DNA of 64,000 nucleotides from an uncultured Ramlibacter sp. (GTDB lineage Bacteria; Pseudomonadota; Gammaproteobacteria; Burkholderiales; Burkholderiaceae_C), in NCBI RefSeq assembly GCF_936925435.1, contig NZ_CAKZHQ010000044.1:1-64000 (forward strand). The letters run 5' to 3'. Position 1 is the stretch's first letter. Each line of letters begins with the position of its first letter. Position numbers and translations under genes: made by a program. This document shows positions 1 to 64,000 of this stretch, in pieces. The notes below the pieces were generated by a model that did not search any database, was not told the origin of the DNA, and was given only the letters and a program-made list of their open reading frames with translations.

Positions 1-187
<187 letters not shown>

Positions 188-199
188 GGAAGAACAAGA

Positions 200-1105
200 A
201 TGAACAGAATCGGATTCATCATTTCGACCGTGCTGGTGGCGCTCGCGCTGCTCAGCTCCACGCTCTTCGTGGTCGACCAGCGCCAGTTCGGTGTGGTTTA
301 CGCGCTTGGCCAGATCAAGGACGTGATCACCGAGCCGGGCCTGAACTTCAAGCTGCCGCCGCCGTTCCAGGACGTCAAGTACCTGGACAAGCGCCTGCTG
401 ACGCTTGACAGCACCGACACCGAACCGCTGTACACGGCAGAAAAGCAGCGGCTGGTGATCGACTGGTATCTGCGCTGGCGCATCACCAACCCGTCGGAGT
501 ACATCCGCGCGCTGGGTGTGGATGAAGCGGCTGGGGCCAGCAAGCTCAGCCAGGAGGTGCGCAACGCCTTCCAGGAAGAGATCGGCAAGCGCACTGTGCG
601 CGAGCTGATCTCGACCAAGCGCGAGGAGCTGATGTCCGAGGTCAAGCGCGAGGTGCTGGACAAGGTGCGCGGCCGCAACTGGGGCATCGAGGTGATCGAC
701 GTGCGCATGACGCGCGCCGACTACGTGGACACCATCACCGAGTCGGTCTACCGCCGCATGCAGGCCGAGCGCCAGCGCGTGGCCAACGAGCTGCGCTCCA
801 CCGGCGCGGCCGAGGGCGAGAAGATCCGCGCCGACGCCGACCGCCAGCGTGAGGTCGCCGTGGCCAACGCCTACCGCGACGCCCAGAAGGTGCGTGGCGA
901 GGGCGATGCCCAGGCCGCCGCCATCTACGGCGAGGCTTTCGGCCGCGACCCGCAATTCGCCCAGTTCTACCGCAGCCTCGATGCCTACAAGGCCAGCTTC
1001 AACAAGAAGGGCGACGTGATGGTGCTGGACCCGGCCAGCTCGGAATTCTTCAAGACCTTCCGCAACGGCGGCGGCGCCGCTGCTGCCGCTCCGGCGCGCA
1101 AGTAA
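200..1105 (+). CDS. hflC: HflC, FtsH protease modulator
   Basis: A 301-residue band 7/SPFH protein. An N-terminal membrane anchor (about residues 5-25) is followed by the conserved FVVDQRQFGVVYALG segment, the SPFH core (to about 190) and an Ala/Glu/Arg-rich coiled coil with RADADRQREVAVANAYRD. It ends in a low-complexity Ala/Pro tail. With HflK it forms the HflKC complex in the inner membrane that regulates FtsH access to membrane substrates. The start is supported by an AGGAAG ribosome-binding site. It is directly downstream of hflK and upstream of DUF2065, the normal order in Burkholderiales. Confidence 0.96.
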   Translation: MNRIGFIISTVLVALALLSSTLFVVDQRQFGVVYALGQIKDVITEPGLNFKLPPPFQDVKYLDKRLLTLDSTDTEPLYTAEKQRLVIDWYLRWRITNPSEYIRALGVDEAAGASKLSQEVRNAFQEEIGKRTVRELISTKREELMSEVKREVLDKVRGRNWGIEVIDVRMTRADYVDTITESVYRRMQAERQRVANELRSTGAAEGEKIRADADRQREVAVANAYRDAQKVRGEGDAQAAAIYGEAFGRDPQFAQFYRSLDAYKASFNKKGDVMVLDPASSEFFKTFRNGGGAAAAAPARK

Positions 1106-1117
1106 GCGCGGCGGGCC

Positions 1118-1306
1118 GTGAACAGCGACACCTTCTGGGCGGCCTGCGCCCTGGTGCTGGTGATCGAGGGCCTGTTTCCCTTTCTCTCGCCCGGCGGCTG
1201 GCGCCGTACCTTCGCCCGCCTGCTGGCGCTGCACGATGGCCAGCTGCGTTTCTTCGGCCTGTGCAGCATCGCGCTGGGTCTGTTGACGCTCTGGCTGATG
1301 GCCTGA
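1118..1306 (+). CDS. DUF2065 small inner-membrane protein
   Basis: A 62-residue protein starting with GTG 12 nt after hflC. It has two hydrophobic segments (about 5-20 and 42-60) around the pattern EGLFPFLSPGGWRR, the signature of DUF2065 (YjeT-like) proteins. These are usually encoded just after hflC. Function is unknown; the position suggests a small accessory of the HflKC/FtsH membrane complex, but that is inference from synteny. Confidence 0.88.
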   Translation: MNSDTFWAACALVLVIEGLFPFLSPGGWRRTFARLLALHDGQLRFFGLCSIALGLLTLWLMA

Positions 1307-1363
1307 ACGGCCAGTCCGGCGCGGACCGGTAAAATACTGTTTTTAACAGCGTCCGAAAATCTC

Positions 1364-3878
<2,515 letters not shown>

Positions 3879-3944
3879 GAGGGATATATGGCCGCAGCCC
3901 CCGCCAATCGGGCTTGAGACGCTATTAAAACTGGAGCAATAAAG

Positions 3945-4469
3945 ATGTTGACGGAAGACGGCAAGCACCTCTATGTGAGCTACGACGAGTACCACGGCCT
4001 GATCGAGAAGCTGGCGATCAAGGTGCACCAGTCGGGCTGGCAGTTCGACACCATCCTGTGCCTGGCGCGCGGCGGCATGCGCCCCGGCGACATCCTCTCG
4101 CGCATCTTCGACAAGCCGCTGGCCATCATGTCCACGAGTTCCTACCGCGCCGACGCCGGCACGGTGCAGGGCCACCTGGACATCGCGCGCTTCATCACCA
4201 CGCCGCAGGGCGAGATCGCCGGCCGCGTGCTGCTGGTCGATGACCTGGCCGACTCCGGCCACACCCTGCACAAAGTGGTGGACCTGCTGCGCAACGGCTA
4301 CCCGCCCATCACCGAGCTGCGTAGCGCGGTGATCTGGACCAAGGGCCTGTCCAAGTTCTCGCCCGACTACTCGGTGGAATTCCTGCCCACCAACCCCTGG
4401 ATCCACCAGCCCTTCGAGAGCTACGACAGCATGGGTCCGGACAAGCTGCTGGAAAAGTGGAAAGTCTGA
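3945..4469 (+). CDS. Purine-type phosphoribosyltransferase
   Basis: A 174-residue type I PRTase. It has LARGGMRPGDILSR, which resembles the purine-salvage (xanthine/guanine) group, and the PRPP-binding loop VLLVDDLADSGHT at about residues 93-105. It probably salvages a purine base to its nucleotide in the cytoplasm; location after purA fits. The exact base cannot be read from sequence. A recognisable ribosome-binding site (GGAG) lies 8 nt before the ATG. The 66-nt gap after purA contains the string GCTATTAAAACTGGAGCAA, similar to one end of a dispersed repeat seen elsewhere in the window. Confidence 0.9.
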   Translation: MLTEDGKHLYVSYDEYHGLIEKLAIKVHQSGWQFDTILCLARGGMRPGDILSRIFDKPLAIMSTSSYRADAGTVQGHLDIARFITTPQGEIAGRVLLVDDLADSGHTLHKVVDLLRNGYPPITELRSAVIWTKGLSKFSPDYSVEFLPTNPWIHQPFESYDSMGPDKLLEKWKV

Positions 4470-4486
4470 GCCGGTAACATGGCTGG

Positions 4487-5692
4487 ATGACAGACCCGGT
4501 CACCCACCTCATCCACCATCCCTACACCCCGCCGCCGGGCTTTGCCGCGCCGCAGCCGGGTGTCTTCAAGGCCTCCACCGTCATCTTCGCCAACGTCGCG
4601 GCCATGCGTGCGCGCGACTGGAAGACCAAGGCCGGCTACACCTACGGCCTGCACGGCACGCCCACCACCTTCGTGCTGGAGGAGCGCATCGCCGCGCTCG
4701 AAGGCGGCCACCACTGCATCCTGGTGCCCAGCGGCCTGGCGGCCATCACCCACGTCAACATGGCCTTGTTGCGCGCCGGCGACGAGGTGCTGATTCCGGA
4801 CAACGCCTATGGGCCGGGCAAGGCGCTGGCCGAAGGCGAGCTGGCGGCCTGGGGCATCAGCCACCAAGTCTATGACGCCATGGACCCGGCCGACCTGGCG
4901 GCGCGCATCGGCCCGCAGACCCGGCTGGTCTGGCTGGAGGCGCCGGGCTCGGTGAGCATGGAGTTCCCGCCGCTGGTCCAGCTGGCGCAGGTCTGCCGCG
5001 AGCGCGGCGTGACCAGCGCGCTGGACAACACCTGGGGCGCGGGCCTGGCCTTCAACGGCTTCGACCTGGGCGGGCCCGGCGCCGGCGCCGACATCGTGGT
5101 GCAGGCCCTGACCAAGTACCCCAGCGGCGGCGGCGACGTGCTCATGGGCAGCATCGTCAGCCGCGATGACGCCTTGCACCTCAAGCTCAAGCTCTGCCAC
5201 ATGCGCGTGGGCTGGGGGGTGGGCGTCAACGATGTGGAGGCCGTGCTGCGTTCCCTGCCGAGCATGGCGCTGCGCTACCGCGCGCACGACCAGGCTGCCC
5301 GCGCGCTGGCCGGCTGGTTGGGCGGCAGGCCTGAGGTGGCCCAGCTGCTGCATCCGGCCTTTGCCGGCTCGCCCGGCCACGCCCACTGGCAGGCCCTGTG
5401 CGGCGGCGACGGCCAGGCCGATGGCGCGCGCGGCAGCGCTGCCGGCCTGTTCTCGGTGGTTTTCCAGGAACGTCACACGCCGGCGCAGGTCGATGCCTTC
5501 TGCGACCGCCTGCGCCTGTTCAAGCTGGGATACTCCTGGGGCGGGCCGATCAGCCTGGTCGTGCCCTACGAGATGGCGGCGATGCGCAGGAACTGGCCGC
5601 ACAAGGGCACGCTGGTGCGTTTTTCGGTCGGCCTGGAGGCTGTGCAGGACCTGCGCGCCGACCTGGAACAGGCGTTGCAGGCTCTGGCCTGA
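4487..5692 (+). CDS. metC: Cystathionine beta-lyase-type PLP enzyme
   Basis: A 401-residue Cys/Met-metabolism PLP-dependent enzyme. It has YTYGLHGTPTTFVLEERIA near the N-terminus and the PLP-lysine motif ALTKYPSGGGDVLMG at about residues 205-220. It is expected to cleave cystathionine to homocysteine, pyruvate and ammonia in methionine synthesis. The family also includes gamma-lyases and gamma-synthases, but the overall pattern (HGTPT, SGGGD) matches the proteobacterial MetC branch. It starts 17 nt after the phosphoribosyltransferase gene and probably shares its transcript. Confidence 0.85.
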   Translation: MTDPVTHLIHHPYTPPPGFAAPQPGVFKASTVIFANVAAMRARDWKTKAGYTYGLHGTPTTFVLEERIAALEGGHHCILVPSGLAAITHVNMALLRAGDEVLIPDNAYGPGKALAEGELAAWGISHQVYDAMDPADLAARIGPQTRLVWLEAPGSVSMEFPPLVQLAQVCRERGVTSALDNTWGAGLAFNGFDLGGPGAGADIVVQALTKYPSGGGDVLMGSIVSRDDALHLKLKLCHMRVGWGVGVNDVEAVLRSLPSMALRYRAHDQAARALAGWLGGRPEVAQLLHPAFAGSPGHAHWQALCGGDGQADGARGSAAGLFSVVFQERHTPAQVDAFCDRLRLFKLGYSWGGPISLVVPYEMAAMRRNWPHKGTLVRFSVGLEAVQDLRADLEQALQALA

Positions 5693-5754
5693 CGCTGTTT
5701 TTGCGAGGTTTTATCGCTTACATTGGACCCATCGACAACTGAAGGGATTTGCCA

Positions 5755-5937
5755 GTGGCCACACCGAACTACGGATACGAGAAAAGGCAGAAAGAGCTGG
5801 CCAAGAAGAAGAAGAAGGAAGAGAAGCTCAAGTCCAAGGCCGACCGCAAGGTCGGCGGCATGCCCGATGGCGAATCGGGTGAGAACGGCCAGGACGGCGC
5901 GCCGGCCCCCGGCGAGACGCCGCAGTCGGGCGCCTGA
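5755..5937 (+). CDS. Small basic lysine-rich protein, hypothetical
   Basis: A 60-residue protein beginning ATPNYGYEKRQKELAKKKKK, followed by an acidic Gly/Glu/Pro-rich tail. The same pattern occurs in a small conserved protein of Burkholderiales. I choose the GTG at 5755 because a GAAGGGA ribosome-binding site lies 7 nt upstream; a TTG at 5749 in frame is less well placed. The Lys block suggests nucleic-acid or ribosome contact, but no function is known. It converges on the next gene. Confidence 0.7.
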   Translation: MATPNYGYEKRQKELAKKKKKEEKLKSKADRKVGGMPDGESGENGQDGAPAPGETPQSGA

Positions 5938-5953
5938 CCAGCAGCAGCAAGGC

Positions 5954-7060
5954 TTAGCGAGACCGCGGCAACCAGCCCAGGTCCTTGGCGTGGAGGCTCT
6001 GGATGTAGAGCCGCTCGGCCGTCTCCGTGACGGCCGTTGTTTCCGGGTAGGCCCCCGAGGGGTCCTGCAGGTCCGCCACCACTTTCCCATCTTCCGTAAA
6101 CGCCACCACATGCCCATAAGCCTTGGGCACGGGCCATAGCGCCCTGGGCAGGCGCAGCGTCAGCTTGCGCAGGAAAGGCTTGTCGGCCAGCTTGTCGATG
6201 GTGGGATTGCGCGGCTTGACCAGGCCCATCCAGAGCTTGCCGTCCAGGCCGCGCATCAGGTTGTCCGGGTAGCCGGGCAGGTTGTCGAACAGCAGTCTGG
6301 CTGCGCTGCCGCCTGCGCCCACGTCCAGGTTGCTGGCGCCCACCGGCAGCTTCCAGACCCGGTACTTGCCGGTCTCGGCGACGAACAGCGCGCTGCCGTC
6401 CTGGCTCAGGGCGATGCCGTTGGGAAAGGCCAGGCCTTGGGCGACCACACGGGTGAGCCGTGTCGCCGGGTCATAGGCCAGCACGCGGCCGCTGGCCGCC
6501 TGCTCCAGGATGTCCAGCACGCTGGCCTCGAAGGTGCCGCCCGAGGCCTTGGCGCCAAAGCGCGTGGAGGCGTCGGTGAAAAAGACCGTGCCGTCGCGCG
6601 CCACCACCACGCCGTCGGCGTAGCGGATGGGGTCGCCGCCGACCTGGTCGGCCAGCACCACTGGCTGGCGGTCGGCGCCGATCGCCAGCAGCCCGCGGAA
6701 GGCGTCCGCGGCGATCAGCCGGCCCTGGGCGTCGAAGTCAAAGCCCAGCACGCGGCCGCCGGTGCTGGCGAAGATTTCGCGGCCGCTGCCGTCGGGCGCC
6801 ATGCGCAGGATGCGGCCGCTGGCGACCGCGACGTAGAGCTTGCCGTCGGGGCCCAGCATCACATGCTCGGGCCCATGGTCCTCGCCCAGCGAGATCGTGC
6901 GCAGGCCGGCCAGCCGGGTGTTGGGCGCATGGGGCCCGGTGTAGCCGGGCGCCGGCGGAGCGGTCCAGGCCACAGGCTCGACGGGGACGGGCCAGAGGGT
7001 CAGATAGGCCAGGACAAGCAGCAGCAGGGCCGCCAGGACGGTCAACGCGCGCTTCACCAT
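5954..7060 (-). CDS. Strictosidine synthase/SMP-30-like beta-propeller protein
   Basis: A 368-residue protein with an N-terminal membrane anchor or uncleaved signal (about 4-25) and then a six-bladed propeller of the strictosidine synthase/gluconolactonase superfamily: GPEHVMLGPDGKLYV, AFPNGIALSQDGSALFVAET, and GYPDNLMRGLDGKLWMG. Family members hydrolyse lactones or organophosphates, or bind small hydrophobic ligands in the periplasm; the substrate is unknown. The frame stays open upstream of the chosen ATG, which is preceded by a strong AAGGAGGAG site. It lies 41 nt after the tesA-like gene and is probably in one operon with it. Confidence 0.88.
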   Translation of the reverse strand: MVKRALTVLAALLLLVLAYLTLWPVPVEPVAWTAPPAPGYTGPHAPNTRLAGLRTISLGEDHGPEHVMLGPDGKLYVAVASGRILRMAPDGSGREIFASTGGRVLGFDFDAQGRLIAADAFRGLLAIGADRQPVVLADQVGGDPIRYADGVVVARDGTVFFTDASTRFGAKASGGTFEASVLDILEQAASGRVLAYDPATRLTRVVAQGLAFPNGIALSQDGSALFVAETGKYRVWKLPVGASNLDVGAGGSAARLLFDNLPGYPDNLMRGLDGKLWMGLVKPRNPTIDKLADKPFLRKLTLRLPRALWPVPKAYGHVVAFTEDGKVVADLQDPSGAYPETTAVTETAERLYIQSLHAKDLGWLPRSR

Positions 7061-7101
7061 GTTGCTCCTCCTTGTGGGCCCGCCTGGGGCGGGCCGTCGT
7101 T

Positions 7102-7728
7102 CTATTTCAGCAGTTTGCCCAACTCCACCCATACATTGGCCAGCATCTGCGGCTGCGCTTCCTCGCGCGGATGGATGCGGTCGGCCTGGAACATCTTGAG
7201 CGCATCGGGACCATCGGCCACCCCCTTGAGGAGGAAGGGCACGACCGCCGCCTGCTGCGCCTTGCCCACCTTGGCGAACAGGCCGGCAAAGCGTTCGGCG
7301 TAGTCGCTGCCGTAGTTGGGCGGCAGCTGCATGCCCACCAGCAGCACCTTGGCGCCGGCCTGGCGTGCGGCCTGGGCCATCGCCGCCAGGTTGTCTTCGG
7401 TCATGGACAGCGGCAGGCCGCGCAGGGCGTCGTTGCCACCCAACTCGATCAGCACATGGCTGGGCTTGTGCTGCGCCAGCAGCGCCGGCAGACGGGAGCG
7501 GCCACCGGCGCTGGTGTCGCCGCTGATGCTGGCGTTGACGACGCGGGCGCCGCTCTTGCCGGCGGCCAGCTTCTGTTCGAGCAAGGCCACCCAGCCGCTG
7601 CCGCGTTTGAGGCCATACTCGGCGCTGAGCGAGTCGCCCACCACCAGCACGACGGCTTGCGCCGCCAGCGCCGAGGAGGCCGGGTAACAGCCAGCTAAAC
7701 CAGCCGCGATAAAGTCTCTGCGATTCAA
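7102..7728 (-). CDS. tesA: GDSL arylesterase / acyl-CoA thioesterase I (TesA-like)
   Basis: A GDSL/SGNH hydrolase with all four blocks: GDSLSAEYG (nucleophile Ser), SGDTSAGG, ELGGNDALRGLP and DRIHP (Asp/His). An N-terminal export signal with a twin arginine (NRRDFIAAGLAG) points to the periplasm. It should hydrolyse thioesters and short aryl esters. I place the start at a TTG at 7728 (208 aa); an in-frame ATG at 7767 would add 13 residues and overlap the divergent ABC gene. The divergent tesA-ybbA arrangement is common in proteobacteria. Confidence 0.88.
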   Translation of the reverse strand: MNRRDFIAAGLAGCYPASSALAAQAVVLVVGDSLSAEYGLKRGSGWVALLEQKLAAGKSGARVVNASISGDTSAGGRSRLPALLAQHKPSHVLIELGGNDALRGLPLSMTEDNLAAMAQAARQAGAKVLLVGMQLPPNYGSDYAERFAGLFAKVGKAQQAAVVPFLLKGVADGPDALKMFQADRIHPREEAQPQMLANVWVELGKLLK

Positions 7729-7753
7729 ACCCGATGTCCCTTCTGCCTGCCGT

Positions 7754-8422
7754 ATGACTGAACCCATCATCGCCGTCGACCATGTCCACAAGTCAGTGAC
7801 CGATTCGACAGGCACGCTCGACATTCTGCGCGATATCGATTTCAGCCTGGCGCCACGGGAGACCGCGGCCATCGTCGGCGCATCGGGCTCGGGCAAGAGC
7901 ACCTTGCTGTCCATCATCGCCGGCCTGGACACGCCCAGCCGCGGCACGGTGCGCCTGGCCGGCCAGGACATCTTCGCCATCGACGAGGACGACAGGGCGG
8001 CGTTGCGCGCTCAGAAAGTGGGCTTCGTCTTCCAGAGCTTCCAGCTGATGGGCAATCTCACGGCCCTGGAGAACGTGATGCTGCCGCTGGAGCTGGCCGG
8101 CCGGCGCGATTCGCGCAAGGCCGCCACCGAGATGCTGCAGCGCGTCGGCCTGGCCCAGCGCCTGGGCCACTACCCCAAGGTGCTGTCCGGCGGCGAACAA
8201 CAGCGGGTGGCGCTGGCGCGGGCCTTTGTCGTCCAACCGGCCGTGCTGCTGGCCGACGAGCCCACCGGCAGCCTGGATTTCGCCACCGGCGAGACGGTGA
8301 TGGAGCTGATGTTCGACCTGAACCGCGAACTGGGCACGACCCTGGTGCTGGTGACGCACGACCGGGCCATCGCCCAGCGCTGCGAGCGTCGCATCACCAT
8401 CGACGCCGGCCGCGTGGTCTAG
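7754..8422 (+). CDS. ybbA: ABC transporter ATP-binding protein, YbbA-like
   Basis: A 222-residue ABC ATPase: Walker A GASGSGKST, signature LSGGEQQRVALARAF, Walker B LLADEPTGSLD and H-loop THD. It belongs to the MacB/LolD/YbbA group that drives lipoprotein or peptide export and usually pairs with an FtsX-type permease such as YbbP. No permease gene is adjacent here; the next gene is convergent with a gap of only 9 nt. It is divergent from the tesA-like gene with a very short shared control region. Confidence 0.9.
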   Translation: MTEPIIAVDHVHKSVTDSTGTLDILRDIDFSLAPRETAAIVGASGSGKSTLLSIIAGLDTPSRGTVRLAGQDIFAIDEDDRAALRAQKVGFVFQSFQLMGNLTALENVMLPLELAGRRDSRKAATEMLQRVGLAQRLGHYPKVLSGGEQQRVALARAFVVQPAVLLADEPTGSLDFATGETVMELMFDLNRELGTTLVLVTHDRAIAQRCERRITIDAGRVV

Positions 8423-8431
8423 ACAGGCGCT

Positions 8432-10519
8432 CTAGGACTGGCGCTTGGGCAGGGAGCGCCGCAGCGCATGCAGGAAGCGCGCGCGCTGCTCGGGCTGGTC
8501 GATGGTGGCGGCGACCGCCTCGACGAAGGCGCGAAAGCTCGCGGCCCGCTGGAGTTCCCGGCGCACCAGCATGCGCGCCATCGGGCCGATGTAATTGCTC
8601 AGGGTGTACTCGATGATGGCCAGTTCTTCCTGCGGGATGTCGATCTGGCGCGCGGCCTGCGCGACCGGGTGCGTGGTGCTTGCCCCCAGGCCCGCGCTCT
8701 GGCTGGGCACGGTCCGGCCGGAGCGGCTGCGGCTGGCGCCGCCGGCCAGGAAGCCCGAGCGCGCCGCGCTGTCGGCGATGGTCGGGGCCAGCGCTTCGCG
8801 CAGGCCCTGGATGCTGGGCGCCAGGCGCTGCGCCTTGCGCACCAGCACCCTGGCCAGCGGGCCGATCTGGCGCGCCAGGTCAGCTTCCACTTCCTGCAGC
8901 TCGGCGGCATCGAGCACCTGCACGCTGCGCACCGGTCGGGTCTGGGTGTAGCCGGTGGACGGGTTGTCCGCGCGGGCCGTGGCGCCGCCCGGGCCACCCC
9001 CGACCGCATACACATCGTGGCGGCGGCCGTGCTTGTCCTCGTGCTGGCCCAGGCTCTGGAACAGGTCGGCCGTGCCGTCGGTGATGCGCGAGATGACGTC
9101 GTAGTAGGCGCTCGAGACCAGCAGCTGGTTGGGGCGGGCGAAATCCATGATGCGCTGGGCTACGTTGATGCCGTCGCCCACCACGTTGACCCGCTCGTTG
9201 ATGTCGGAAATCACCCGCACCGGCCCCATGTGCAGGCCGATGCGCAGCGACAGCGGGCCGTGGCGCTGGCCCAGCAGGTCGCGCAGCAGCATGGCGCAAT
9301 GCAGGGCTTCCTCCGGATCGCCCATGAAGCAGATGGCGGCGCCGTCGCCGGTGTCGATGGCGATGCGGCTGTCCTCGGCCACGCCCTTGAGGGCCTTGGC
9401 GGTGAACTCGTTGAACAGATTTTTGAGCGCGACCTGGGCGTCGACCGGGCGGTTCGCATAGCCCACCAGGTCCATGAACAGGATGGTGCACAGCAGGTTG
9501 CGCCGCTGCGCGCTGCCCGCGCCGCTGTGGGCCGGCCCGCTGGCGGGCTGGGATGGCGCGAAGCCGGTGTCTGCCGGCCGGGCCGAGGCCGCTGACGCCA
9601 GGGCGCGCTGCTCCGAGCCCTGGATGGCGGCGCGCAGCAGCGGCACGCTCTGCGGACGCTGCCCCTCGTCCGGGTGCATGGCCCAGTCGATGGCCTGCAG
9701 CAAGGCCGCGCCGTAGACATGGGCCTCGCCCAGGCTGGCTGCCGGCGCCAGGGTGTCGTTCTTGACCCGGGCGGCGGCTTCCACGGGCTTGCGGCCGGTG
9801 GTCATCCAGTACATCACCGCGCCCAGCGAATACAGGTCGGTCCAGGGGCCCTGGCGGCCCTGCGAGTGGTATTGCTCGAAGGGAGCGAAGCCAGGGCTGA
9901 CGATGTTGGTCAGGTCGTGGTCGGCGCTCAGGCGCCGCGCCGCGCCGAAGTCCAGCAGCACCGGCGTGCCGTCGGCGCGCACGTAGATGTTGTCAGGCTT
10001 GATGTCCCGGTGCAGGAAACCGCTGCCATGCACCGCCTCCAGCCCGTCGAGCAGCGGGTAGACGATGGACAGCAGCGAGCGTTGCGACAGGGGCGCGTTC
10101 TGCGGCACCCAGCGCTTGAGCGCCAGGCCCGACTCGTACTCCATGACGATGTAGGCCGTGCCGTTGAGGCGAAAGTAGCGCAGCACCCGCACGATGTTGC
10201 GATGGCGGAAGGTGGCCAGCGCCCGGGCCTCGTCCAGGAAGCGCTCCAGGCCCGAGGCATAGCTATGCTGCGCTTCGGCGTCGCCGGCGCGGGCCTGCAC
10301 CGACTGGTCGGCGCCGCGCGTGACCAGGTCGCCGGGGAAGTACTCCTTGAGCGCCACCGGCAGCTGCAGGTTGCTGTCGCGCGCCAGGTAGGTGATGCCA
10401 AAGCCCCCACCGCCCAGGGGCCGCTCGATCTCGTACTCGTGGATGCGGTGGCCGGCCGGCAGTCCGGCGGCATCCGTCACGGGCGGCCGTGGCGGGGGCT
10501 GGGAGGCGGCCTGGTCCAT
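8432..10519 (-). CDS. Ser/Thr protein kinase fused to adenylate/guanylate cyclase domain
   Basis: A 695-residue cytoplasmic protein. The kinase domain (about 28-300) has the Gly-rich loop LGGGGFG, VALKEYFP with Lys58, HRDIKPDN with Asp172 and DFG at 190-192, so it looks active. A class III nucleotide cyclase domain follows (about 340-500) with metal-binding aspartates in FMDLVGY and IDTGDGAAICF. The C-terminus holds two copies of an approximately 60-residue module containing IGPLARVLVRKA and IGPMARMLVRRE. It lies 22 nt downstream of a haem-c sensor gene, which suggests that sensor feeds it. Whether the cyclase makes cAMP or cGMP, or only binds nucleotide, is not clear. Confidence 0.9.
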   Translation of the reverse strand: MDQAASQPPPRPPVTDAAGLPAGHRIHEYEIERPLGGGGFGITYLARDSNLQLPVALKEYFPGDLVTRGADQSVQARAGDAEAQHSYASGLERFLDEARALATFRHRNIVRVLRYFRLNGTAYIVMEYESGLALKRWVPQNAPLSQRSLLSIVYPLLDGLEAVHGSGFLHRDIKPDNIYVRADGTPVLLDFGAARRLSADHDLTNIVSPGFAPFEQYHSQGRQGPWTDLYSLGAVMYWMTTGRKPVEAAARVKNDTLAPAASLGEAHVYGAALLQAIDWAMHPDEGQRPQSVPLLRAAIQGSEQRALASAASARPADTGFAPSQPASGPAHSGAGSAQRRNLLCTILFMDLVGYANRPVDAQVALKNLFNEFTAKALKGVAEDSRIAIDTGDGAAICFMGDPEEALHCAMLLRDLLGQRHGPLSLRIGLHMGPVRVISDINERVNVVGDGINVAQRIMDFARPNQLLVSSAYYDVISRITDGTADLFQSLGQHEDKHGRRHDVYAVGGGPGGATARADNPSTGYTQTRPVRSVQVLDAAELQEVEADLARQIGPLARVLVRKAQRLAPSIQGLREALAPTIADSAARSGFLAGGASRSRSGRTVPSQSAGLGASTTHPVAQAARQIDIPQEELAIIEYTLSNYIGPMARMLVRRELQRAASFRAFVEAVAATIDQPEQRARFLHALRRSLPKRQS

Positions 10520-10541
10520 CGTGGCTGCAGCGTGGCGGGCC

Positions 10542-11417
10542 TTACGGCTCGCCGATCATCTGCATCGCCTTTTCCAGGCTGCGGCGCATGCGGTTGAAGG
10601 AGCCGCCCAGCACGGCCATCTCGTCGCGGCCCCGCTCGCCGAACTCGGGCTGGTCGAAGTCCCCAGTGCTGATCTTGTTGGCCGCCTCCGACATCTTGCG
10701 GATCGGCCGGATGATCAGCCAGCTGAGCATGATGTTGAGCACCACGAAGACCACCGCGAAGACCGCAGCCAGCGAGGCCATGAAGGCGGTCAATGCGCGC
10801 TCGGCGTTGCGCAGGGGCAGTTCCATGGGCACGGTGACCACCTGGGCGCCGACGATCTCGTTGTGCTTCCAGCCAAAGCCATTGGCCTCGCCGTAGATCT
10901 TGACCATGGTGGGCGGCGCCATCGCCGCCGTCGTGTGGCACTGCAGGCAGGCGGCGTTGCTGATCTGGATTGGCTTGGCGATGAACAGGGTGCGGCCGGT
11001 GGCCGACAGGCGCTCGGACACCACCTCCTTGATGTCGGCGTGCGCGCGGAACTGGTTGACGATGTCGGCCTCCCAGTCGGCCGTGCGGTCGCGCGGGTTG
11101 GTCGGGTTGAGGGTGGCTTCCTTGTAGCTGTAATCCGGGTATTTCTTGCGCAGCTCGTTGATCGCCTCGGTGGCGGCGTAGGCCGGCACGGTCTGCGGCA
11201 GGAAGACCTCGTCCATCTGCTTGATCAGGTGGGGCCTGATCTGGTCGACCGTATAGGTGCGCACGGAACTGGCGGCCTCCATCATCAGGCGGGCGTTGCG
11301 CACCACCTCGTCACGGGCGTTTTCCTGCAGCAGCTGGCGTGAGATGAGCCCCGAGGCCGCGAACCCGGCGCAGAACACCACCACCAGCACCAGGTTGAAT
11401 TTGAGCCGCAGCCCCAT
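10542..11417 (-). CDS. Membrane haem-c sensor with Tll0287-like (DUF3365) and HAMP domains
   Basis: A 291-residue protein with an N-terminal TM helix (about 7-27), a periplasmic domain carrying a CLQCH haem-c motif (Cys157, Cys160, His161), a second TM (about 208-235) and a HAMP linker with ISTGDFDQPEFGERGRDEM. It ends right after the HAMP, with no kinase or methyl-accepting output of its own. DUF3365 domains bind haem and are thought to sense redox or gases. The downstream kinase-cyclase is the likely effector. The open frame runs further upstream, but this ATG gives the expected cytoplasmic tip and TM. Confidence 0.87.
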   Translation of the reverse strand: MGLRLKFNLVLVVVFCAGFAASGLISRQLLQENARDEVVRNARLMMEAASSVRTYTVDQIRPHLIKQMDEVFLPQTVPAYAATEAINELRKKYPDYSYKEATLNPTNPRDRTADWEADIVNQFRAHADIKEVVSERLSATGRTLFIAKPIQISNAACLQCHTTAAMAPPTMVKIYGEANGFGWKHNEIVGAQVVTVPMELPLRNAERALTAFMASLAAVFAVVFVVLNIMLSWLIIRPIRKMSEAANKISTGDFDQPEFGERGRDEMAVLGGSFNRMRRSLEKAMQMIGEP

Positions 11418-11480
11418 GCCTCTACTCCTTTTGTCTGCGATTTTATACAGGGGGGACTGGCGCCACGGGATAATCCTGTG

Positions 11481-12215
11481 ATGTCTGCACCCAAAGTCCT
11501 GTTTGGCTTCCACGCCGTCGGCGTGCGCCTGAAGACCGCACCGCAATCGGTGATCGAGGTCTATTACGAACCCACCCGCCGCGACGCGCGCATGCGCCAG
11601 TTTCTCGACCGCGCCCGTGAGGCCAATGTGCGCCTGATCGAGGCCGATGGGCTGCGCCTGTCCAAGCTGGCCGGCAGCGCCGGCCACCAGGGCGTGGCCG
11701 CCCGGGTCCAGGCCCTGGAGATCGCCCATTCGCTGGACGACCTGCTCGACACCGTCGAGGGCCCGCCGCTGCTGCTGGTGCTCGATGGCGTGACTGATCC
11801 GCACAACCTGGGCGCCTGCCTGCGCGTGGCCGATGGCGCCGGCGCCCACGCCGTGATCGCGCCCAAGGACCATGCAGTGGGCATCAACGCCACGGTGGCC
11901 AAGGTCGCCAGCGGCGCCGCCGAGACCGTGCCCTATTTCATGGTGACCAACCTGGCGCGCACCCTGGGCGAGCTCAAGGAGCGCAGCATCTGGATCATCG
12001 GCGCCAGCGACGACGCGCCCAGGACCCTGTACCAGACCGACCTGAAGGTCCCGGTGGCCCTGGTGCTGGGGGCGGAAGGCACGGGCATGCGCCAGCTCAC
12101 CCGCAAGACCTGCGATGACGTGGCGTCCATCCCCATGCGCGGGGCGGTGGAAAGCCTGAACGTCTCGGTCGCCAGCGGCATCTGCCTGTACGAGGCGCTG
12201 CGCCAGCGCAGCTGA
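11481..12215 (+). CDS. rlmB: 23S rRNA (guanosine-2'-O-)-methyltransferase RlmB
   Basis: A 244-residue SpoU-family methyltransferase. The N-terminal substrate-binding domain starts at KVLFGFHAVGVRL. The SPOUT knot motifs are all visible: LVLDGVTDPHNLGACLR, LVLGAEGTGMR and ESLNVSVASGICLYEA. It methylates the ribose of G2251 in 23S rRNA. A GTG three bases upstream is in frame, but the ATG is the more likely start. It ends 3 nt before the convergent aldo/keto reductase stop. Confidence 0.95.
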   Translation: MSAPKVLFGFHAVGVRLKTAPQSVIEVYYEPTRRDARMRQFLDRAREANVRLIEADGLRLSKLAGSAGHQGVAARVQALEIAHSLDDLLDTVEGPPLLLVLDGVTDPHNLGACLRVADGAGAHAVIAPKDHAVGINATVAKVASGAAETVPYFMVTNLARTLGELKERSIWIIGASDDAPRTLYQTDLKVPVALVLGAEGTGMRQLTRKTCDDVASIPMRGAVESLNVSVASGICLYEALRQRS

Positions 12216-12218
12216 ACC

Positions 12219-13187
12219 CTATTCGGCGCTGGAGCGCTCCAGCCGGTCCAGGGCATCCTGGTCCAGCCGCAGCTGCGCAGCCGCCGCCAGGTCCTGCAGT
12301 TGCGCCAGCGAAGTGGCGCTGGCGATGGGCGCTGCCATCGCCGACCGCGTCAGCAGCCAGGCCACGGCCACTTGGGCTGGCGTGCTGGCCATGCGCTGGG
12401 CCACGGCATCCAGCGCGTCCAGGATGGCCAGTCCGCGCGGGTTGAGGTACTTGGCGACCGTGTTTTTACCGCGCGCGCTCTTGCCGGCATCGGCCTCGCT
12501 GCGGTACTTGCCGCTGAGGAAGCCAGCGGCCAGCGCGTAGAAGCTGATCACGCCCACGTCTTCGCGCAGGCACAGTGGCTGGAGCTCTTTCTCGAAGGTG
12601 GCGCGGTCGTACAGGTTGTACAGCGGCTGCAGGCTCTCGTAGCGCGGCAGGCTCAGGCGCGCGCTGGTCTCCAGGGCCTGCGCCAGGCGCGGCGCCGTGA
12701 AGTTGGAGGCGCCGATCACGCGCACCTTGCCTTCCTGGATCAAGGCGGCGTAGGCGGCCAGGGTCTCTTCCATCGGCGTGTCCTCGTCGTCCTTGTGCGA
12801 CTGGTACAGGTCGATGTGGTCGGTCTGCAGGCGGCGCAGCGAGTCTTCCACCGCTTGCCGGATGTAGGCGGGCTTGAGGCCGAGCTTGCCGTCGCCCATG
12901 TCCATGCCGACCTTGCTGGCGATGACCACGCGCTCGCGGGCGCCCCGCTTGAGCCATTTGCCGATGACCGTCTCCGACTCGCCGCCCGTATGGCCGGGCG
13001 CCCAGCGCGAATAGACATCGGCGGTGTCGATGAAATTGAAGCCGGCGTCCAGCCAGGCGTCCAGCAGCGAGAAGGATGTGGCTTCGTCCACAGTCCAGCC
13101 GAAGACGTTGCCGCCGAAGCACAGGGGAGAGACTTGCAGGGAGGAGCGGCCCAGGGCGCGCAGGGGGAGGGTGCGGGTATCTGCCAT
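12219..13187 (-). CDS. Aldo/keto reductase
   Basis: A 322-residue TIM-barrel oxidoreductase using NADPH. It has FNFIDTADVYSRWAPGH (catalytic Asp and Tyr), VVIASKVG (Lys) and IDLYQSHKDDEDTP (His region), followed by VRVIGASNFTAPRL, and a C-terminal cofactor-binding part. It resembles the YajO/IolS/Tas group, whose physiological substrates are mostly unknown. It stands alone on this strand. Confidence 0.92.
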   Translation of the reverse strand: MADTRTLPLRALGRSSLQVSPLCFGGNVFGWTVDEATSFSLLDAWLDAGFNFIDTADVYSRWAPGHTGGESETVIGKWLKRGARERVVIASKVGMDMGDGKLGLKPAYIRQAVEDSLRRLQTDHIDLYQSHKDDEDTPMEETLAAYAALIQEGKVRVIGASNFTAPRLAQALETSARLSLPRYESLQPLYNLYDRATFEKELQPLCLREDVGVISFYALAAGFLSGKYRSEADAGKSARGKNTVAKYLNPRGLAILDALDAVAQRMASTPAQVAVAWLLTRSAMAAPIASATSLAQLQDLAAAAQLRLDQDALDRLERSSAE

Positions 13188-13244
13188 CGGCGGATTATCC
13201 CGGCTGTTCTACAGTGCGCAGCAAACCAGCACAAGGAGACATGG

Positions 13245-14336
13245 ATGAAGCTGTTCAGGATGCTGCGCCACGCAGCGGCGGCAGGCCTGCTGGCCGCATC
13301 GGCGGTGGCCAGCGCCGCCGACTACCCGGCACCCCAGGAGGGCAGCTGGGTGGCCAGGGACTTCCGCTTCCACACCGGTCAGGTCTTGCCCGAGATGCGG
13401 TTGCACTACAGGACAGTGGGCGCGCCAACGGGTGAGCCCGTGCTCGTCCTGCACGGCACGGCGGGCTCGGGCGCCAGCATGCTCAACCCGGCGTTCGCCG
13501 GCGAGCTGTTCGGCGCCGGCCAGCCGCTGGATGCGTCGCGCTATTACATCGTCCTGCCCGACGCCATCGGTGCCGGCAAGTCGGCCAAGCCTTCGGACGG
13601 CCTGCGCACGGCCTTCCCGCGCTACAACTACGACGACATGGTCGATGCCCAATACCGGCTGCTCAAGGAGCACCTGGGCGTCAAGCACCTGCGTGTCATC
13701 GTGGGCAACTCCATGGGTGGCATGCAGGCCTGGATCTGGGCCCAGAAGTACCCCGGCTTCATGGATGCCGCCGTGCCCATGGCCTCGCAGCCCACCGAGA
13801 TGTCCAGCCGCAACTGGATGATGCGCCGCCTCATCACCGATTCGATCCGCAACGACCCCGACTGGAACGGCGGTAACTACACAAAGCAGCCGCGCAGCGC
13901 GCAGTTCGCCTCGGTGTTCTTCGGCATCGGCACCAGCGGCGGCAACATGGCGCTGGCCAAGGCCGCGCCCACGCGCGAGAAGGCCGACGAACTGCTGGAC
14001 CAGCGTCTGAAGGCGACGTTCACGGCGGACGCCAACGACGTGCTCTACCAATGGGATTCCTCGCGCGACTACAACGCCTCGGCCGGCCTGGAGCGCATCG
14101 AGGCGGCAGTGTTGGCTATCAATGCCGCCGACGACGAGCGCAACCCGCCCGAGACCGGCCTGATGGAACGCAAGATGAAGCGGATCAGGAACGTTCGCTA
14201 TGTGCTGATCCCGGCGAGCGAGCAGACCGCCGGCCATGGCACGACCGGGCAGGCGAAGTTCTGGAAGCAGTCCCTGGCCGAGTTGCTGCAGGCGGCGCCG
14301 CGGCGCGCCCCCGGAAATAGCGTGAACAGGCCCTAG
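13245..14336 (+). CDS. Exported alpha/beta hydrolase of the homoserine O-acetyltransferase-like family
   Basis: A 363-residue protein with a cleavable signal peptide (Ala-rich, ending ASAVASAAD). The hydrolase fold shows VLHGTAGSGASML, nucleophile elbow VGNSMGGMQAW, an acid in INAADDERNPP and a His in TAGHGTTG. Its similarity to MetX-type acyltransferases is structural; a periplasmic signal makes a role in methionine synthesis unlikely, so an exported esterase or acyltransferase is the better guess. An ACAAGGAGAC site sits 7 nt before the ATG. It shares its stop region (CTAG) with the convergent neighbour. Confidence 0.85.
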   Translation: MKLFRMLRHAAAAGLLAASAVASAADYPAPQEGSWVARDFRFHTGQVLPEMRLHYRTVGAPTGEPVLVLHGTAGSGASMLNPAFAGELFGAGQPLDASRYYIVLPDAIGAGKSAKPSDGLRTAFPRYNYDDMVDAQYRLLKEHLGVKHLRVIVGNSMGGMQAWIWAQKYPGFMDAAVPMASQPTEMSSRNWMMRRLITDSIRNDPDWNGGNYTKQPRSAQFASVFFGIGTSGGNMALAKAAPTREKADELLDQRLKATFTADANDVLYQWDSSRDYNASAGLERIEAAVLAINAADDERNPPETGLMERKMKRIRNVRYVLIPASEQTAGHGTTGQAKFWKQSLAELLQAAPRRAPGNSVNRP

Positions 14337-16432
14337 ACCAGGTAGCCGCCCAGGCGCTGCAGGATGGTCTCAGCCTCGGCGTACAGGCCGATGCTGTGCA
14401 GCAGTCTGGCGCTGGCCAGGTCCGAGCGGAAGATCAGCTCGGTGTTGAGGGCGACGTTGTCCGCCGCGCTCAGTCCGGCCGTCGCCTGGGCTTGCCGGCT
14501 CAGCTCGGTGAGCCGGCTGCGCAAGCCGGCGTCGGCGTGAACCAGGGCCAGGGTCGCCAGCGCCTGGGCCCGCTCCAGGCCGGCCTTGCCGGCCGCCTCG
14601 GTTTCCGTGGCCTGCAGCGCGGCCTGCATGCGCTCGCTGGCGGCCGAGTCGGACAGGCGCGCAATGCTGCGCAGCTGCACCGCCCGCTCGGCCAGGTCGG
14701 AAGTCTTGCCGGCCAGCACCAGGGCGGCATCCAGGCTGTGCGCCGCCTTGTCCCGCTGCCCCAACTGCTGGCGAAGCTGCGAGTCGATGGCGTACAGGCG
14801 CATCTGGGCGGAGGCGTTGGGCGCCATGTCGATCAGCCGGGCCATCTGTTCTGCAGCGGCCTTGACCTGTGACCAGGCGCCTGCGCGCGCATGCATGACG
14901 GCCTGCGCCATCAGGGCCTCGCCCAGGCAGACCGCCCAATCGCTGGCGGCAACGCCGCGCAGCTGTGCATTGGCCATCAGCTTGAGCGACTCGGCTGCCT
15001 GGGTCAGGAAAGCCCGGGAAGCTTGCGGCGGCAACTGTGGCTGGCGCGCCAGGATCGAGCCCAGGCGGCTCAGGGCCTGGGTGCGTTCGCCCGGGTCGTT
15101 CAGGGCCTGGGCCTGGGTCAGCAGGGCGTCGGCAGCCTGGCGCGCGCGGCCCTCGGCCAGCGACTGCATGGCCCAGGCCTGGACTTCCATGTCCGCCACC
15201 CGCACTGCGGCGGCCGCCACAGGCTCGCCAGCCAGCTTGGGAGAGGCTTTCAATGCCTTCATCCACTGCAAGCTGCGCTGGGTCTGGCCCATTTCGGCCA
15301 GCTGGCGCGCGAACGCCACCGACAGCAGCAACTTGGATTCGGCCGACACCGTGGCCGCGGCGCTGGCGACGGCAGCTGCGGCGGTCCCAGCGGCCGCCGC
15401 CTGCGCAGCCCCAGGCGCACCGCCGGCTGCCGCTGCAGCCTGTCCCGCAGCGGCAGCCTGGCTGGCCCCGGCCGCTGCGTCGGTGCCGCCACCGTTGAGG
15501 GCCCGTTGGGCCGTCGTGTTGCCCACCGATTTCGCCAGCGCGCCTGCAGCCGCGACAGCCTGTTCGATGGAAATTCCTTGCGCGCCGATCTTCTTTCCGC
15601 CGGCCGCCTGGATCAGGGGGTCATCGATGTCGGGATCTCCGGTGGCCGTGCCCGCAGCGCCAGCCTGCGGCTGCGCGGCCGCTTCCGGACCGACGGCGTC
15701 CAGCATCTTGTTGACTTGCGCGGGCGAGGTGCCCTTGGCCTTGTTGCCTGGGAGCATCTGCTCCATGGACCAGCCGCTGGTGCTGCCAGCCCGGCCACCG
15801 ACGAAGGCCAGGGCCAGCAGCCCGGCCACGCCGGCCAGCTTGAAAAGCCCGGATCGGCTTCGGGGCTTGCCGCCGTATTTGGCCTCCAGTTCCTTGCGCA
15901 CCTGTGCGCGCAACAAGGCCTCCAACTGCTCGCGGGTCTGCTTGTCGGCGTTCTGTGCGTCCCGGCTGTTCTGGAAGTCGAGCTTGTTGCGTTCCTGCTC
16001 CAAAATCCTGCGCCGCAGCAGGGCCTCGTCAGTGATCTTGTCGACGAACACGCCGCAGTTCGGACACTGGCGGTTGTCGGGCAGGGTGACCCGTTGGGAA
16101 CAGGAAGGGCAGACGGTCAGGCCGTCGAAAGCGCCTGCCGTGAGCTTGCCCAGGGTCAGGATCGGGGTGAGCTCGACGGACAGGCCGGCCTTGCTGAACT
16201 GCTCCTTGGCCTTGTTGGCACGCTCACGGTCCACGCCCGCACCGATCTTGGCCTGCGGCGCGCTGCGCAGGGCCTTGACCAGGGCTTCCACCCGGTCCGG
16301 CCGGATGCCGGCCGCTTCGGCCAGGTGCTGGACGTCTTCCAGACGGGCACCGGGCTGCATCCTGACGGTCACGTCGTAGAGGGGAGTTTCTAATGCGTCC
16401 AGCCCGGGAACAGTGGCTGCAGATGCCGACAT
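14333..16432 (-). CDS. Zinc-ribbon, Ala-rich membrane protein, hypothetical
   Basis: A 699-residue protein with no assigned family. Residues about 15-100 look like a small alpha/beta domain (DVTVRMQPGARLEDVQHLAE). A zinc ribbon follows (CPSC...CPNCG, about 108-128), then a charged coiled-coil part (about 135-190), one TM helix (about 200-217) and an Ala/Gly-rich linker (about 280-355). The C-terminal 340 residues are helical and TPR-like, with many Ala/Leu/Gln. The zinc ribbon is predicted cytoplasmic and the helical repeats periplasmic. An AAAAGGAG site precedes the ATG. It resembles modular scaffold proteins rather than an enzyme. Confidence 0.75.
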   Translation of the reverse strand: MSASAATVPGLDALETPLYDVTVRMQPGARLEDVQHLAEAAGIRPDRVEALVKALRSAPQAKIGAGVDRERANKAKEQFSKAGLSVELTPILTLGKLTAGAFDGLTVCPSCSQRVTLPDNRQCPNCGVFVDKITDEALLRRRILEQERNKLDFQNSRDAQNADKQTREQLEALLRAQVRKELEAKYGGKPRSRSGLFKLAGVAGLLALAFVGGRAGSTSGWSMEQMLPGNKAKGTSPAQVNKMLDAVGPEAAAQPQAGAAGTATGDPDIDDPLIQAAGGKKIGAQGISIEQAVAAAGALAKSVGNTTAQRALNGGGTDAAAGASQAAAAGQAAAAAGGAPGAAQAAAAGTAAAAVASAAATVSAESKLLLSVAFARQLAEMGQTQRSLQWMKALKASPKLAGEPVAAAAVRVADMEVQAWAMQSLAEGRARQAADALLTQAQALNDPGERTQALSRLGSILARQPQLPPQASRAFLTQAAESLKLMANAQLRGVAASDWAVCLGEALMAQAVMHARAGAWSQVKAAAEQMARLIDMAPNASAQMRLYAIDSQLRQQLGQRDKAAHSLDAALVLAGKTSDLAERAVQLRSIARLSDSAASERMQAALQATETEAAGKAGLERAQALATLALVHADAGLRSRLTELSRQAQATAGLSAADNVALNTELIFRSDLASARLLHSIGLYAEAETILQRLGGYLV

Positions 16433-16499
16433 AAAGCACTCCTTTTATGGGTGGAGTGTATCGATATGTTTCTATATGTGGCCAGATGCTTTTTCCACG

Positions 16500-17072
16500 C
16501 TAGACCAATCCGAACCAGCCCAGCAGGGCGCCGACGCCCAGCAACCACAGCAGGTGGATGCGGGTGCGCCAGACCAGCAGGGCGCTGGCCACGGCCAGCA
16601 GCCAGACCGGCCAGTCGGCCAGACGGTACTGGGTGCCCGTGGCCAGGATCCAGCCCGTGGCGATCAGCAGGGCGATCACGATGGGCGCCATGCCCTGCTT
16701 GAAGGCCCGCACGCCGCGCAGCTCGCGGTTGCGGTGGCCCCAGCTGGCCGCCAGATAGGTCAGGGTGGTGCTGGGCAGCATGATGCCCAGCATGGCCACC
16801 GCCATGCCCAATGCGGCGCTCGGCAGGCCACCGGCGTTGAGGCCCACGTTCCACCCCAGCAGGGCGATGAACAGCACGTTGGGCCCGGGCGCGGCCTGGG
16901 CGATGGCGATCGAGGCGCTGAACTGCGGGTCCGTCAGCCAGTGCTGGCGGTCGACCAGGTAGCGGTGCATGTCGGGTGCGGTGGTGATGGCGCCGCCCAC
17001 CGCCAACAGTGAGAGCGACATGTAGTGCAGGAACAACTCCAGCCATTCCTGAGCGCCCATGTGGATCGTCAT
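16500..17072 (-). CDS. chrA: Chromate transporter half-protein ChrA (second half)
   Basis: A 190-residue CHR-family membrane protein with about six hydrophobic segments. It carries LLAVGGAITTAPDMHRYLV and QAAPGPNVLF, the family signature region. Short-chain CHR proteins work as pairs encoded by adjacent genes and export chromate or related oxyanions. The ATG overlaps the stop of the upstream half (ATGA), which implies translational coupling. A chromate role is family-based; the true substrate could be another anion. Confidence 0.88.
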   Translation of the reverse strand: MTIHMGAQEWLELFLHYMSLSLLAVGGAITTAPDMHRYLVDRQHWLTDPQFSASIAIAQAAPGPNVLFIALLGWNVGLNAGGLPSAALGMAVAMLGIMLPSTTLTYLAASWGHRNRELRGVRAFKQGMAPIVIALLIATGWILATGTQYRLADWPVWLLAVASALLVWRTRIHLLWLLGVGALLGWFGLV

Positions 17073-17650
17073 GGCGCCAGCTTTCGCCAGGCCAGCACAC
17101 AGGCCAGGCCGCCCAGGCCGAGCAGCACGTAGGCCAGGGGCAGGCGCAGCAGGGCGATGCCGGCGAAGGTCAGCGCCGCCAGGGCAACGCACAACGGCAG
17201 GCCCAGCGGATTCTTCCTGAGCGCGCCAAACAGCTTCAGGCCGGTGGCGGCGATCAGGCCGGCGGCCACGGCGCCCATGCCGCGCAGCGCGCCCGCCACC
17301 TGGGGATTGCCGGCGAACTGGGCGTAGACCAGGGCCAGGGCCAGCACCACCAGCAGCGGCGCGGCCAGCATGCCGGCCACGGCCACCATGGCGCCGCGCA
17401 GGCCGAAATAGCGGTGTCCCAGCATCAGCGAGAGATTGACCACATTGGGGCCGGGCATGATCTGCGCGACCGCCCATTCCTCGACGAACTCCTCGCGCGT
17501 CAGCCAGCGCTTTTTCTCGACCAGTTCGCGCTGCACCACGGCCAGCACGCCGCCGAAGCCCTGCAGGGCCAGCAAGGTGAAGGAGACGAAGAGGTCGGTC
17601 AGGGAATGGGGGCGGGGGCGCGGCGCGGCGTTCGCAGGAGGCTCTGTCAT
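17069..17650 (-). CDS. chrA: Chromate transporter half-protein ChrA (first half)
   Basis: A 193-residue CHR protein. It has LFVSFTLLALQGFGGVLAVVQRELVEKKRWLT in summary form as FTLLALQGFGG and KRWLTREEFVE, then QIMPGPNVVNLSLMLG, the canonical PGPN motif. It is the first of two coupled halves that should form the heterodimeric antiporter. The chosen ATG overlaps the EamA stop (ATGA); an in-frame start at 17701 would extend it by 17 polar residues. Confidence 0.88.
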   Translation of the reverse strand: MTEPPANAAPRPRPHSLTDLFVSFTLLALQGFGGVLAVVQRELVEKKRWLTREEFVEEWAVAQIMPGPNVVNLSLMLGHRYFGLRGAMVAVAGMLAAPLLVVLALALVYAQFAGNPQVAGALRGMGAVAAGLIAATGLKLFGALRKNPLGLPLCVALAALTFAGIALLRLPLAYVLLGLGGLACVLAWRKLAP

Positions 17651-18570
17651 GGCTCGCCGATTATCCCTGTCCCCTTGCTTGCTGCTCGGGTGGCCAGCCA
17701 CAGGCCGGCGGCGATCAGGGCCATGGCCGCCAGCAGGTTGGCCGACAGGGCCTCACCCAGCACGGCCCATCCCATCAGGGCTGCCGCCACCGGATTGAGC
17801 GACAGGAAGACCGTCACCCGCGTCGGCGACTCGTGCTTGAGCGCGTAGAGCCACCAGTAGTAGCCCACGGCGCTGGACAGGCCGACGAAGGCGATGGCAG
17901 CCCAGGCGCGGCCGCTCAAGCCGGGGAGGCGCTGCGGCCAGGCCTCGGTCAGGGCGGCCAGGGCCAGGAACAGCACCGAGGCCAGCATGGCATAGGCCGA
18001 GACCGGCAAGGTGGGGTAGCGCTGCAGGTAGGGCCGGTACAGCACGCTGCACAAGGCCCCGGTGCAGGCAGCGCCCAGCACCGCCAGCTCGCCCCACCAG
18101 ATGCCCGATTGCGGCGCGCCCAGCTTGGGCAGCAGCGAGACCGCCACGCCGGCGATGGACAGCAGAACACCCAGCAGCAGGCGGGCGCCGATGCGCTCGC
18201 GGCCCAGGGCCGCACCCAGACAAAGGGTGAGCAGGGGGAACAGGCCAAAGACCAGGGCCGCCGGCGCCGCCTCCACGCGCTGCAGGCCCCAATTGAGCAG
18301 GGCGATCAGTACGCCGAACTGGCCGATGCCCAAGGCGGCCATCGCCAGCAGGTCGGATGCTCTGTATTTGATAGCGCCTGAAGCATATTCGACGGGTTCT
18401 ACAGGGCGAAAATGTGCCAGAACGAAGGGCAGGAGGCAGACGCAGCCCAGGCTGTAGCGCAGCATCGCCAGGGTCAGCGGTGGCACTTCGGCCACGGCCA
18501 GGCGGGTCACGGCGATGGCCGTGCCGGCCAGCACGCCGGAGGCCGCGGCGGCCAGCAGGGCGAGGTTCAT
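17647..18570 (-). CDS. EamA-family (DMT) metabolite exporter
   Basis: A 307-residue inner-membrane protein with two EamA repeats and about ten TM helices, of the RhaT/YdcZ-like drug/metabolite transporter superfamily. It begins LALLAAAASGVLAGTAIAVT. The substrate is not predictable. It is translationally coupled to the two chrA halves downstream. One odd segment between the first TM helices (PVEPVEYASGAIKYRAS) is encoded by DNA resembling a dispersed repeat described separately. Confidence 0.88.
   Translation of the reverse strand: MNLALLAAAASGVLAGTAIAVTRLAVAEVPPLTLAMLRYSLGCVCLLPFVLAHFRPVEPVEYASGAIKYRASDLLAMAALGIGQFGVLIALLNWGLQRVEAAPAALVFGLFPLLTLCLGAALGRERIGARLLLGVLLSIAGVAVSLLPKLGAPQSGIWWGELAVLGAACTGALCSVLYRPYLQRYPTLPVSAYAMLASVLFLALAALTEAWPQRLPGLSGRAWAAIAFVGLSSAVGYYWWLYALKHESPTRVTVFLSLNPVAAALMGWAVLGEALSANLLAAMALIAAGLWLATRAASKGTGIIGEP
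18364..18413 (+). repeat. Degenerate copy of dispersed repeat inside the EamA gene
   Basis: The plus strand reads TTTGATAGCGCCTGAAGCAT and continues to a CAGGGCGAAAATG end, the same order of elements (GATAGC, about 30 variable bases, GGC, A-rich end) as the intergenic copies near 36.77 and 59.64 kb. Here it lies in frame within the EamA coding region. Similarity is by eye and moderate. Confidence 0.4.
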
Positions 18571-18598
18571 CGCCGCTCGTCCTGAGCCTGCCCAAGGC

Positions 18599-19537
18599 TC
18601 ACAGCTTCAATTCCCAGGTCTCGCCCACCAGCTTGTGGCCGCCGTAGCCGGTGTAGGGCTCGCTTTGAGTGCACAGGAAGCCGCGCTTGGCGTAGATGGC
18701 GCGGGCCGCGGTCAGGTTGGCGTTGGTCCACAGCACCATCTTGCGGTAGCCCTTGGCCCGCGCGAAGGCGATGCATTCATCGGTCAGGCGCGCGCCCAGG
18801 CCATGGCCGCGGGCTTGCGGTGTGAGGATCAGCAGGCGCAGCTGGGCGACGGTGGCGCTTTTGCGCACCACGAAGACCGAGCCGGCGCGCTCGCCGTCGA
18901 CCTCGGCGATCCAGCAACGCTCCCACTCGGATTGGAAGTTCTTCACGAAGGTGGCCGCGACGCCGGCGACCAGGCCTTCGAACTCCATGTTCCAGCCGTA
19001 CTCGCGGGCGTAGATCTCGCCGTGCTGCTGCACCACCCAGCCCATGTCGCCGGGACGCGGCTCGCGCAGCACCACGGTCTGCGGCGTCTGCGCCTGAGCG
19101 TCCAGAAGCTGGCGCAGCGTTGCCATGGCATCGACCAGGCGCTTGCGGTCCGGCGGCGGCAGGCCCTCCAGCAGGGCGGCGGCCTCGTCGCGCGAGCGCT
19201 GCTGCAGGGGGGCGAAGAAGGCGTGGCCGGCGGCCGTCAGCTTTAACAGGCTCTGGCGCGCATCGGCGGGCGAGGGCGCGCGCGCCAGCCAGCCGCGCGA
19301 TTCAAACCTGCGCAGGATGCGGCTGAGGTAGCCGGCGTTGAGCGCCAGGTCGCGGCCCAGCTCGCTGGCCGTGGGCTGGTCGCGGTGCGCCAGCTCGTAG
19401 AGCACCCGCACCTCGGTCAGCGACAGTTCGCTGTCCAGGTAGGGGTCGAGAACGCCGATGCGCTGGGTGTAGAAGCGGTTGAACCCGCGCACGGCCTGGA
19501 CCTGGGCCGGCGTGACGCTGGAAGGGGCTGCAGACAT
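18599..19537 (-). CDS. MarR-type regulator fused to GNAT acetyltransferase
   Basis: A 312-residue fusion. Residues about 10-150 form a MarR winged helix (SLTEVRVLYELAHRDQPTA, then the recognition region NAGYLSRILRRFESRGWL). Residues about 160-312 form a GNAT acetyltransferase with the acetyl-CoA motif ARGHGLGARLTDEC. Such fusions are known, but their ligands are mostly undefined. A perfect 8-bp inverted repeat 12 nt upstream of the ATG is the likely autoregulatory operator. The ATG chosen here gives the usual MarR-GNAT N-terminus. Confidence 0.9.
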   Translation of the reverse strand: MSAAPSSVTPAQVQAVRGFNRFYTQRIGVLDPYLDSELSLTEVRVLYELAHRDQPTASELGRDLALNAGYLSRILRRFESRGWLARAPSPADARQSLLKLTAAGHAFFAPLQQRSRDEAAALLEGLPPPDRKRLVDAMATLRQLLDAQAQTPQTVVLREPRPGDMGWVVQQHGEIYAREYGWNMEFEGLVAGVAATFVKNFQSEWERCWIAEVDGERAGSVFVVRKSATVAQLRLLILTPQARGHGLGARLTDECIAFARAKGYRKMVLWTNANLTAARAIYAKRGFLCTQSEPYTGYGGHKLVGETWELKL

Positions 19538-19548
19538 GCTTGCTATCG

Positions 19549-19568
19549 TCAGGCAAATGGTTGCCTGA
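19549..19568. promoter_or_regulatory. Probable MarR operator (perfect inverted repeat)
   Basis: TCAGGCAA, a 4-base spacer and TTGCCTGA form a perfect palindrome 12 nt upstream of the MarR-GNAT start. On the minus strand a TTGACT (-35-like) overlaps its outer edge, so a bound repressor would block the promoter. MarR proteins bind such 16-20 bp palindromes. Binding itself is inferred. Confidence 0.65.
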
Positions 19569-19591
19569 GTCAAGTAACTGGGTGACGCACC

Positions 19592-19936
19592 TCACGGCGA
19601 AAGCGGGCTGGGACGGCTGGACAGATTGCCGGGCAGGCGGCGGAACATGAGCGAGATGCGGGCCATGTCGGCGCGGGCCGTGCGTTCGCCGCTGATGGCG
19701 CACAGCGCCGCCATCAGGCCGCTGCGCAGGTACCACAGGGTGTCGGCGTCCAGCGCACCATGGATGCGGCGGGCGATGCCGGGAAAATGCGCGGCGCCGG
19801 CCCGACCCAGGCTGTCGAGCATGGCCTGGCGGATGTCTTCGGTGAGGTCGTCGACCTCTTCCTTTGCCGGCGGTCCCGGTTGCCCGGTCAGCAGCTGGAA
19901 CAGGCTGGAGCGCAGGTTGGGCTGGGTGACGCGCAT
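19592..19936 (-). CDS. Hypothetical protein, 114 aa
   Basis: Not recognised. A 114-residue soluble, helix-rich protein with TEDIRQAMLDSLG and RIHGALDADTLWYLRSGLMA. There are no signal, TM or metal motifs. It ends in a short Ser/Pro tail. Codon use is like its neighbours, so it is probably a real gene. It sits between the MarR-GNAT operator region and the FadJ-like gene; roughly 110 nt upstream show no clear feature. Confidence 0.65.
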   Translation of the reverse strand: MRVTQPNLRSSLFQLLTGQPGPPAKEEVDDLTEDIRQAMLDSLGRAGAAHFPGIARRIHGALDADTLWYLRSGLMAALCAISGERTARADMARISLMFRRLPGNLSSRPSPLSP

Positions 19937-20047
19937 GGTGTTGAACTCCTGGGACAGGGTCCCTGTGCGTTCAACGACTGCCGCACGCGCCCAGTTGACG
20001 GGAGGGACCCGCCATCAGGTCAAGCGCAGGTAAACCTGCGCGCAGGC

Positions 20048-22198
20048 TCAGCCATACGAAGGCTGGTGTTTGCCAAGCGCATCGCGCACGGCGGGGGCCA
20101 CGGCAAAGCCCGCTCCGTGGCGCTGCGCCAGGGCGTCGGCGCGCGCCAGAAAGGCATCGATGCCCATGCCGTAGATGAACTGCAGGGCGCCGCCGGTCCA
20201 GGCCGGAAAGCCGATGCCGAAGATGGAGCCGATGTTGGCGTCATGCACCGTCGTGAGCACGCCCTCGGACAGGCAGCGCGCCGTCTCCACCGCCTGGCGG
20301 AACAGCAGCCGGTCCTTGAGCTCCTGCATGTCCCATTGCGCATCGGCTTTCTCGAACAGAGGCTTGAGCTGCGGCCAGAGAAATTTCTTCGCGCCTTTTT
20401 CTTGCGGGTAGTCGTAGAAGCCGGCGCCTGCGGCGCGGCCGTTGCGGTCGAACTCCTTGACCATGCGCTCGACGATCAGCTCGCCCGGCGCGGCGATGTA
20501 GGTGCCGCCCTCGGCGCGCATGTCGGCACGGGTCTGGTCCAGCACATGGACCGACAAGGACAGGGCGGTCTCGTCCAGAACGGCCAGCGGGCCCACCGGC
20601 ATGCCGGCCTGGATGCCGGCTTGTTCCACGACGGCGGCGGGAATGCCTTCGCCCACCATGGCCGCGCCCTCCATCACGAAGGTGCCGAACACCCGGCTGG
20701 TGAAGAAGCCGCGCGCGTCGTTGACCACGATGGGGATCTTGCCCAGGGCCTGCACATAGTCGAAGGCGCGCGCCACGGTCTCGTCGTTGGTCTGCTTGCC
20801 GCGGATGATCTCCACCAGTTTCATCTTGTCGACGGGGCTGAAAAAATGGATGCCGACGAACTTGTCCGGCCGGGCACTGGCCTTGGCCAGTCCGGTGATG
20901 GGCAGGGTGGAGGTGTTGCTGGCGAAGAAGCCGCCGTCGGCCAGCTGGGGCTCGGCATCCTGTGTGACCCTGGCCTTGAGCTCGCGGTTCTCGAACACGG
21001 CCTCGATGATCAGGTCGCAGCCTTGCAGGTCGACGGACTTGTCAGTGGCCGTGATGCGCGCCAGCAGCTCGGCCTGGTCCTGCGCTCCCATGCGGCCCTT
21101 GGCTACGCGCGCCTGGGTGAGCTTGGCGCTGTAGGCCTTGCCGGCTTCGGCCTTGTCGGGCGTCACGTCCTTGAGCACGCTGGCGATGCCGCGGCTGGCC
21201 TGCGCATAGGCAATGCCCGCGCCCATCATGCCGGCACCCAGGATGCCGACCTTGCCCGGCTTCCACCTTGGCACGTCCTTGGGGCGCGACTGGCCGGACT
21301 TGATCGCGTTCATGTTGAAGAAGAACGTGTTGATCATGTTCTTGGCCACCGGGCTGACGATCAGCTTGGCCAGGTAGCGGCTTTCGATGCGCAAGGCGGT
21401 GTCGAAGTCGACCTGGGCGCCTTCGACCATGGCGGCCAGCGCGTATTCCGGCGCCGGATAGAGGCCGCGCGTCTTCTGCTTGAGAACGGCCGGCGCCACG
21501 CTCAGCATGCCGGCGATCTTGGGGTTGGCGGGCGTGCCGCCAGGCATCTTGTAGGCCTTGTCGTCCCAGGGGTGCTGGGTCTGCGGGTTGGCGGCGATCC
21601 AGGCCAGGGCGGCCGGACGCAGTGCCGCGGCGTCCGCCACCAGCGCGTGCACCAGGCCCAGCTCCAAGCCCTCGGCCGGGCTGAACAGTTTGCTCTCCAG
21701 GATGAAGGGCTGGGCGCCCATCAGGCCCAGCAGCCGCGTCATCTTGGTGATGCCCGACGCGCCCGGGATCAGGCCCAGGGTGATCTCGGGCAGTCCGAAC
21801 TGAATCTTCTTGTCGTTGACCGCCACGCGGTGGTGGCCGACCAGGGCCACTTCCCAGCCGCCGCCCAGGGCCGTGCCGTTGAGGCAGGACACGACGGGCT
21901 TGCCCAGGGTTTCCAGCGTGCGAAAGCACTTCTTGGTCTGCTCGATTTCGCGGAAAACCTGCGGCGCGTCGGCGGCCTGCAGCCGCATCGTGCCCTTGAG
22001 GTCGGCGCCGGCAAAGAAGGTGGTCTTGTTCGAGGCCAGCACGATGCCCTGGATCGCATCCTTGTCCTTGACGACTTGGGCCGTGACCTCGACCAGGTCG
22101 GTTTGCCATTGCGCGCACATGGTGTTGACCGGCGAGCCTTCCTCGTCGAAGGTGATGGTGGCGATGCCGTCTGCCAGTTCGTACTTGATCGTCTTCAT
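20048..22198 (-). CDS. fadJ: FadJ/FadB-like enoyl-CoA hydratase / 3-hydroxyacyl-CoA dehydrogenase
   Basis: A 716-residue multifunctional beta-oxidation enzyme. Residues about 1-190 form a crotonase domain (GADLKGTMRLQ, ALGGGWEVALVGHHR). NAD-binding begins at about 310 with VGILGAGMMGAGIAYAQ. The 3-hydroxyacyl-CoA dehydrogenase domain has GIHFFSPVDKMKLVEIIRG. It hydrates trans-2-enoyl-CoA and oxidises the 3-hydroxyacyl-CoA. Its ATG overlaps the thiolase stop by one base (TGATG), so the two subunits are coupled. Confidence 0.95.
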   Translation of the reverse strand: MKTIKYELADGIATITFDEEGSPVNTMCAQWQTDLVEVTAQVVKDKDAIQGIVLASNKTTFFAGADLKGTMRLQAADAPQVFREIEQTKKCFRTLETLGKPVVSCLNGTALGGGWEVALVGHHRVAVNDKKIQFGLPEITLGLIPGASGITKMTRLLGLMGAQPFILESKLFSPAEGLELGLVHALVADAAALRPAALAWIAANPQTQHPWDDKAYKMPGGTPANPKIAGMLSVAPAVLKQKTRGLYPAPEYALAAMVEGAQVDFDTALRIESRYLAKLIVSPVAKNMINTFFFNMNAIKSGQSRPKDVPRWKPGKVGILGAGMMGAGIAYAQASRGIASVLKDVTPDKAEAGKAYSAKLTQARVAKGRMGAQDQAELLARITATDKSVDLQGCDLIIEAVFENRELKARVTQDAEPQLADGGFFASNTSTLPITGLAKASARPDKFVGIHFFSPVDKMKLVEIIRGKQTNDETVARAFDYVQALGKIPIVVNDARGFFTSRVFGTFVMEGAAMVGEGIPAAVVEQAGIQAGMPVGPLAVLDETALSLSVHVLDQTRADMRAEGGTYIAAPGELIVERMVKEFDRNGRAAGAGFYDYPQEKGAKKFLWPQLKPLFEKADAQWDMQELKDRLLFRQAVETARCLSEGVLTTVHDANIGSIFGIGFPAWTGGALQFIYGMGIDAFLARADALAQRHGAGFAVAPAVRDALGKHQPSYG

Positions 22199-23406
22199 CA
22201 GATTCTTTCCACAATCGTCGCGATGCCCATGCCGCCGCCCACGCACAGCGTGGCCATGCCGTAGCGCAGCTTGCGCCGGTGCAACTCGTCGATCAGGGTG
22301 TTCAGAATCATGGCGCCGGTGGCGCCCAGGGGATGGCCCAGGGCGATGGCGCCGCCGTTGACGTTGACCTTGTCGTGCGGCACGCCCATCTCCTTCATGA
22401 AGCGCATGGGCACGGCGGCGAAGGCTTCATTGACCTCGAAAAGGTCGATCTGCTCAATCGTCAGGCCGGCCTTGGCCAGGGCCTTGCGCGCCGCCGGCAT
22501 GGGGCCGGTCAGCATGATGGTGGGGTCGGCGCCGGACAGGGCGGCGGCGACGATGCGGGCGCGCGGCGTGAAGCCGTGCGTCTTGCCGGCCTGCTCGCTG
22601 CCGATCAGCACGGCGGCGGCGCCGTCGACGATGCCCGAGGAGTTGCCTGCATGGTGGACGTGGTGGATGCGCTCGACCTGCGGGTAGCGGCTGATCGCCA
22701 CCTGGTCGAAGCCCATGGCGCCCAGTTGCTCGAAGGCCGGCTTCAGGGAGGCCAGGCCCTCCATGGTGGTGCGTGGCTTGATGAACTCGTCCTGCGCCAG
22801 GATGACCTGGTCCAGGAAGTCCTTGACCGGCACGACCGAGCCGGCAAAGAAGCCGCCCTCGCGGGCCCTGGCCGCGCGCTGTTGCGACTCCATGGCGAAG
22901 GCGTCCACGTCGTCGCGCGTGAAGCCTTCCAGCGTGGCGATCAGGTCGGCGCCTATGCCTTGCGGCACGAAGGATGTCGCCGAGTTGGTCTCCGGGTCCT
23001 GCGCCCAGGCGCCGCCGTCCGAGCCGATGGGCACGCGGCTCATGCTCTCGACGCCACCGGCAACGACCAGGTCTTCCCAGCCCGAGCGCACCTTTTGCGC
23101 TGCCATGTTCACAGCTTCCAGGCCGGAGGCGCAGAAGCGGTTGAGCTGCACGCCGGAGCAGCGCCAGTCCCAGCCGGCCTTGAGCGCCGCCACCTTGGCG
23201 ATCACCGAGCCCTGTTCGCCGATGGGCGAGACCACGCCCATGACCACGTCGTCCACCTGGCCGGTGTCGAAATCATTGCGACGCTGCAGTTCACCCAGCA
23301 CGCCGGCCAGCAGGTTGACCGGCTTGACCTCGTGCAGGCTGCCGTCCTTCTTGCCCTTGCCGCGCGGCGTGCGGATGGCGTCGTAGACAAAGGCTTCGGT
23401 CATCAT
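22198..23406 (-). CDS. fadA: Acetyl-CoA C-acyltransferase (FadA-type thiolase)
   Basis: A 402-residue thiolase, the last step of beta-oxidation. It has the active Cys in [12 protein letters not shown] (about residue 90), the His loop [15 protein letters not shown] and the C-terminal Cys in LCVGGGMG. It is translationally coupled to the FadJ-like gene and divergent from the dipeptidase and acyl-CoA dehydrogenase genes, the latter giving a third beta-oxidation enzyme in the locus. Confidence 0.95.
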
Positions 23407-23493
23407 TGCTCTCCAGGCTGGGTGACAAAAGCCAGTATATTCATTTCACCAAGCAGACGCTTTGTAAAAATAGCGACAGCAGAAGGAGCTTCC

Positions 23494-24579
23494 ATGGTCT
23501 ATCCAGTGATGCAGCGCCGCGGCTTCGGACAGTGGGTGGCGGCCGCCGCCGCAGCTGCGGCGTGGCCGTCCTGGGGCCAGGAGGTCCGCAAGCCCTACCT
23601 GGCCGACATGCATTCGCACTACGGCATGTTCATGCCGCGTCCCTTTGGCCTGGACATGGCCAAACACATGCGGGAAACCGGCACCACGCTGCTGGCCTGG
23701 GCTGTCACCGACGACCACCGCTGGATCAGCAACAGCCCGCGCGGCTGGCAGCAGACCCGGCAGCCCCAGCCCGGCGAGCTGTGGGAGTCCTTCCAGAAGC
23801 GGCTGGCCGACAACCAGGCCAAGCTGCAGGGCTGGGGCCTGGCCAAGGCCCTGGTTCCGGCCGACGTGGACGCGGCGCTGGCCGGCGAGCCGCGCATTGT
23901 GCTGGCCACGGAAGCCGCCAACTTCCTGGAGGGCGATCCGGCGCGCGTGGCGCAGGCCCATGCCTGGGGCGTGCGCCACATGCAGATGGTGCATTTCATC
24001 CACGGGCCGCTGGGCGACCACCAGACGGCCGAACCCCGCCATGGCGGCCTGGCGCCGGCGGGCGCCAAGGTGATCGCCGCCTGCAAGCAGCACGGCATCG
24101 TGGTCGACCTCGCGCACAGCACGGCCGCGTTTGTCGATGGCGCGCTCGACGCCAGCGATGCCGCCATGGTGTGGTCGCATTCCTGGATCAGCCCGCAGGG
24201 CGGCAACTGGCAGGACCCGGGCTATATCGCGCGTTCGCTGTCGCTGGCGTCGGCCCGCAAGATCGCTGCGCGCGGCGGCGCCGTCGGCCTGTGGAGCGTG
24301 CGGGTCAACCGCGACCCGGCCTATCCGGTCCACAACGTCAAGACCTTCGCCGATGAGATGCTGCGCATGGCTGACCTGGTCGGGCCCGAGCACGTGGCTT
24401 TCGGCACCGACATGGAAGGCGCAGGCTCCGGCCCCATCCTGCACAACTACGCGGACCTGCGCGACGTGGCCGACAACCTGGTCCAGCGCGGCGTGGCGCA
24501 GGCCACCCTGCACGCCATCTTCATCGGCAACTACGCCCGCATCCTCAAGGCCGCCATGCACGGCGCCAGCACAACCTGA
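23494..24579 (+). CDS. Exported membrane dipeptidase (peptidase M19)
   Basis: A 361-residue renal dipeptidase-like zinc hydrolase. The metal motif HSH in YLADMHSHYGMF, the later GIVVDLAHS and AFGTDMEGAG fit the family. The N-terminus has a twin arginine (MQRRGFGQW) followed by a long Ala stretch and a WGQE cleavage site, suggesting Tat export to the periplasm. It hydrolyses dipeptides or related amides. An AGAAGGAG site sits before the ATG. It starts a two-gene run with the acyl-CoA dehydrogenase. Confidence 0.87.
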   Translation: MVYPVMQRRGFGQWVAAAAAAAAWPSWGQEVRKPYLADMHSHYGMFMPRPFGLDMAKHMRETGTTLLAWAVTDDHRWISNSPRGWQQTRQPQPGELWESFQKRLADNQAKLQGWGLAKALVPADVDAALAGEPRIVLATEAANFLEGDPARVAQAHAWGVRHMQMVHFIHGPLGDHQTAEPRHGGLAPAGAKVIAACKQHGIVVDLAHSTAAFVDGALDASDAAMVWSHSWISPQGGNWQDPGYIARSLSLASARKIAARGGAVGLWSVRVNRDPAYPVHNVKTFADEMLRMADLVGPEHVAFGTDMEGAGSGPILHNYADLRDVADNLVQRGVAQATLHAIFIGNYARILKAAMHGASTT

Positions 24580-24594
24580 ACCCGGAGACACAGC

Positions 24595-25758
24595 ATGATC
24601 GAACGCACGCTTTTCAACAGCGACCACGAGGCCTTCCGCGATGCCTTCCGCAGGTTCTGCGACAAGGAGATCGCGCCCCACCATGCGGCCTGGGAGGAGC
24701 AGGGCTATGTCGACCGCGAGGTCTGGACCAAGGCCGGCGAGAACGGCTTTCTGTGCATGACCATGCCGCAGGAATACGGCGGATCGGGTGCCGACAAGCT
24801 GTACTCGGTGGTGCAGATGGAGGAGCTGGCGCGTGGTGGCTGGTCTGGCATCGGCTACAGCCTGCACAGCGAGATCGTCGCTCCCTACATCCTGCACTAC
24901 GGCACCGAGGAGCAGAAACAACGCTACCTGCCCAAGCTGGCCAGCGGCGAGATGGTGGGCGCCATCGCCATGAGCGAACCGGCCGCAGGCAGTGACCTGC
25001 AAGGCGTCAAGAGCACGGCCATCAAACAGGCCGATGGCAGCTACCTGCTCAATGGCAGCAAGACCTTCATCACCAACGGCTGGCACGCCGACCTGGTGGT
25101 GGTGGTGGCCAAGACGCAGCCCGACGCCGGCGCCAAGGGCACGAGCCTGCTCATCGTCGAGCGCGGCATGGCCGGCTTCGAGACAGGCAAGCGCCTGAAG
25201 AAGCTGGGCCTCAAAGCCCAGGACACCTCGGAGCTGTTCTTCGACAACGTGCGTGTGCCGGCGCACAACCTGCTGGGCGGGCCGGCCTTCGAGAACAAGG
25301 GTTTCATCTGCCTGATGGAGCAGCTGCCCTGGGAGCGCATGCAGATCTCGGTGACCGCTGTTGCCTCGGCCCAGGCCGCGATCGACTGGACCGTGCAGTA
25401 CGTTTTGGAGCGCAAGGTCTTCGGCCAGCCGGTGGCGGCCTACCAGAACACCCGCTACAAGCTTGCCGAGCTGCAGACCGAGGTGCAGGTGGCCCAGGTC
25501 TTCGTCGACAAGTGCAACGAGCTGGTGGTGCAGGGCAAGCTGGACACGGCCACGGCCAGCATGGCCAAGTACTGGACCACCGACCTGCAGTGCAAGGTGA
25601 TGGACGAGTGCGTGCAGCTGCATGGCGGCTACGGCTACATGTGGGAGTACCCCATCACGCGGGCCTATGCCGATGCCCGTGTGCAGCGCATCTACGGCGG
25701 CACCAACGAGATCATGAAGGAAGTGATCTCGCGGTCCATGGGCCTGGGCGCGCGCTAG
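24595..25758 (+). CDS. Acyl-CoA dehydrogenase
   Basis: A 387-residue FAD enzyme catalysing alpha,beta-oxidation of acyl-CoA. Signature regions are IAMSEPAAGSDLQGVKST (FAD contact) and the C-terminal HGGYGYMWEYPITRAYADAR. The catalytic base should be the Glu in IYGGTNEIMKE. The acyl specificity (short, medium or branched) cannot be fixed by eye. It is 15 nt after the dipeptidase gene and near the divergent fadJ/fadA pair. Confidence 0.95.
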   Translation: MIERTLFNSDHEAFRDAFRRFCDKEIAPHHAAWEEQGYVDREVWTKAGENGFLCMTMPQEYGGSGADKLYSVVQMEELARGGWSGIGYSLHSEIVAPYILHYGTEEQKQRYLPKLASGEMVGAIAMSEPAAGSDLQGVKSTAIKQADGSYLLNGSKTFITNGWHADLVVVVAKTQPDAGAKGTSLLIVERGMAGFETGKRLKKLGLKAQDTSELFFDNVRVPAHNLLGGPAFENKGFICLMEQLPWERMQISVTAVASAQAAIDWTVQYVLERKVFGQPVAAYQNTRYKLAELQTEVQVAQVFVDKCNELVVQGKLDTATASMAKYWTTDLQCKVMDECVQLHGGYGYMWEYPITRAYADARVQRIYGGTNEIMKEVISRSMGLGAR

Positions 25759-25775
25759 GGGCCAAACGGCCGCGC

Positions 25776-25803
25776 TTGACAGCCGGCGGCGGCAGGCTAT
25801 ACT
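25776..25803 (+). promoter_or_regulatory. Strong sigma-70-type promoter of the ArsR operon
   Basis: TTGACA and TATACT are separated by 16 bases, a near-consensus pair and rare in such GC-rich DNA. It starts 17 nt after the acyl-CoA dehydrogenase stop and about 30 nt before the first gene of the VOC-ArsR-MFS operon. Confidence 0.75.
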
Positions 25804-25804
25804 A

Positions 25805-25816
25805 AACCGTATGGTT
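25805..25816. promoter_or_regulatory. Probable ArsR operator
   Basis: AACC, 4 bases, GGTT lies immediately after the -10 box, where a repressor would block initiation. ArsR regulators associated with SRPBCC/VOC genes use comparable AACC-N4-GGTT sites in many proteobacteria (recalled pattern). The regulator is encoded three genes downstream. Confidence 0.55.
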
Positions 25817-25833
25817 AACTGATGGAGCCTGCC

Positions 25834-26328
25834 ATGCCCGCGATCCGCAAGATCAGCCCCTGCCTCTGGTTCGACAGCCAGGGCGAGGAGGCCGCCAACT
25901 TCTATGTCAGCGTTTTCAGGAATTCGAAGATCCTCAAGGTCAGCCGCTACACCGATGCCGGCAAGGAGATCCATGGCCGGCCCGCCGGCTCGGTGATGAC
26001 GGTGTTGTTCGAGCTGGAGGGCCAGACCTTCACTGCGCTCAACGGCGGCCCGATGTTCAAGTTCAACGAAGCCGTCTCGCTGCAGGTCGACTGCGCCGAC
26101 CAGGCCGAGGTCGATTACTACTGGGACAAGCTGTCGGCCGGCGGTGATCCCGGGGCCCAGCAGTGCGGCTGGCTCAAGGACAGGTTCGGGCTGTCCTGGC
26201 AGATCGTGCCCAATATCCTGGTCGACCTGGTTGGTGACGATTCCCCGGCGGCGCAGCGGACCCTCGCTGCCCTGCTGGAGATGCAAAAGCTCGACATCGC
26301 GCAACTCAAGAAGGCCCACCAGGGCTGA
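25834..26328 (+). CDS. VOC / PhnB-like (3-demethylubiquinone-9 methyltransferase-fold) protein
   Basis: A 164-residue vicinal-oxygen-chelate protein of the PhnB group: PCLWFDSQGEEAANFYVSVF at the start, then FTALNGGPMFKFNEAVSLQV and CGWLKDRFGLSWQIVP. These small cytoplasmic proteins bind or modify small molecules and have no general activity. I use the ATG at 25834 because a GGAG lies 6 nt upstream; an ATG at 25822 is in frame. It is the first gene after the ArsR-type promoter and operator. Confidence 0.87.
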   Translation: MPAIRKISPCLWFDSQGEEAANFYVSVFRNSKILKVSRYTDAGKEIHGRPAGSVMTVLFELEGQTFTALNGGPMFKFNEAVSLQVDCADQAEVDYYWDKLSAGGDPGAQQCGWLKDRFGLSWQIVPNILVDLVGDDSPAAQRTLAALLEMQKLDIAQLKKAHQG

Positions 26329-26332
26329 CACC

Positions 26333-26806
26333 ATGATCGACACACCTGAAATCACCAGCGTCCCTGCCCAGCCCATCGCCGTCATCCGGCTGACCGTGCC
26401 CTGCGCCGACATGCCCAAGGTCATGGGACCGGGCATCAGCGAATTGATGGCGGCCGTGGCGGCGCAGGGCATTGCCGTCACCGGCCCCTGGTTCACCCAC
26501 CATTTGCGCCGTCCCACCGACAGCTTCGATTTCGAAATCGGTGTGCCGGTGGCCTCGTCGGTGCAGCCCGCGGGCCGCGTCGCGCCCAGCCAGTGGCCGG
26601 CCATGACGGTGGCGCGCACAGTCTTGCACGGCAACTACGACGGCCTGGCCGGCGCGTGGGGCGAGTTCGGTGCCTGGGTCGATGGACAAGGCCGCCAATG
26701 CGCCGCCGACTTCTGGGAGGTCTACAGCAAGGGCCCCGAATCCAGCAGCAATCCGGCCGACTGGCGCACCCAACTGAACCGGCCCTTGCTGGACCGCGCC
26801 GCATGA
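26333..26806 (+). CDS. GyrI-like / effector-binding domain protein
   Basis: A 157-residue protein resembling GyrI-like small-molecule binding (SRPBCC-unrelated AraC effector) domains: GPWFTHHLRRPTDSFDFEIG and VLHGNYDGLAGAWGEF. It has no DNA-binding part. It starts 4 nt after the VOC gene, and its stop overlaps the ArsR start (ATGA). Within this operon it may bind the same toxic ligand that the efflux pump removes; that is inference. Confidence 0.78.
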   Translation: MIDTPEITSVPAQPIAVIRLTVPCADMPKVMGPGISELMAAVAAQGIAVTGPWFTHHLRRPTDSFDFEIGVPVASSVQPAGRVAPSQWPAMTVARTVLHGNYDGLAGAWGEFGAWVDGQGRQCAADFWEVYSKGPESSSNPADWRTQLNRPLLDRAA

Positions 26807-27255
26807 AGGGCGCCGCCATACACGACGACGCCACCCTGGACAAGGTGTTCTGGGCGCTGTCGGATGTGACCCGGCGTCAGGTATTGCAGACGCTGGAGCA
26901 GGGCGGTTCCACAGTGACCGAGCTGGCCGGGCCGCATGGCATGTCGCTGCCCGGCTTCATGAAGCACCTGCGGGTGCTGGAAGATGCCGGCCTGGTCACG
27001 CGCAGCAAGGAGGGCCGGGTCGTCAGCTGCGAGCTGGCCGCCCAACCCATGCAGGAGGCTGCGATGTGGCTGTCCCGCTATTCGAAATTCTGGAACGACA
27101 GGCTCGATGCACTCGGCCGCTATCTGTACCACCAGGAGGAAGTCGAACCATGGCCCAAGGCCCCGTCCAGCAGCAAGTCGAACTCCGCCTCTCCCGCAGC
27201 TACCCCGTCGAGCCCGCCAAAGTCTGGCGCGCGTGGACCGAGCCGCAAGCGCTAG
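26803..27255 (+). CDS. ArsR-family transcriptional regulator
   Basis: A 150-residue winged-helix repressor. It opens DATLDKVFWALSDVTRRQVL and has the recognition region GMSLPGFMKHLRVLEDAGLV. No metal-binding Cys cluster is visible, so it is of the non-metal type seen with SRPBCC partners. The ordered domain ends by about residue 115; the last 35 residues are Ser/Pro/Lys-rich and encoded by DNA that overlaps the next gene by 106 bp. It probably represses the promoter upstream of this operon. Confidence 0.88.
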   Translation: MKGAAIHDDATLDKVFWALSDVTRRQVLQTLEQGGSTVTELAGPHGMSLPGFMKHLRVLEDAGLVTRSKEGRVVSCELAAQPMQEAAMWLSRYSKFWNDRLDALGRYLYHQEEVEPWPKAPSSSKSNSASPAATPSSPPKSGARGPSRKR

Positions 27256-27602
27256 CGGCCTGGTTCGGACCGGGTGAGCCGAACTCCGTCACCCGCGCTG
27301 AAATGGATGTGCAGGTCGGCGGTCGTTACCACATCGCTTTCCGCACCCAGGATGGCGAAGAACACGATGTCTCCGGCGTCTACCAGGAGGTGGAGCCGCA
27401 GCGCAAGCTGGTCTTCAGCTGGGCCTGGAAGAGCACGCCGCAGCGGGTCTCGCTGGTGACGGTGGAACTGCGGCCGACGGCGCAGGGCACGCAGTTGGAC
27501 TTCCTGCACGAGCGTTTCTTCGATGTCGACGCACGCGACGGCCACAGGCGCGGCTGGAGCGCCAGCTTCGACAAGCTCGACAAGGTGATGGCCACGCCAT
27601 GA
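27150..27602 (+). CDS. SRPBCC / AHSA1-like lipid- or ligand-binding protein
   Basis: A 150-residue START-like protein: SRSYPVEPAKVWRAWTEPQA, AAWFGPGEPNSVTRAEMDV and VTVELRPTAQGTQLDFLHERF are typical of the activator-of-Hsp90-like group that accompanies ArsR regulators. It probably binds a hydrophobic ligand. A GGAGGA site precedes its ATG, which lies inside the ArsR gene. Its stop overlaps the MFS start (ATGA). Confidence 0.87.
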   Translation: MAQGPVQQQVELRLSRSYPVEPAKVWRAWTEPQALAAWFGPGEPNSVTRAEMDVQVGGRYHIAFRTQDGEEHDVSGVYQEVEPQRKLVFSWAWKSTPQRVSLVTVELRPTAQGTQLDFLHERFFDVDARDGHRRGWSASFDKLDKVMATP

Positions 27603-29128
27603 GCCATCCCACAAGCGCTTCTGCACGTGCCGGCCGCCGCGAGTGGACCGGGCTGGCGGTGATCGCCTTGCCCTGCATGCTGTATTCGATGGACCTGACG
27701 GTGCTGAACCTGGCCGTGCCGGCACTGTCGGCGGACCTTCAGCCCACGAGCGCGCAGTTGCTGTGGATCGTCGACATCTATGGCTTCCTGGTGGCCGGCT
27801 CGCTCATCACCATGGGCACGCTGGGTGACCGCATCGGCCGGCGCAAGCTGCTGCTGATCGGCGCCGCTGCGTTCGGCCTTGCATCGGTGCTGGCGGCCTT
27901 GGCCAACAGCGCCAACATGCTGATCGCGGCGCGTGCCGTGCTGGGCGTGGCCGGTGCGACGCTGGCGCCATCCACGCTTTCGCTGATCCGCAACATGTTC
28001 CTGGACCCGCGCCAGCGGTCGATTGCCATCGGCATCTGGATCGCCAGCTTCTCAGCCGGCGGCGCGTTAGGCCCTGTGCTGGGTGGCGTGGTGCTGGCGC
28101 ACTTCAGCTGGGGTGCGGTTTTCCTGCTGGCGGTGCCGGTGATGGTCCTGCTGCTGGTGCTGGGCCCCTTGCTGCTGCCCGAGTTCAAGGACCCCAACGC
28201 CGGCCGGCTGGACCTGCCCAGCGCCGCGCTGTCGCTGGCGGCGGTGCTGGCCGTCATCTACGGCATCAAGCGCCTGGCCGAAGCTGGCTGGGCCTGGTCG
28301 CCCCTGCTGGCAGTTGTCGCCGGCGCCGTGCTGGGCGCGCTCTTTCTGCGGCGCCAGGGCCGGCTGGAAGACCCGTTGATCGACACGCGCCTGTTTCGCT
28401 CGCCTGCTTTCAGCGCGGCGCTGGCGATCAACATCCTGGGTTTCTTCGCCATGTTCGCGGCCTTCTTCTACGTCGCCCAATACCTGCAGCTGGTGCTGGG
28501 GATGGGACCGATCGAGGCCGGCCTGTGGAGCGTGCCCTCGGCGCTGGCTTTCACCGTCGGCTCCATGGTGGCGCCCGCCATCGGCCACCGCTTCCGTCCG
28601 GCCTGGGTCATGGCCGCCGGCCTGGCTTTTTCGGCCCTGGGTTTTCTGATGCTCAGCCAGGTCACGCTGCAGTCGCCACTGGCCCTGCTGGTGGCCGGCT
28701 CCATGGTGTTCTCGCTGGGCCTGACGCCGGTGGTCAGCCTGACCACCGACCTGCTGATGGGCGCTGCGCCGCCGGAGCGGGCCGGGTCTGTGGCCGCCAT
28801 CTCGGAGACCAGCTCTGAATTCGGCGGTGCGCTGGGCATTGCGGTGCTGGGCAGCGTGGCCACCGCCGCTTACCGCAGCCACATCACCCAGGCCATGCCA
28901 TCGGGCCTGTCGCCGCAGGCCACCGAGGCCGCGCAAGGCACAGCCGGTGCTGCCATTGCCCTGGCCCAGGAGCTGCCGCAAGCCCTGGGCGCGCAGCTGC
29001 TGGGTGCCGCGCGCGAAGCCTTCCTCCACGGCCTGCAGCTCAGTGCCGCGATCAGTGCGGCCGTGCTTGTGGCGGCCTGCCTGCTCGCCGTCGTTGCGCT
29101 GCGGCGCGTGCGTCCGTCCGGCACCTGA
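27599..29128 (+). CDS. MFS multidrug efflux pump, DHA2 family (SmvA/QacA-like)
   Basis: A 509-residue, 14-TM drug:proton antiporter. Motif A appears as GTLGDRIGRRKLLL; motif D1 region is MDLTVLNLAVPALSADL. The pattern is closest to SmvA/LfrA-type pumps for cationic dyes and quaternary ammonium compounds. It is co-translated with the SRPBCC gene under the ArsR operon promoter, so the operon looks like a ligand-sensing and efflux unit. Confidence 0.9.
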   Translation: MSHPTSASARAGRREWTGLAVIALPCMLYSMDLTVLNLAVPALSADLQPTSAQLLWIVDIYGFLVAGSLITMGTLGDRIGRRKLLLIGAAAFGLASVLAALANSANMLIAARAVLGVAGATLAPSTLSLIRNMFLDPRQRSIAIGIWIASFSAGGALGPVLGGVVLAHFSWGAVFLLAVPVMVLLLVLGPLLLPEFKDPNAGRLDLPSAALSLAAVLAVIYGIKRLAEAGWAWSPLLAVVAGAVLGALFLRRQGRLEDPLIDTRLFRSPAFSAALAINILGFFAMFAAFFYVAQYLQLVLGMGPIEAGLWSVPSALAFTVGSMVAPAIGHRFRPAWVMAAGLAFSALGFLMLSQVTLQSPLALLVAGSMVFSLGLTPVVSLTTDLLMGAAPPERAGSVAAISETSSEFGGALGIAVLGSVATAAYRSHITQAMPSGLSPQATEAAQGTAGAAIALAQELPQALGAQLLGAAREAFLHGLQLSAAISAAVLVAACLLAVVALRRVRPSGT

Positions 29129-29164
29129 AGGTGCCGCCCTGCAACTCCCGACCAAGGAGATCAC

Positions 29165-29542
29165 ATGCTCAAGGAAATGAACGCCATGGCCACCATCGCA
29201 GTCAAGGAGGTCGCGCGCTCGCGCAAGTTTTATGAAGGCCAGCTGGGCCTGCAAGCCGATGGACCGGGTGAGCCCGGCCTGGCGGCCTACCGCAGCGGGG
29301 GCTCGACCCTGATGCTCTACGAATCGGCTTTCGCCGGTAGCAACAGGGCCACCTGCGCCACCTGGGCCGTGACGGATGGCATCGAAAGCCTGGTGCAGTC
29401 CCTCAAGGAGCGCGGCGTCGCGTTCGAACACTACGACCTACCGCAGACCACGCGCCAGGGTGACATCCATGTGTCCGGCGCGCGCAAGACGGCCTGGTGC
29501 AAGGACCCCGACGGCAACATCCTGTGTTTCGCCCAGGACTGA
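29165..29542 (+). CDS. Glyoxalase/VOC domain protein
   Basis: A 125-residue vicinal-oxygen-chelate protein: AVKEVARSRKFYEGQLGL opens the first half, and CKDPDGNILCFAQD closes the second. Candidates are a small bleomycin-resistance-like binder or a dioxygenase-fold protein; I cannot choose. An AAGGAGATCAC site precedes the ATG. It is probably part of the ArsR operon, 36 nt behind the pump. Confidence 0.87.
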   Translation: MLKEMNAMATIAVKEVARSRKFYEGQLGLQADGPGEPGLAAYRSGGSTLMLYESAFAGSNRATCATWAVTDGIESLVQSLKERGVAFEHYDLPQTTRQGDIHVSGARKTAWCKDPDGNILCFAQD

Positions 29543-29570
29543 TTCCCGCAACAGACCCCAAGGAGATCCC

Positions 29571-29930
29571 ATGGCCCGCTATGTCGATGGATTCGTTGTC
29601 CCCGTCCCGAAGAAAAACCTTGCCGCTTACCGCACGCTCGCGCGCAAGGCCGGCAAGATCTGGAAGGAGTACGGCGCGCTGGAATATGTGGAATGCGTCG
29701 CCGACGACGTCAAGCCCGGCAAGTCCACCTCCTTCCCACAGAGCGTCAAGCTCAAGCCCGATGAGGTGGTGGTTTTCTCCTGGATCATCTACACCTCGCG
29801 GGCGCAGCGCGACAAGATCAATGCCAAGGTGATGAAGGATCCGCGGCTCGAAGGGATGGACCCCAAGTCCCTGCCGTTCGACGGTAAGCGCATGTTCTGG
29901 GGCGGCTTCAAGACCATCGTCGAGCTCTGA
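29571..29930 (+). CDS. DUF1428 family protein
   Basis: A 119-residue protein with the DUF1428 (YbaA-like) pattern: YVDGFVVPVPKKNLAAYRTL at the N-terminus and FDGKRMFWGGFKTIVEL at the end. Function unknown; the fold is a dimeric alpha/beta barrel like ABM monooxygenases. It is preceded by AAGGAGATCCC and is the last gene of the ArsR operon. Confidence 0.9.
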   Translation: MARYVDGFVVPVPKKNLAAYRTLARKAGKIWKEYGALEYVECVADDVKPGKSTSFPQSVKLKPDEVVVFSWIIYTSRAQRDKINAKVMKDPRLEGMDPKSLPFDGKRMFWGGFKTIVEL

Positions 29931-29946
29931 CACCGGGGCCGGAAAG

Positions 29947-29992
29947 AAAAAATCCCCCGGACCGCGAGGGCCGAGGGATAAAGAGCCGGGGG
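29947..29992 (-). terminator. Rho-independent terminator, minus strand
   Basis: Perfect 7-bp G/C stem CCCCCGG/CCGGGGG closing a 25-base loop, followed on the minus strand by A and six T. On the plus strand the U tract is missing, so it does not serve the DUF1428 gene. Confidence 0.6.
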
Positions 29993-30002
29993 AAGAAACT
30001 TG

Positions 30003-30047
30003 AAAAAAACCCGGCTGTCCGTTGGAGAGCGGCACGCGCCCCGGGTT
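30003..30047 (-). terminator. Upstream rho-independent terminator or hairpin, minus strand
   Basis: Stem AACCCGG/CCGGGTT with a 26-base G/C-rich loop and then T residues on the minus strand. It precedes the second terminator by about 10 bases. Confidence 0.45.
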
Positions 30048-30219
30048 CCCCAGGTTTGCCTGCGCTTCACAGTGTTGGCTTGCAGTGTTACACCGCCGCG
30101 TGAATAAGTCACGTGCTGATGGATGGCGGCATGGTTCGCACGGATGGCGCTGGCTTGTTGCGGGATGGCTCTGTAGGATTGCGCTGACACGAGTTCGCGC
30201 CTTTTTCCGAAAGACAGCC

Positions 30220-32346
30220 ATGCCGGATCTCAATCCTCCTTTGGAACGCAACGAAGACGAGCAGCCCGCCGGTGGCCTGTGGCTGTCGATCCGCAAGGCC
30301 TGCAGCCGCCTGCAGGACTGGTTCGTCATCCAGAGCACGCCGGTCAAGGCGATGCTGCTGGCGGTCGCTCTGCTGATCCCGGCCACCGGCGGCTACTCGC
30401 TGGTCCTGATGAACCGCCAGGCGGCATTGGCCGAACAGGTCAAGACCATGGCCGCCGGCGAGAAGCTGGGCGAGGGCATGTGGAGCTTCAACGACAAGCT
30501 GCCCGTGGTGTTCGGCACCGGCTCGGTGCTGAGCTTCCTGGAGTCCAACCCGGTGGAGCGCATCACCGTGATCTACAAGCCGCTGATGTGGAACGTCTCC
30601 GAGCGCTTTGTGCTCATCCAGTCGCAGGGCAAGCAATACGCCTATTACCCCTCAGACATCGAGAGCAAGATCTTTGCCGACAAGGCCGTCACGGCCGCCT
30701 GGGGAGGCAAGCTCAGCTTCGTGCCGCGCGCCGAGCTCGATGCCTCCAGCATGGACATGCTCGAGCGCCTTGACCAGCGCTTTGCCGCCGGCCGCCCGCA
30801 GTCCGAGAAGGACGGCTGGAAGGCCGGCGTCAGCGGCGTGCTGTCGGCCGCGCTGACCGTTGGCCTGCTGGGCTTCCTGGCTTTCCAGCTCAAGGGCCAG
30901 TTCAAGTCGCTCAAGTTCGTCGAGGCCGGCCAGGTCCATGGCTCGATCGAGGACCTGGTCGGCATGGATGACATCAAGGCCGAGGTGGCGCAGATCAAGG
31001 ACCAGTACCAGCGCCGCGCCGCCTACGCCGAGTACGGCATCGTCAAGCCCTTCAACGTGATGTTCAGCGGCCCGGCCGGCACCGGCAAGACCAAGCTGGC
31101 CAGCTACCTGGCGCGCGAGCTGAACCTGCCCATCCTGTTCCATTCGGCCGCCAACCTGGAGACCGGCTATGTGGCCGGCGGCTCCAACACGCTCAGCCGC
31201 ATCATGGCCATGGCGCGCCGGCGCAAGCGCTGCATCGTCTTCCTGGACGAGGCGCAGGACCTGTTCATGAAGCGCGGTGGCCACCGCAAGTTCGACGACG
31301 ACACCCAGAACACCTTGCTGGCGGTGCTCGACGGCGTGCGCACCAAGAGCGAGGCCGAGATCATCTGGATCGTCGCCAGCAACTTCAACAGCGAGTCCAT
31401 GCAGATGGACGAGGCCATGCTGCGGCGCTTCCAGATGAAGGTGGACTTCCGCCTGCCCAACCGCGAGGAGCGCCTCGCCATCATTGGCCACTACCTGGCG
31501 CAGCGCGCCGAGAAGGTGCTGCCGGACATGGATCTGCGCCATCTGGTGGAGATCACCGAGGGCCGCAGCCCGGCCGACCTGGAGACCATCGTCAACCAGG
31601 CCGGCATCAGCGCGGTGCAGGCCGGCCGGATGATCGGGGCCGACACGCTGATGCAGGCGGCAGAGCGCGTGATGGTGGGCAACGTCAACACCAGCACCAC
31701 CAAGGAGCGCGAGCGGGACCGGCGCATCATCGCCATCCACGAGTGGGGCCATTTCCTGGTCGACTTCGAGCTCGAGCGCAAGAACGCCGGCGGCGACTGG
31801 GAGAAGATCCAGGCCGAGATGAAGACCATCAAGATCTCGCTCAAGGCCAACCCGCGCAACAACGCGCTGGGCTTCGTCTTCCACAAGCAGGGCGCCAACC
31901 TGCTCAAGACCAAGGGCGACATCGAGCACGACGTGCGGGTGCTGCTGGGCGGCATGGCCAACGAGGAGCTGTTCTTCGGCGAGCAGGGAACGACCAACGG
32001 CGCCCACAACGACATCACCCGCGTCACCAAGCTGCTTCACCACGCGGTGGGCGAGATGGGCATGTACCGCAAGACCCGGCTGAACTTCGGCGCGCTGGCG
32101 CAAGAGGGGCAGGGCGGCAAGGCGGTGGACGAAGAGACGCGCTCCATCATGGAGGCCCAGAGCGAGCGCCTGTACGGCGAGACCAAGGCCTTGCTCACGC
32201 GATTGCAGCCGCTGACCGAGCACCTGGCCGGCAAGCTGATGGAGGCTGGTGAGATGAGCCTGGCCGAAGCCCTCTTTGAAATCCGCTCCTTCGAGGCGGC
32301 TTGCTACAGTTTCAATAGCAAGATGGGATTGTCCCACGCGCTCTGA
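30220..32346 (+). CDS. Divergent FtsH-like AAA+ ATPase with zinc protease domain
   Basis: A 708-residue membrane protein. TM1 is at about 44-64 and TM2 at about 203-224, enclosing a periplasmic region of about 140 residues. The AAA module has Walker A GPAGTGKT (284-291), Walker B FLDEAQ (341-346) and an atypical second-region-of-homology motif DEAMLRRFQM. The peptidase domain has HEWGH (507-511, instead of the FtsH HEAGH) and NGAHNDI with the likely third ligand Asp598. It should be an ATP-dependent membrane protease, but it is too divergent to be the housekeeping FtsH. Start choice: the ATG is the first before the cytoplasmic segment; an earlier open frame is low-complexity. Confidence 0.85.
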   Translation: MPDLNPPLERNEDEQPAGGLWLSIRKACSRLQDWFVIQSTPVKAMLLAVALLIPATGGYSLVLMNRQAALAEQVKTMAAGEKLGEGMWSFNDKLPVVFGTGSVLSFLESNPVERITVIYKPLMWNVSERFVLIQSQGKQYAYYPSDIESKIFADKAVTAAWGGKLSFVPRAELDASSMDMLERLDQRFAAGRPQSEKDGWKAGVSGVLSAALTVGLLGFLAFQLKGQFKSLKFVEAGQVHGSIEDLVGMDDIKAEVAQIKDQYQRRAAYAEYGIVKPFNVMFSGPAGTGKTKLASYLARELNLPILFHSAANLETGYVAGGSNTLSRIMAMARRRKRCIVFLDEAQDLFMKRGGHRKFDDDTQNTLLAVLDGVRTKSEAEIIWIVASNFNSESMQMDEAMLRRFQMKVDFRLPNREERLAIIGHYLAQRAEKVLPDMDLRHLVEITEGRSPADLETIVNQAGISAVQAGRMIGADTLMQAAERVMVGNVNTSTTKERERDRRIIAIHEWGHFLVDFELERKNAGGDWEKIQAEMKTIKISLKANPRNNALGFVFHKQGANLLKTKGDIEHDVRVLLGGMANEELFFGEQGTTNGAHNDITRVTKLLHHAVGEMGMYRKTRLNFGALAQEGQGGKAVDEETRSIMEAQSERLYGETKALLTRLQPLTEHLAGKLMEAGEMSLAEALFEIRSFEAACYSFNSKMGLSHAL

Positions 32347-32353
32347 GGGCCTG
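32300..32353 (+). repeat. Dispersed-repeat-like sequence across the 3' end of the FtsH-like gene
   Basis: CTTGCTA and TAGCAAG (32300-32306, 32316-32322) form a perfect 7-bp inverted repeat around a 9-base loop. GTCCCACGCGCTCTGAGGGCC follows in the pattern of the family's second half. The coding sequence and TGA stop of the FtsH-like gene run through it. Confidence 0.4.
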
Positions 32354-32388
32354 GCGGATGACGCGGCCGGCCTGGGGCCGCGCGGCCT

Positions 32389-32961
32389 TTACTTGCTGGC
32401 CGGCTTGGCGGCCGGGGCCGCAGCCGCCGGCGCGGTGACGCCCAGGCGCTTGGCCACCGATTGTTCCATCGCCTTGACCTTGGGTTCGATGCTCGGGCGG
32501 GTGTCGGCCAGCAGTTTTTCCAGCAGCGCCTTCTGCATGTCACCGCCCAGGCCCTGGAACTTGCTGTACACGGGCGACTCGATGATCGCCACCACCTGCT
32601 TGAGCTCATCCTCGCTGAACTTGTCCTCCAGTATCGCGCCGATGGTCGTGGGCGCCAGCTTGACGGCGCGGCCCTGCACCAGGGGCACGGCCTCGTCGAC
32701 GTACTTCTTGACGTCGGCCTGGATGTCCTTGGCCACCGCCTCGCGCTTGTCGGCTGGGATGCGGGCCGTCAGGGCCGGGCCAGCGCGGCCCATGATTTCG
32801 GCGGCCGGCTGTTCGGCCAGGTTGCGCGCCATGGACTCGATCGCGGGCTGCTGCTGTTTGATGATGCGGGCGACCAGCTCTTTCTTGGCTGGGGTCGATT
32901 GGGCCTGGGCGCTCAGGGCGGCGGCCAGCAGGAGGAGGGGGAGCAAAGTCTTTTGAAGCAT
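32389..32961 (-). CDS. Exported DUF2059 protein
   Basis: A 190-residue protein with a signal peptide (LLPLLLLAAALSAQAQ) and a DUF2059 domain (DKFSEDELKQVVAIIESPVYSKFQGL), ending in an Ala/Pro/Lys tail. Function unknown; expected in the periplasm. The frame continues upstream of this ATG, but the signal peptide fixes the start. It is convergent with the FtsH-like gene, with a 42-nt gap. Confidence 0.87.
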   Translation of the reverse strand: MLQKTLLPLLLLAAALSAQAQSTPAKKELVARIIKQQQPAIESMARNLAEQPAAEIMGRAGPALTARIPADKREAVAKDIQADVKKYVDEAVPLVQGRAVKLAPTTIGAILEDKFSEDELKQVVAIIESPVYSKFQGLGGDMQKALLEKLLADTRPSIEPKVKAMEQSVAKRLGVTAPAAAAPAAKPASK

Positions 32962-33215
32962 GGGCCATCTTAAACGCTGGCCGCAGCCAGCAATGTGTCG
33001 CGCCGCTGCACTACAGGACTTGCCAGTGTGGCCACCACACCACTTCCGTGCGTATGGCTCTCCATGGGAAAGGCCCACTCCGGTGCTTGTTCCAGCGCTA
33101 TGAAATCGATAGGGTAAATCTGACAGGGGTGGTCGCAAGCGTCCGTAACAAGCGTAAACGTAGTGCTGCTGGCCGGACGTCCTGAACCACCATGTGCCGT
33201 CTTGGGAGCAAACAC

Positions 33216-33356
33216 ATGAAACGTCGAACATTCCTGTCGCATGGCGGCAGCCTTGCCATGACCGCGGCCATCGCGGTGCCCTGGATTTCCGGCATCAACG
33301 GGCTGGACCTGGGCTACGCCAACCTGCACTTCTCGCGCAGCGCCGGCCTGGTCTGA
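33216..33356 (+). CDS. Short ORF with twin-arginine signal-like N-terminus
   Basis: A 46-residue ORF: KRRTFLSHGGSLAMTAA followed by a hydrophobic stretch and a polar end with NLHFSRSAGLV. It looks like the export signal of a Tat substrate with the body missing. A GGGAGC site precedes the ATG, and it stops 4 nt before the TauD-like gene, so translational coupling is possible. It may be a decayed gene remnant or a real small protein; I cannot tell. The preceding 250 bases hold no gene. Confidence 0.45.
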   Translation: MKRRTFLSHGGSLAMTAAIAVPWISGINGLDLGYANLHFSRSAGLV

Positions 33357-33360
33357 AAGA

Positions 33361-34245
33361 ATGCCGATGGCTTTGCAATTTTCTCCCGTCACCCCGGTGC
33401 TGGGTGCACTGATCGAGGGCCTGGATCTGGCCGGCATCACGCAGGCGCAGTTCGACCAGCTGTACGCCCTGTGGATGAAGCACCACGTGCTGGTGCTGCG
33501 CGACCAGGTGCTCACCGACACCCAGTTCGAGCGCTTTTCCGGCATGCTCGGCGAGCTGGACCCGCCGCCCAACCAGGGCGCAGGGCGCAAGAGCGTGCCG
33601 GGCCATCCCAACCTGTACGTGGTGTCCAACCGCAAGAGCGGCAGCGGCGAGCCGCTGGGCGCGCTGGGCGACGGCGAGGCGCAATGGCATACCGACATGT
33701 CTTACCTGGAGCGCCCGCCCTTTGCCTCCATGCTGTGGTCGATCGAGATCCCCGACAGCGGCGGCGACACTTCTTTTGCCAGCATGCCGGAGGCCCTGCT
33801 GGCCATGCCGGCCGACCTGGTCGCGCGCATCGAGCGGCTGGACATCAAGCACGACGGCACCTACGACAGCGGCGGCAACGTGCGCAAGGGCATGGCGGCC
33901 AACGACGACCCGGTGTACTCGGTGGGCACCCTGCATCCCATCGTCATCACCCAGCCCGAGACGGGCGAGCGCACCCTCTACCTGGGGCGCCGGCGCAATG
34001 CCTACATTCCCGGCCTGTCGCTGGCGGAATCGGAGCAGCTGCTCGACACCATCTGGGGCTACGCGACCGCGCCCGCGGTCACGCTGACGCACCGCTGGCG
34101 CGTCGGCGACGTGGTGCTGTGGAACAACCTGACCACCATGCACCGGCGCGACGCCTTCCCGGCGGACCAGTTCCGCACCATGCACCGCTCGCAGATCAAG
34201 GGCCGCTACGTTCCCGCGGCGGCCGGACAAAAGGAGGCCGCATGA
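33361..34245 (+). CDS. TauD/TfdA-family alpha-ketoglutarate dioxygenase
   Basis: A 294-residue Fe(II)/2-oxoglutarate dioxygenase. The iron triad is seen as H-x-D in QWHTDMSYLERPP and a distal His in LTTMHRRDAFP; the 2-oxoglutarate Arg is in RTMHRSQIKG. It hydroxylates a sulfonate, aryloxy acid or other substrate; sequence alone does not say which. The stop overlaps the start of a Bug receptor gene (ATGA), which suggests the receptor brings in its substrate or a related acid. Confidence 0.92.
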   Translation: MPMALQFSPVTPVLGALIEGLDLAGITQAQFDQLYALWMKHHVLVLRDQVLTDTQFERFSGMLGELDPPPNQGAGRKSVPGHPNLYVVSNRKSGSGEPLGALGDGEAQWHTDMSYLERPPFASMLWSIEIPDSGGDTSFASMPEALLAMPADLVARIERLDIKHDGTYDSGGNVRKGMAANDDPVYSVGTLHPIVITQPETGERTLYLGRRRNAYIPGLSLAESEQLLDTIWGYATAPAVTLTHRWRVGDVVLWNNLTTMHRRDAFPADQFRTMHRSQIKGRYVPAAAGQKEAA

Positions 34246-35255
34246 TCACCCGTCGCAGTTTTGGCGCATCCCTGGCAGCCGCATCGGCCCTGGGCCCTGT
34301 GGGCCTGGCCCGGGCGCAGGACAGCAACTATCCCTCGCGGCCGATCCGCCTGCTGGTGGGCCTGGCGCCGGGCGGCATCGCCGACATCACGGCCCGCTTC
34401 ATCGCCCCGCGCTTGGGCGAGATCCTGGGCCAGCAGGTGGTGGTGGAGAACCGCACCGGCGCGGGCGGCGCCATCGCCACCCGCGCCGTGGCCGCCAGCG
34501 CAGCCGACGGCTACACCCTGCTGATGGCCTTCGACGGCACCCATGTCACGTTGCCGGCGGCCAACCCGCGCATCGGCTTCGATCCGGTGGCCGACTTCGC
34601 CATGATTGGCAAGGTGGTGGACGCGCCCGTGCTCATCACCTCGCATCCGAGCTTCCCGGCGCGCGACTTCGGCGAGTTCATCAGCCTGTCGCGCCGCTCC
34701 CTGGGCGGAGGCATGGGCAGCAGGGTGTTCGACTACGGCACCTCGGGTGTGGCCAGTACTGGCCACCTGACGATGGAGCTGCTCAAGCAGCGCGTGGGCG
34801 TCTACGCCGTCCACATTCCCTACCGTGGCGGCGGCGATGCCCGCGCCCAGGTGCTGGGCCGGCAGATCCCGCTGATGCTGGCGGCGGTGCCGACCACCTC
34901 GGGCGACATCCGCGCCGGCATCCTCAAGGGCCTGGCCGTCACCAGCGCGCGCCGCTCGCCGGTGCTGCCGGGCGTGCCCACGCTGGCCGAACTGGGCTAC
35001 AAGGAGCTGACCGGCATGGACATCAACTCCTGGGTGGGCCTGATGGCACCGGCACGCACGCCGGCGTCCATCGTTGCGCGCCTGGATGCCGCGCTGCGCG
35101 AGACCCTGGCCACCGATGAGGTGCATGCGCGCCTGCTCAACGCCGGTTCGACGCCGGTCAAGAGCTCGCCGGAGATCTTCCGCACCCAGGTGGCTGGCGA
35201 CCTGGCGCGCTGGAAGAAGGTGATCCACGACGCCAATCTGCGGCTGGAGACCTGA
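34242..35255 (+). CDS. Bug-family tripartite tricarboxylate (TTT) solute-binding receptor
   Basis: A 337-residue periplasmic binding protein with a Tat-like signal (TRRSFGASLAAASAL then ARAQ) and the Bug signature YPSRPIRLLVGLAPGGIAD. Bug receptors capture carboxylates or other small acids for TTT importers. No TctA/TctB membrane partners are nearby, the usual situation for expanded Bug families in Burkholderiales. It is coupled to the dioxygenase gene. Confidence 0.93.
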   Translation: MITRRSFGASLAAASALGPVGLARAQDSNYPSRPIRLLVGLAPGGIADITARFIAPRLGEILGQQVVVENRTGAGGAIATRAVAASAADGYTLLMAFDGTHVTLPAANPRIGFDPVADFAMIGKVVDAPVLITSHPSFPARDFGEFISLSRRSLGGGMGSRVFDYGTSGVASTGHLTMELLKQRVGVYAVHIPYRGGGDARAQVLGRQIPLMLAAVPTTSGDIRAGILKGLAVTSARRSPVLPGVPTLAELGYKELTGMDINSWVGLMAPARTPASIVARLDAALRETLATDEVHARLLNAGSTPVKSSPEIFRTQVAGDLARWKKVIHDANLRLET

Positions 35256-35316
35256 GCGCCCTGCTGCCAGTTCCGGACCGGGCGGGCGCTAGAGTGATGC
35301 TCTTTGCGCCCGCTGT

Positions 35317-36744
35317 ATGACCGAACCTCCTTCGCAAGTCCATCCGCAAGGCACTGACCGCCGCTGGCAGGCGCTGTGCGTGCTGTGCCTGGGCGTGCTG
35401 ATGATTGTGCTGGACACGACCATCGTGAACGTCGCCCTGCCGTCCATCCGCGAGGACCTGGGCTTTTCCGAAACCGCCCTGGTCTGGGTCATCAATGCCT
35501 ACATGCTGACCTTCGGCGGCTTTCTGCTGCTGGGCGGCCGGCTGGGTGACCTGTATGGCCACCGGCGCGTCTTCCTGGCCGGCCTGGCGCTGTTCACCGC
35601 GGCCTCACTGGCCTGCGGCATGGCCGGTTCGCAGCTGCTGCTGGTGGCGGCGCGCGCCATCCAGGGCTTGGGCGGCGCCATGGTGTCGGCGATCTCGCTG
35701 TCGCTGATCATGAACCTGTTCACCGAGCCGCACGAGCGCGCCAAGGCCATGGGTGTGTACGGCTTTGTCTGCGCCGGCGGCGGCAGCATCGGCGTGTTGC
35801 TGGGCGGCCTGCTCACCAGCGCCTTCCATTGGCACTGGATCTTCCTGGTCAATCTTCCCATCGGGGCCTTGGTGTTCGGCCTGTGCCTGGTGCTGCTGCC
35901 CGGCGGCCGCGGCCAGGCCGGCGCGCGGCTGGACGTCTGGGGCGCGGTCACGGTGACGGCTTCGCTGATGCTGGCCGTCTATGCGGTGGTCGACGGCAAC
36001 CAGGCCGGCTGGGGCTCGGTCCAGACGCTGGGCCTGCTGGTGGCGGCGGTGCTGCTGCTGGTGGCCTTCATCGCCATCGAGCGGCGCGTGGCCGTGCCCT
36101 TGATGCCGCTGGGCTTGTTCCGCCTGCGCAGCGTGGCGGTCGCCAACGTGGCGGGCGTGCTGTGGGCGGCGGCGATGTTCGCCTGGTTCTTCATCTCGGC
36201 CCTGTACATGCAACTGGTGCTGCGGTACACGCCGATGCAGGTGGGCCTGGCCTTCTTGCCGGCCAACCTCATCATGGCGGCCTTCTCGGTCGGCCTGTCG
36301 GCCCGCATGGTGATGCGCTGGGGCGTGCGCGGCCCGCTGGCCTCCGGCCTGTTGCTGGCCGCGGCAGGGCTGGCTTTGTTTGCCAGAGCGCCTGTGGACG
36401 GCACGTTCCTGGCCGACGTGCTGCCCGGCATGCTGCTGGCGGGCCTGGGTGCGGGCATCGCCTTCAATCCCATGCTGCTGGCGGCCATGAGCGAGGTCGC
36501 GCCGCAGGAGTCGGGTATCGCCTCGGGCGTGGTCAACACCTCCTTCATGCTGGGTGGGGCGCTGGGCCTGGCCGTGCTGGCCAGCCTGGCGGCGGCGCGC
36601 GCGGAGCAACTGGCGCCGGCCGGCACGGCCGCGGCGCTCAGCGGCGGCTACCAGCTGGCGTTCGCGGTGGGCGCGGTGTTCGCCGCCGTGGCCGGCCTGC
36701 TGGGCGCCGCGCTGTTGCCGGCGAAGGCGCCTGGCGCGAACTGA
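35317..36744 (+). CDS. MFS transporter, DHA2 family
   Basis: A 475-residue 14-TM drug:proton antiporter-like protein. It opens CLGVLMIVLDTTIVNVALPS and has motif A as GGRLGDLYGHRRVFLAGLAL. Substrate unknown; EmrB/actinorhodin-exporter-like proteins are the closest in pattern. It is likely a single-gene unit, 61 nt after the Bug receptor and followed by a terminator-bearing repeat. Confidence 0.9.
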   Translation: MTEPPSQVHPQGTDRRWQALCVLCLGVLMIVLDTTIVNVALPSIREDLGFSETALVWVINAYMLTFGGFLLLGGRLGDLYGHRRVFLAGLALFTAASLACGMAGSQLLLVAARAIQGLGGAMVSAISLSLIMNLFTEPHERAKAMGVYGFVCAGGGSIGVLLGGLLTSAFHWHWIFLVNLPIGALVFGLCLVLLPGGRGQAGARLDVWGAVTVTASLMLAVYAVVDGNQAGWGSVQTLGLLVAAVLLLVAFIAIERRVAVPLMPLGLFRLRSVAVANVAGVLWAAAMFAWFFISALYMQLVLRYTPMQVGLAFLPANLIMAAFSVGLSARMVMRWGVRGPLASGLLLAAAGLALFARAPVDGTFLADVLPGMLLAGLGAGIAFNPMLLAAMSEVAPQESGIASGVVNTSFMLGGALGLAVLASLAAARAEQLAPAGTAAALSGGYQLAFAVGAVFAAVAGLLGAALLPAKAPGAN

Positions 36745-36768
36745 AGTCAGTCCGGCGGCCTCCTGGTT

Positions 36769-36830
36769 GCTATTGAATCAATAGCTAGAGGGGAAGGTTG
36801 CACGGGGGCTGCAGCCTTTTTTCTTTCAAG
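36769..36830 (+). repeat. Dispersed repeat, intergenic copy with terminator
   Basis: Starts with the perfect palindrome GCTATTGA-A-TCAATAGC, followed by a G-rich segment, GCAGCC, a T tract and CTTTCAAG. I recognise the element order from repeats scattered in Comamonadaceae genomes. It lies after the MFS gene and includes a functional-looking terminator. Confidence 0.55.
36796..36825 (+). terminator. Rho-independent terminator of the MFS gene
   Basis: Stem GGTTGCA/TGCAGCC (7 bp with one G-T pair), loop of seven bases, then TTTTTTCTTT. It is about 50 nt after the MFS stop and part of the dispersed repeat. Confidence 0.7.
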
Positions 36831-36878
36831 GTGGCGGGGACGGCCCCGCGCGGGCGCGGTTTCGTGTAGAAATTCCCG

Positions 36879-39173
36879 ATGCGCATCCGCACCCACCTGG
36901 TCCTCATGGCCAGCGCCATCTTGCTGCCCATGGCCCTGGCCGCCGGCATCGCCCTGGAGAAAATCCGCGATGGGGAACGCGAAGCGGCCTTGCGCGGATT
37001 GCGCGAGACGGTGCGCGCCACGGCCCTGATCGTCGACCGCGAGGTGCAGGGATCGCTGTCAGGGCTCAAGGCGCTGGGCAACTCGGCGAACCTGGAGACC
37101 GGCGACCTGCAGGCGTTCTACGCGCAGGCCACGGCGCTCAACCAGTTGCCCGATGTCTGGACCCTGCTGCTGGACGCCGACGGCAAGCAACTGGTCAACA
37201 CCGCCTTGCCCTACGGCACACCGACGCCCCCGCCGGTCTCCGGGGACCGCGTGCGCAAGGTGCTGGAAAGCCAGCTGCCGGCCGCGACCGACCTGTTCGT
37301 CGGGCCGGCCACCGGCAAGCTGGTGACCACCGTCTATGCGCCGGCAAAGGCTGCCGGCGGCAAGTCCTATGTGGTGGCGCAGGCCTTCATGGTCGACCAC
37401 TGGCGCAAGACCGCGCTGCAGCAGGACCTGCCGGCCAACTGGATCGTCGCCGTCATCGACCGCAACGGCCGCTTCATCGCCCGCAGCCACAAGGCCCAGG
37501 AGCTGGTCGGCCAGCAGGCGCGGCCGGAGCTGGTCGCGGCCGCGGCCAAGGCCAATGACGGTCTGATCATGCATTCCACCGTCGAGGGCGTTCCTTCCTA
37601 CGATGCTTTCACGCATTCGGCGCTCACCGGCTGGACCATCGCGGTGGCCGCGCCGGTCAAGTCGATCGAGGCCGCCGCCAGCCAGGCGCTGCAGCTGGCC
37701 ATGGCCGGCATGGCGCTGGCCCTGGGCGCGGCCATCATGGCGGCCGCGGCCTTCGGTCACCGCTTCATCCATGCCATCGACGGCGCGGGCAGGGCGGCCG
37801 TCTCGCTGGGCCGGGGCGAGAAGCCCGCGATGGAGCAGTCGGCGATCGAGGAGGTCAACATCCTCAACCAGTGCCTGGTCGAGGCCGGCGGGCTGCTGGA
37901 CCTGGAACGCCGGTCGCGCCAGGCCGCGGAGGCCGAGCGCGAGCGGCTGCTGCGCAGCGAGACCGCGGCGCGCGAGGCGGCGCAGGCGCAGAACATCGCC
38001 AAGGACCAGTTCCTGGCCATGTTGGGACATGAGCTGCGCAACCCGCTGGCGGCGATTGCCGGCGCGACCTCGCTGCTGGAGATCGGCGGCGTCGCCAAGG
38101 ACCGCTCCAGCCGCTACCTGGACATCATCCGGCGGCAGAACCGCCACCTGGGCCACATCGTCAACGACCTGCTGGACGTCAGCCGCCTTTTGGCCGGCAA
38201 GATCGTGCTCGAGCGCCAGCCGCTGGACCTGGCCGACAGCGTGCACAGCTGCGTGGAAGCCCTGCGTGCCACCGAGCGCGCCATCGGCCACCGCATCACG
38301 GTGCGGGCCGAGCCGGTCTGGGTCGAGGGTGATGCGGTGCGCATCGAGCAGATTCTGAACAACCTGGTGACCAACGCGCTGAAATTCTCCGAAGCCGGCG
38401 GCGAGATCGTGGTGCAGGTGCACCACGACGGCGACAAAGCGGCCGTCAGCGTCAGCGACCGCGGTGCCGGCATTTCGCGCGAGCTCCTGCCGCGGGTCTT
38501 CGAGCCCTTCGTGCAGGGACCGCCGCCGCTCAACCGCACGCAAAGCGGCCTGGGCATCGGCCTGGCCCTGGTCAAGCAGCTGGTCGAACTCCATGGCGGC
38601 GTGGTCCACGCCACCAGCCCCGGGCCGGGCGAGGGCAGCACTTTCAGTTTCTGGCTGCCCAGCATCCCGGCGCAGCAGGGGCAGGCGGGGGGCGCTGCTG
38701 CCACCGTGGCCAGCCGTCGCAAGCTGGTCTACGTGGAGGACAACGAGGATGCCCGCGCCACCATGGGCGAACTGCTGCGCGCCTACGGCTACGAGGTGGT
38801 CGAGGTCGCCAACGGCGCGGGCGCGCTGCCGGCGGTGCTGTCAGCGCGGCCCGGCGTGGTGGTGCTGGACGTCGGCCTGCCCGACATGGACGGCTACGAG
38901 GTGGCGCGCCGCCTGCGCGCCGACCCGGCCAGCCGCGCCATCCCCATCATCGCCCTGACCGGCTACGGGCCGCGGCGCGCCGGACCGGCCGATGGCACGG
39001 GTTTCGATGTCCACCTGGTCAAGCCGGTCGCGCCGGACGACCTGGTGCAGGCGATCGAGGCGGCGCTGGCGCGCGCCGCCTGCGTGAGCGGCGCGCGCCT
39101 GTGGCCTTCGGCCGCCTGCTTCAGGCCCGCCAGGGCCGGCGCCAGCACTGTCATGTCGGCGGTCTCCGCGTAA
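36879..39173 (+). CDS. Hybrid sensor histidine kinase with Cache-like sensor and receiver
   Basis: A 764-residue membrane kinase. TM1 (about 5-24) and TM2 (about 262-285) flank a periplasmic double-Cache-like sensor. A coiled region leads to HisKA (LGHELRNPLAAIAGA, His near 384), HATPase (ILNNLVTNALKFSE, GLGIGLALVKQL) and a C-terminal receiver (VVVLDVGLPDMDGYE, Asp near 664). The receiver should end near residue 733; the last 30 residues are encoded by DNA antisense to the convergent LysR gene. No dedicated response regulator is adjacent, so its own receiver may pass phosphate onward. Confidence 0.9.
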   Translation: MRIRTHLVLMASAILLPMALAAGIALEKIRDGEREAALRGLRETVRATALIVDREVQGSLSGLKALGNSANLETGDLQAFYAQATALNQLPDVWTLLLDADGKQLVNTALPYGTPTPPPVSGDRVRKVLESQLPAATDLFVGPATGKLVTTVYAPAKAAGGKSYVVAQAFMVDHWRKTALQQDLPANWIVAVIDRNGRFIARSHKAQELVGQQARPELVAAAAKANDGLIMHSTVEGVPSYDAFTHSALTGWTIAVAAPVKSIEAAASQALQLAMAGMALALGAAIMAAAAFGHRFIHAIDGAGRAAVSLGRGEKPAMEQSAIEEVNILNQCLVEAGGLLDLERRSRQAAEAERERLLRSETAAREAAQAQNIAKDQFLAMLGHELRNPLAAIAGATSLLEIGGVAKDRSSRYLDIIRRQNRHLGHIVNDLLDVSRLLAGKIVLERQPLDLADSVHSCVEALRATERAIGHRITVRAEPVWVEGDAVRIEQILNNLVTNALKFSEAGGEIVVQVHHDGDKAAVSVSDRGAGISRELLPRVFEPFVQGPPPLNRTQSGLGIGLALVKQLVELHGGVVHATSPGPGEGSTFSFWLPSIPAQQGQAGGAAATVASRRKLVYVEDNEDARATMGELLRAYGYEVVEVANGAGALPAVLSARPGVVVLDVGLPDMDGYEVARRLRADPASRAIPIIALTGYGPRRAGPADGTGFDVHLVKPVAPDDLVQAIEAALARAACVSGARLWPSAACFRPARAGASTVMSAVSA

Positions 39174-39943
39174 ACGGCATAGGCCGGGTAGGGGAACTCC
39201 GGCGCATCCGGCACGAGAAACAGCAGGCCCTGCTCCAGGAAGGGCGCGGCGATGTTCTGGCGGAAGTAGCCGGCGCCGCCGGCCGCCAGCAGATAGCCCA
39301 GGCCCAGCGGTCCGAGGTTGGCCGACACCGGCGCGCTGGTCAGTTCGGGAAAGGCCAGGCTGTGCTGGGTGGCGAACTCGCTGCCCCAGTCGACATAGAC
39401 ATAGCTGGCGGCCTGCGGCGTCTTCAGGCCCGGCGAGCTGCTGACCAGCACCAGCTTTTCCTCGATCAGCAGCTCGATATGCAGGCCCGGCCGCTGGCGC
39501 GGCGCGTAGGCGATGGCGATGTCCATGGTGCCGTTGGCCACGCGCTCGAGCAACTCCTCGGCCAGGCCGACTTCGGCGTGCAGCGCCAGGTCGGGCGCAC
39601 CCTTGCGCATCCACAGCAGCCAGTCGCGCAGCAGCGGGTCCCACAGGGCGATCTCGCAACCCACCGTCACCACGGCGCGGCGGCCGGTGGGCACGGCCAG
39701 CTGGCGCTGGGCCCGCTCCCAGACCTGTACCAGGGTCAGGGCGTGGCGCACGAACTGCTCGCCCGCGGTGGTCAGCGAAGCGCCGGCCTTGTTGCGCACG
39801 AACAGCTGGCGGCCCAGCAGGTCTTCCAGCGTGCGCACCCGCGCGCTGACCGCCGTCTGGGTGACATGCAGGCGCTGGGCGGCCTGGGCGAAGCTGCGGC
39901 TGGAGACGATTTCCAGGAAGGTGCGGGCGAGGGTGATGTCCAT
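38963..39943 (-). CDS. LysR-family transcriptional regulator
   Basis: A 326-residue regulator. The winged helix is DITLARTFLEIVSSRSFAQA with RLHVTQTAVSARVRTLED. An effector domain follows to about residue 280. The usual LysR end is near ALAGLKQAAEG; the remaining roughly 50 residues are Arg/Ala/Ser-rich and come from the overlap with the hybrid kinase gene. Probable target: the divergent small gene at 40.07 kb, with a palindrome between them. Confidence 0.92.
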   Translation of the reverse strand: MDITLARTFLEIVSSRSFAQAAQRLHVTQTAVSARVRTLEDLLGRQLFVRNKAGASLTTAGEQFVRHALTLVQVWERAQRQLAVPTGRRAVVTVGCEIALWDPLLRDWLLWMRKGAPDLALHAEVGLAEELLERVANGTMDIAIAYAPRQRPGLHIELLIEEKLVLVSSSPGLKTPQAASYVYVDWGSEFATQHSLAFPELTSAPVSANLGPLGLGYLLAAGGAGYFRQNIAAPFLEQGLLFLVPDAPEFPYPAYAVYAETADMTVLAPALAGLKQAAEGHRRAPLTQAARASAASIACTRSSGATGLTRWTSKPVPSAGPARRGP

Positions 39944-39973
39944 GGGCGCTGATCCTGCGGTGGAGTGCTCATG

Positions 39974-39989
39974 ATGCAGAAAAATGCAT
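39974..39989. promoter_or_regulatory. Probable LysR binding site
   Basis: ATGCA, six bases, TGCAT: a perfect inverted repeat in an A/T-rich intergenic region, 30 nt upstream of the lysR ATG. Location and geometry (partly symmetric, about 16 bp) suit a LysR recognition box. Confidence 0.5.
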
Positions 39990-40072
39990 TGAAATCAAAG
40001 ATAAATCATTTTACTTTCTACGGTGTAAACCCTAGGATCGAGGCTGTCTATACAACTTGCCTGGAGCCCTCC

Positions 40073-40270
40073 ATGTCCCGCACCGCCACATTCGCCCCGT
40101 CCGCCCGGCTCGACGCCTCGCCGCTGCAGGCCTGGCTGGTTGCCACCGCGAACCTGCTGGTTGCCGCCTTCACGCCGGCGCCGCGCGGCAGCTACCTTGC
40201 GGTAGTGCCTGCTGCCGCCAGCAGCCGCCTGAGCACCCGCGCCCTGCGCCTGATGCGCTCGGGCGACTGA
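40073..40270 (+). CDS. Small hypothetical protein divergent from lysR
   Basis: A 65-residue protein, ATFAPSARLDASPLQAWL with a short hydrophobic part (VATANLLVAAF) and a basic C-terminus. It is not recognised. A longer frame from 39965 exists, but this ATG follows a GGAGCCCTCC site. A TATACA (-10-like) lies at 40049-40054. It is divergent from the LysR gene and may be its target; similar short proteins with an A/T-rich leader are common beside LysR genes. Confidence 0.5.
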   Translation: MSRTATFAPSARLDASPLQAWLVATANLLVAAFTPAPRGSYLAVVPAAASSRLSTRALRLMRSGD

Positions 40271-40278
40271 GAGACAGA

Positions 40279-41481
40279 TCAGGCCGTGCGCCGCGCCAGC
40301 GCCCGCGCGAACCAGGCGCCGGCCAGCGGCAGTGCCGCCGCCGGCACCAGCAGCAGTGGCGCCGGGCCCAGATGGTCGAAGGCGTAGCCCGCCAGGCTGA
40401 CGCCCAGCGCCTGGCCGCCAAACAGGCTGAAGGCGAACAGCGCCACAGCCGTGCCGCGCACCGCGGGCGCCATCTGGGTGGCATGCGTTTGCAGCGTGTT
40501 GTGGAACAGGTAGGTGCCAAAACCCACCGCCAGTGCCACCGGACCAGCCACCCAGCCGGCGGGCGCCAGCCACCAGGCCAGGTAGCCGGCGCCCATCACC
40601 CAGCCGCCCCACAGCACCATGCGCCGCTCGCCCAGGCGCTGCACGATGCGCCGCGCCGACATCGCATACAGCAGGCCGCCCACCGCATAGAGAGCGATCA
40701 GCGCAGATGCCGCCGATAGCGACAGGCCGTGGCGCCCATGCAGGTAGGCCGGCAGGTAGGCCATGGGTCCGAGCAGGAAGACGCTTTCGGCCAGTACCGC
40801 CGCCAGCACCACGCGGGCCCATGGCACGCGCAGCACCGACAGCAGCTGCGCCGCAAAGCCGGCTCGCGCTCCCTCAGGGGCGACAGGCGCCGGCATGTGC
40901 CGCACGCGTGCGAGCAGCAGCACGGCCACCACCGCATAGCCGGCCGCCAGGGTGAGGAAGGCGCCGCGCCAGCCGGCCTGGGCATCGGCGAACAGGCCGC
41001 CGGTCAGCTGGCCGCCCATCATGCCGGCCAGCACGCCAGTCAGCAGCCTGGCCAGCGTCGCCTGGCGCTGCGCGTAGGGCACGGCGTCGCCGATCCAGGC
41101 GATCGACAGCGGGATCACGCCCGCCGCCGCCATGCCCCACAGCACGCGTGTGGCCAGCAGGGCGTCGAAGCTGGGCGCGACGGCGCAGGCGAGGGCGCCG
41201 GCGGTGCAGCAGCAGATGGCGATGCACACCATGCGCGCCTTGCCGTAGCGGTCGCCCAGCGGGCCGAACACCAGCTGCATCAGGCCGTAGGCCACCGAGA
41301 AGAAGATGATCACCTGGCCGGCGGCGCCGGCCGTCAGGTCGAAGTCCGCCGCCAGCCGGGGCAACAGCGAGTCGCACACCCGCAGGGCGGCGCCGCTGAA
41401 AAAGGCGGCGCTGGACAACAGCAGGATGGTGCGCTGCGTTTCAGGCGGCAGCGACGCGGGCGCGGCTTCGGGGGATGTCAC
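40279..41481 (-). CDS. MFS transporter, 12-TM (arabinose-efflux-like)
   Basis: A 400-residue major facilitator: FFSVAYGLMQLVFGPLGDRYG (motif A as GPLGDRYGKARM) and a second-half repeat starting near residue 205. It resembles DHA1-type exporters with unknown substrate. Its stop is 8 nt from the convergent small gene. Confidence 0.9.
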   Translation of the reverse strand: MTSPEAAPASLPPETQRTILLLSSAAFFSGAALRVCDSLLPRLAADFDLTAGAAGQVIIFFSVAYGLMQLVFGPLGDRYGKARMVCIAICCCTAGALACAVAPSFDALLATRVLWGMAAAGVIPLSIAWIGDAVPYAQRQATLARLLTGVLAGMMGGQLTGGLFADAQAGWRGAFLTLAAGYAVVAVLLLARVRHMPAPVAPEGARAGFAAQLLSVLRVPWARVVLAAVLAESVFLLGPMAYLPAYLHGRHGLSLSAASALIALYAVGGLLYAMSARRIVQRLGERRMVLWGGWVMGAGYLAWWLAPAGWVAGPVALAVGFGTYLFHNTLQTHATQMAPAVRGTAVALFAFSLFGGQALGVSLAGYAFDHLGPAPLLLVPAAALPLAGAWFARALARRTA

Positions 41482-41505
41482 GTCCCGAGTATCGCGTGGG
41501 GCGCC

Positions 41506-42207
41506 TTACCCCAGCACGATCACCCGGGCCCGCGGCACCGTGGTGAAGGGGTCGTAGCCGACCAGGCCGGCGCGCACCGCCGACTCCTGGTGGGTGGCGA
41601 TGCGCTTGCGCTGTTCGGGGTTGGCCAGCCGCAGGGCCTCGGCCAGCTCCGGCTCCAGCCGCACCGTGATGGGGGTGGCCATCTCGTACACCGCACCGGG
41701 CTGGTTGGCGATCGACCAGGAGATCGCAAGCGTGCCGCTGGGCAGCTGGATGGCCTGGCTGTGGGGCGGGAACAGGTGGCGCACAGCCGTCCAGATGGCC
41801 GTGCAGCTCGGGTCCATCGGCGCCGACTCGGCGGCAGGCTCTGTGTCCGGGCCGGCAGGCTCGCACAGCCAGCTGATGGCCTCGTCCTTGGAGTCGAAGA
41901 CCGTGAACTGCAGGCCCTGGGCCCGCGCCACCTTCTCGCTGGTGCGGGTGAGCCGGTCGGGCGCCACCACCGAGGCCATGCGCTGCAGGTGGGCCATGGA
42001 ATGCGCGATCTGCTCGCCGACTTGAAGCTGCGCCGCCAGCGGCACCTCGCCCTCGAGCAGCAGCAGGTCCATCAGCAGCAGCTTGTCGCCGTGCGAGCGG
42101 GTCACTGCCCCCAGCTCGCGCAGCATCTCCAGCACCGCCGGCGTGTCGATCGGGCCGGCGAGGCGGGCCTCCACACGGTCGGGGAGGCGGGCGATCTGGA
42201 TTTGCAT
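41506..42207 (-). CDS. Two-domain protein: STAS/SpoIIAA-like N-terminus plus unrecognised C-terminus
   Basis: A 233-residue cytoplasmic protein. Residues about 1-120 resemble a SpoIIAA-like (STAS-related) fold: LAGPIDTPAVLEMLREL, LLLMDLLLLEGEVPLAAQL and a segment ending AISWLCEP. The C-terminal 100 residues (AIWTAVRHLFPPHSQAIQL, then ITVRLEPELAEAL) are of a type I do not confidently recognise, possibly a small DUF found in Burkholderiales. No signal or TM. Function unknown. Confidence 0.7.
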   Translation of the reverse strand: MQIQIARLPDRVEARLAGPIDTPAVLEMLRELGAVTRSHGDKLLLMDLLLLEGEVPLAAQLQVGEQIAHSMAHLQRMASVVAPDRLTRTSEKVARAQGLQFTVFDSKDEAISWLCEPAGPDTEPAAESAPMDPSCTAIWTAVRHLFPPHSQAIQLPSGTLAISWSIANQPGAVYEMATPITVRLEPELAEALRLANPEQRKRIATHQESAVRAGLVGYDPFTTVPRARVIVLG

Positions 42208-42435
42208 GGTGGGCGGTCGAGGCAGCCGGATATCTTACTGAGTCAGGGGCCGGCGCCGCTTCTCCAGGTCTGGGGGGAATGCAGAGAGGTGGGGTGTTTG
42301 GCTCTCTTGTCCTATTCGTGTTTTCCCGGCCCTGCGCGGGTCGGGTCATTGGGCTTTGGTGCCATAGCGTTTCGGCCCGCCGTTCCTGCATACTGCCCCA
42401 TCCCCCAAAGCGAAGCCTTCGCCAAGGATGCAGTC

Positions 42436-43779
42436 ATGACGTATTTTTTCTCCCTTGTCCTGCAGCAGTTCGGACGCGTGCGCCAAGCCGCTGCCTTGCT
42501 TGCTGTGCTGGCCGCGTGCGTGGCCGGTGCCGCGCATGCGCAAGACACCACCTTCAAGACCGAAGAGCTTGACCAGATGCTGGCGCCCATCGCGCTGTAT
42601 CCGGACTCATTGCTGGCGCAGATCCTGATGGCCAGCACCTACCCGGTCGACGTCAAGGACGCCGCGGCCTGGACCAAGGCCAACCCCGATGCCAAGGGTG
42701 ATGCCGCGGTCAAGCAGGTCGAGGGCCAGTCCTGGGATCCGGCGGTCAAGTCGCTGGCGGCCTTTCCGCAGGTGCTGACCATGATGGGCGCCAAGCCCAA
42801 CGACGTGCAGCGCCTGGGCGATGCCTTCCTGGCCGACCCGGCGCGGGTGATGGACAGGGTGCAGTTCCTGCGCAAGAAGGCGCAGGAAGCGGGCAACCTC
42901 AAGAGCAACGAGCAGCAGAAGGTCAGCACGCAGACCGACGCGGGCAAGCAGGCCATCATCATCGAGCCGGCCCAGCCCGAGCAGGTCTACGTGCCGGTCT
43001 ACCAGCCTTCCGTGGCCTATGGCAGCTGGATGTATCCGTCCTACCCGCCGTACTACTGGGCGCCACCGCCCTATTATTACCCGGGCGGCGCCTTCGTCGG
43101 GGGCTTCCTCTGGGGCGCGGCCGTGGTCGGTATCGCCAACGGCCTGTGGGGCAATTGCAACTGGGGCGGTGGCAACGTCAACATCAACGTCAACAAGTTC
43201 AACAACGTCAACGTCAACAACCGGCGCGAGTCGGGCAACAACAGCTTCCAGCACAACGCGGAGCGTCGCGGCGATGTCCCCTACCGCGACAGCAAGAGCC
43301 GCGAGAACTATGGCCGCAAGCAGGCCGATGGCGCGCAGAACCGCGAATCTTTCCGTGGCAAGGATGGCCGCGACGCCGAGCGCTCGCGTGCCAATGAAAC
43401 TCTCAGGGACCGGGGTGCCGACCCGGCCGCTGGCCGCGACAAGCTGCAGGGCGCAGACCGCGAGCGGGCCAACAACGCAGTGCGCGATTCCAGCAACCGC
43501 GGTAGCGTAGGCGACGGCAGCCGGGGCGCGGGCGGTGGCGACCGTGGCGGCAACCTCGGCGGTGACGGTAGCCGGGGCGCGGGCAACAATGCCTTTTCCG
43601 GGGCACGCGACGCCGGTGGTGCGCAGCAGCGCAACATTGACCGCGGCCAGGCCAGCCGCAGTTCAGCCGGCGCCGGCGGCGCCAACCGCTCGTTCAGCGG
43701 CGGTGCTGCGGGCGGTGGCGCCCGGGCCGGCGGTGGTGGTGGCGGCGGCCGTGGTGGCGGCGGCGGTGGCCGGCGCTGA
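42436..43779 (+). CDS. Exported DUF3300 protein with Gly-rich tail
   Basis: A 447-residue protein with a signal peptide (AACVAGAAHAQ). The DUF3300 core (about 40-190) contains QMLAPIALYPDSLLAQILMA, WDPAVKSLAAFPQVL and PVYQPSVAYGSW. It is followed by a Tyr/Pro-rich stretch, an Asn/Val segment (NVNINVNKFNNVNVNNRR) and a long Gly/Arg/Asp disordered tail ending GRGGGGGGRR. DUF3300 is usually paired with DUF2950, as here. Role unknown; envelope or surface is likely. The 229-nt upstream gap contains no gene and no clear promoter. Confidence 0.92.
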   Translation: MTYFFSLVLQQFGRVRQAAALLAVLAACVAGAAHAQDTTFKTEELDQMLAPIALYPDSLLAQILMASTYPVDVKDAAAWTKANPDAKGDAAVKQVEGQSWDPAVKSLAAFPQVLTMMGAKPNDVQRLGDAFLADPARVMDRVQFLRKKAQEAGNLKSNEQQKVSTQTDAGKQAIIIEPAQPEQVYVPVYQPSVAYGSWMYPSYPPYYWAPPPYYYPGGAFVGGFLWGAAVVGIANGLWGNCNWGGGNVNINVNKFNNVNVNNRRESGNNSFQHNAERRGDVPYRDSKSRENYGRKQADGAQNRESFRGKDGRDAERSRANETLRDRGADPAAGRDKLQGADRERANNAVRDSSNRGSVGDGSRGAGGGDRGGNLGGDGSRGAGNNAFSGARDAGGAQQRNIDRGQASRSSAGAGGANRSFSGGAAGGGARAGGGGGGGRGGGGGGRR

Positions 43780-43797
43780 TAGGCAGGAGCAAGAACC

Positions 43798-44682
43798 ATG
43801 AAAACATTCAATCGTTTCTCCATGCAGGCCCGCGCGGCTGCCTTTGCCTTCGTCGCGCTGCTGGGCTTGCCCGCGGCGGCGCAGGCACCGTTTGAAACCG
43901 CTGAACAGGCGGCCGATGCCCTGGTCGCAGCTGTCTCGTCCGGCGACAAGTCGCAGATGGCCCGCGTCCTGGGCAAGGACTGGCGCAGCCTGGTGCCGGT
44001 GGAAGTACCGGCGGCCGACCGCGCCGCCTTCCTCGACAAGGCCAAACAGTCGCGTGCCGTCATCGCCAAGGAAGGCAAGGGCATGCTGGTGGTTGGCAGC
44101 GACCCCTGGTTGCTGCCCGTGCCGCTGCTGCAGGGCAAGGACGGGCGCTGGCGCTTCGACACGGCGGGCGGGCATGAGATCGTCCAGGCGCGGCGCATCG
44201 GCCGCAACGAACTGTCGGCCATGCAGGCCATGCTGGCCTACGTGGACGCGCAGCGCGATTACGCCAAGACCGACCGCACTGGCGCCGGCGTGCTGACCTA
44301 CGCGCAAAAGCTCATGAGCAGCCCAGGCAAGCGCGATGGCCTGATCTGGAGCCCCAAGCTGGGCGACGACAGCCCGCTGGGCGAGAGCTTCGTGCCCAAG
44401 CAGGCCGGCGAGGGCTACCACGGCTACCACTACCGCATCCTCACCGGCCAGGGGGCCGATGCTAAGGGCGGCGCGCGCAGCTACCTGATCGGCAAGAACA
44501 TGGTCAGCGGCTATGCGCTGCTGGCCTGGCCGGTGCAGTACGGAAAGACCGGTGTGATGAGCTTCATTGTCAACCAGGAAGGCGTGGTTTACGAACGCGA
44601 TCTGGGAGCGCAGACGACCAAGCAGGCCGGCGCCATCAAGGTGTTCAATCCCGACGCGGAGTGGAAGAAGGCCCAGTTCTGA
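43798..44682 (+). CDS. Exported DUF2950 protein
   Basis: A 294-residue protein with a signal peptide (ALLGLPAAAQA) and the DUF2950 pattern: DALVAAVSSGDKSQMARVLG, FDTAGGHEIVQARRIGRNEL and GYHGYHYRILTGQGADAKGG. It is exported and paired with DUF3300 just upstream (gap 18 nt); the pair probably acts together in the cell envelope. No enzymatic motif is evident. Confidence 0.93.
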   Translation: MKTFNRFSMQARAAAFAFVALLGLPAAAQAPFETAEQAADALVAAVSSGDKSQMARVLGKDWRSLVPVEVPAADRAAFLDKAKQSRAVIAKEGKGMLVVGSDPWLLPVPLLQGKDGRWRFDTAGGHEIVQARRIGRNELSAMQAMLAYVDAQRDYAKTDRTGAGVLTYAQKLMSSPGKRDGLIWSPKLGDDSPLGESFVPKQAGEGYHGYHYRILTGQGADAKGGARSYLIGKNMVSGYALLAWPVQYGKTGVMSFIVNQEGVVYERDLGAQTTKQAGAIKVFNPDAEWKKAQF

Positions 44683-44699
44683 GGCCGGTCCGGCGGGCC

Positions 44700-45185
44700 T
44701 CAGCGCCGGCCACCACCTCCGCCTCCGCGGCCACCCCCGCCACCGCCTCCACCCCCTGGGCCCATGCCGCCGCCGCCACCCGGGCGGCCACCGCCGCCGC
44801 TGGCGCCAGGAGGGCGCCCGCCGCCGCCATGACCACCACCGCCGCCGTGGTAGCCATGGTGCCTGCCTCCGCCGTAGTAGCTGTAACCCAGTCCCAGGCC
44901 GACGCCCCAGCCCAAGGCCCACGGATAGCCATAGGCGTAGGGGTAGTAGGGCGCGTAGTACGGGTAGCCGTAAGCGGGGTAGTAAGGATAGGCGGGATAC
45001 GCGGAATAGGGCGCGCTGTAGCTGGTACCCTGGCCTTGGTCATAGGGCGCGACCGCGCCCTCGGCCGGTGGCGCGCCGTCCACCCGGTAGACCGGCCCCG
45101 GGTAGGGCAAGTTGTACAGATAGGGGTCGTAAGCCACACAACCCGCCAGGCCTGCCACAGCCGTCAGCGCCAGAACTGCCTTCAT
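44700..45185 (-). CDS. Gly/Tyr-rich lipoprotein
   Basis: A 161-residue lipoprotein: short signal and lipobox LAGC, then a Tyr/Pro/Ala low-complexity domain and a Gly-rich tail also ending GRGGGGGGRR. It is convergent with the DUF2950 gene. Low-complexity Tyr/Pro and Gly segments suggest an adhesive or structural surface role; no family is assigned. The start is set by the lipoprotein signal. Confidence 0.75.
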   Translation of the reverse strand: MKAVLALTAVAGLAGCVAYDPYLYNLPYPGPVYRVDGAPPAEGAVAPYDQGQGTSYSAPYSAYPAYPYYPAYGYPYYAPYYPYAYGYPWALGWGVGLGLGYSYYGGGRHHGYHGGGGGHGGGGRPPGASGGGGRPGGGGGMGPGGGGGGGGGRGGGGGGRR

Positions 45186-45343
45186 GGTGCTTCCTTGCCC
45201 GGCTGGACAACGCCGGTATGCCATTGAGCACCTCTCACATGTCGCAAATGTTGGCCGCAGGTATCTCTGCGTTACCTGATGTTTCGAAATCTCCCGGTAT
45301 CTGGTAGCTTGCTGGCGTCCCCAGCCACTGCAAGAAGGCCCAC

Positions 45344-46063
45344 ATGACCAGCCTCGTTTTCGACTCCCCCGAAGTCGCCCGCCTGCGGGCTGACCTGGCC
45401 CTGGCGCTGCGCGCCGCCGCCCACCATGGGCTGGCCGAGGGTGTCTGCAACCATTTCAGCACCGAGCTGCCCGACGGCTCGGGCCGCTTCCTGCTCAATC
45501 CGCGTGGCCTGCTGTGGAGCGAGGTGCAGGCCGAGGACATCGTGCTGATCGACGGCGATGGCAACAAACTGGCCGGCCGCCACGACGTCGAGCCCACCGC
45601 CATGTTCATCCACGGCGCCATCCACCGCATCGCCGGCAAGGCCTGCGTGCTGCACACCCATATGCCCTACGCCACGGCGCTGACCCTGACCAGCGACCGC
45701 GCCCTGGACACCACGCTGTCGCAGACGGCAATGCGCTTCCATGGCCGCATCGCCGTCGACGCCCACTACAACGGCCTGGCCCTGGACAACAGCGAAGGCG
45801 AGCGCATCGCCTTCGCCATGGACGGCGCCGACGTGGCCTTCCTGGGCAACCATGGCGTGGTGGTCTGCGGTGCGCGCATGGACCACGCCTACGACGACCT
45901 GTACTACCTGGAACGCGGCTGCCAGCTGCAGGTGATTGCCGCCTCCACCGGGCGGGCGCTGCTGCCGGCGGACCAGGGCCTGGCCCGGCGCGTCTGCGAG
46001 CAGACTCTGGGTGAGCGCCTGCAGTCCGAGCTGTTCTTCGAGGCGCTGCGGCGGCGCGTCTAG
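45344..46063 (+). CDS. Class II aldolase/adducin family protein
   Basis: A 239-residue zinc aldolase-fold protein (fuculose-phosphate aldolase/adducin). Zn ligands are visible in HTHMPYATALT (His-x-His) and a later His in FLGNHGVVVCGAR. It opens LRADLALALRAAAHHGLAEG. It may cleave a phosphorylated ketose or act as a decarboxylase; sequence does not show which. A single gene, with a convergent neighbour. Confidence 0.9.
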   Translation: MTSLVFDSPEVARLRADLALALRAAAHHGLAEGVCNHFSTELPDGSGRFLLNPRGLLWSEVQAEDIVLIDGDGNKLAGRHDVEPTAMFIHGAIHRIAGKACVLHTHMPYATALTLTSDRALDTTLSQTAMRFHGRIAVDAHYNGLALDNSEGERIAFAMDGADVAFLGNHGVVVCGARMDHAYDDLYYLERGCQLQVIAASTGRALLPADQGLARRVCEQTLGERLQSELFFEALRRRV

Positions 46064-46088
46064 TTGCGCGCCACGAAGGGGAAATGCT

Positions 46089-46916
46089 TCAGGCGGTGGC
46101 CAGCAGATGGTGCAGGTAGGGCAGTTGCTGCAGTGCGGCCTGTTCGCCTTCGTCGATGAGATAGGCCAGCCTGTCGGTGGCGAGCAGGCCGGCGCGCTGC
46201 CTGAACTCGGGCAGGACCATGATCAACTCGGCATGGTGGGCCGCGCTGTGGAATGCCAGTTTGGCGCGCAGCAGGTTGTTGGCCAGGATCGCGGCGAGCT
46301 GGTCGGCGCTGCGCCTGGCGCCGTGGGCCTGCGCATGGAGCGGCAGCTCGAAACCGACGGCAACGATGACGCGCGCCCCGTGCCTGATTGCCACGCTGAC
46401 CGGCAGCGGGTCGGCCCATGCGCCGTCCACCAGCAGCCGCTCGCCCAGGCGCTGAGGCGCCAGGGCCGGCGGAAGCGCCAGGCCGGCGCGCAGGCCTTGG
46501 GCCAGGGAGCCGTAGGCCAGTTCCACCAGGTCGCCGGTTGCGAAATCGGTGGCCGTCAGGTGCAGCGGTAGGGCGGCGCCCTCGATCTGCCTGTCGCGAA
46601 AGGCCGCGTCCAGCTGCCGCAGCTGCGTGGCGCGCTTGTCGCGCAGCCCCATGACCGAGCGCAGAAAGCCCGGCATGCCGCGGCCCCCGGCGAGCTCCCT
46701 GGGCCACAGGCGTGCGGCCAGCGCCCTGGACGCGTCCATCGGGTCGCCGAAGGCGACCAGTGCGGCAAAGACCGCCCCCGTGCCGCAGCCGACAACGCGC
46801 TCGATGCCGATGCCGGCGTCGGCCAGGGCCTTGACGACGCCCAGCGCGGCCACGCAGCGTACGCCGCCCGCACCGATGACCAGCGTGACCTCGGTTGGGG
46901 GGCGATCCGCGGCCAT
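46089..46916 (-). CDS. Patatin-like protein lacking the catalytic serine
   Basis: A 275-residue patatin-fold protein paralogous to the one at 51.8-52.6 kb. The oxyanion-type loop is IGAGGVRCVAALGVV, and the catalytic Asp164 is in LVDGAWADPLPV. The nucleophile elbow, however, reads VVGCGTGAV, with Gly45 where GxSxG should hold Ser. It probably cannot hydrolyse lipids and may be a regulatory or binding protein. It lies downstream of a STAS gene, mirroring the STAS-patatin order of the main cluster. Start: this ATG gives a normal N-terminus; the open frame upstream is unlikely. Confidence 0.85.
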   Translation of the reverse strand: MAADRPPTEVTLVIGAGGVRCVAALGVVKALADAGIGIERVVGCGTGAVFAALVAFGDPMDASRALAARLWPRELAGGRGMPGFLRSVMGLRDKRATQLRQLDAAFRDRQIEGAALPLHLTATDFATGDLVELAYGSLAQGLRAGLALPPALAPQRLGERLLVDGAWADPLPVSVAIRHGARVIVAVGFELPLHAQAHGARRSADQLAAILANNLLRAKLAFHSAAHHAELIMVLPEFRQRAGLLATDRLAYLIDEGEQAALQQLPYLHHLLATA

Positions 46917-46929
46917 CGTGTGCGCCCGT

Positions 46930-47268
46930 TCAGGACTGGAAGCTGGCGGTGGCGGCCTGCACATCGGCAAAGATCTGCACGATGCCGGTGAAGCCCGCGA
47001 GCGCAAGCACCCGTTCGACCTGCGGCTGCAGCGCGGCGATCCTGAGGTCGCCGCCGCCGCGGCGGCTGTCCTTGACGGCGCCCAGCAGCGAGCGCAGGCC
47101 GGCGCTGCTGGTGTAGTTGACGCTGGAGAAGTCGACCACCAGCCGCACCCGGCCTTGGGCGATCGGCGCGGCGAAGCTTGAGCTCAATGCCTCGGCGTTC
47201 AGACCATCGACGCTGCCGGTGATCTTGATGAGCGTGGTGGTATCGTGTTCGGTCAGTGTGACTTGCAC
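46930..47268 (-). CDS. STAS-domain anti-sigma factor antagonist (RsbV/SpoIIAA-like), copy 1
   Basis: A 112-residue single-domain STAS protein. SVDGLNAEALSSSF and VVDFSSVNYTSSAGLRSLL contain the usual phospho-acceptor serine (Ser54/Ser55). In partner switching, unphosphorylated STAS protein binds the RsbW-like kinase and frees its target. It precedes the catalytically defective patatin by 13 nt. Confidence 0.9.
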   Translation of the reverse strand: MQVTLTEHDTTTLIKITGSVDGLNAEALSSSFAAPIAQGRVRLVVDFSSVNYTSSAGLRSLLGAVKDSRRGGGDLRIAALQPQVERVLALAGFTGIVQIFADVQAATASFQS

Positions 47269-47300
47269 TCGGATCCTCCGTTGGTCAACATTCAGCGACG

Positions 47301-47807
47301 ATGCCCGACACGCCCCTGCCCACCGTTTTCGTCCGCCGCGCCAGAGCGGAAGACGGGCAGTGCATGCGCGGCTTCGTCCAGCAACTGAGCACCGCGTCGC
47401 GCCGCAACCGCTTTCATGGCGCGGTCGGCGCCGATGCGCCGGGCCTGCTGGACTCCCTGCTGGGGGCTGAAGGCGAACTCCACGCCGCCTGGGTGGCCTG
47501 CATCTGGGGCCCCAACGGGGAGGAGATCGTCGGCGAGGGCGGCTGGCATGTGGTCGATGCCAGGCAGCGGCGCGCCGAACTGGGCGTGAGCGTGCTTGAC
47601 TCCTGGCAGGGATCGGGCGTGGCCCACGTCCTGATGACCAGGCTGATCGAAGGCGCGCGCAGCGCCGGCGTGCAGCAGCTCTACGGCGACGTCCTCGAAT
47701 CGAACGAGCGCATGCTCGCCTTCATGCAAAAGCACGGCATGCAGCAGGGGGCCGACTGGCCCTGGGACGCGGGCGGGTCCGTCCGCATGGAACTGCGGCT
47801 GTCCTGA
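47301..47807 (+). CDS. GNAT acetyltransferase
   Basis: A 168-residue Gcn5-type acetyltransferase: VFVRRARAEDGQCMRGFVQ at the start, then AELGVSVLDSWQGSGVAHVL, the acetyl-CoA loop, here with S-G-V-A. The order and length match proteins that acetylate small molecules or protein N-termini; substrate unknown. It is the only plus-strand gene inside the STAS-patatin cluster, and divides the second STAS-patatin pair from the rest. Confidence 0.87.
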   Translation: MPDTPLPTVFVRRARAEDGQCMRGFVQQLSTASRRNRFHGAVGADAPGLLDSLLGAEGELHAAWVACIWGPNGEEIVGEGGWHVVDARQRRAELGVSVLDSWQGSGVAHVLMTRLIEGARSAGVQQLYGDVLESNERMLAFMQKHGMQQGADWPWDAGGSVRMELRLS

Positions 47808-47831
47808 GCGGGGGCTGCGGCGCACGGCGCT

Positions 47832-49178
47832 TCAGGCCGCGGCGCGCGCGTCAAGCGGCAGGCGGACGGTGAAAATGCTGCCGCGTTCCGGCTGGCTCGA
47901 CACTGCGATGTCACCTCCCATCATGGAGGCGAAATGCTTGCTGATGGTCAGGCCCAGGCCGGTGCCTCCGTATTTGCGCGTGGTGGACGCGTCCGCCTGG
48001 GTGAAGGGCTGGAACAGCCGCCCCAGCTGTTCGTCGGTCATGCCGATGCCCGAGTCATGGACGGCCAGTACCACCTCGCCCCGGCCGGCCTCGAGTTCCA
48101 CATTCACGGTGATGGTGCCGCGCTCGGTGAATTTGCAGGCGTTGGACAGCAGATTGAACAGGATCTGGCGCAGCTTGGTCTGGTCGGTGTGCATGGCGAT
48201 CGCATACGCCGGGATCTGCAGCTCGAAGCGGTTGCCGTTTGCGGCGATGACGGGGGCGATGCTGTCGACCACGCCTTTGAGCATGGGCTTGAGTTCGAAG
48301 CTCTCAATGAACAGGTCCATTTTGCCCGCCTCGATTTTCGACAGGTCCAGGATCTCGTTGATCAGGGACAGCAGGTGCTTGCCCGAGCCCCGGATGCGCT
48401 CGAGGTCGTCGACGAAGCCCGTGCGCCCTATGTCCTGCGCTTCCTCGGCCAGCATTTCCGCATAGCCGATGATCGCGTTCAGCGGTGTGCGCAGTTCATG
48501 GCTCATGTTGGCCAGAAACTGCGACTTGGTGTGGCTCGCCGCTTCCGCGCTCTCCTTGGCCTCGTTCAGTTCCAGGCCGCGCTGCTCCAGCAGCAGGCTT
48601 TTTTCCACGATCTCGGCGTGCTGCTGCCGGATCTGGCGCAGGCCGTTGACAACCCGCTTGGACTGCGCGTGGGACAGGTAGGCGAAGGTCAGCATGTAGC
48701 CGAACAGCGCGGCGCTGCTCAGAAGCGAGACGCTCAGACTGGAGTCGGGCTGGATCTGCAAGCCGACGACGCTGGCCGACAGCAGGACGCCGCCCAGCAT
48801 CAGCACCACCCCGCGCACCGCATGCGCCGGGCCACCGACGCTCAGCAGGCCGCCAACCATGGCGACAATGATCGCCGTGCTGGGCCAGAGGCTGAGCTGC
48901 AACACCGTCAGCCAGACGCCGGTGACCAGGCCGTCGATCAGGAGGTTGCGCAGCTCGGTCGCCTTCGGTGTCTTGCTGCGCCGTGCCAGGTGGTAGGCGA
49001 TGTGCGGCCAGACCAGGGTGTGGACCACCAGCGCGCCCAGCAAGGGCAGGGTCAGTCCGGCCGGATAGAGGTGCAGGATCACCATCAGCAGGATGGCCGG
49101 CATCGTCACCACGCGCGTCAGGAAGTCGACGCGGACGATGGGATGGATCGCAGGACCGGGGGAAGGGGCCATGTTCAT
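47832..49178 (-). CDS. MASE2-domain sensor histidine kinase
   Basis: A 448-residue membrane kinase. The N-terminal MASE2-like membrane sensor ([20 protein letters not shown], about residues 11-170) has five or six TM helices. A coiled coil leads to HisKA ([19 protein letters not shown]), and HATPase has the N box [12 protein letters not shown] and the [12 protein letters not shown] box. Start overlaps the stop of the upstream kinase gene (ATGA). It has no receiver, so partner-switching receivers in the cluster are likely targets. Confidence 0.92.
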
Positions 49179-50584
49179 GCTGCGGCCTGCGTTGCAGGGA
49201 CCGGTGCCAGGGGCAGGACAGCGGTGAAGACCGTGCCGGCGCCGGAGGTGCTCTCTACACTGAGGCTGCCGCCCAGCATTTCGCAGTAGCGCTTGGACAG
49301 GGTCAGGCCCAGGGCCGCGCCGCCGTGCTTGCGCGTGCTGGAGCCATCTGCCTGGGTGAAGGGCTGGAACAGCCGCGCGAGGTGCTCGGCGCTCATGCCG
49401 ATGCCGGTGTCGGCGACGCGAAAACGCAGGCTCCTGCCATCGGCCGACGCCTGCACGTCCAGTTGCACCCGGCCGCCTTCGGTGAACTTCAGGCCGTTGC
49501 CCAGCAAATTGAGCAGGATCTGCCGCAGCTTGGCCGGATCGGTGACCATGCGGCCCACCTGGGGCGCGCATTCGATCTCCAATGTGTTGCGGTTCTTGCG
49601 CGCCAGGCCCGCCAGGCCGACGGCGGTTTCCTGTGCCAGCGTCGGCACGTCGATTTCCTCCAGGCTGACGCCGGTCTTGCCCGCTTCCAGCCGCGCCAGT
49701 TCGAGCACCTCGTTGACCAGGGCCAGCAGGTGCTGGCCCGAGGCCCTGATCTTGCCCAGGTCGGCCTGCCGGGTGGCGGTGTCGGTGTCCGGCTCCTCGA
49801 TCAGCATTTCCGAGTAGCCGATCACGGCGTTGAGCGGGGTCTTGAGTTCATGGCTCATATTGGCCAGGAACTGTGACTTGGCGACGCTTGCCGCTTCCGC
49901 CTGCTCCTTGGCGAAGGCGAGCTGACGCGAGCGCTCCTGCAACTGCTGGATGGAGTCGCGCGCCAACCGCACCGCGGCAGCGGAGCGTTCGCGCAGTCTT
50001 TCGGCATTGAGTCCGCTCATGAGGAGGTACAGGGACGACAGGTACAGAAGCAAGGTAAGTGCCAGCGCCTGGCCCCAATCGACCGTCACGCCGTCGGCCG
50101 TGGCCTGGTAAACCAGCATCACGACGTAGAACAGCGGCGCCAGGTGGGCGAACAGGGCGGCGCGGCGAAAGCTCACAAAAGCCTGGTCGGCGACCCGCAA
50201 CGCGAGCAGGAAAAACAGCCAGCTGCTGTAGCCGCCGGACACATAGACGGCACCGGTCCAGAAAACCAGGTCGATGGTCAGGAAGAGCAGGCCCAGGTCG
50301 AAGGCCTTGACCCGGTCGAACCATTGCACCAGGACCCGCCACGAGACCAGGCAATAGAGTTCGACGAGCAACGCATAGGTGGCCATGGGCTTCCAGGCTG
50401 TCTCGTGCAGGATCAGGAGGTTGTGGCCCACCATCACAATGATCATCAGCTGGAAGCCGATGAACCGCACCTTGGGGAAGGTGACAACGTTCATGTGGCG
50501 CCGGCGGCCCGCCCGCTGGCGGGTCGCCTCCTGCGGATCGGCCAGAATCTGTTGGTCCAGCGTCAACCGGTCCTTGCTAGCCAT
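49175..50584 (-). CDS. Membrane sensor histidine kinase
   Basis: A 469-residue kinase. A 30-residue polar start leads to about six TM helices (residues about 35-200), then a coiled coil, HisKA ([19 protein letters not shown]) and HATPase with [15 protein letters not shown] and [12 protein letters not shown]. The G2-like box reads GGAALG, a little unlike the common GGTGLG. Its ATG overlaps the stop of the receiver-phosphatase gene by 8 bp. It is probably a functional paralogue of the downstream kinase. Confidence 0.9.
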
Positions 50585-51752
50585 GGCGCACCGCCAGCAG
50601 GGAGATGTCGTCAAAGCGCGGACCGTCGCCGACATGGCTGGCCAGCGCCGCCTCGATGCTGTCCAGGAGTGCCCCCACGCTGGCGTCAGGCTCGGCCCCG
50701 AGCAGCGCCAGCAGGCGGTCCTCGCCGAACATCTGCGCATCCTGGTCTCTTGCGTCTGTCACGCCGTCGGTGAATGCCAGCAGCAGCGCGCCGGGCGCCA
50801 ACACGGTGGATTCGGCCCGGAAGAGCAGCCCGGCCTGCAGGCCGACCGCCGGCCCGGTCGGCGCCAGCCGGCGCGGCGCTGGCGACCCGGGGTCCAGCAC
50901 CACGGGCGGGTCGTGGCCGGCATTGACGTACTGCAGCTCGCCGGTCGCGGGTGACAGCACGGCGAAGAACACGGTGGCGAACATGTTCGCCTTGCTGTGC
51001 GTCTGGGCAATGTAGTCGTTGATGCTGGCCAGGGTGTGCACCACGACCGTGCGGGGGTCGGGATCGCTGAACTCCTGGCGCGCAAGCACGCGCAGCAGGC
51101 TGCGAAACAGGGCCATGAACAGCGCCGCGCCCACGCCTTTGTCGCAGACATCCGCCATCACCAGGCCCAGCCGGCCGTCGGGCAGCGCGAAGGCGTCATA
51201 GAAGTCGCCGGCGACCTGGCGCGCGGGCTGGAAGCGCGCCGACAGGTCCCAGCCGTCGACCGAGGGCAGGGTGTCCGGCAGGAAGCTGCGCTGGATGTCG
51301 CGCCCGATGGCCAGTTCGCGCTCCAGGCTCTTGGCGTAGACCTGCTCGCGGTCGCGCAGGCGCTTCTTGGCCAGGGCCGAATCGACACGGGCCCGCAGGA
51401 TCGCCGGATTGAACGGCTTGGGCAGGTGGTCCTCGGCGCCCATGTCGATGCAGCGGGCAATGCTCTCCGCATCGTCGATGGCCGTGATCATGATGACGGG
51501 GATGTGGCGCAGCGCCGGGTCGGCCTTCAGGCGCTCCAGCAGGTCATAGCCGTTCATCACGGGCATCATGATGTCCAGCAGGATCAGGTCGAAGGCCTGG
51601 GCCGCGATGGCTTCGAGCGCCTGCTGGCCATCTTGCGCCAGCTCCACCAGGAAGCCCTGGCGCTGCAGCCGGCGCGACAGCAGGTCGCGGTTCATCTCGT
51701 TGTCGTCGACCACCAGCAGGCGGTGCTGCGGCCCATCGGACAGGACGCTCAT
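50577..51752 (-). CDS. Response regulator with SpoIIE/RsbU PP2C phosphatase output
   Basis: A 391-residue cytoplasmic regulator. The receiver (about 10-130) has [15 protein letters not shown] with Asp60 and KPFNP. The SpoIIE-type PP2C phosphatase (about 170-390) shows [15 protein letters not shown] and [18 protein letters not shown], with metal aspartates, and [16 protein letters not shown]. It should dephosphorylate STAS proteins after phosphorylation by one of the adjacent kinases. An in-frame GTG at 51764 is an alternative start. Confidence 0.93.
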
Positions 51753-51765
51753 CTGCCCGCCCACT

Positions 51766-52641
51766 TCACGCAGCCTGCGCCACGGCGCGGTCTTCCAGCA
51801 GCCTGTGCAGGTAGGGCATCTGGGCCTCGGCGGCTCGGGCGCCTTCCTCGATCACGTAGGGGATCAGGTGCGTGTCGAACAGGCGCACCGGCCGGTCGAA
51901 GTCCGGCATGATGGGGATGATCTCGGTGTGGTGGGCCAGGTTGTTGAAGGCGAAGTTCGCGCGCAACAGGTTGTTGGTGTAGACGCTGGTCACGTGGAAG
52001 GCGTAGCGCGAAGCCGAGCGGATCTGCGACGGATAGGGGCTCTCGAAGCCCATGGTCAGGATGATGTCCGCGCCCTCCTGCATCGCGACGGCCACCGGCA
52101 TCGGGTCGGAGACGCAGCCGTCCAGCAGGCGCCGGCCGCCGATCTCGACGGGCTTCCAGACGTAGGGGATGGCGGTGCTGGCCCGGATGGATTGCGCAAT
52201 GCTGCCTTCCTTGAGAACGACCCGCTCACCGTTCATCAGGTCGGTGGCCACGATGTACAGCGGCAGCCTGGTGTCGGCGAAGCTGACGCCGCTGAAGGCG
52301 CGCTCCAGCGCCTTCTTGATCGGCCGGTCGTCGAGCATTGCAAAGCCGCCGTCGAAGCCGAACAATTTGGGCATGAAGGCCCCCAGCAAACCCTTCCAGT
52401 TGGTCTTGCTGCTGATCTCCGGCGTCCAGAGTTTCTGGGTCAGGGCGGTGCTTTCGTCGACAGTGTGGCCGATCGCCATGCTGGCCGCATAAATGCTGCC
52501 GCCGCTGGCGCCGACCACCATGTCCAGTTCGATGCCCTCGCGCTGCAGGACCCGCCACAGCCCGAGCGCGGCGGCGCATTTGACGCTGCCGGCCCCGATC
52601 ACCAGCGCCACACGTTTTTTCTTGCCTGTCTTGTTGTTCAT
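51766..52641 (-). CDS. Patatin-like phospholipase with intact Ser-Asp dyad
   Basis: A 291-residue patatin-fold protein. The nucleophile elbow is VVGASGGSI (Ser46 in GxSxG), and the dyad Asp174 is in LLDGCVSDPMPV. The loop GAGSVKCAAALG differs from the common GGGxRG oxyanion motif. It probably releases fatty acids from phospholipids or acts on another acyl lipid in the cytoplasm. It sits between STAS and receiver-SpoIIE genes, an unexpected location for a lipase. Confidence 0.88.
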   Translation of the reverse strand: MNNKTGKKKRVALVIGAGSVKCAAALGLWRVLQREGIELDMVVGASGGSIYAASMAIGHTVDESTALTQKLWTPEISSKTNWKGLLGAFMPKLFGFDGGFAMLDDRPIKKALERAFSGVSFADTRLPLYIVATDLMNGERVVLKEGSIAQSIRASTAIPYVWKPVEIGGRRLLDGCVSDPMPVAVAMQEGADIILTMGFESPYPSQIRSASRYAFHVTSVYTNNLLRANFAFNNLAHHTEIIPIMPDFDRPVRLFDTHLIPYVIEEGARAAEAQMPYLHRLLEDRAVAQAA

Positions 52642-52661
52642 GGCGGATCCTGGAACAGCGC

Positions 52662-53000
52662 TCAGGCGCTGTAGCTGGCGACGGCGCCATCGACGTCATC
52701 GAAGACCTTGAGGATGCTGGTGAAGCCGCTGAGCTCCAGGATCTTCAGGACCGGCGCATGGACGGCCGCCAGGCGCAGATCGCCGCCGCTGCTGCGGGTG
52801 TCGCGCACCACCGCGAGCAGGGCGCGCAGCCCGGCGCTGCTGGTGTAGCCCACGCCGGACAGGTCGCCGACCAGGTACACATGGCCTTCGCCCACATGGG
52901 CCTGCAGTTGCGCCAGCAGCGCTTCGGCCGTCAGGCCGTCGACATTGCCGACGATGCGCACGACCGTGGCCGGTGCGCGGTGCTCCACATGAATTTCCAT
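52662..53000 (-). CDS. STAS-domain anti-sigma factor antagonist, copy 2
   Basis: A 112-residue STAS protein very similar to the copy at 46.9 kb: NVDGLTAEALLAQLQAHVGE and LSGVGYTSSAGLRALLAVV with the same Ser54/Ser55. It lies between the RsbW-like kinase and the intact patatin gene, with short gaps (29 and 20 nt), so the three should be made together. Confidence 0.92.
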   Translation of the reverse strand: MEIHVEHRAPATVVRIVGNVDGLTAEALLAQLQAHVGEGHVYLVGDLSGVGYTSSAGLRALLAVVRDTRSSGGDLRLAAVHAPVLKILELSGFTSILKVFDDVDGAVASYSA

Positions 53001-53029
53001 CGTTGACCCCCTGCCCTTGACAACAAGAT

Positions 53030-53479
53030 TCAGTGCGCCCGCAGGCGCTTGACCATCTGCAGCCGGTTGCCGCCGCCCGCGACCTGCTCGTGCCGGACTT
53101 CATCCATCATCTGGCGGATCAGGTGCCAGCCCAGGCCGCCTTCACGCCGCTGCTCCCAGTCGCCCGTCAGGTCCGGCGGTGGCGCGTCCGCCGGTTTGAA
53201 AACAGGCGCGCGGTCCTCGATCAGCAGCACGACCTGGGCGTCATCGCAGCGAACGTCCAGCAAGATCGGCCCCGGCTCCGTGCCGCGGTAGGCATGGTTG
53301 ATGATGTTGCTGCAGGCTTCCTCGCCCGCCAGCCGCACGGCAAAAGCTGCTTCATCGTCCAGCCCGGCTTCCTTGCAGGTGGCCTCCAGGAAGGCCAGCA
53401 GCGTCCCCAGGCTGGCCGGAACGGCCAGGCAACTGGTTTGCCGGCAAAGGCTCAACGCCTGTCCGCCCGCCCGAGACAC
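53030..53479 (-). CDS. RsbW-like anti-sigma factor serine kinase (HATPase)
   Basis: A 149-residue GHKL ATPase. It has the N box GEEACSNIINHAYRG (about 52-66), an altered G1 region IEDRAPVFKPADAPP and the G2 loop GGLGWHLIRQMMDEV. Such kinases phosphorylate STAS antagonists and bind a sigma factor or other partner. No sigma factor gene is nearby, so the partner is unknown. It overlaps the receiver gene upstream by 28 bp. Confidence 0.9.
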   Translation of the reverse strand: MSRAGGQALSLCRQTSCLAVPASLGTLLAFLEATCKEAGLDDEAAFAVRLAGEEACSNIINHAYRGTEPGPILLDVRCDDAQVVLLIEDRAPVFKPADAPPPDLTGDWEQRREGGLGWHLIRQMMDEVRHEQVAGGGNRLQMVKRLRAH

Positions 53480-53829
53480 TGCTCGATCTTTTCCAGGAGG
53501 CGCGCAAGCTCAATCGGTTTGGTGTCGAAATCGTCGCAACCCGCGTCCACCGCGCGCTGCCTGTCGCCCGACATGGCGTGTGCCGTCAGCGCGATGATCG
53601 GAATCTTGCATGTCGCTTCGCCGGCCTTGAGCCGGCGCGTGGCTTCCCAGCCGTCGATCACCGGCAGGCTCATGTCCATGAGGACCAGGTCGGGGCTGCG
53701 TTCCTGGGCTGCCGCCAGGCCTTCGGCGCCGTCGGTCGCGATGAGGATGTCGTAGCCGCGCCGCTGCAAGCGCCGCGACAGCATGTCGCGGTTCATCTCG
53801 TTGTCTTCGACGATCAGAAGAGTGGGCAC
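53452..53829 (-). CDS. Single-domain response regulator (CheY-like)
   Basis: A 125-residue receiver: LLIVEDNEMNRDMLSRRL, phospho-acceptor Asp52 in LVLMDMSLPVIDGWE, PIIALTAHAM and KPIEL. It starts with GTG at 53829 because a receiver must start here; there is no clear Shine-Dalgarno. It is the first gene of the partner-switching cluster and may receive phosphate from the two kinases. Confidence 0.85.
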   Translation of the reverse strand: MPTLLIVEDNEMNRDMLSRRLQRRGYDILIATDGAEGLAAAQERSPDLVLMDMSLPVIDGWEATRRLKAGEATCKIPIIALTAHAMSGDRQRAVDAGCDDFDTKPIELARLLEKIEQCLGRADRR

Positions 53830-53930
53830 GGTGGGTCGGCGTACGCGGTCGCAGCAATGTACCTTCGATGCCAGGAAGTTGCAATCGCGCGCAGCGAGCG
53901 CCATCCACTGGCATCCGTACCCATCACAAA

Positions 53931-54427
53931 TCACCCCAGGGCGATCTGGCGCCGCCAGGGCAGGCGCGGGTCCGCCTCGTAGTCCGCCACCACCCAGGTG
54001 CGCGCCGGGTGGTCGGCCACGTCGGCCAGAAAGTCGCGGATGACGCGGGCCGATGCCGCGTCCAGGGCGGCAAAGGGCTGGTCCAGGCAGGTCAGCCTGG
54101 CGCCACTGGCCAGCAGTCCCACCAGGGCGACCTTGCGCCTGCTGCCGGTCGACAGCATGAACAGCTGCTTGGCCAGATGGGGTTGCAGGCCCAGCGCCTC
54201 GACCAGTTGCGCCAGCAGCTGCGTGTCCCACAGCGGGCAGGTCTGGCGCAGGCCGTCCCAGACCTGCTGCGCCGCCAGTGCGTCCTGGCCGGGCAGGGCG
54301 AGGTCCAGCCAGAGGGAGGAGGGCGCTGCCTGTTCGGCGAGCCGGCGCAGCAAGCGGGTCTTGCCCGCGCCTTCATCGCCGGTGACGGCGACCAGACCGG
54401 GCGGCAGGGGCAGGGCATGGTCAGCTG

Positions 54428-54431
<4 letters not shown>
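53931..54431 (-). CDS. Orphan small ABC-type ATPase
   Basis: A 166-residue ABC-like ATPase, much smaller than a normal transporter ATPase. Walker A is TGDEGAGKTRLL; an ABC signature-like part is LSTGSRRKVAL; Walker B is LTCLDQPFAALD. The helical part between them is short. There are no membrane partners nearby. The start overlaps the stop of the sigma-54 activator gene (ATGA), so the two are co-translated. CcmA-like or a regulator of another machine are both possible. Confidence 0.72.
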
Positions 54432-56335
<1,904 letters not shown>

Positions 56336-56352
56336 GGGCGTGTCAGATTCGT

Positions 56353-56382
56353 GTTTCATGCGTTTCATGAAACGTTTATGAA
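56353..56382. promoter_or_regulatory. Probable PrpR-type binding site
   Basis: A perfect palindrome CGTTTCATGAAACG (56361-56374), preceded by a half copy GTTTCATG and followed by TTTATGAA. It lies between the divergent prpR-like gene and the CoA-transferase gene. GTTTCAT...ATGAAAC sites fit activators of this family in Burkholderiales (recalled pattern). Confidence 0.6.
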
Positions 56383-56476
56383 TTCTGATCCAGCCTGGGT
56401 TCGCCGACAAGTCATTGATTCATAAGGGTTTCCCTAGGCCGTTGCTGTGGCATGGGGCTTGCAATCCGCCCCTGCA

Positions 56477-57685
56477 ATGAAACCCCTGCACGGCAAACTC
56501 GTCCTCGATCTCACCCACATGCTGTCCGGCCCCTACGGGACCATGCTGCTGGCCGACCTGGGCGCGCGCACGGTCAAAGTCGAGCCGCCCGGCCGCGGCG
56601 AGGGCACGCGCGAGTTGCTGGCGCGCGACCCCGACAACTCGCGCGAAGGCATGGGCGCGTACTTCCTGACCCTCAACCGCGGCAAGGAAAGCGTCTGCCT
56701 GGATCTCAAGAGCGAGGCCGGGCGCGCCGTGTTCTACGACCTGGTCCGGCAGGCCGATGTGGTCTTCGACAACTTCGGCGCCGGCGTCACCCAGCGCCTG
56801 CAGATCGACCACGCCACGCTCTCGCGCATCAACCCGCGCATCGTCACCTGCTCGGTCACGGGCTTTGGCGAGACCGGCCCCGACATCAATCGCCCGGCCT
56901 TCGACCAGGTCGTGCAGGCCATGGGCGGCGGCATGAGCATCACCGGCATGGCCGACGGCCCGCCCACGCGCGCCGGCATCCCCATCGGCGACCTGGGCGG
57001 CGGCCTGTTCGGCGCCATCGGCGTGCTGGCGGCGCTGGCGGCGCGGGAGAGCACAGGGCAGGGCCAGCATGTCGATGTCTCCATGCTGGACGCCCAGGTC
57101 TCGATGCTCAATTACATGGCGACCATGCACCTGATGTCGGGCCAGATGCCGCAGCGCATCGGCAACGGCCACTTCGTCCATGTGCCCTACAACACCTACG
57201 CCACGCGCGACGGTTTCATCATCGTGGCCTGCATCGGCGATGCCTTCTACGAGCGCCTGCTCGAGGTGGTCGACCATCCCGAGCTGCGCAAACCCGCCTA
57301 CCGCCAGCAGCCGGCCCGCCTGGCCGCCAAGACCCGCATCGACGCCGTGCTCAACGGGCTGTTCATCCAGCAGGACGCTGCCCACTGGCTGGAGCGGCTG
57401 CGCGCCGCGCGAGTGCCCTGCGGCCCGGTCAACGACTTCGCCCAGGCCCTGGCCGACCCCCAGGTGCTGGCCCGCAACATGGTGGTGGATGTGCCGCTGG
57501 CCGGCGGTGGCAGCGTGCGCATGCCGGGCAACCCGGTCAAGCTCTCGGGCATGACGGCGCAGGACGAAACCAGCTTTTCCCCGCCGCCGCCCCTGGGCTG
57601 GGACACCGAGAGCGTGCTGCAGGAACTGCTGGCCTACCCGCCGGAGCGGATCGCCCAGCTGCGGGCCAGCGGAGCCGTGGCATGA
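56477..57685 (+). CDS. CaiB/BaiF CoA-transferase family III
   Basis: A 402-residue family III CoA-transferase: KLVLDLTHMLSGPYGTMLLA, a later active-site Asp-like region VDVSMLDAQVSMLN and SVTGFGETGP. It transfers CoA from a donor such as succinyl-CoA to a carboxylic acid. The downstream HMG-CoA lyase-like gene suggests the product is a 3-hydroxy-acyl-CoA that is then cleaved. A weak start context; an in-frame GTG upstream (56447) is less likely. Confidence 0.9.
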   Translation: MKPLHGKLVLDLTHMLSGPYGTMLLADLGARTVKVEPPGRGEGTRELLARDPDNSREGMGAYFLTLNRGKESVCLDLKSEAGRAVFYDLVRQADVVFDNFGAGVTQRLQIDHATLSRINPRIVTCSVTGFGETGPDINRPAFDQVVQAMGGGMSITGMADGPPTRAGIPIGDLGGGLFGAIGVLAALAARESTGQGQHVDVSMLDAQVSMLNYMATMHLMSGQMPQRIGNGHFVHVPYNTYATRDGFIIVACIGDAFYERLLEVVDHPELRKPAYRQQPARLAAKTRIDAVLNGLFIQQDAAHWLERLRAARVPCGPVNDFAQALADPQVLARNMVVDVPLAGGGSVRMPGNPVKLSGMTAQDETSFSPPPPLGWDTESVLQELLAYPPERIAQLRASGAVA

Positions 57686-58590
57686 GCCAGGCCATCGTCA
57701 TCACCGACGTGTCGCCGCGTGACGGGCTGCAGAACCAGGCCGTCCACTTGTCGACGCAGGCCAAGCTGGAACTGGTGCGCCTGCTGCAGGCCGCCGGCGT
57801 CGCCAGCGTGGAGGTGGCCAGCTTTGTCTCGCCGCGTGCCGTGCCGCAGATGGCCGATGCCGCCGCCGTGCTGGCCGGCCTGGCCGCGGTGGCGCCGGGC
57901 CTGCGCAGCTCGGTGCTCACGCCCAACCTCAAGGGTCTGGAGCGCGCCATCGAGGCGGGCGCGCGCGAGATCGCGGTCGTGCTGTCGGCAACCGAGACCA
58001 TGAACCAGCGCAACATCAACATGGACCTGGCGACGGCAACGGCCGTCTCCGAGGAGACGCTGCGCGCCGCGCTCGCCGCCGGCATCGCCACCCGCGCCTA
58101 CATCGCCGTGGCGGTGGAGTGCCCCTTCGAAGGCCTGGTGGCGCCGGCCACCGTGGTCGCCCTGGCCGAGCGCATGCTCGCGGCCGGCGCCAGCGAAATC
58201 GTTTTCGCCGACACCATCGGCGCAGCTTCGCCTGCGCAGCTGCGGGCCCTGCTGCAGGCGGCCGCGCCCAGCATCCCACTGGAGCGCACCGCCGTGCATT
58301 TGCACGACACGCGCGGCTTCGGCGTGGCCAACGCCTGGGCCGCGCTGGAGGCCGGCGTGCGCCGTTTCGACGCCAGCGCCGGCGGCATCGGCGGCTGCCC
58401 CTTCGCGCCCGGCGCGGCCGGCAACCTGGCGACCGAGGACCTGGTCCTGCTGGCCCGGCAAAGCGGCCTGGACACCGGCATCAGCCTCGAAGGCCTGGAC
58501 GCCGCCGTGGCGTTTGCCGAGCAGCAACTGGGCCGGCCGCTGGGCGGCCGCAGCCTGGCCTGGCACAGGCGCAAGCGCAAGCCACAATGA
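57682..58590 (+). CDS. Hydroxymethylglutaryl-CoA lyase-like enzyme
   Basis: A 302-residue TIM-barrel lyase of the HMG-CoA lyase/isopropylmalate synthase family: TDVSPRDGLQNQAVHLSTQA, VASFVSPRAVPQM, VHLHDTRGFGVAN and the signature-like GIGGCPFAPGAAGN with a catalytic Cys. It cleaves a 3-hydroxy-3-methyl-acyl-CoA (HMG-CoA, citramalyl-CoA or similar). It overlaps the CoA-transferase stop (ATGA), making a two-step activation-cleavage unit. Confidence 0.92.
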   Translation: MSQAIVITDVSPRDGLQNQAVHLSTQAKLELVRLLQAAGVASVEVASFVSPRAVPQMADAAAVLAGLAAVAPGLRSSVLTPNLKGLERAIEAGAREIAVVLSATETMNQRNINMDLATATAVSEETLRAALAAGIATRAYIAVAVECPFEGLVAPATVVALAERMLAAGASEIVFADTIGAASPAQLRALLQAAAPSIPLERTAVHLHDTRGFGVANAWAALEAGVRRFDASAGGIGGCPFAPGAAGNLATEDLVLLARQSGLDTGISLEGLDAAVAFAEQQLGRPLGGRSLAWHRRKRKPQ

Positions 58591-58615
58591 TCCACAACGA
58601 CAACAGGAGACAAGC

Positions 58616-59611
58616 ATGACCCACCTCTCAATGCGCCGCCGCTGGCTTGGCGCCACCGTGCTGGCGCTTGGCGCCTTCGCCCTGGGCGCGCTGCCGGCCG
58701 CCGCCCAGACCGCCTGGCCCGCCAAGCCGATCCGCCTGGTCGTGCCGTTCACGCCCGGCGGTGTCACCGACACCAGTGCCCGCGTGGTCGCCGACTTCCT
58801 GGGCCGCCGCCTGGGCCAGCAGGTCATCGTCGACAACAAGCCCGGCGCCTCGGGCAACATCGGCATGGTGCTGGTCAAGGACGCGGCGCCCGACGGCTAC
58901 ACCCTGGCCCTGGCTTTTGACGGCACCATGGTCATCAACCCCCACGTCTTCGCCAAGGTGCCCTTCGACACGCTCAAGGACTACACCGCCATCGGCAAGA
59001 TCGGCAACGCCACCCTGGTGCTGGTGGCCCATCCCGAGGCGTCGGTCAAGACGGTGGCCGAGCTGATCAGCGTGTCCAAGGCCACGGCCGGCGGCCTGTC
59101 CTTTGGCACCTCCGGCACCGGCGGCACGCCCCATATCGCCGGCGAGCTGCTGAAGATGCGCACCGGGGCCAACCTGGTCCATGTGCCCTACAAGGGCGGC
59201 GGCCAGGCCTTGACCGACGTGGTGGGCGGCAGCATTCCCCTGGTCTACACCGCGGTGGCCGGCGCCCATGGCTTCGTCAAGAACGGCAAGGTCCGCGCTC
59301 TGGCCGTGTCCAGCGCGACCCGATCCTCCGCGCTGCCGGATGTGCCGACCTTCGCCGAGGCCGGCGTGCCCGACTTCGTGGTCGATTCCTGGGTCGGCCT
59401 GCTGGCCCCGGCCGGCCTGCCGCCGGCCATCGCCACCCGCCTGACTACCGAGCTCAATGCGGTGCTGGCCGACCCCGAGGCGCGCGAGAAGCTGCGCACC
59501 CTGGGTATCGAGGCCACGCCGGGCACGGCTGCGCAATTCCACGGCGAGATGGCGCGCGATCTGGCGCGCTACGGCCCGGTGGTCAAGGCAGCCGGCATCA
59601 AGATCGAATAA
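58616..59611 (+). CDS. Bug-family TTT solute-binding receptor
   Basis: A 331-residue periplasmic binding protein: signal peptide with ATVLALGAFALGALPAAAQ, Bug motif WPAKPIRLVVPFTPGGVTD, and GYTLALAFDGTMVINPH. It should capture the organic acid used by the CoA-transferase and lyase. A CAGGAGAC site precedes the ATG. It is 25 nt after the lyase gene. Confidence 0.93.
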   Translation: MTHLSMRRRWLGATVLALGAFALGALPAAAQTAWPAKPIRLVVPFTPGGVTDTSARVVADFLGRRLGQQVIVDNKPGASGNIGMVLVKDAAPDGYTLALAFDGTMVINPHVFAKVPFDTLKDYTAIGKIGNATLVLVAHPEASVKTVAELISVSKATAGGLSFGTSGTGGTPHIAGELLKMRTGANLVHVPYKGGGQALTDVVGGSIPLVYTAVAGAHGFVKNGKVRALAVSSATRSSALPDVPTFAEAGVPDFVVDSWVGLLAPAGLPPAIATRLTTELNAVLADPEAREKLRTLGIEATPGTAAQFHGEMARDLARYGPVVKAAGIKIE

Positions 59612-59634
59612 GGAGACAGGTGAGAGGACGCTGA

Positions 59635-59698
59635 GTTTTCAAGTAAATCGGCCTCCAATCCCCGAAAAATAAGCCCGTCTTGCTATCAAGTTGGTAGC
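59635..59698 (-). repeat. Dispersed repeat, intergenic copy
   Basis: The minus strand reads GCTACCAACTTGATAGC (inverted repeat GCTA...TAGC), a variable middle, GGAGGCCGATTT and CTTGAAAAC: the same order of elements as the copy at 36.77 kb in the other orientation. It sits between the Bug receptor and the TraB/GumN gene; nothing else is seen in this 130-nt gap. Confidence 0.5.
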
Positions 59699-59741
59699 GC
59701 CGCCAGGGCGCTAAACTGCCTGGACACCAGGAGGGCAAGGG

Positions 59742-60686
59742 ATGCAAGAGCTGTACGCAAGAGTGCTGCTGGTGCTGATCGCCTGGGGCTGGGCCTTTGC
59801 CGCTGCAGCCCAGGCGGCGTGCCCGCCGGCGCCGCAACCGCTGTCGCCGCAGCTGTTCCAGCAGGCCGCGGCGCAGGCCAGGGACCGCGGCCTGCTGTGG
59901 TCCGTCAGCAAGGACGGCCGCAACTCCTGGCTCTATGGCACGCTGCACCTGGGCCGCGCCGAATGGATGGCGCCAGGCCCCGGCGTGCGTCAGGCACTGC
60001 AGGCCGCCGACCTCGTCGCCCTGGAGATCGACCTGCTCGATGAAGGCGTGCAGCGCGCGTTTGCCGCCAGCCAGGCCGCGCAGCAGGGGCGCAGCCTCAG
60101 CCCGCGAACGGCCCAGCGCCTGCAGGCCGCATGGAAAGCCGCTTGCCTGCCTGCGGCCGACCTGGCACGCGGCGCACCCGAACTGCATGTGCTCGGTCTG
60201 ATGGCCGGGGCGGGCGAGGCTGAGGGCTTCAGCCCGGTCTATGGCTCGGAAATCCTGCTGTCGCTGCTGGCCAAGGGCCTGGGCAAGCCGGTGGTCTCGC
60301 TGGAAACCGTGCCCCAGCAACTGCAGGCCTTGCTGGCCCGGGACGCCGCCGAGGCCGAAGGCTTCGTCACCGACTCCCTGGACGACCTGGAGAAGGGCAG
60401 GCTGGTCGGTGTGCTGCGCAAGACCGCCGACGTCTGGGAGCGCGGCGACATCGGGCAGCTGGAGGCCTACACCAGTTGGTGCGAGTGCGCCGACACCGCG
60501 GCCGAGCGCGCGCTGATGCGCCGCGTGCTGGACGATCGCAATCCCGGCCTGGCCGCCGGCATCGACGCCCTGCATGCCCAGGGCAAGAGCGTCTTTGCCG
60601 CCGTCGGTGCGATGCACATGGTGGGGCAGGGCGGGTTGGTGGAGTCGCTGCGCAAGAAGGGCTATGAGATCCGGCGAATGCATTGA
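59742..60686 (+). CDS. TraB/GumN family protein, exported
   Basis: A 314-residue protein with a signal peptide (IAWGWAFAAAAQAA). The family motifs are SWLYGTLHLGRAEWM (Gx2H region) near the start and AAVGAMHMVGQGGLVESL near the end, the two metal-binding GxxH-type elements of the Tiki/TraB superfamily. It is presumably a periplasmic metalloprotease or hydrolase of unknown substrate. A GGAGGGCAAGG site precedes the ATG. Confidence 0.88.
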   Translation: MQELYARVLLVLIAWGWAFAAAAQAACPPAPQPLSPQLFQQAAAQARDRGLLWSVSKDGRNSWLYGTLHLGRAEWMAPGPGVRQALQAADLVALEIDLLDEGVQRAFAASQAAQQGRSLSPRTAQRLQAAWKAACLPAADLARGAPELHVLGLMAGAGEAEGFSPVYGSEILLSLLAKGLGKPVVSLETVPQQLQALLARDAAEAEGFVTDSLDDLEKGRLVGVLRKTADVWERGDIGQLEAYTSWCECADTAAERALMRRVLDDRNPGLAAGIDALHAQGKSVFAAVGAMHMVGQGGLVESLRKKGYEIRRMH

Positions 60687-60709
60687 ATGGCTCATCAAAT
60701 GCGAGCTAG

Positions 60710-60739
60710 AATAAGAATTGTTCGTATTCGCAACAATTC
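60710..60739 (+). promoter_or_regulatory. Probable Fur box of the siderophore receptor
   Basis: AATAAGAATTGTTCGTATT (60710-60728) matches a betaproteobacterial Fur box with near symmetry. In addition GAATTGTT and AACAATTC (60715-60722, 60732-60739) form a perfect 8-bp inverted repeat overlapping it. It is located 14-43 nt upstream of the TonB receptor ATG. Confidence 0.65.
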
Positions 60740-60752
60740 ATTCCGGCTCCAA

Positions 60753-62912
60753 ATGCACACATTAGCGTCTAAATACCCCCGTTTCGCCCCCAACCCGCTG
60801 GCCCTGCTGGTGCGCCAATGCTTTGGCGCCGGCCTGGCTCTGGCTGCGGCGAGCGTCGTGGCGCAGACGGCGCCCGCCAGCCAGACCCTGCAACAGGTGA
60901 TCGTGACCGACCAGGCCGAAGCCATCGGCGGCTTGCAAAAGACCTATTCGGGCGGCCAGTTCGCCCGCGGCGGCAGCCTCGGCCTGCTGGGCAACATCGA
61001 CCTGATGAACATTCCCTTCAGCACGACCAACTACACCTCGGAGCTGATCAAGAACCAGCAGGCCCTGAGCGTGGCCGACGTGGTGATGAACGATGCCTCC
61101 GTGCGCACGCTGACCTCGCGCGGCGGCTTCGGCGACGACTTCCAGATCCGCGGCTTCCAGGTGGGCAACGGCGACATCGCCATGAACGGCCTGCTGGGCC
61201 TGGCACCCACCACCCGCATCCCGCTGGAAATGATCGAGCGGGTGGAAGTGCTCAAGGGCCCGGGCGCGCTGGCCAACGGCGTGGGACCCAACGGCAGCAT
61301 CGGCGGCAGCATCAACGTGGTGACCAAACGGGCCTCCGACATCCCGCTGACGCAGCTGACCACCACCTACATGGGCAAGAGCCAGTTCGGCGCCCAGCTG
61401 GATGTGGGCCGCCGCTTTGGCGAGGACAACAAATGGGGGGTGCGCGTCAACGGCCTGGTGCGCGGTGGCGAAGGCAACATCGATGGCGGCAAGCAGAATC
61501 TGAGTCTGGGTTCGCTGGGCCTGGACTACGCCGGCGCCCGCACGCGCTTTTCGCTGGACGCGCTGGCCACCGGCGGCGAGACGAAGGAGTTCCGTCCGCA
61601 GACCAGCTTTGCCGGCCCGGGTGTCCCCGCCGCGCCCTCGGCCCGCCTGAACTTCTATCCCGGCACCAAGCTGGAAGACAACGTCAAGACGCTGATGTCG
61701 CGCCTGGAGCATGACCTCAACGACAGCACCACGGTCTACGGCAGCGTCGGCTACACCGCCCTGGACTACCAGCAGATCTTCCCCAGCGGCCGTCCCAATA
61801 CCGCCGGCAACTTCAACGTGTCCAACGCCTACTACGACCAGGAGACGGACAGCGCGTCGGCCGACATCGGCCTGCGCACCCGTTTCAGCACGGGCAGCGT
61901 GCGCCACACCCTGGCCTTGGGCGCGAACCACCTGAACCAGGAAACGGCTTACTTCTACGCGACCTCGCCAACCAGCAACCCCTCCAGCCTCTACAACCCG
62001 TCGCAGCTGCCCGTCATCACGGCCCTGCGCGGCAACCCGGGCAAGAGCGCGGTGGTCAAGCAGTCCAGCTTCGCCGTGGCCGACACCATGGCGTTCATGG
62101 ACGACAGCTTCCTGCTGACCCTGGGCCTGCGCGACCAGACCCTGGCGCAGGACAACTTCAACCCGGCCACGGGCGCCGGCACGGGCAGCTACAAGTCCAG
62201 CGCCGTCACCCCGCTGGCCGGCCTGGTGTTCAAGCCGCAGAAGAACATCTCGGTGTACACCAACTACACCTCCGGCCTGACGCGCGGCGGCACGGCCGGC
62301 GTCACCACGGCCAATGCCGGCCAGACCTTCGCACCGCAGAAGTCCGAGCAGAACGAGGTGGGCGTGAAGGTGGACTGGGGCAAGCTGACCACCCAGGCCG
62401 CGCTCTACCAGATCAAGCGGCCCAACGCCATGACCGATCCGCTGACCAACGTCTACAGCTTCGGTGGCGAGCAGACCAACCGCGGCCTGGAACTGACGGC
62501 CTACGGCGAAGTCCAGCGCGGCCTGCGCCTGATGGCCAGCGCCGCCTTCAACGACGCCAAGCTCACGCGCACCGCCGGCGGCGTGAACCAGGGCAACGAT
62601 GCGGCCGGCGTGCCCAAGTCCACCTTCAACCTTGGCCTGGACTGGGACACGCCCTGGGCCCAGGGCCTGAGCCTGAACGGCCGCGTGATCAACACCTCGT
62701 CGGTGTATGCCGACGCTGCCAACCGGATGGAAGTGGACGGTTGGACGCGCCTGGACATCGGCGCACGCTACGCCACCAGGCTGTCGGGCAAGCCGCTGAC
62801 CTTGCGCGCCAACCTCGAGAACGTGACCGGCAAGGACTACTGGGTGGTCAGCAACTACGTGACCGTGGGCGCGCCGCGAACCCTGATGCTGTCGGCAACC
62901 GTCGACTTCTGA
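60753..62912 (+). CDS. TonB-dependent siderophore receptor
   Basis: A 719-residue outer-membrane receptor: signal ending AASVVAQTAP, TonB-dependent plug (SVADVVMNDASVRTL, QIRGFQVGNGDIAMNGLLGL, RVEVLKGPGALANG) and a 22-strand barrel ending in Phe (SATVDF). It resembles FhuE/FpvA-type ferric siderophore receptors. A Fur box lies just upstream. An ATG is chosen at 60753 because it precedes a plausible signal peptide; the earlier frame from 60687 crosses the Fur box. Confidence 0.93.
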   Translation: MHTLASKYPRFAPNPLALLVRQCFGAGLALAAASVVAQTAPASQTLQQVIVTDQAEAIGGLQKTYSGGQFARGGSLGLLGNIDLMNIPFSTTNYTSELIKNQQALSVADVVMNDASVRTLTSRGGFGDDFQIRGFQVGNGDIAMNGLLGLAPTTRIPLEMIERVEVLKGPGALANGVGPNGSIGGSINVVTKRASDIPLTQLTTTYMGKSQFGAQLDVGRRFGEDNKWGVRVNGLVRGGEGNIDGGKQNLSLGSLGLDYAGARTRFSLDALATGGETKEFRPQTSFAGPGVPAAPSARLNFYPGTKLEDNVKTLMSRLEHDLNDSTTVYGSVGYTALDYQQIFPSGRPNTAGNFNVSNAYYDQETDSASADIGLRTRFSTGSVRHTLALGANHLNQETAYFYATSPTSNPSSLYNPSQLPVITALRGNPGKSAVVKQSSFAVADTMAFMDDSFLLTLGLRDQTLAQDNFNPATGAGTGSYKSSAVTPLAGLVFKPQKNISVYTNYTSGLTRGGTAGVTTANAGQTFAPQKSEQNEVGVKVDWGKLTTQAALYQIKRPNAMTDPLTNVYSFGGEQTNRGLELTAYGEVQRGLRLMASAAFNDAKLTRTAGGVNQGNDAAGVPKSTFNLGLDWDTPWAQGLSLNGRVINTSSVYADAANRMEVDGWTRLDIGARYATRLSGKPLTLRANLENVTGKDYWVVSNYVTVGAPRTLMLSATVDF

Positions 62913-62979
62913 GCATTTTCAGCTTGGCCTGGCAGGCCGGTTTGCGGTAGCTTCGGTTCACCACCTACTGGAGTTCCGG

Positions 62980-63888
62980 ATGAATGTGCGCAAACTGCTG
63001 GGGGCCGCCGCGGCGGCCTGTGTTTTGGCCGCGTGCCAGGGCCTGCCTGCGCCCGCCGCAGGCGCGGGGCCGCGGGTGGACCAGAGCTTTTATTGCACCG
63101 TGGCGCCCGCTGTTCCCAATGCGTCTTACGTCGGTCCCTATGCCGGGGTCGAGAACGTCATCGCGCCGCTGGATGCCGCACGCGACGTCCATTGCGCCGA
63201 CAGCTTCAAGGCCGGCAAGTACCCGCGCGGCTTCGTCACCATCTTCGGCAGCTCGCGCATCGCCAAGGACAACCGCGCCTGCGATGCCGCCGGCAAGTGC
63301 GATCAGACCCTGCGTGAGAACGACCACATCTATGCCGCGGTCCGCGAGTTCGCGTTTGCCTGGACGGCAAAGCATGGCCGCAGCTTTCCCATCCTGACCG
63401 GCGCCGGCCCGGGCCTGATGGAGGCGGGCAACGAGGGGGCCAAAGCCGCCGGCGGACCGAGCCTGGGCTACACCACCTACTACGACAGGCCGGCCGACCC
63501 CGCCCAGGCCACGGCCAGCAAGCCGTATGGCGGGGACGCGGCCAAGGCTTTCAACGCCTACGTCTCGGACGGACTGATCTTCACCAGCGTGGCGCAGCGC
63601 GAGGCCGCCATGGTCCGCCATTCGGCGGCGATCGTGGTCACGCCCGGCGGTACCGGCACCGAGTGGGAGATCTACCAGGTGATCGAGACCATCAAGAGCC
63701 GGCAGCAGGCGGCCGTGCCGGTGTACTTCCTGGGCGAGCGCGCCAGAGACTGGAAGTCGCTGGACGAGCGGCTCAAGGACCTTGTCGCCCGCCGCGTGGT
63801 GCGTGCCGATGAACTGGCCTTCCTGCGCTTTGCCGCCACACCCGCCGAACTGCTGGAGCGCCTGGCCAAAGACCTGGCTCTGCCCTGA
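62980..63888 (+). CDS. Lipoprotein with LOG (lysine decarboxylase-like Rossmann) domain
   Basis: A 302-residue protein. The N-terminus has a lipobox (VLAACQG). From about residue 80 it carries a LOG/TIGR00730-like fold: TIFGSSRIAKDNRA, PILTGAGPGLMEAGNEGAKA and VVTPGGTGTEWEI, the PGGxGTxxE motif of cytokinin phosphoribohydrolases. These enzymes are normally cytoplasmic and cleave nucleoside 5'-monophosphates; a lipid anchor is unusual. The His/Gly catalytic elements appear intact. Confidence 0.85.
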   Translation: MNVRKLLGAAAAACVLAACQGLPAPAAGAGPRVDQSFYCTVAPAVPNASYVGPYAGVENVIAPLDAARDVHCADSFKAGKYPRGFVTIFGSSRIAKDNRACDAAGKCDQTLRENDHIYAAVREFAFAWTAKHGRSFPILTGAGPGLMEAGNEGAKAAGGPSLGYTTYYDRPADPAQATASKPYGGDAAKAFNAYVSDGLIFTSVAQREAAMVRHSAAIVVTPGGTGTEWEIYQVIETIKSRQQAAVPVYFLGERARDWKSLDERLKDLVARRVVRADELAFLRFAATPAELLERLAKDLALP

Positions 63889-63924
63889 TGCATCCACAAC
63901 AATGACCAACCCAGGAGACATGCC

Positions 63925-64000
63925 ATGCGTTTGTTGATGACCACCGCCACAGCGGCCTTGCTTGCCGGCCTGCTGGGGGCCTGCGCCACCCAGGCGCCGG
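63925..64000 (+). CDS. Lipoprotein, N-terminal fragment (cut by window end)
   Basis: The first 25 codons of a gene running out of the window: a basic start, a hydrophobic stretch and lipobox LLGAC followed by ATQAP. It should be an outer- or inner-membrane lipoprotein. An AGGAGAC lies 9 nt upstream of the ATG. Nothing more can be said. Confidence 0.7.
   Translation, partial: MRLLMTTATAALLAGLLGACATQAP

Follow-up and report, generated by a model that had tools for sequence, protein, structure and literature searches.

A partner-switching gene cluster with patatin genes and no sigma factor gene in an uncultured Ramlibacter species

Gene content of the cluster

The window (the whole stretch of DNA that was analyzed, 64,000 nucleotides [nt] from an uncultured Ramlibacter sp.) holds ten genes at positions 46089 to 53829. 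Pfam and NCBIfam confirmed the position and family of each, and the gene order of the original prediction (receiver, RsbW-like kinase, STAS, patatin, receiver-SpoIIE, two histidine kinases, GNAT, STAS, and patatin) agrees with these matches. The first seven genes, all on the minus strand (53829 to 47832), are packed as in an operon, with gaps of −28, 29, 20, 1, −8, and −4 nt. The operon begins with a single-domain receiver gene (REC, 53452 to 53829; PF00072, 94.5 bits; GTG start at 53829), the 3′ end of which overlaps by 28 nt the gene for an RsbW-type serine kinase with an intact N-box (53030 to 53479; HATPase_c_2, PF13581, 104.9 bits). These are followed by STAS1, an anti-sigma-antagonist-type protein with Ser54 and Ser55 (52662 to 53000; PF01740, 66 bits; above the cut-off of TIGR00377); PAT1, a predicted patatin-type acyl hydrolase (51766 to 52641; PF01734, 96 bits); and a receiver joined to a SpoIIE-type PP2C phosphatase (50577 to 51764; PF00072, 106.9 bits; PF07228, 158 bits). 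The last two genes encode membrane histidine kinases. The start of HK1 (49175 to 50584; HisKA, HATPase_c, and a weak 6TM_PilS match) was put at the ATG at 50584, which overlaps the phosphatase stop codon, and the ATG of HK2 (47832 to 49178; MASE2, HisKA, and HATPase_c), at 49178, overlaps the stop codon of HK1. The second STAS-patatin pair comes after a plus-strand gene for a GNAT acetyltransferase (47301 to 47807; PF00583, 39.5 bits) and consists of STAS2 (46930 to 47268; PF01740, 70.4 bits) and PAT2 (46089 to 46916; PF01734, 69.4 bits), both on the minus strand.

All the parts of a partner switch had been predicted to be present (kinase, STAS with Ser54/55, and receiver-phosphatase), and alignments show that their catalytic residues are conserved. 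RsbW residues E54, N58, and N138 are present in 100% of 69 aligned rows, STAS S54 and S55 in 100% of 73, and the PP2C aspartates D187, D205, D333, D385, and D386 in 100% of 57. At the sequence level, the cluster has the core of a partner switch: an N-box kinase (PF13581), a STAS protein with a phosphorylatable Ser, and a PP2C phosphatase with metal-binding Asp.

A sigma factor, also as predicted, is missing from the cluster; there is no match to sigma-70 region 2 (PF04542) anywhere on the contig of the window (C44, 91.7 kb). Nine PF04542 matches were found genome-wide, with NCBIfam names that include RpoD, RpoS, RpoH, FliA, and RpoE. No cognate sigma gene, the mark of a sigma-releasing switch (Rsb/SpoIIA), was found within or next to the operon. 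RpoS or FliA, encoded elsewhere in the genome, could be the target of the kinase.

Distribution of the STAS-patatin pairing

When 84,980 genomes were searched with a profile of the cluster patatins, 72 loci matched; because the profile was built from these patatins, the matches favor their subfamily. In 57 of the 67 loci that have at least 600 nt upstream (57/72 overall), the gene immediately before the patatin gene encodes a STAS protein, and these 57 STAS-linked loci span six named phyla. Neither 57 nor 72 is a count of independent loci throughout: the contigs that carry L106, L152, L158, and L162 are those of G003, G214, G434, and G143, and L139 does not differ from L140 in its patatin row. 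Judged by their titles, the loci from Chloroflexota, Spirochaetota, and Bacteroidota belong to MAGs. Domains in the loci were called with profiles seeded with window proteins (E value, 1e-5; coverage, 60%), not with Pfam. All three new high-scoring genomes of the same order, from a separate search, also have the adjacency. Thus, the pairing extends beyond one strain, the point on which the original prediction could have failed, and beyond the Comamonadaceae. Exceptions were five loci with no STAS match within the locus (L121, L145, L149, L151, and L174) and three in which RsbW, not STAS, directly precedes the patatin (L122, L125, and L127). In the controls, STAS linkage was found for none of 26 generic patatins and none of 29 sister-group patatins; GNAT genes adjoin 15 of the latter.

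Within the 57 loci, the gap between the STAS and patatin domains is 15 to 162 nt, and in 22 a possible patatin start overlaps the region of the STAS stop codon (ATGA-type in 15). An RsbW kinase gene lies just upstream of STAS in 49, and in 43 there is a PP2C gene as well. In many Pseudomonadota and Gemmatimonadota loci RsbW is preceded by REC, either single or fused. The input half of the system varies (histidine kinase and receiver, or PAS-GAF-PP2C-RsbW fusions, with a 7TM region in two of three scanned), and RsbW-STAS-patatin is constant.

This group of patatins is rare in even samples (own genome included), with frequencies of 5/399 for the family, 4/399 for the order, 1/398 for the phylum, and 1/274 for the class. 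One member of the family sample, G143, has its STAS gene 2.6 kb from the patatin gene. The family search gave 42 matching genomes, of which the 6 weakest (91 to 93 bits) were left out. An all-versus-all search for conserved partners gave one family near the patatins, an uncharacterized protein in 10 loci; the other families listed were more distant or limited to a few loci and, on visual inspection, seemed unrelated. Cultured carriers exist among Variovorax (for example, Variovorax boronicumulans), Ramlibacter, and Luteimonas strains.

Sigma genes are rare near the STAS-linked loci. With a general sigma profile, a clear sigma gene was found in the fetched flank of 2 of the 57. This profile was made from sequences chosen from a PF04542 search over 31 genomes, among the matches listed, and recovered 20/20 of its own source sequences. 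Because it gave low scores to PF07638-type ECF factors, one of which it missed (L073), a second profile of that type was run; it matched none of the 57 STAS-linked loci and 12 of the 29 sister-patatin loci. The ECF sigma genes near these 12 sister patatins indicate that a transcriptional connection would not be out of place in the patatin family. The switch could govern an unlinked sigma factor, here RpoS or FliA, both of which the genome encodes, with the patatin a mere coexpressed member of the response; the Pseudomonas HsbR-HsbA switch, according to the available text of PMC6482189, acts on RpoS. However, an effector that is merely coregulated should not hold the slot after STAS across six phyla, and STAS and patatin share their history in both window systems. 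We consider this explanation quite unlikely.

The two patatins and their ancestry

PAT1 has the GxSxG motif and dyad Asp of a patatin-like phospholipase, with nucleophile Ser46 (in GASGG) and Asp174 (in DGC), and its AlphaFold2 model (pLDDT, 90.7) has PlpD (5fya) as its nearest fold. PAT2 lacks the nucleophile, having the motif GCGTG, in which Gly replaces Ser, a point absent from the original prediction; as read in the assembly, the change in the Ser codon is of one base. PAT2 is predicted from this motif to be catalytically inactive. That it is a plain pseudogene was not supported, as its frame is open and its dN/dS against G003 is 0.18 (NG86), from which we conclude that it is still constrained. 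The corresponding value for PAT1 is 0.09, and PAT2 dN is four times PAT1 dN; these values are rough because YN00 gave none for 8 of 12 pairs and PAT2 dS is about 1. Two patatins occur in tandem in 28 of the 57 STAS-linked loci. F232 and H237-H238-x-E240 are present in 98 to 100% of 63 STAS-linked patatins, and each is found in less than 15% of the 29 sister patatins. Plasmid proteins matched PAT1 at only 25 to 33% identity.

Judged by their relatives, the STAS1-PAT1 and STAS2-PAT2 pairs are of different ancestry and not the product of a duplication; the differing nearest relatives of both pairs rule out a recent one. Outside the genus, the best relatives of PAT1, STAS1, RsbW, PP2C, and HK2 are mostly in Luteimonas, Gemmatimonadota, Zeimonas, or a Burkholderiales MAG, and there is also a PAT1 relative in G315, a genome of the same family (62%). 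The best relatives of PAT2, STAS2, and GNAT are in Comamonadaceae-type loci, which account for all nine of the best listed relatives of STAS2; those nearest to GNAT adjoin clusters in Variovorax, Acidovorax, Hydrogenophaga, and Polaromonas. System I (53829 to 47832) is complete, and its STAS1-PAT1 pair is of the Luteimonas/Gemmatimonadota type. System II (GNAT, STAS2, and PAT2) is, on the same grounds, a Comamonadaceae-type remnant; its patatin is without the nucleophile, and GNAT is a companion of that type. This difference in ancestry does not appear in the original prediction.

The original prediction took the twofold STAS-patatin order to suggest that the switch may control, or be read out by, lipid hydrolysis rather than sigma release. 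The repeat is no evidence for this, because the two pairs come from systems that differ in ancestry, and one of these systems is a remnant whose patatin is catalytically broken. The readout itself still draws support from the recurrence of the adjacency and the scarcity of sigma genes nearby.

A patatin as the output of a partner switch

Tree distances over 49 loci gave the chain PP2C-RsbW-STAS-PATa. STAS and PATa were correlated (r = 0.69), with a partial correlation of 0.52 given RsbW; the partial correlation of PATa and RsbW given STAS was 0.12. STAS-PATa was 0.84 in 30 Pseudomonadota/Gemmatimonadota loci and only 0.47 in 19 loci of other phyla. Gene adjacency could be partly behind this chain.

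These data bear on whether the kinase, not STAS, holds the patatin in the place of sigma, so that dephosphorylated STAS would draw the kinase off and free the patatin. Such an arrangement would follow canonical RsbW logic, as described in the available text of PMC8256260; RsbW does directly precede the patatin in the three loci noted above, and it is with RsbW that the second patatin has its highest correlation (0.71, 26 loci). However, the PATa-RsbW correlation is almost gone once STAS is given (−0.07 in the 30 Pseudomonadota/Gemmatimonadota loci and −0.15 in the other subset), 6 of the 57 STAS-patatin pairs have no RsbW match in the locus, and the window has one kinase gene for two pairs. 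We think it unlikely that the kinase holds the patatin.

The reading that we prefer, with a probability of roughly 0.6, is a partner switch that has a cytosolic patatin-type acyl hydrolase as its output, replacing the sigma factor; HsbA-HsbD and SiaC-SiaD of SiaABCD serve as precedents for its mode of action. The histidine kinases (fused sensor domains in other phyla) would set the PP2C phosphatase, which is plausible because the phosphatase has a receiver. The RsbW-type kinase and the phosphatase would set the phosphorylation state of STAS, and STAS, according to that state, would bind the patatin of the next gene and alter its activity or its access to the membrane. STAS-patatin binding, the sign of regulation, the substrate, lipase activity, and lipid hydrolysis as the effect are what we infer from the genes. 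The patatin might instead be an input, its lipid product being the signal for the PP2C sensor or for the histidine kinases. The operon does include membrane kinases, but the STAS-patatin pair stays the same from phylum to phylum and the sensors do not, and we found no tie between the sensors and lipids; this possibility is very remote.

With a patatin as output, partner switching would extend to lipid metabolism, a role would be suggested for a patatin subfamily for which we found none described, and the pairing of rssA and rssB in Escherichia coli would be seen in a new light. To our knowledge, the role of RssA is unexplained. More tentatively, at somewhat less than even odds, the clusters may represent a widespread, undescribed class of signaling: a STAS phospho-switch would directly gate a patatin phospholipase, and an old PATa/PATb tandem, its nucleophile repeatedly lost from the first copy in some lineages, would be a pair of enzyme and regulatory subunit. 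If so, environmental signals would be converted, with no transcription step, into cleavage of membrane lipids or into a lipid messenger. The RsbW-STAS-patatin module is small and defined by sequence.

Among the open-access papers listed by our searches, we found no description of a partner switch (STAS, anti-sigma factor antagonist) with a patatin as output. In the available text of PMC4552427, patatin and RsbW are mentioned together as unrelated mutated genes.

Comparison with known systems

A CBASS (anti-phage) phospholipase was rejected: the best PADLOC match was 31.6 bits, the NCBIfam score was 20.8 versus a cut-off of 200, and there is no cyclase among the ten proteins. The solved patatin nearest to PAT1 by both sequence profile and fold is PlpD of Pseudomonas aeruginosa (5fya/5fqu; TM-score, 0.73 to 0.75; 23 to 24% identity). 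PlpD is secreted and anchored in the outer membrane, whereas visual inspection of PAT1 showed no obvious signal sequence.

In E. coli, as in the window, a patatin gene (rssA) is directly followed by the gene for RssB, in which a receiver is joined to a domain of PP2C-like fold. RssA is 26% identical to PAT1, and RssB is 28% identical to the phosphatase, mainly at the receiver end. Unlike the window cluster, RssA-RssB has no annotated adjoining STAS or RsbW-type gene, and the PP2C profile from our loci did not match RssB. Membership in RssA-RssB was rejected by NCBIfam scores (PAT1, 65.6, and PAT2, 57.7, versus 272 for RssA; the phosphatase, 105.1 versus 700 and 77.1 versus 329).

The cluster resembles RsbU-RsbV-RsbW-SigB of Bacillus subtilis, as presented in PMC8256260, in its kinase, STAS, and PP2C, the catalytic residues of which are conserved, and differs in having a patatin instead of a sigma gene. 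It resembles the switches with an enzyme as output in that the enzyme gene is in the switch operon; in the window the patatin lies between STAS and PP2C. None of the ten proteins has a Pfam match to GGDEF, and so the output is not a diguanylate cyclase. Those enzyme-output switches named in the available text of PMC7647112 (HsbA-HsbD, SiaC-SiaD, BgrV-BgrR, and MtT-MtG) all act on diguanylate cyclases. STAS-type HsbA binds the diguanylate cyclase HsbD in a phosphorylation-dependent manner (PMC5085249). Like HptB-HsbR-HsbA/HsbD, our cluster would place a STAS-type protein, with a predicted phosphorylation-dependent hold on the enzyme, under a receiver protein; in the Hsb system, HsbR (PA3346) joins kinase and phosphatase activities in one protein (PMC8256260). 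SiaABCD of P. aeruginosa consists of the PP2C SiaA, the kinase SiaB, SiaC, and the diguanylate cyclase SiaD (PMC7647112). As in our cluster, a PP2C, a kinase, and an antagonist-type protein share one operon with the presumed target enzyme and without a sigma factor. SiaC, however, is phosphorylated on Thr68 and its partner is a diguanylate cyclase, whereas here STAS has a conserved Ser and the enzyme is a patatin.

Two systems of different ancestry in one cluster

The ten genes named in the original prediction, which described a partner-switching cluster interleaved with patatins, were all present at 46089-53829 and belonged to the same families. Seven of them form system I (53829-47832, minus strand), with operon-like packing in the order REC, RsbW-type kinase, STAS1, PAT1, REC-PP2C, and two histidine kinases, HK1 and HK2; successive intergenic gaps are −28, 29, 20, 1, −8, and −4 nt. 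The plus-strand GNAT gene (47301-47807) lies tail to tail with HK2, and STAS2 (46930-47268) and PAT2 (46089-46916), both on the minus strand, are divergent from it; these three genes are system II. As predicted, no sigma gene lies near the cluster: sigma-70 region 2 had no match on the 91.7-kb contig and nine in the genome, including RpoD, RpoS, RpoH, FliA, and RpoE (RpoS: 384 bits versus 379 for TIGR02394, 386 versus 394 for NF004207). About 4 kb from PAT2, a 233-aa frame (41506-42207, minus strand) contains a SpoIIAA-like stretch scoring 23.6 bits versus the Pfam cutoff of 25.

In the patatin tree, PAT1 grouped with first copies from Luteimonas, Gemmatimonadota, Chloroflexota, and one genome of the same family, G315 (16 rows, SH-aLRT 98), and PAT2 grouped with Comamonadaceae (11 rows, SH-aLRT 98). 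The best relatives of STAS1, PP2C, and HK2 were in Gemmatimonadota or Luteimonas, and those of the kinase in Zeimonas, a Burkholderiales MAG, Gemmatimonadota, and Luteimonas. STAS2 and GNAT had theirs in Variovorax, Hydrogenophaga, Acidovorax, and Polaromonas loci, where the GNAT gene adjoins or is near the cluster; HK1 and REC had mixed best relatives. Because the best matches of the other genes split as the patatins do, we conclude that system I is complete in the window and lies beside a remnant of system II. The nucleophile serine of PAT2 is gone in the window, and the orthologue in genome G003 has Glu at the catalytic Asp. Between the window and G003, dN was 0.19 for PAT2 and 0.04 for PAT1, with dN/dS below 1 for both. 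First and second tandem patatins fell into largely separate clades, so the tandem is, judging from the tree, old.

Spread of the STAS-patatin pair

When 399 genomes of the family were searched with PAT1, 42 matched at E 1e-25, and inspection of up to 19 kb of surroundings in 36 of these revealed two groups. Group A comprised the window, G315, G434, G214, G143, and, from a separate search, G003, G007, and G025; its patatins are accompanied by STAS and mostly also by kinase and PP2C. Group B comprised 29 patatins (loci L072-L100). Scanning a profile of 13 rows of group A patatins (A1) against 84,980 species genomes gave 72 loci, whose domains were called by profiles grown from the window proteins.

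The pairing extends beyond one strain: among the 67 loci with ≥600 nt of sequence ahead of the patatin, 57 (57/72 overall) had STAS upstream on the same strand, with 15 to 162 nt from the end of the STAS domain to the patatin domain. These 57 loci belong to Pseudomonadota (26), Chloroflexota (19), Gemmatimonadota (4), Spirochaetota (3), Bacteroidota (3), Acidobacteriota (1), and an unnamed phylum (1). RsbW lay ≤600 nt upstream of STAS in 49 and PP2C ≤800 nt downstream of the last patatin in 30; PP2C and RsbW shared one reading frame in 14. RsbW-STAS-patatin plus PP2C were all present in 43, and patatins were in tandem in 28. A profile search of the order added G514, G532, and G607 (435 to 458 bits), all three with RsbW-STAS-patatin-patatin followed by PP2C; its weaker matches (two group B patatins in G151, one patatin in G693) had no STAS match in their 1.5-kb flanks.

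The remaining 10 of the 67 loci had no adjoining upstream STAS. In L122, L125, and L127, RsbW directly precedes the patatin and STAS is ∼1 kb further upstream; in L131 and L162, other genes intervene; and in L121, L145, L149, L151, and L174, the locus had no STAS match. The gene at L131:900-3200, between STAS and the patatin, encodes a membrane protein of the MFS type that also carries a cyclic-nucleotide-binding domain. At L144:8294-11755, right behind a STAS-patatin pair, a single frame of 1,153 aa fuses a second patatin with an ABC transporter and two FHA domains. L112:4136-5023 encodes a 295-aa protein without a Pfam or PADLOC match; members of its family were found in 10 loci, with a median distance to the patatins of 847 nt, and the 8 listed are Chloroflexota.

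STAS had no match in 26 generic patatin loci of relatives (∼1.5 kb per side) or, with the threshold relaxed to E 0.01, in the 29 loci of group B; RsbW and PP2C likewise had no match in group B. A GNAT gene was ≤1 kb from the patatin in 15 of the 29. A general sigma profile, which recovered its 20 source loci, found a clear sigma gene in the flanks of two STAS loci out of 57 (L158 at 7.4 kb, L144 at 2.0 kb); a third match, in L148, reached only 24.7 bits in a receiver-containing frame. Because this profile scores PF07638-type ECF factors low, we ran a second, built from seven such factors, which matched in 12 group B loci and in no group A locus. The 12 were L073, L075, L077, L079, L083, L085 (PF07638 confirmed by Pfam), L086, L092, L096, L097, L098, and L099, and in 10 the ECF-type gene was ≤1.4 kb from the patatin. 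L083 also has a serine/threonine kinase with TPR repeats near the patatin, and similar large frames were seen by eye in L085 and L086. Group B surroundings are a second phospho-signaling context in which this kind of patatin occurs.

Conserved residues and the proposed chain

The STAS serines (73 aligned rows), kinase N-box residues (69), and PP2C aspartates (57) were invariant, and from these kept residues we predict that all three parts should be functional. PAT1 has a confident predicted fold (pLDDT 90.7). Among 113 patatin rows, the nucleophile was Ser in 106, Gly in 6, and a gap in 1, and the catalytic Asp was present in 112. Gly occurred in window PAT2 and in five Chloroflexota patatins: L143, the first of four in L126, and the first of two in L145, L149, and L151. 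The Chloroflexota copies, mostly beside a Ser copy, are possible enzyme/pseudoenzyme pairs.

In an exploratory analysis of 49 loci, tree-distance correlations were 0.69 for STAS with the first patatin type (PATa), STAS-RsbW, and RsbW-PP2C, and lower for PATa-RsbW (0.53; 0.12 given STAS), STAS-PP2C (0.46), and PATa-PP2C (0.39). These values fit a chain PP2C-RsbW-STAS-patatin. In the 30 Pseudomonadota and Gemmatimonadota loci, STAS-PATa was 0.84, RsbW-PP2C 0.73, and PATa-PP2C given STAS 0.18; PP2C is mostly downstream of the patatin there, so gene order alone is not the source of the pattern. STAS-PATa was just 0.47 in the other 19 loci, and the second patatin correlated with RsbW at 0.71 (26 loci), which does not simply fit the chain. 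F232 and H237-H238-x-E240 distinguish the 63 STAS-adjacent patatins from the 29 of group B and are a candidate contact or metal site.

Signals would probably set PP2C, in the window by way of the histidine kinases and receivers, and in other loci by way of fused sensors (7TM/PAS/GAF in L115 and L154, PAS/GAF in L164). PP2C and RsbW would probably then set STAS phosphorylation; both steps accord with what is established for partner switches (PMC8256260). STAS would in turn probably gate the patatin, in line with the original suggestion of control over lipid hydrolysis. This last step we infer from gene order, tree coupling, and two precedents: HsbD binds phosphorylated HsbA (PMC5085249), and in SiaC-SiaD a STAS-like protein acts on an enzyme (PMC7647112).

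Comparison with known systems

In the open-access literature searched, we found no paper joining the word patatin with a STAS domain, an anti-sigma factor antagonist, or partner switching, and in wider open-access searches, none of the matches listed described a STAS-patatin switch in its title or the beginning of its abstract. We rate the cluster as a probable enzyme-output partner switch with an enzyme of a new kind. PlpD is the solved patatin closest to PAT1, and RssA-RssB is the nearest named pair, with the window proteins falling below its membership cutoffs.
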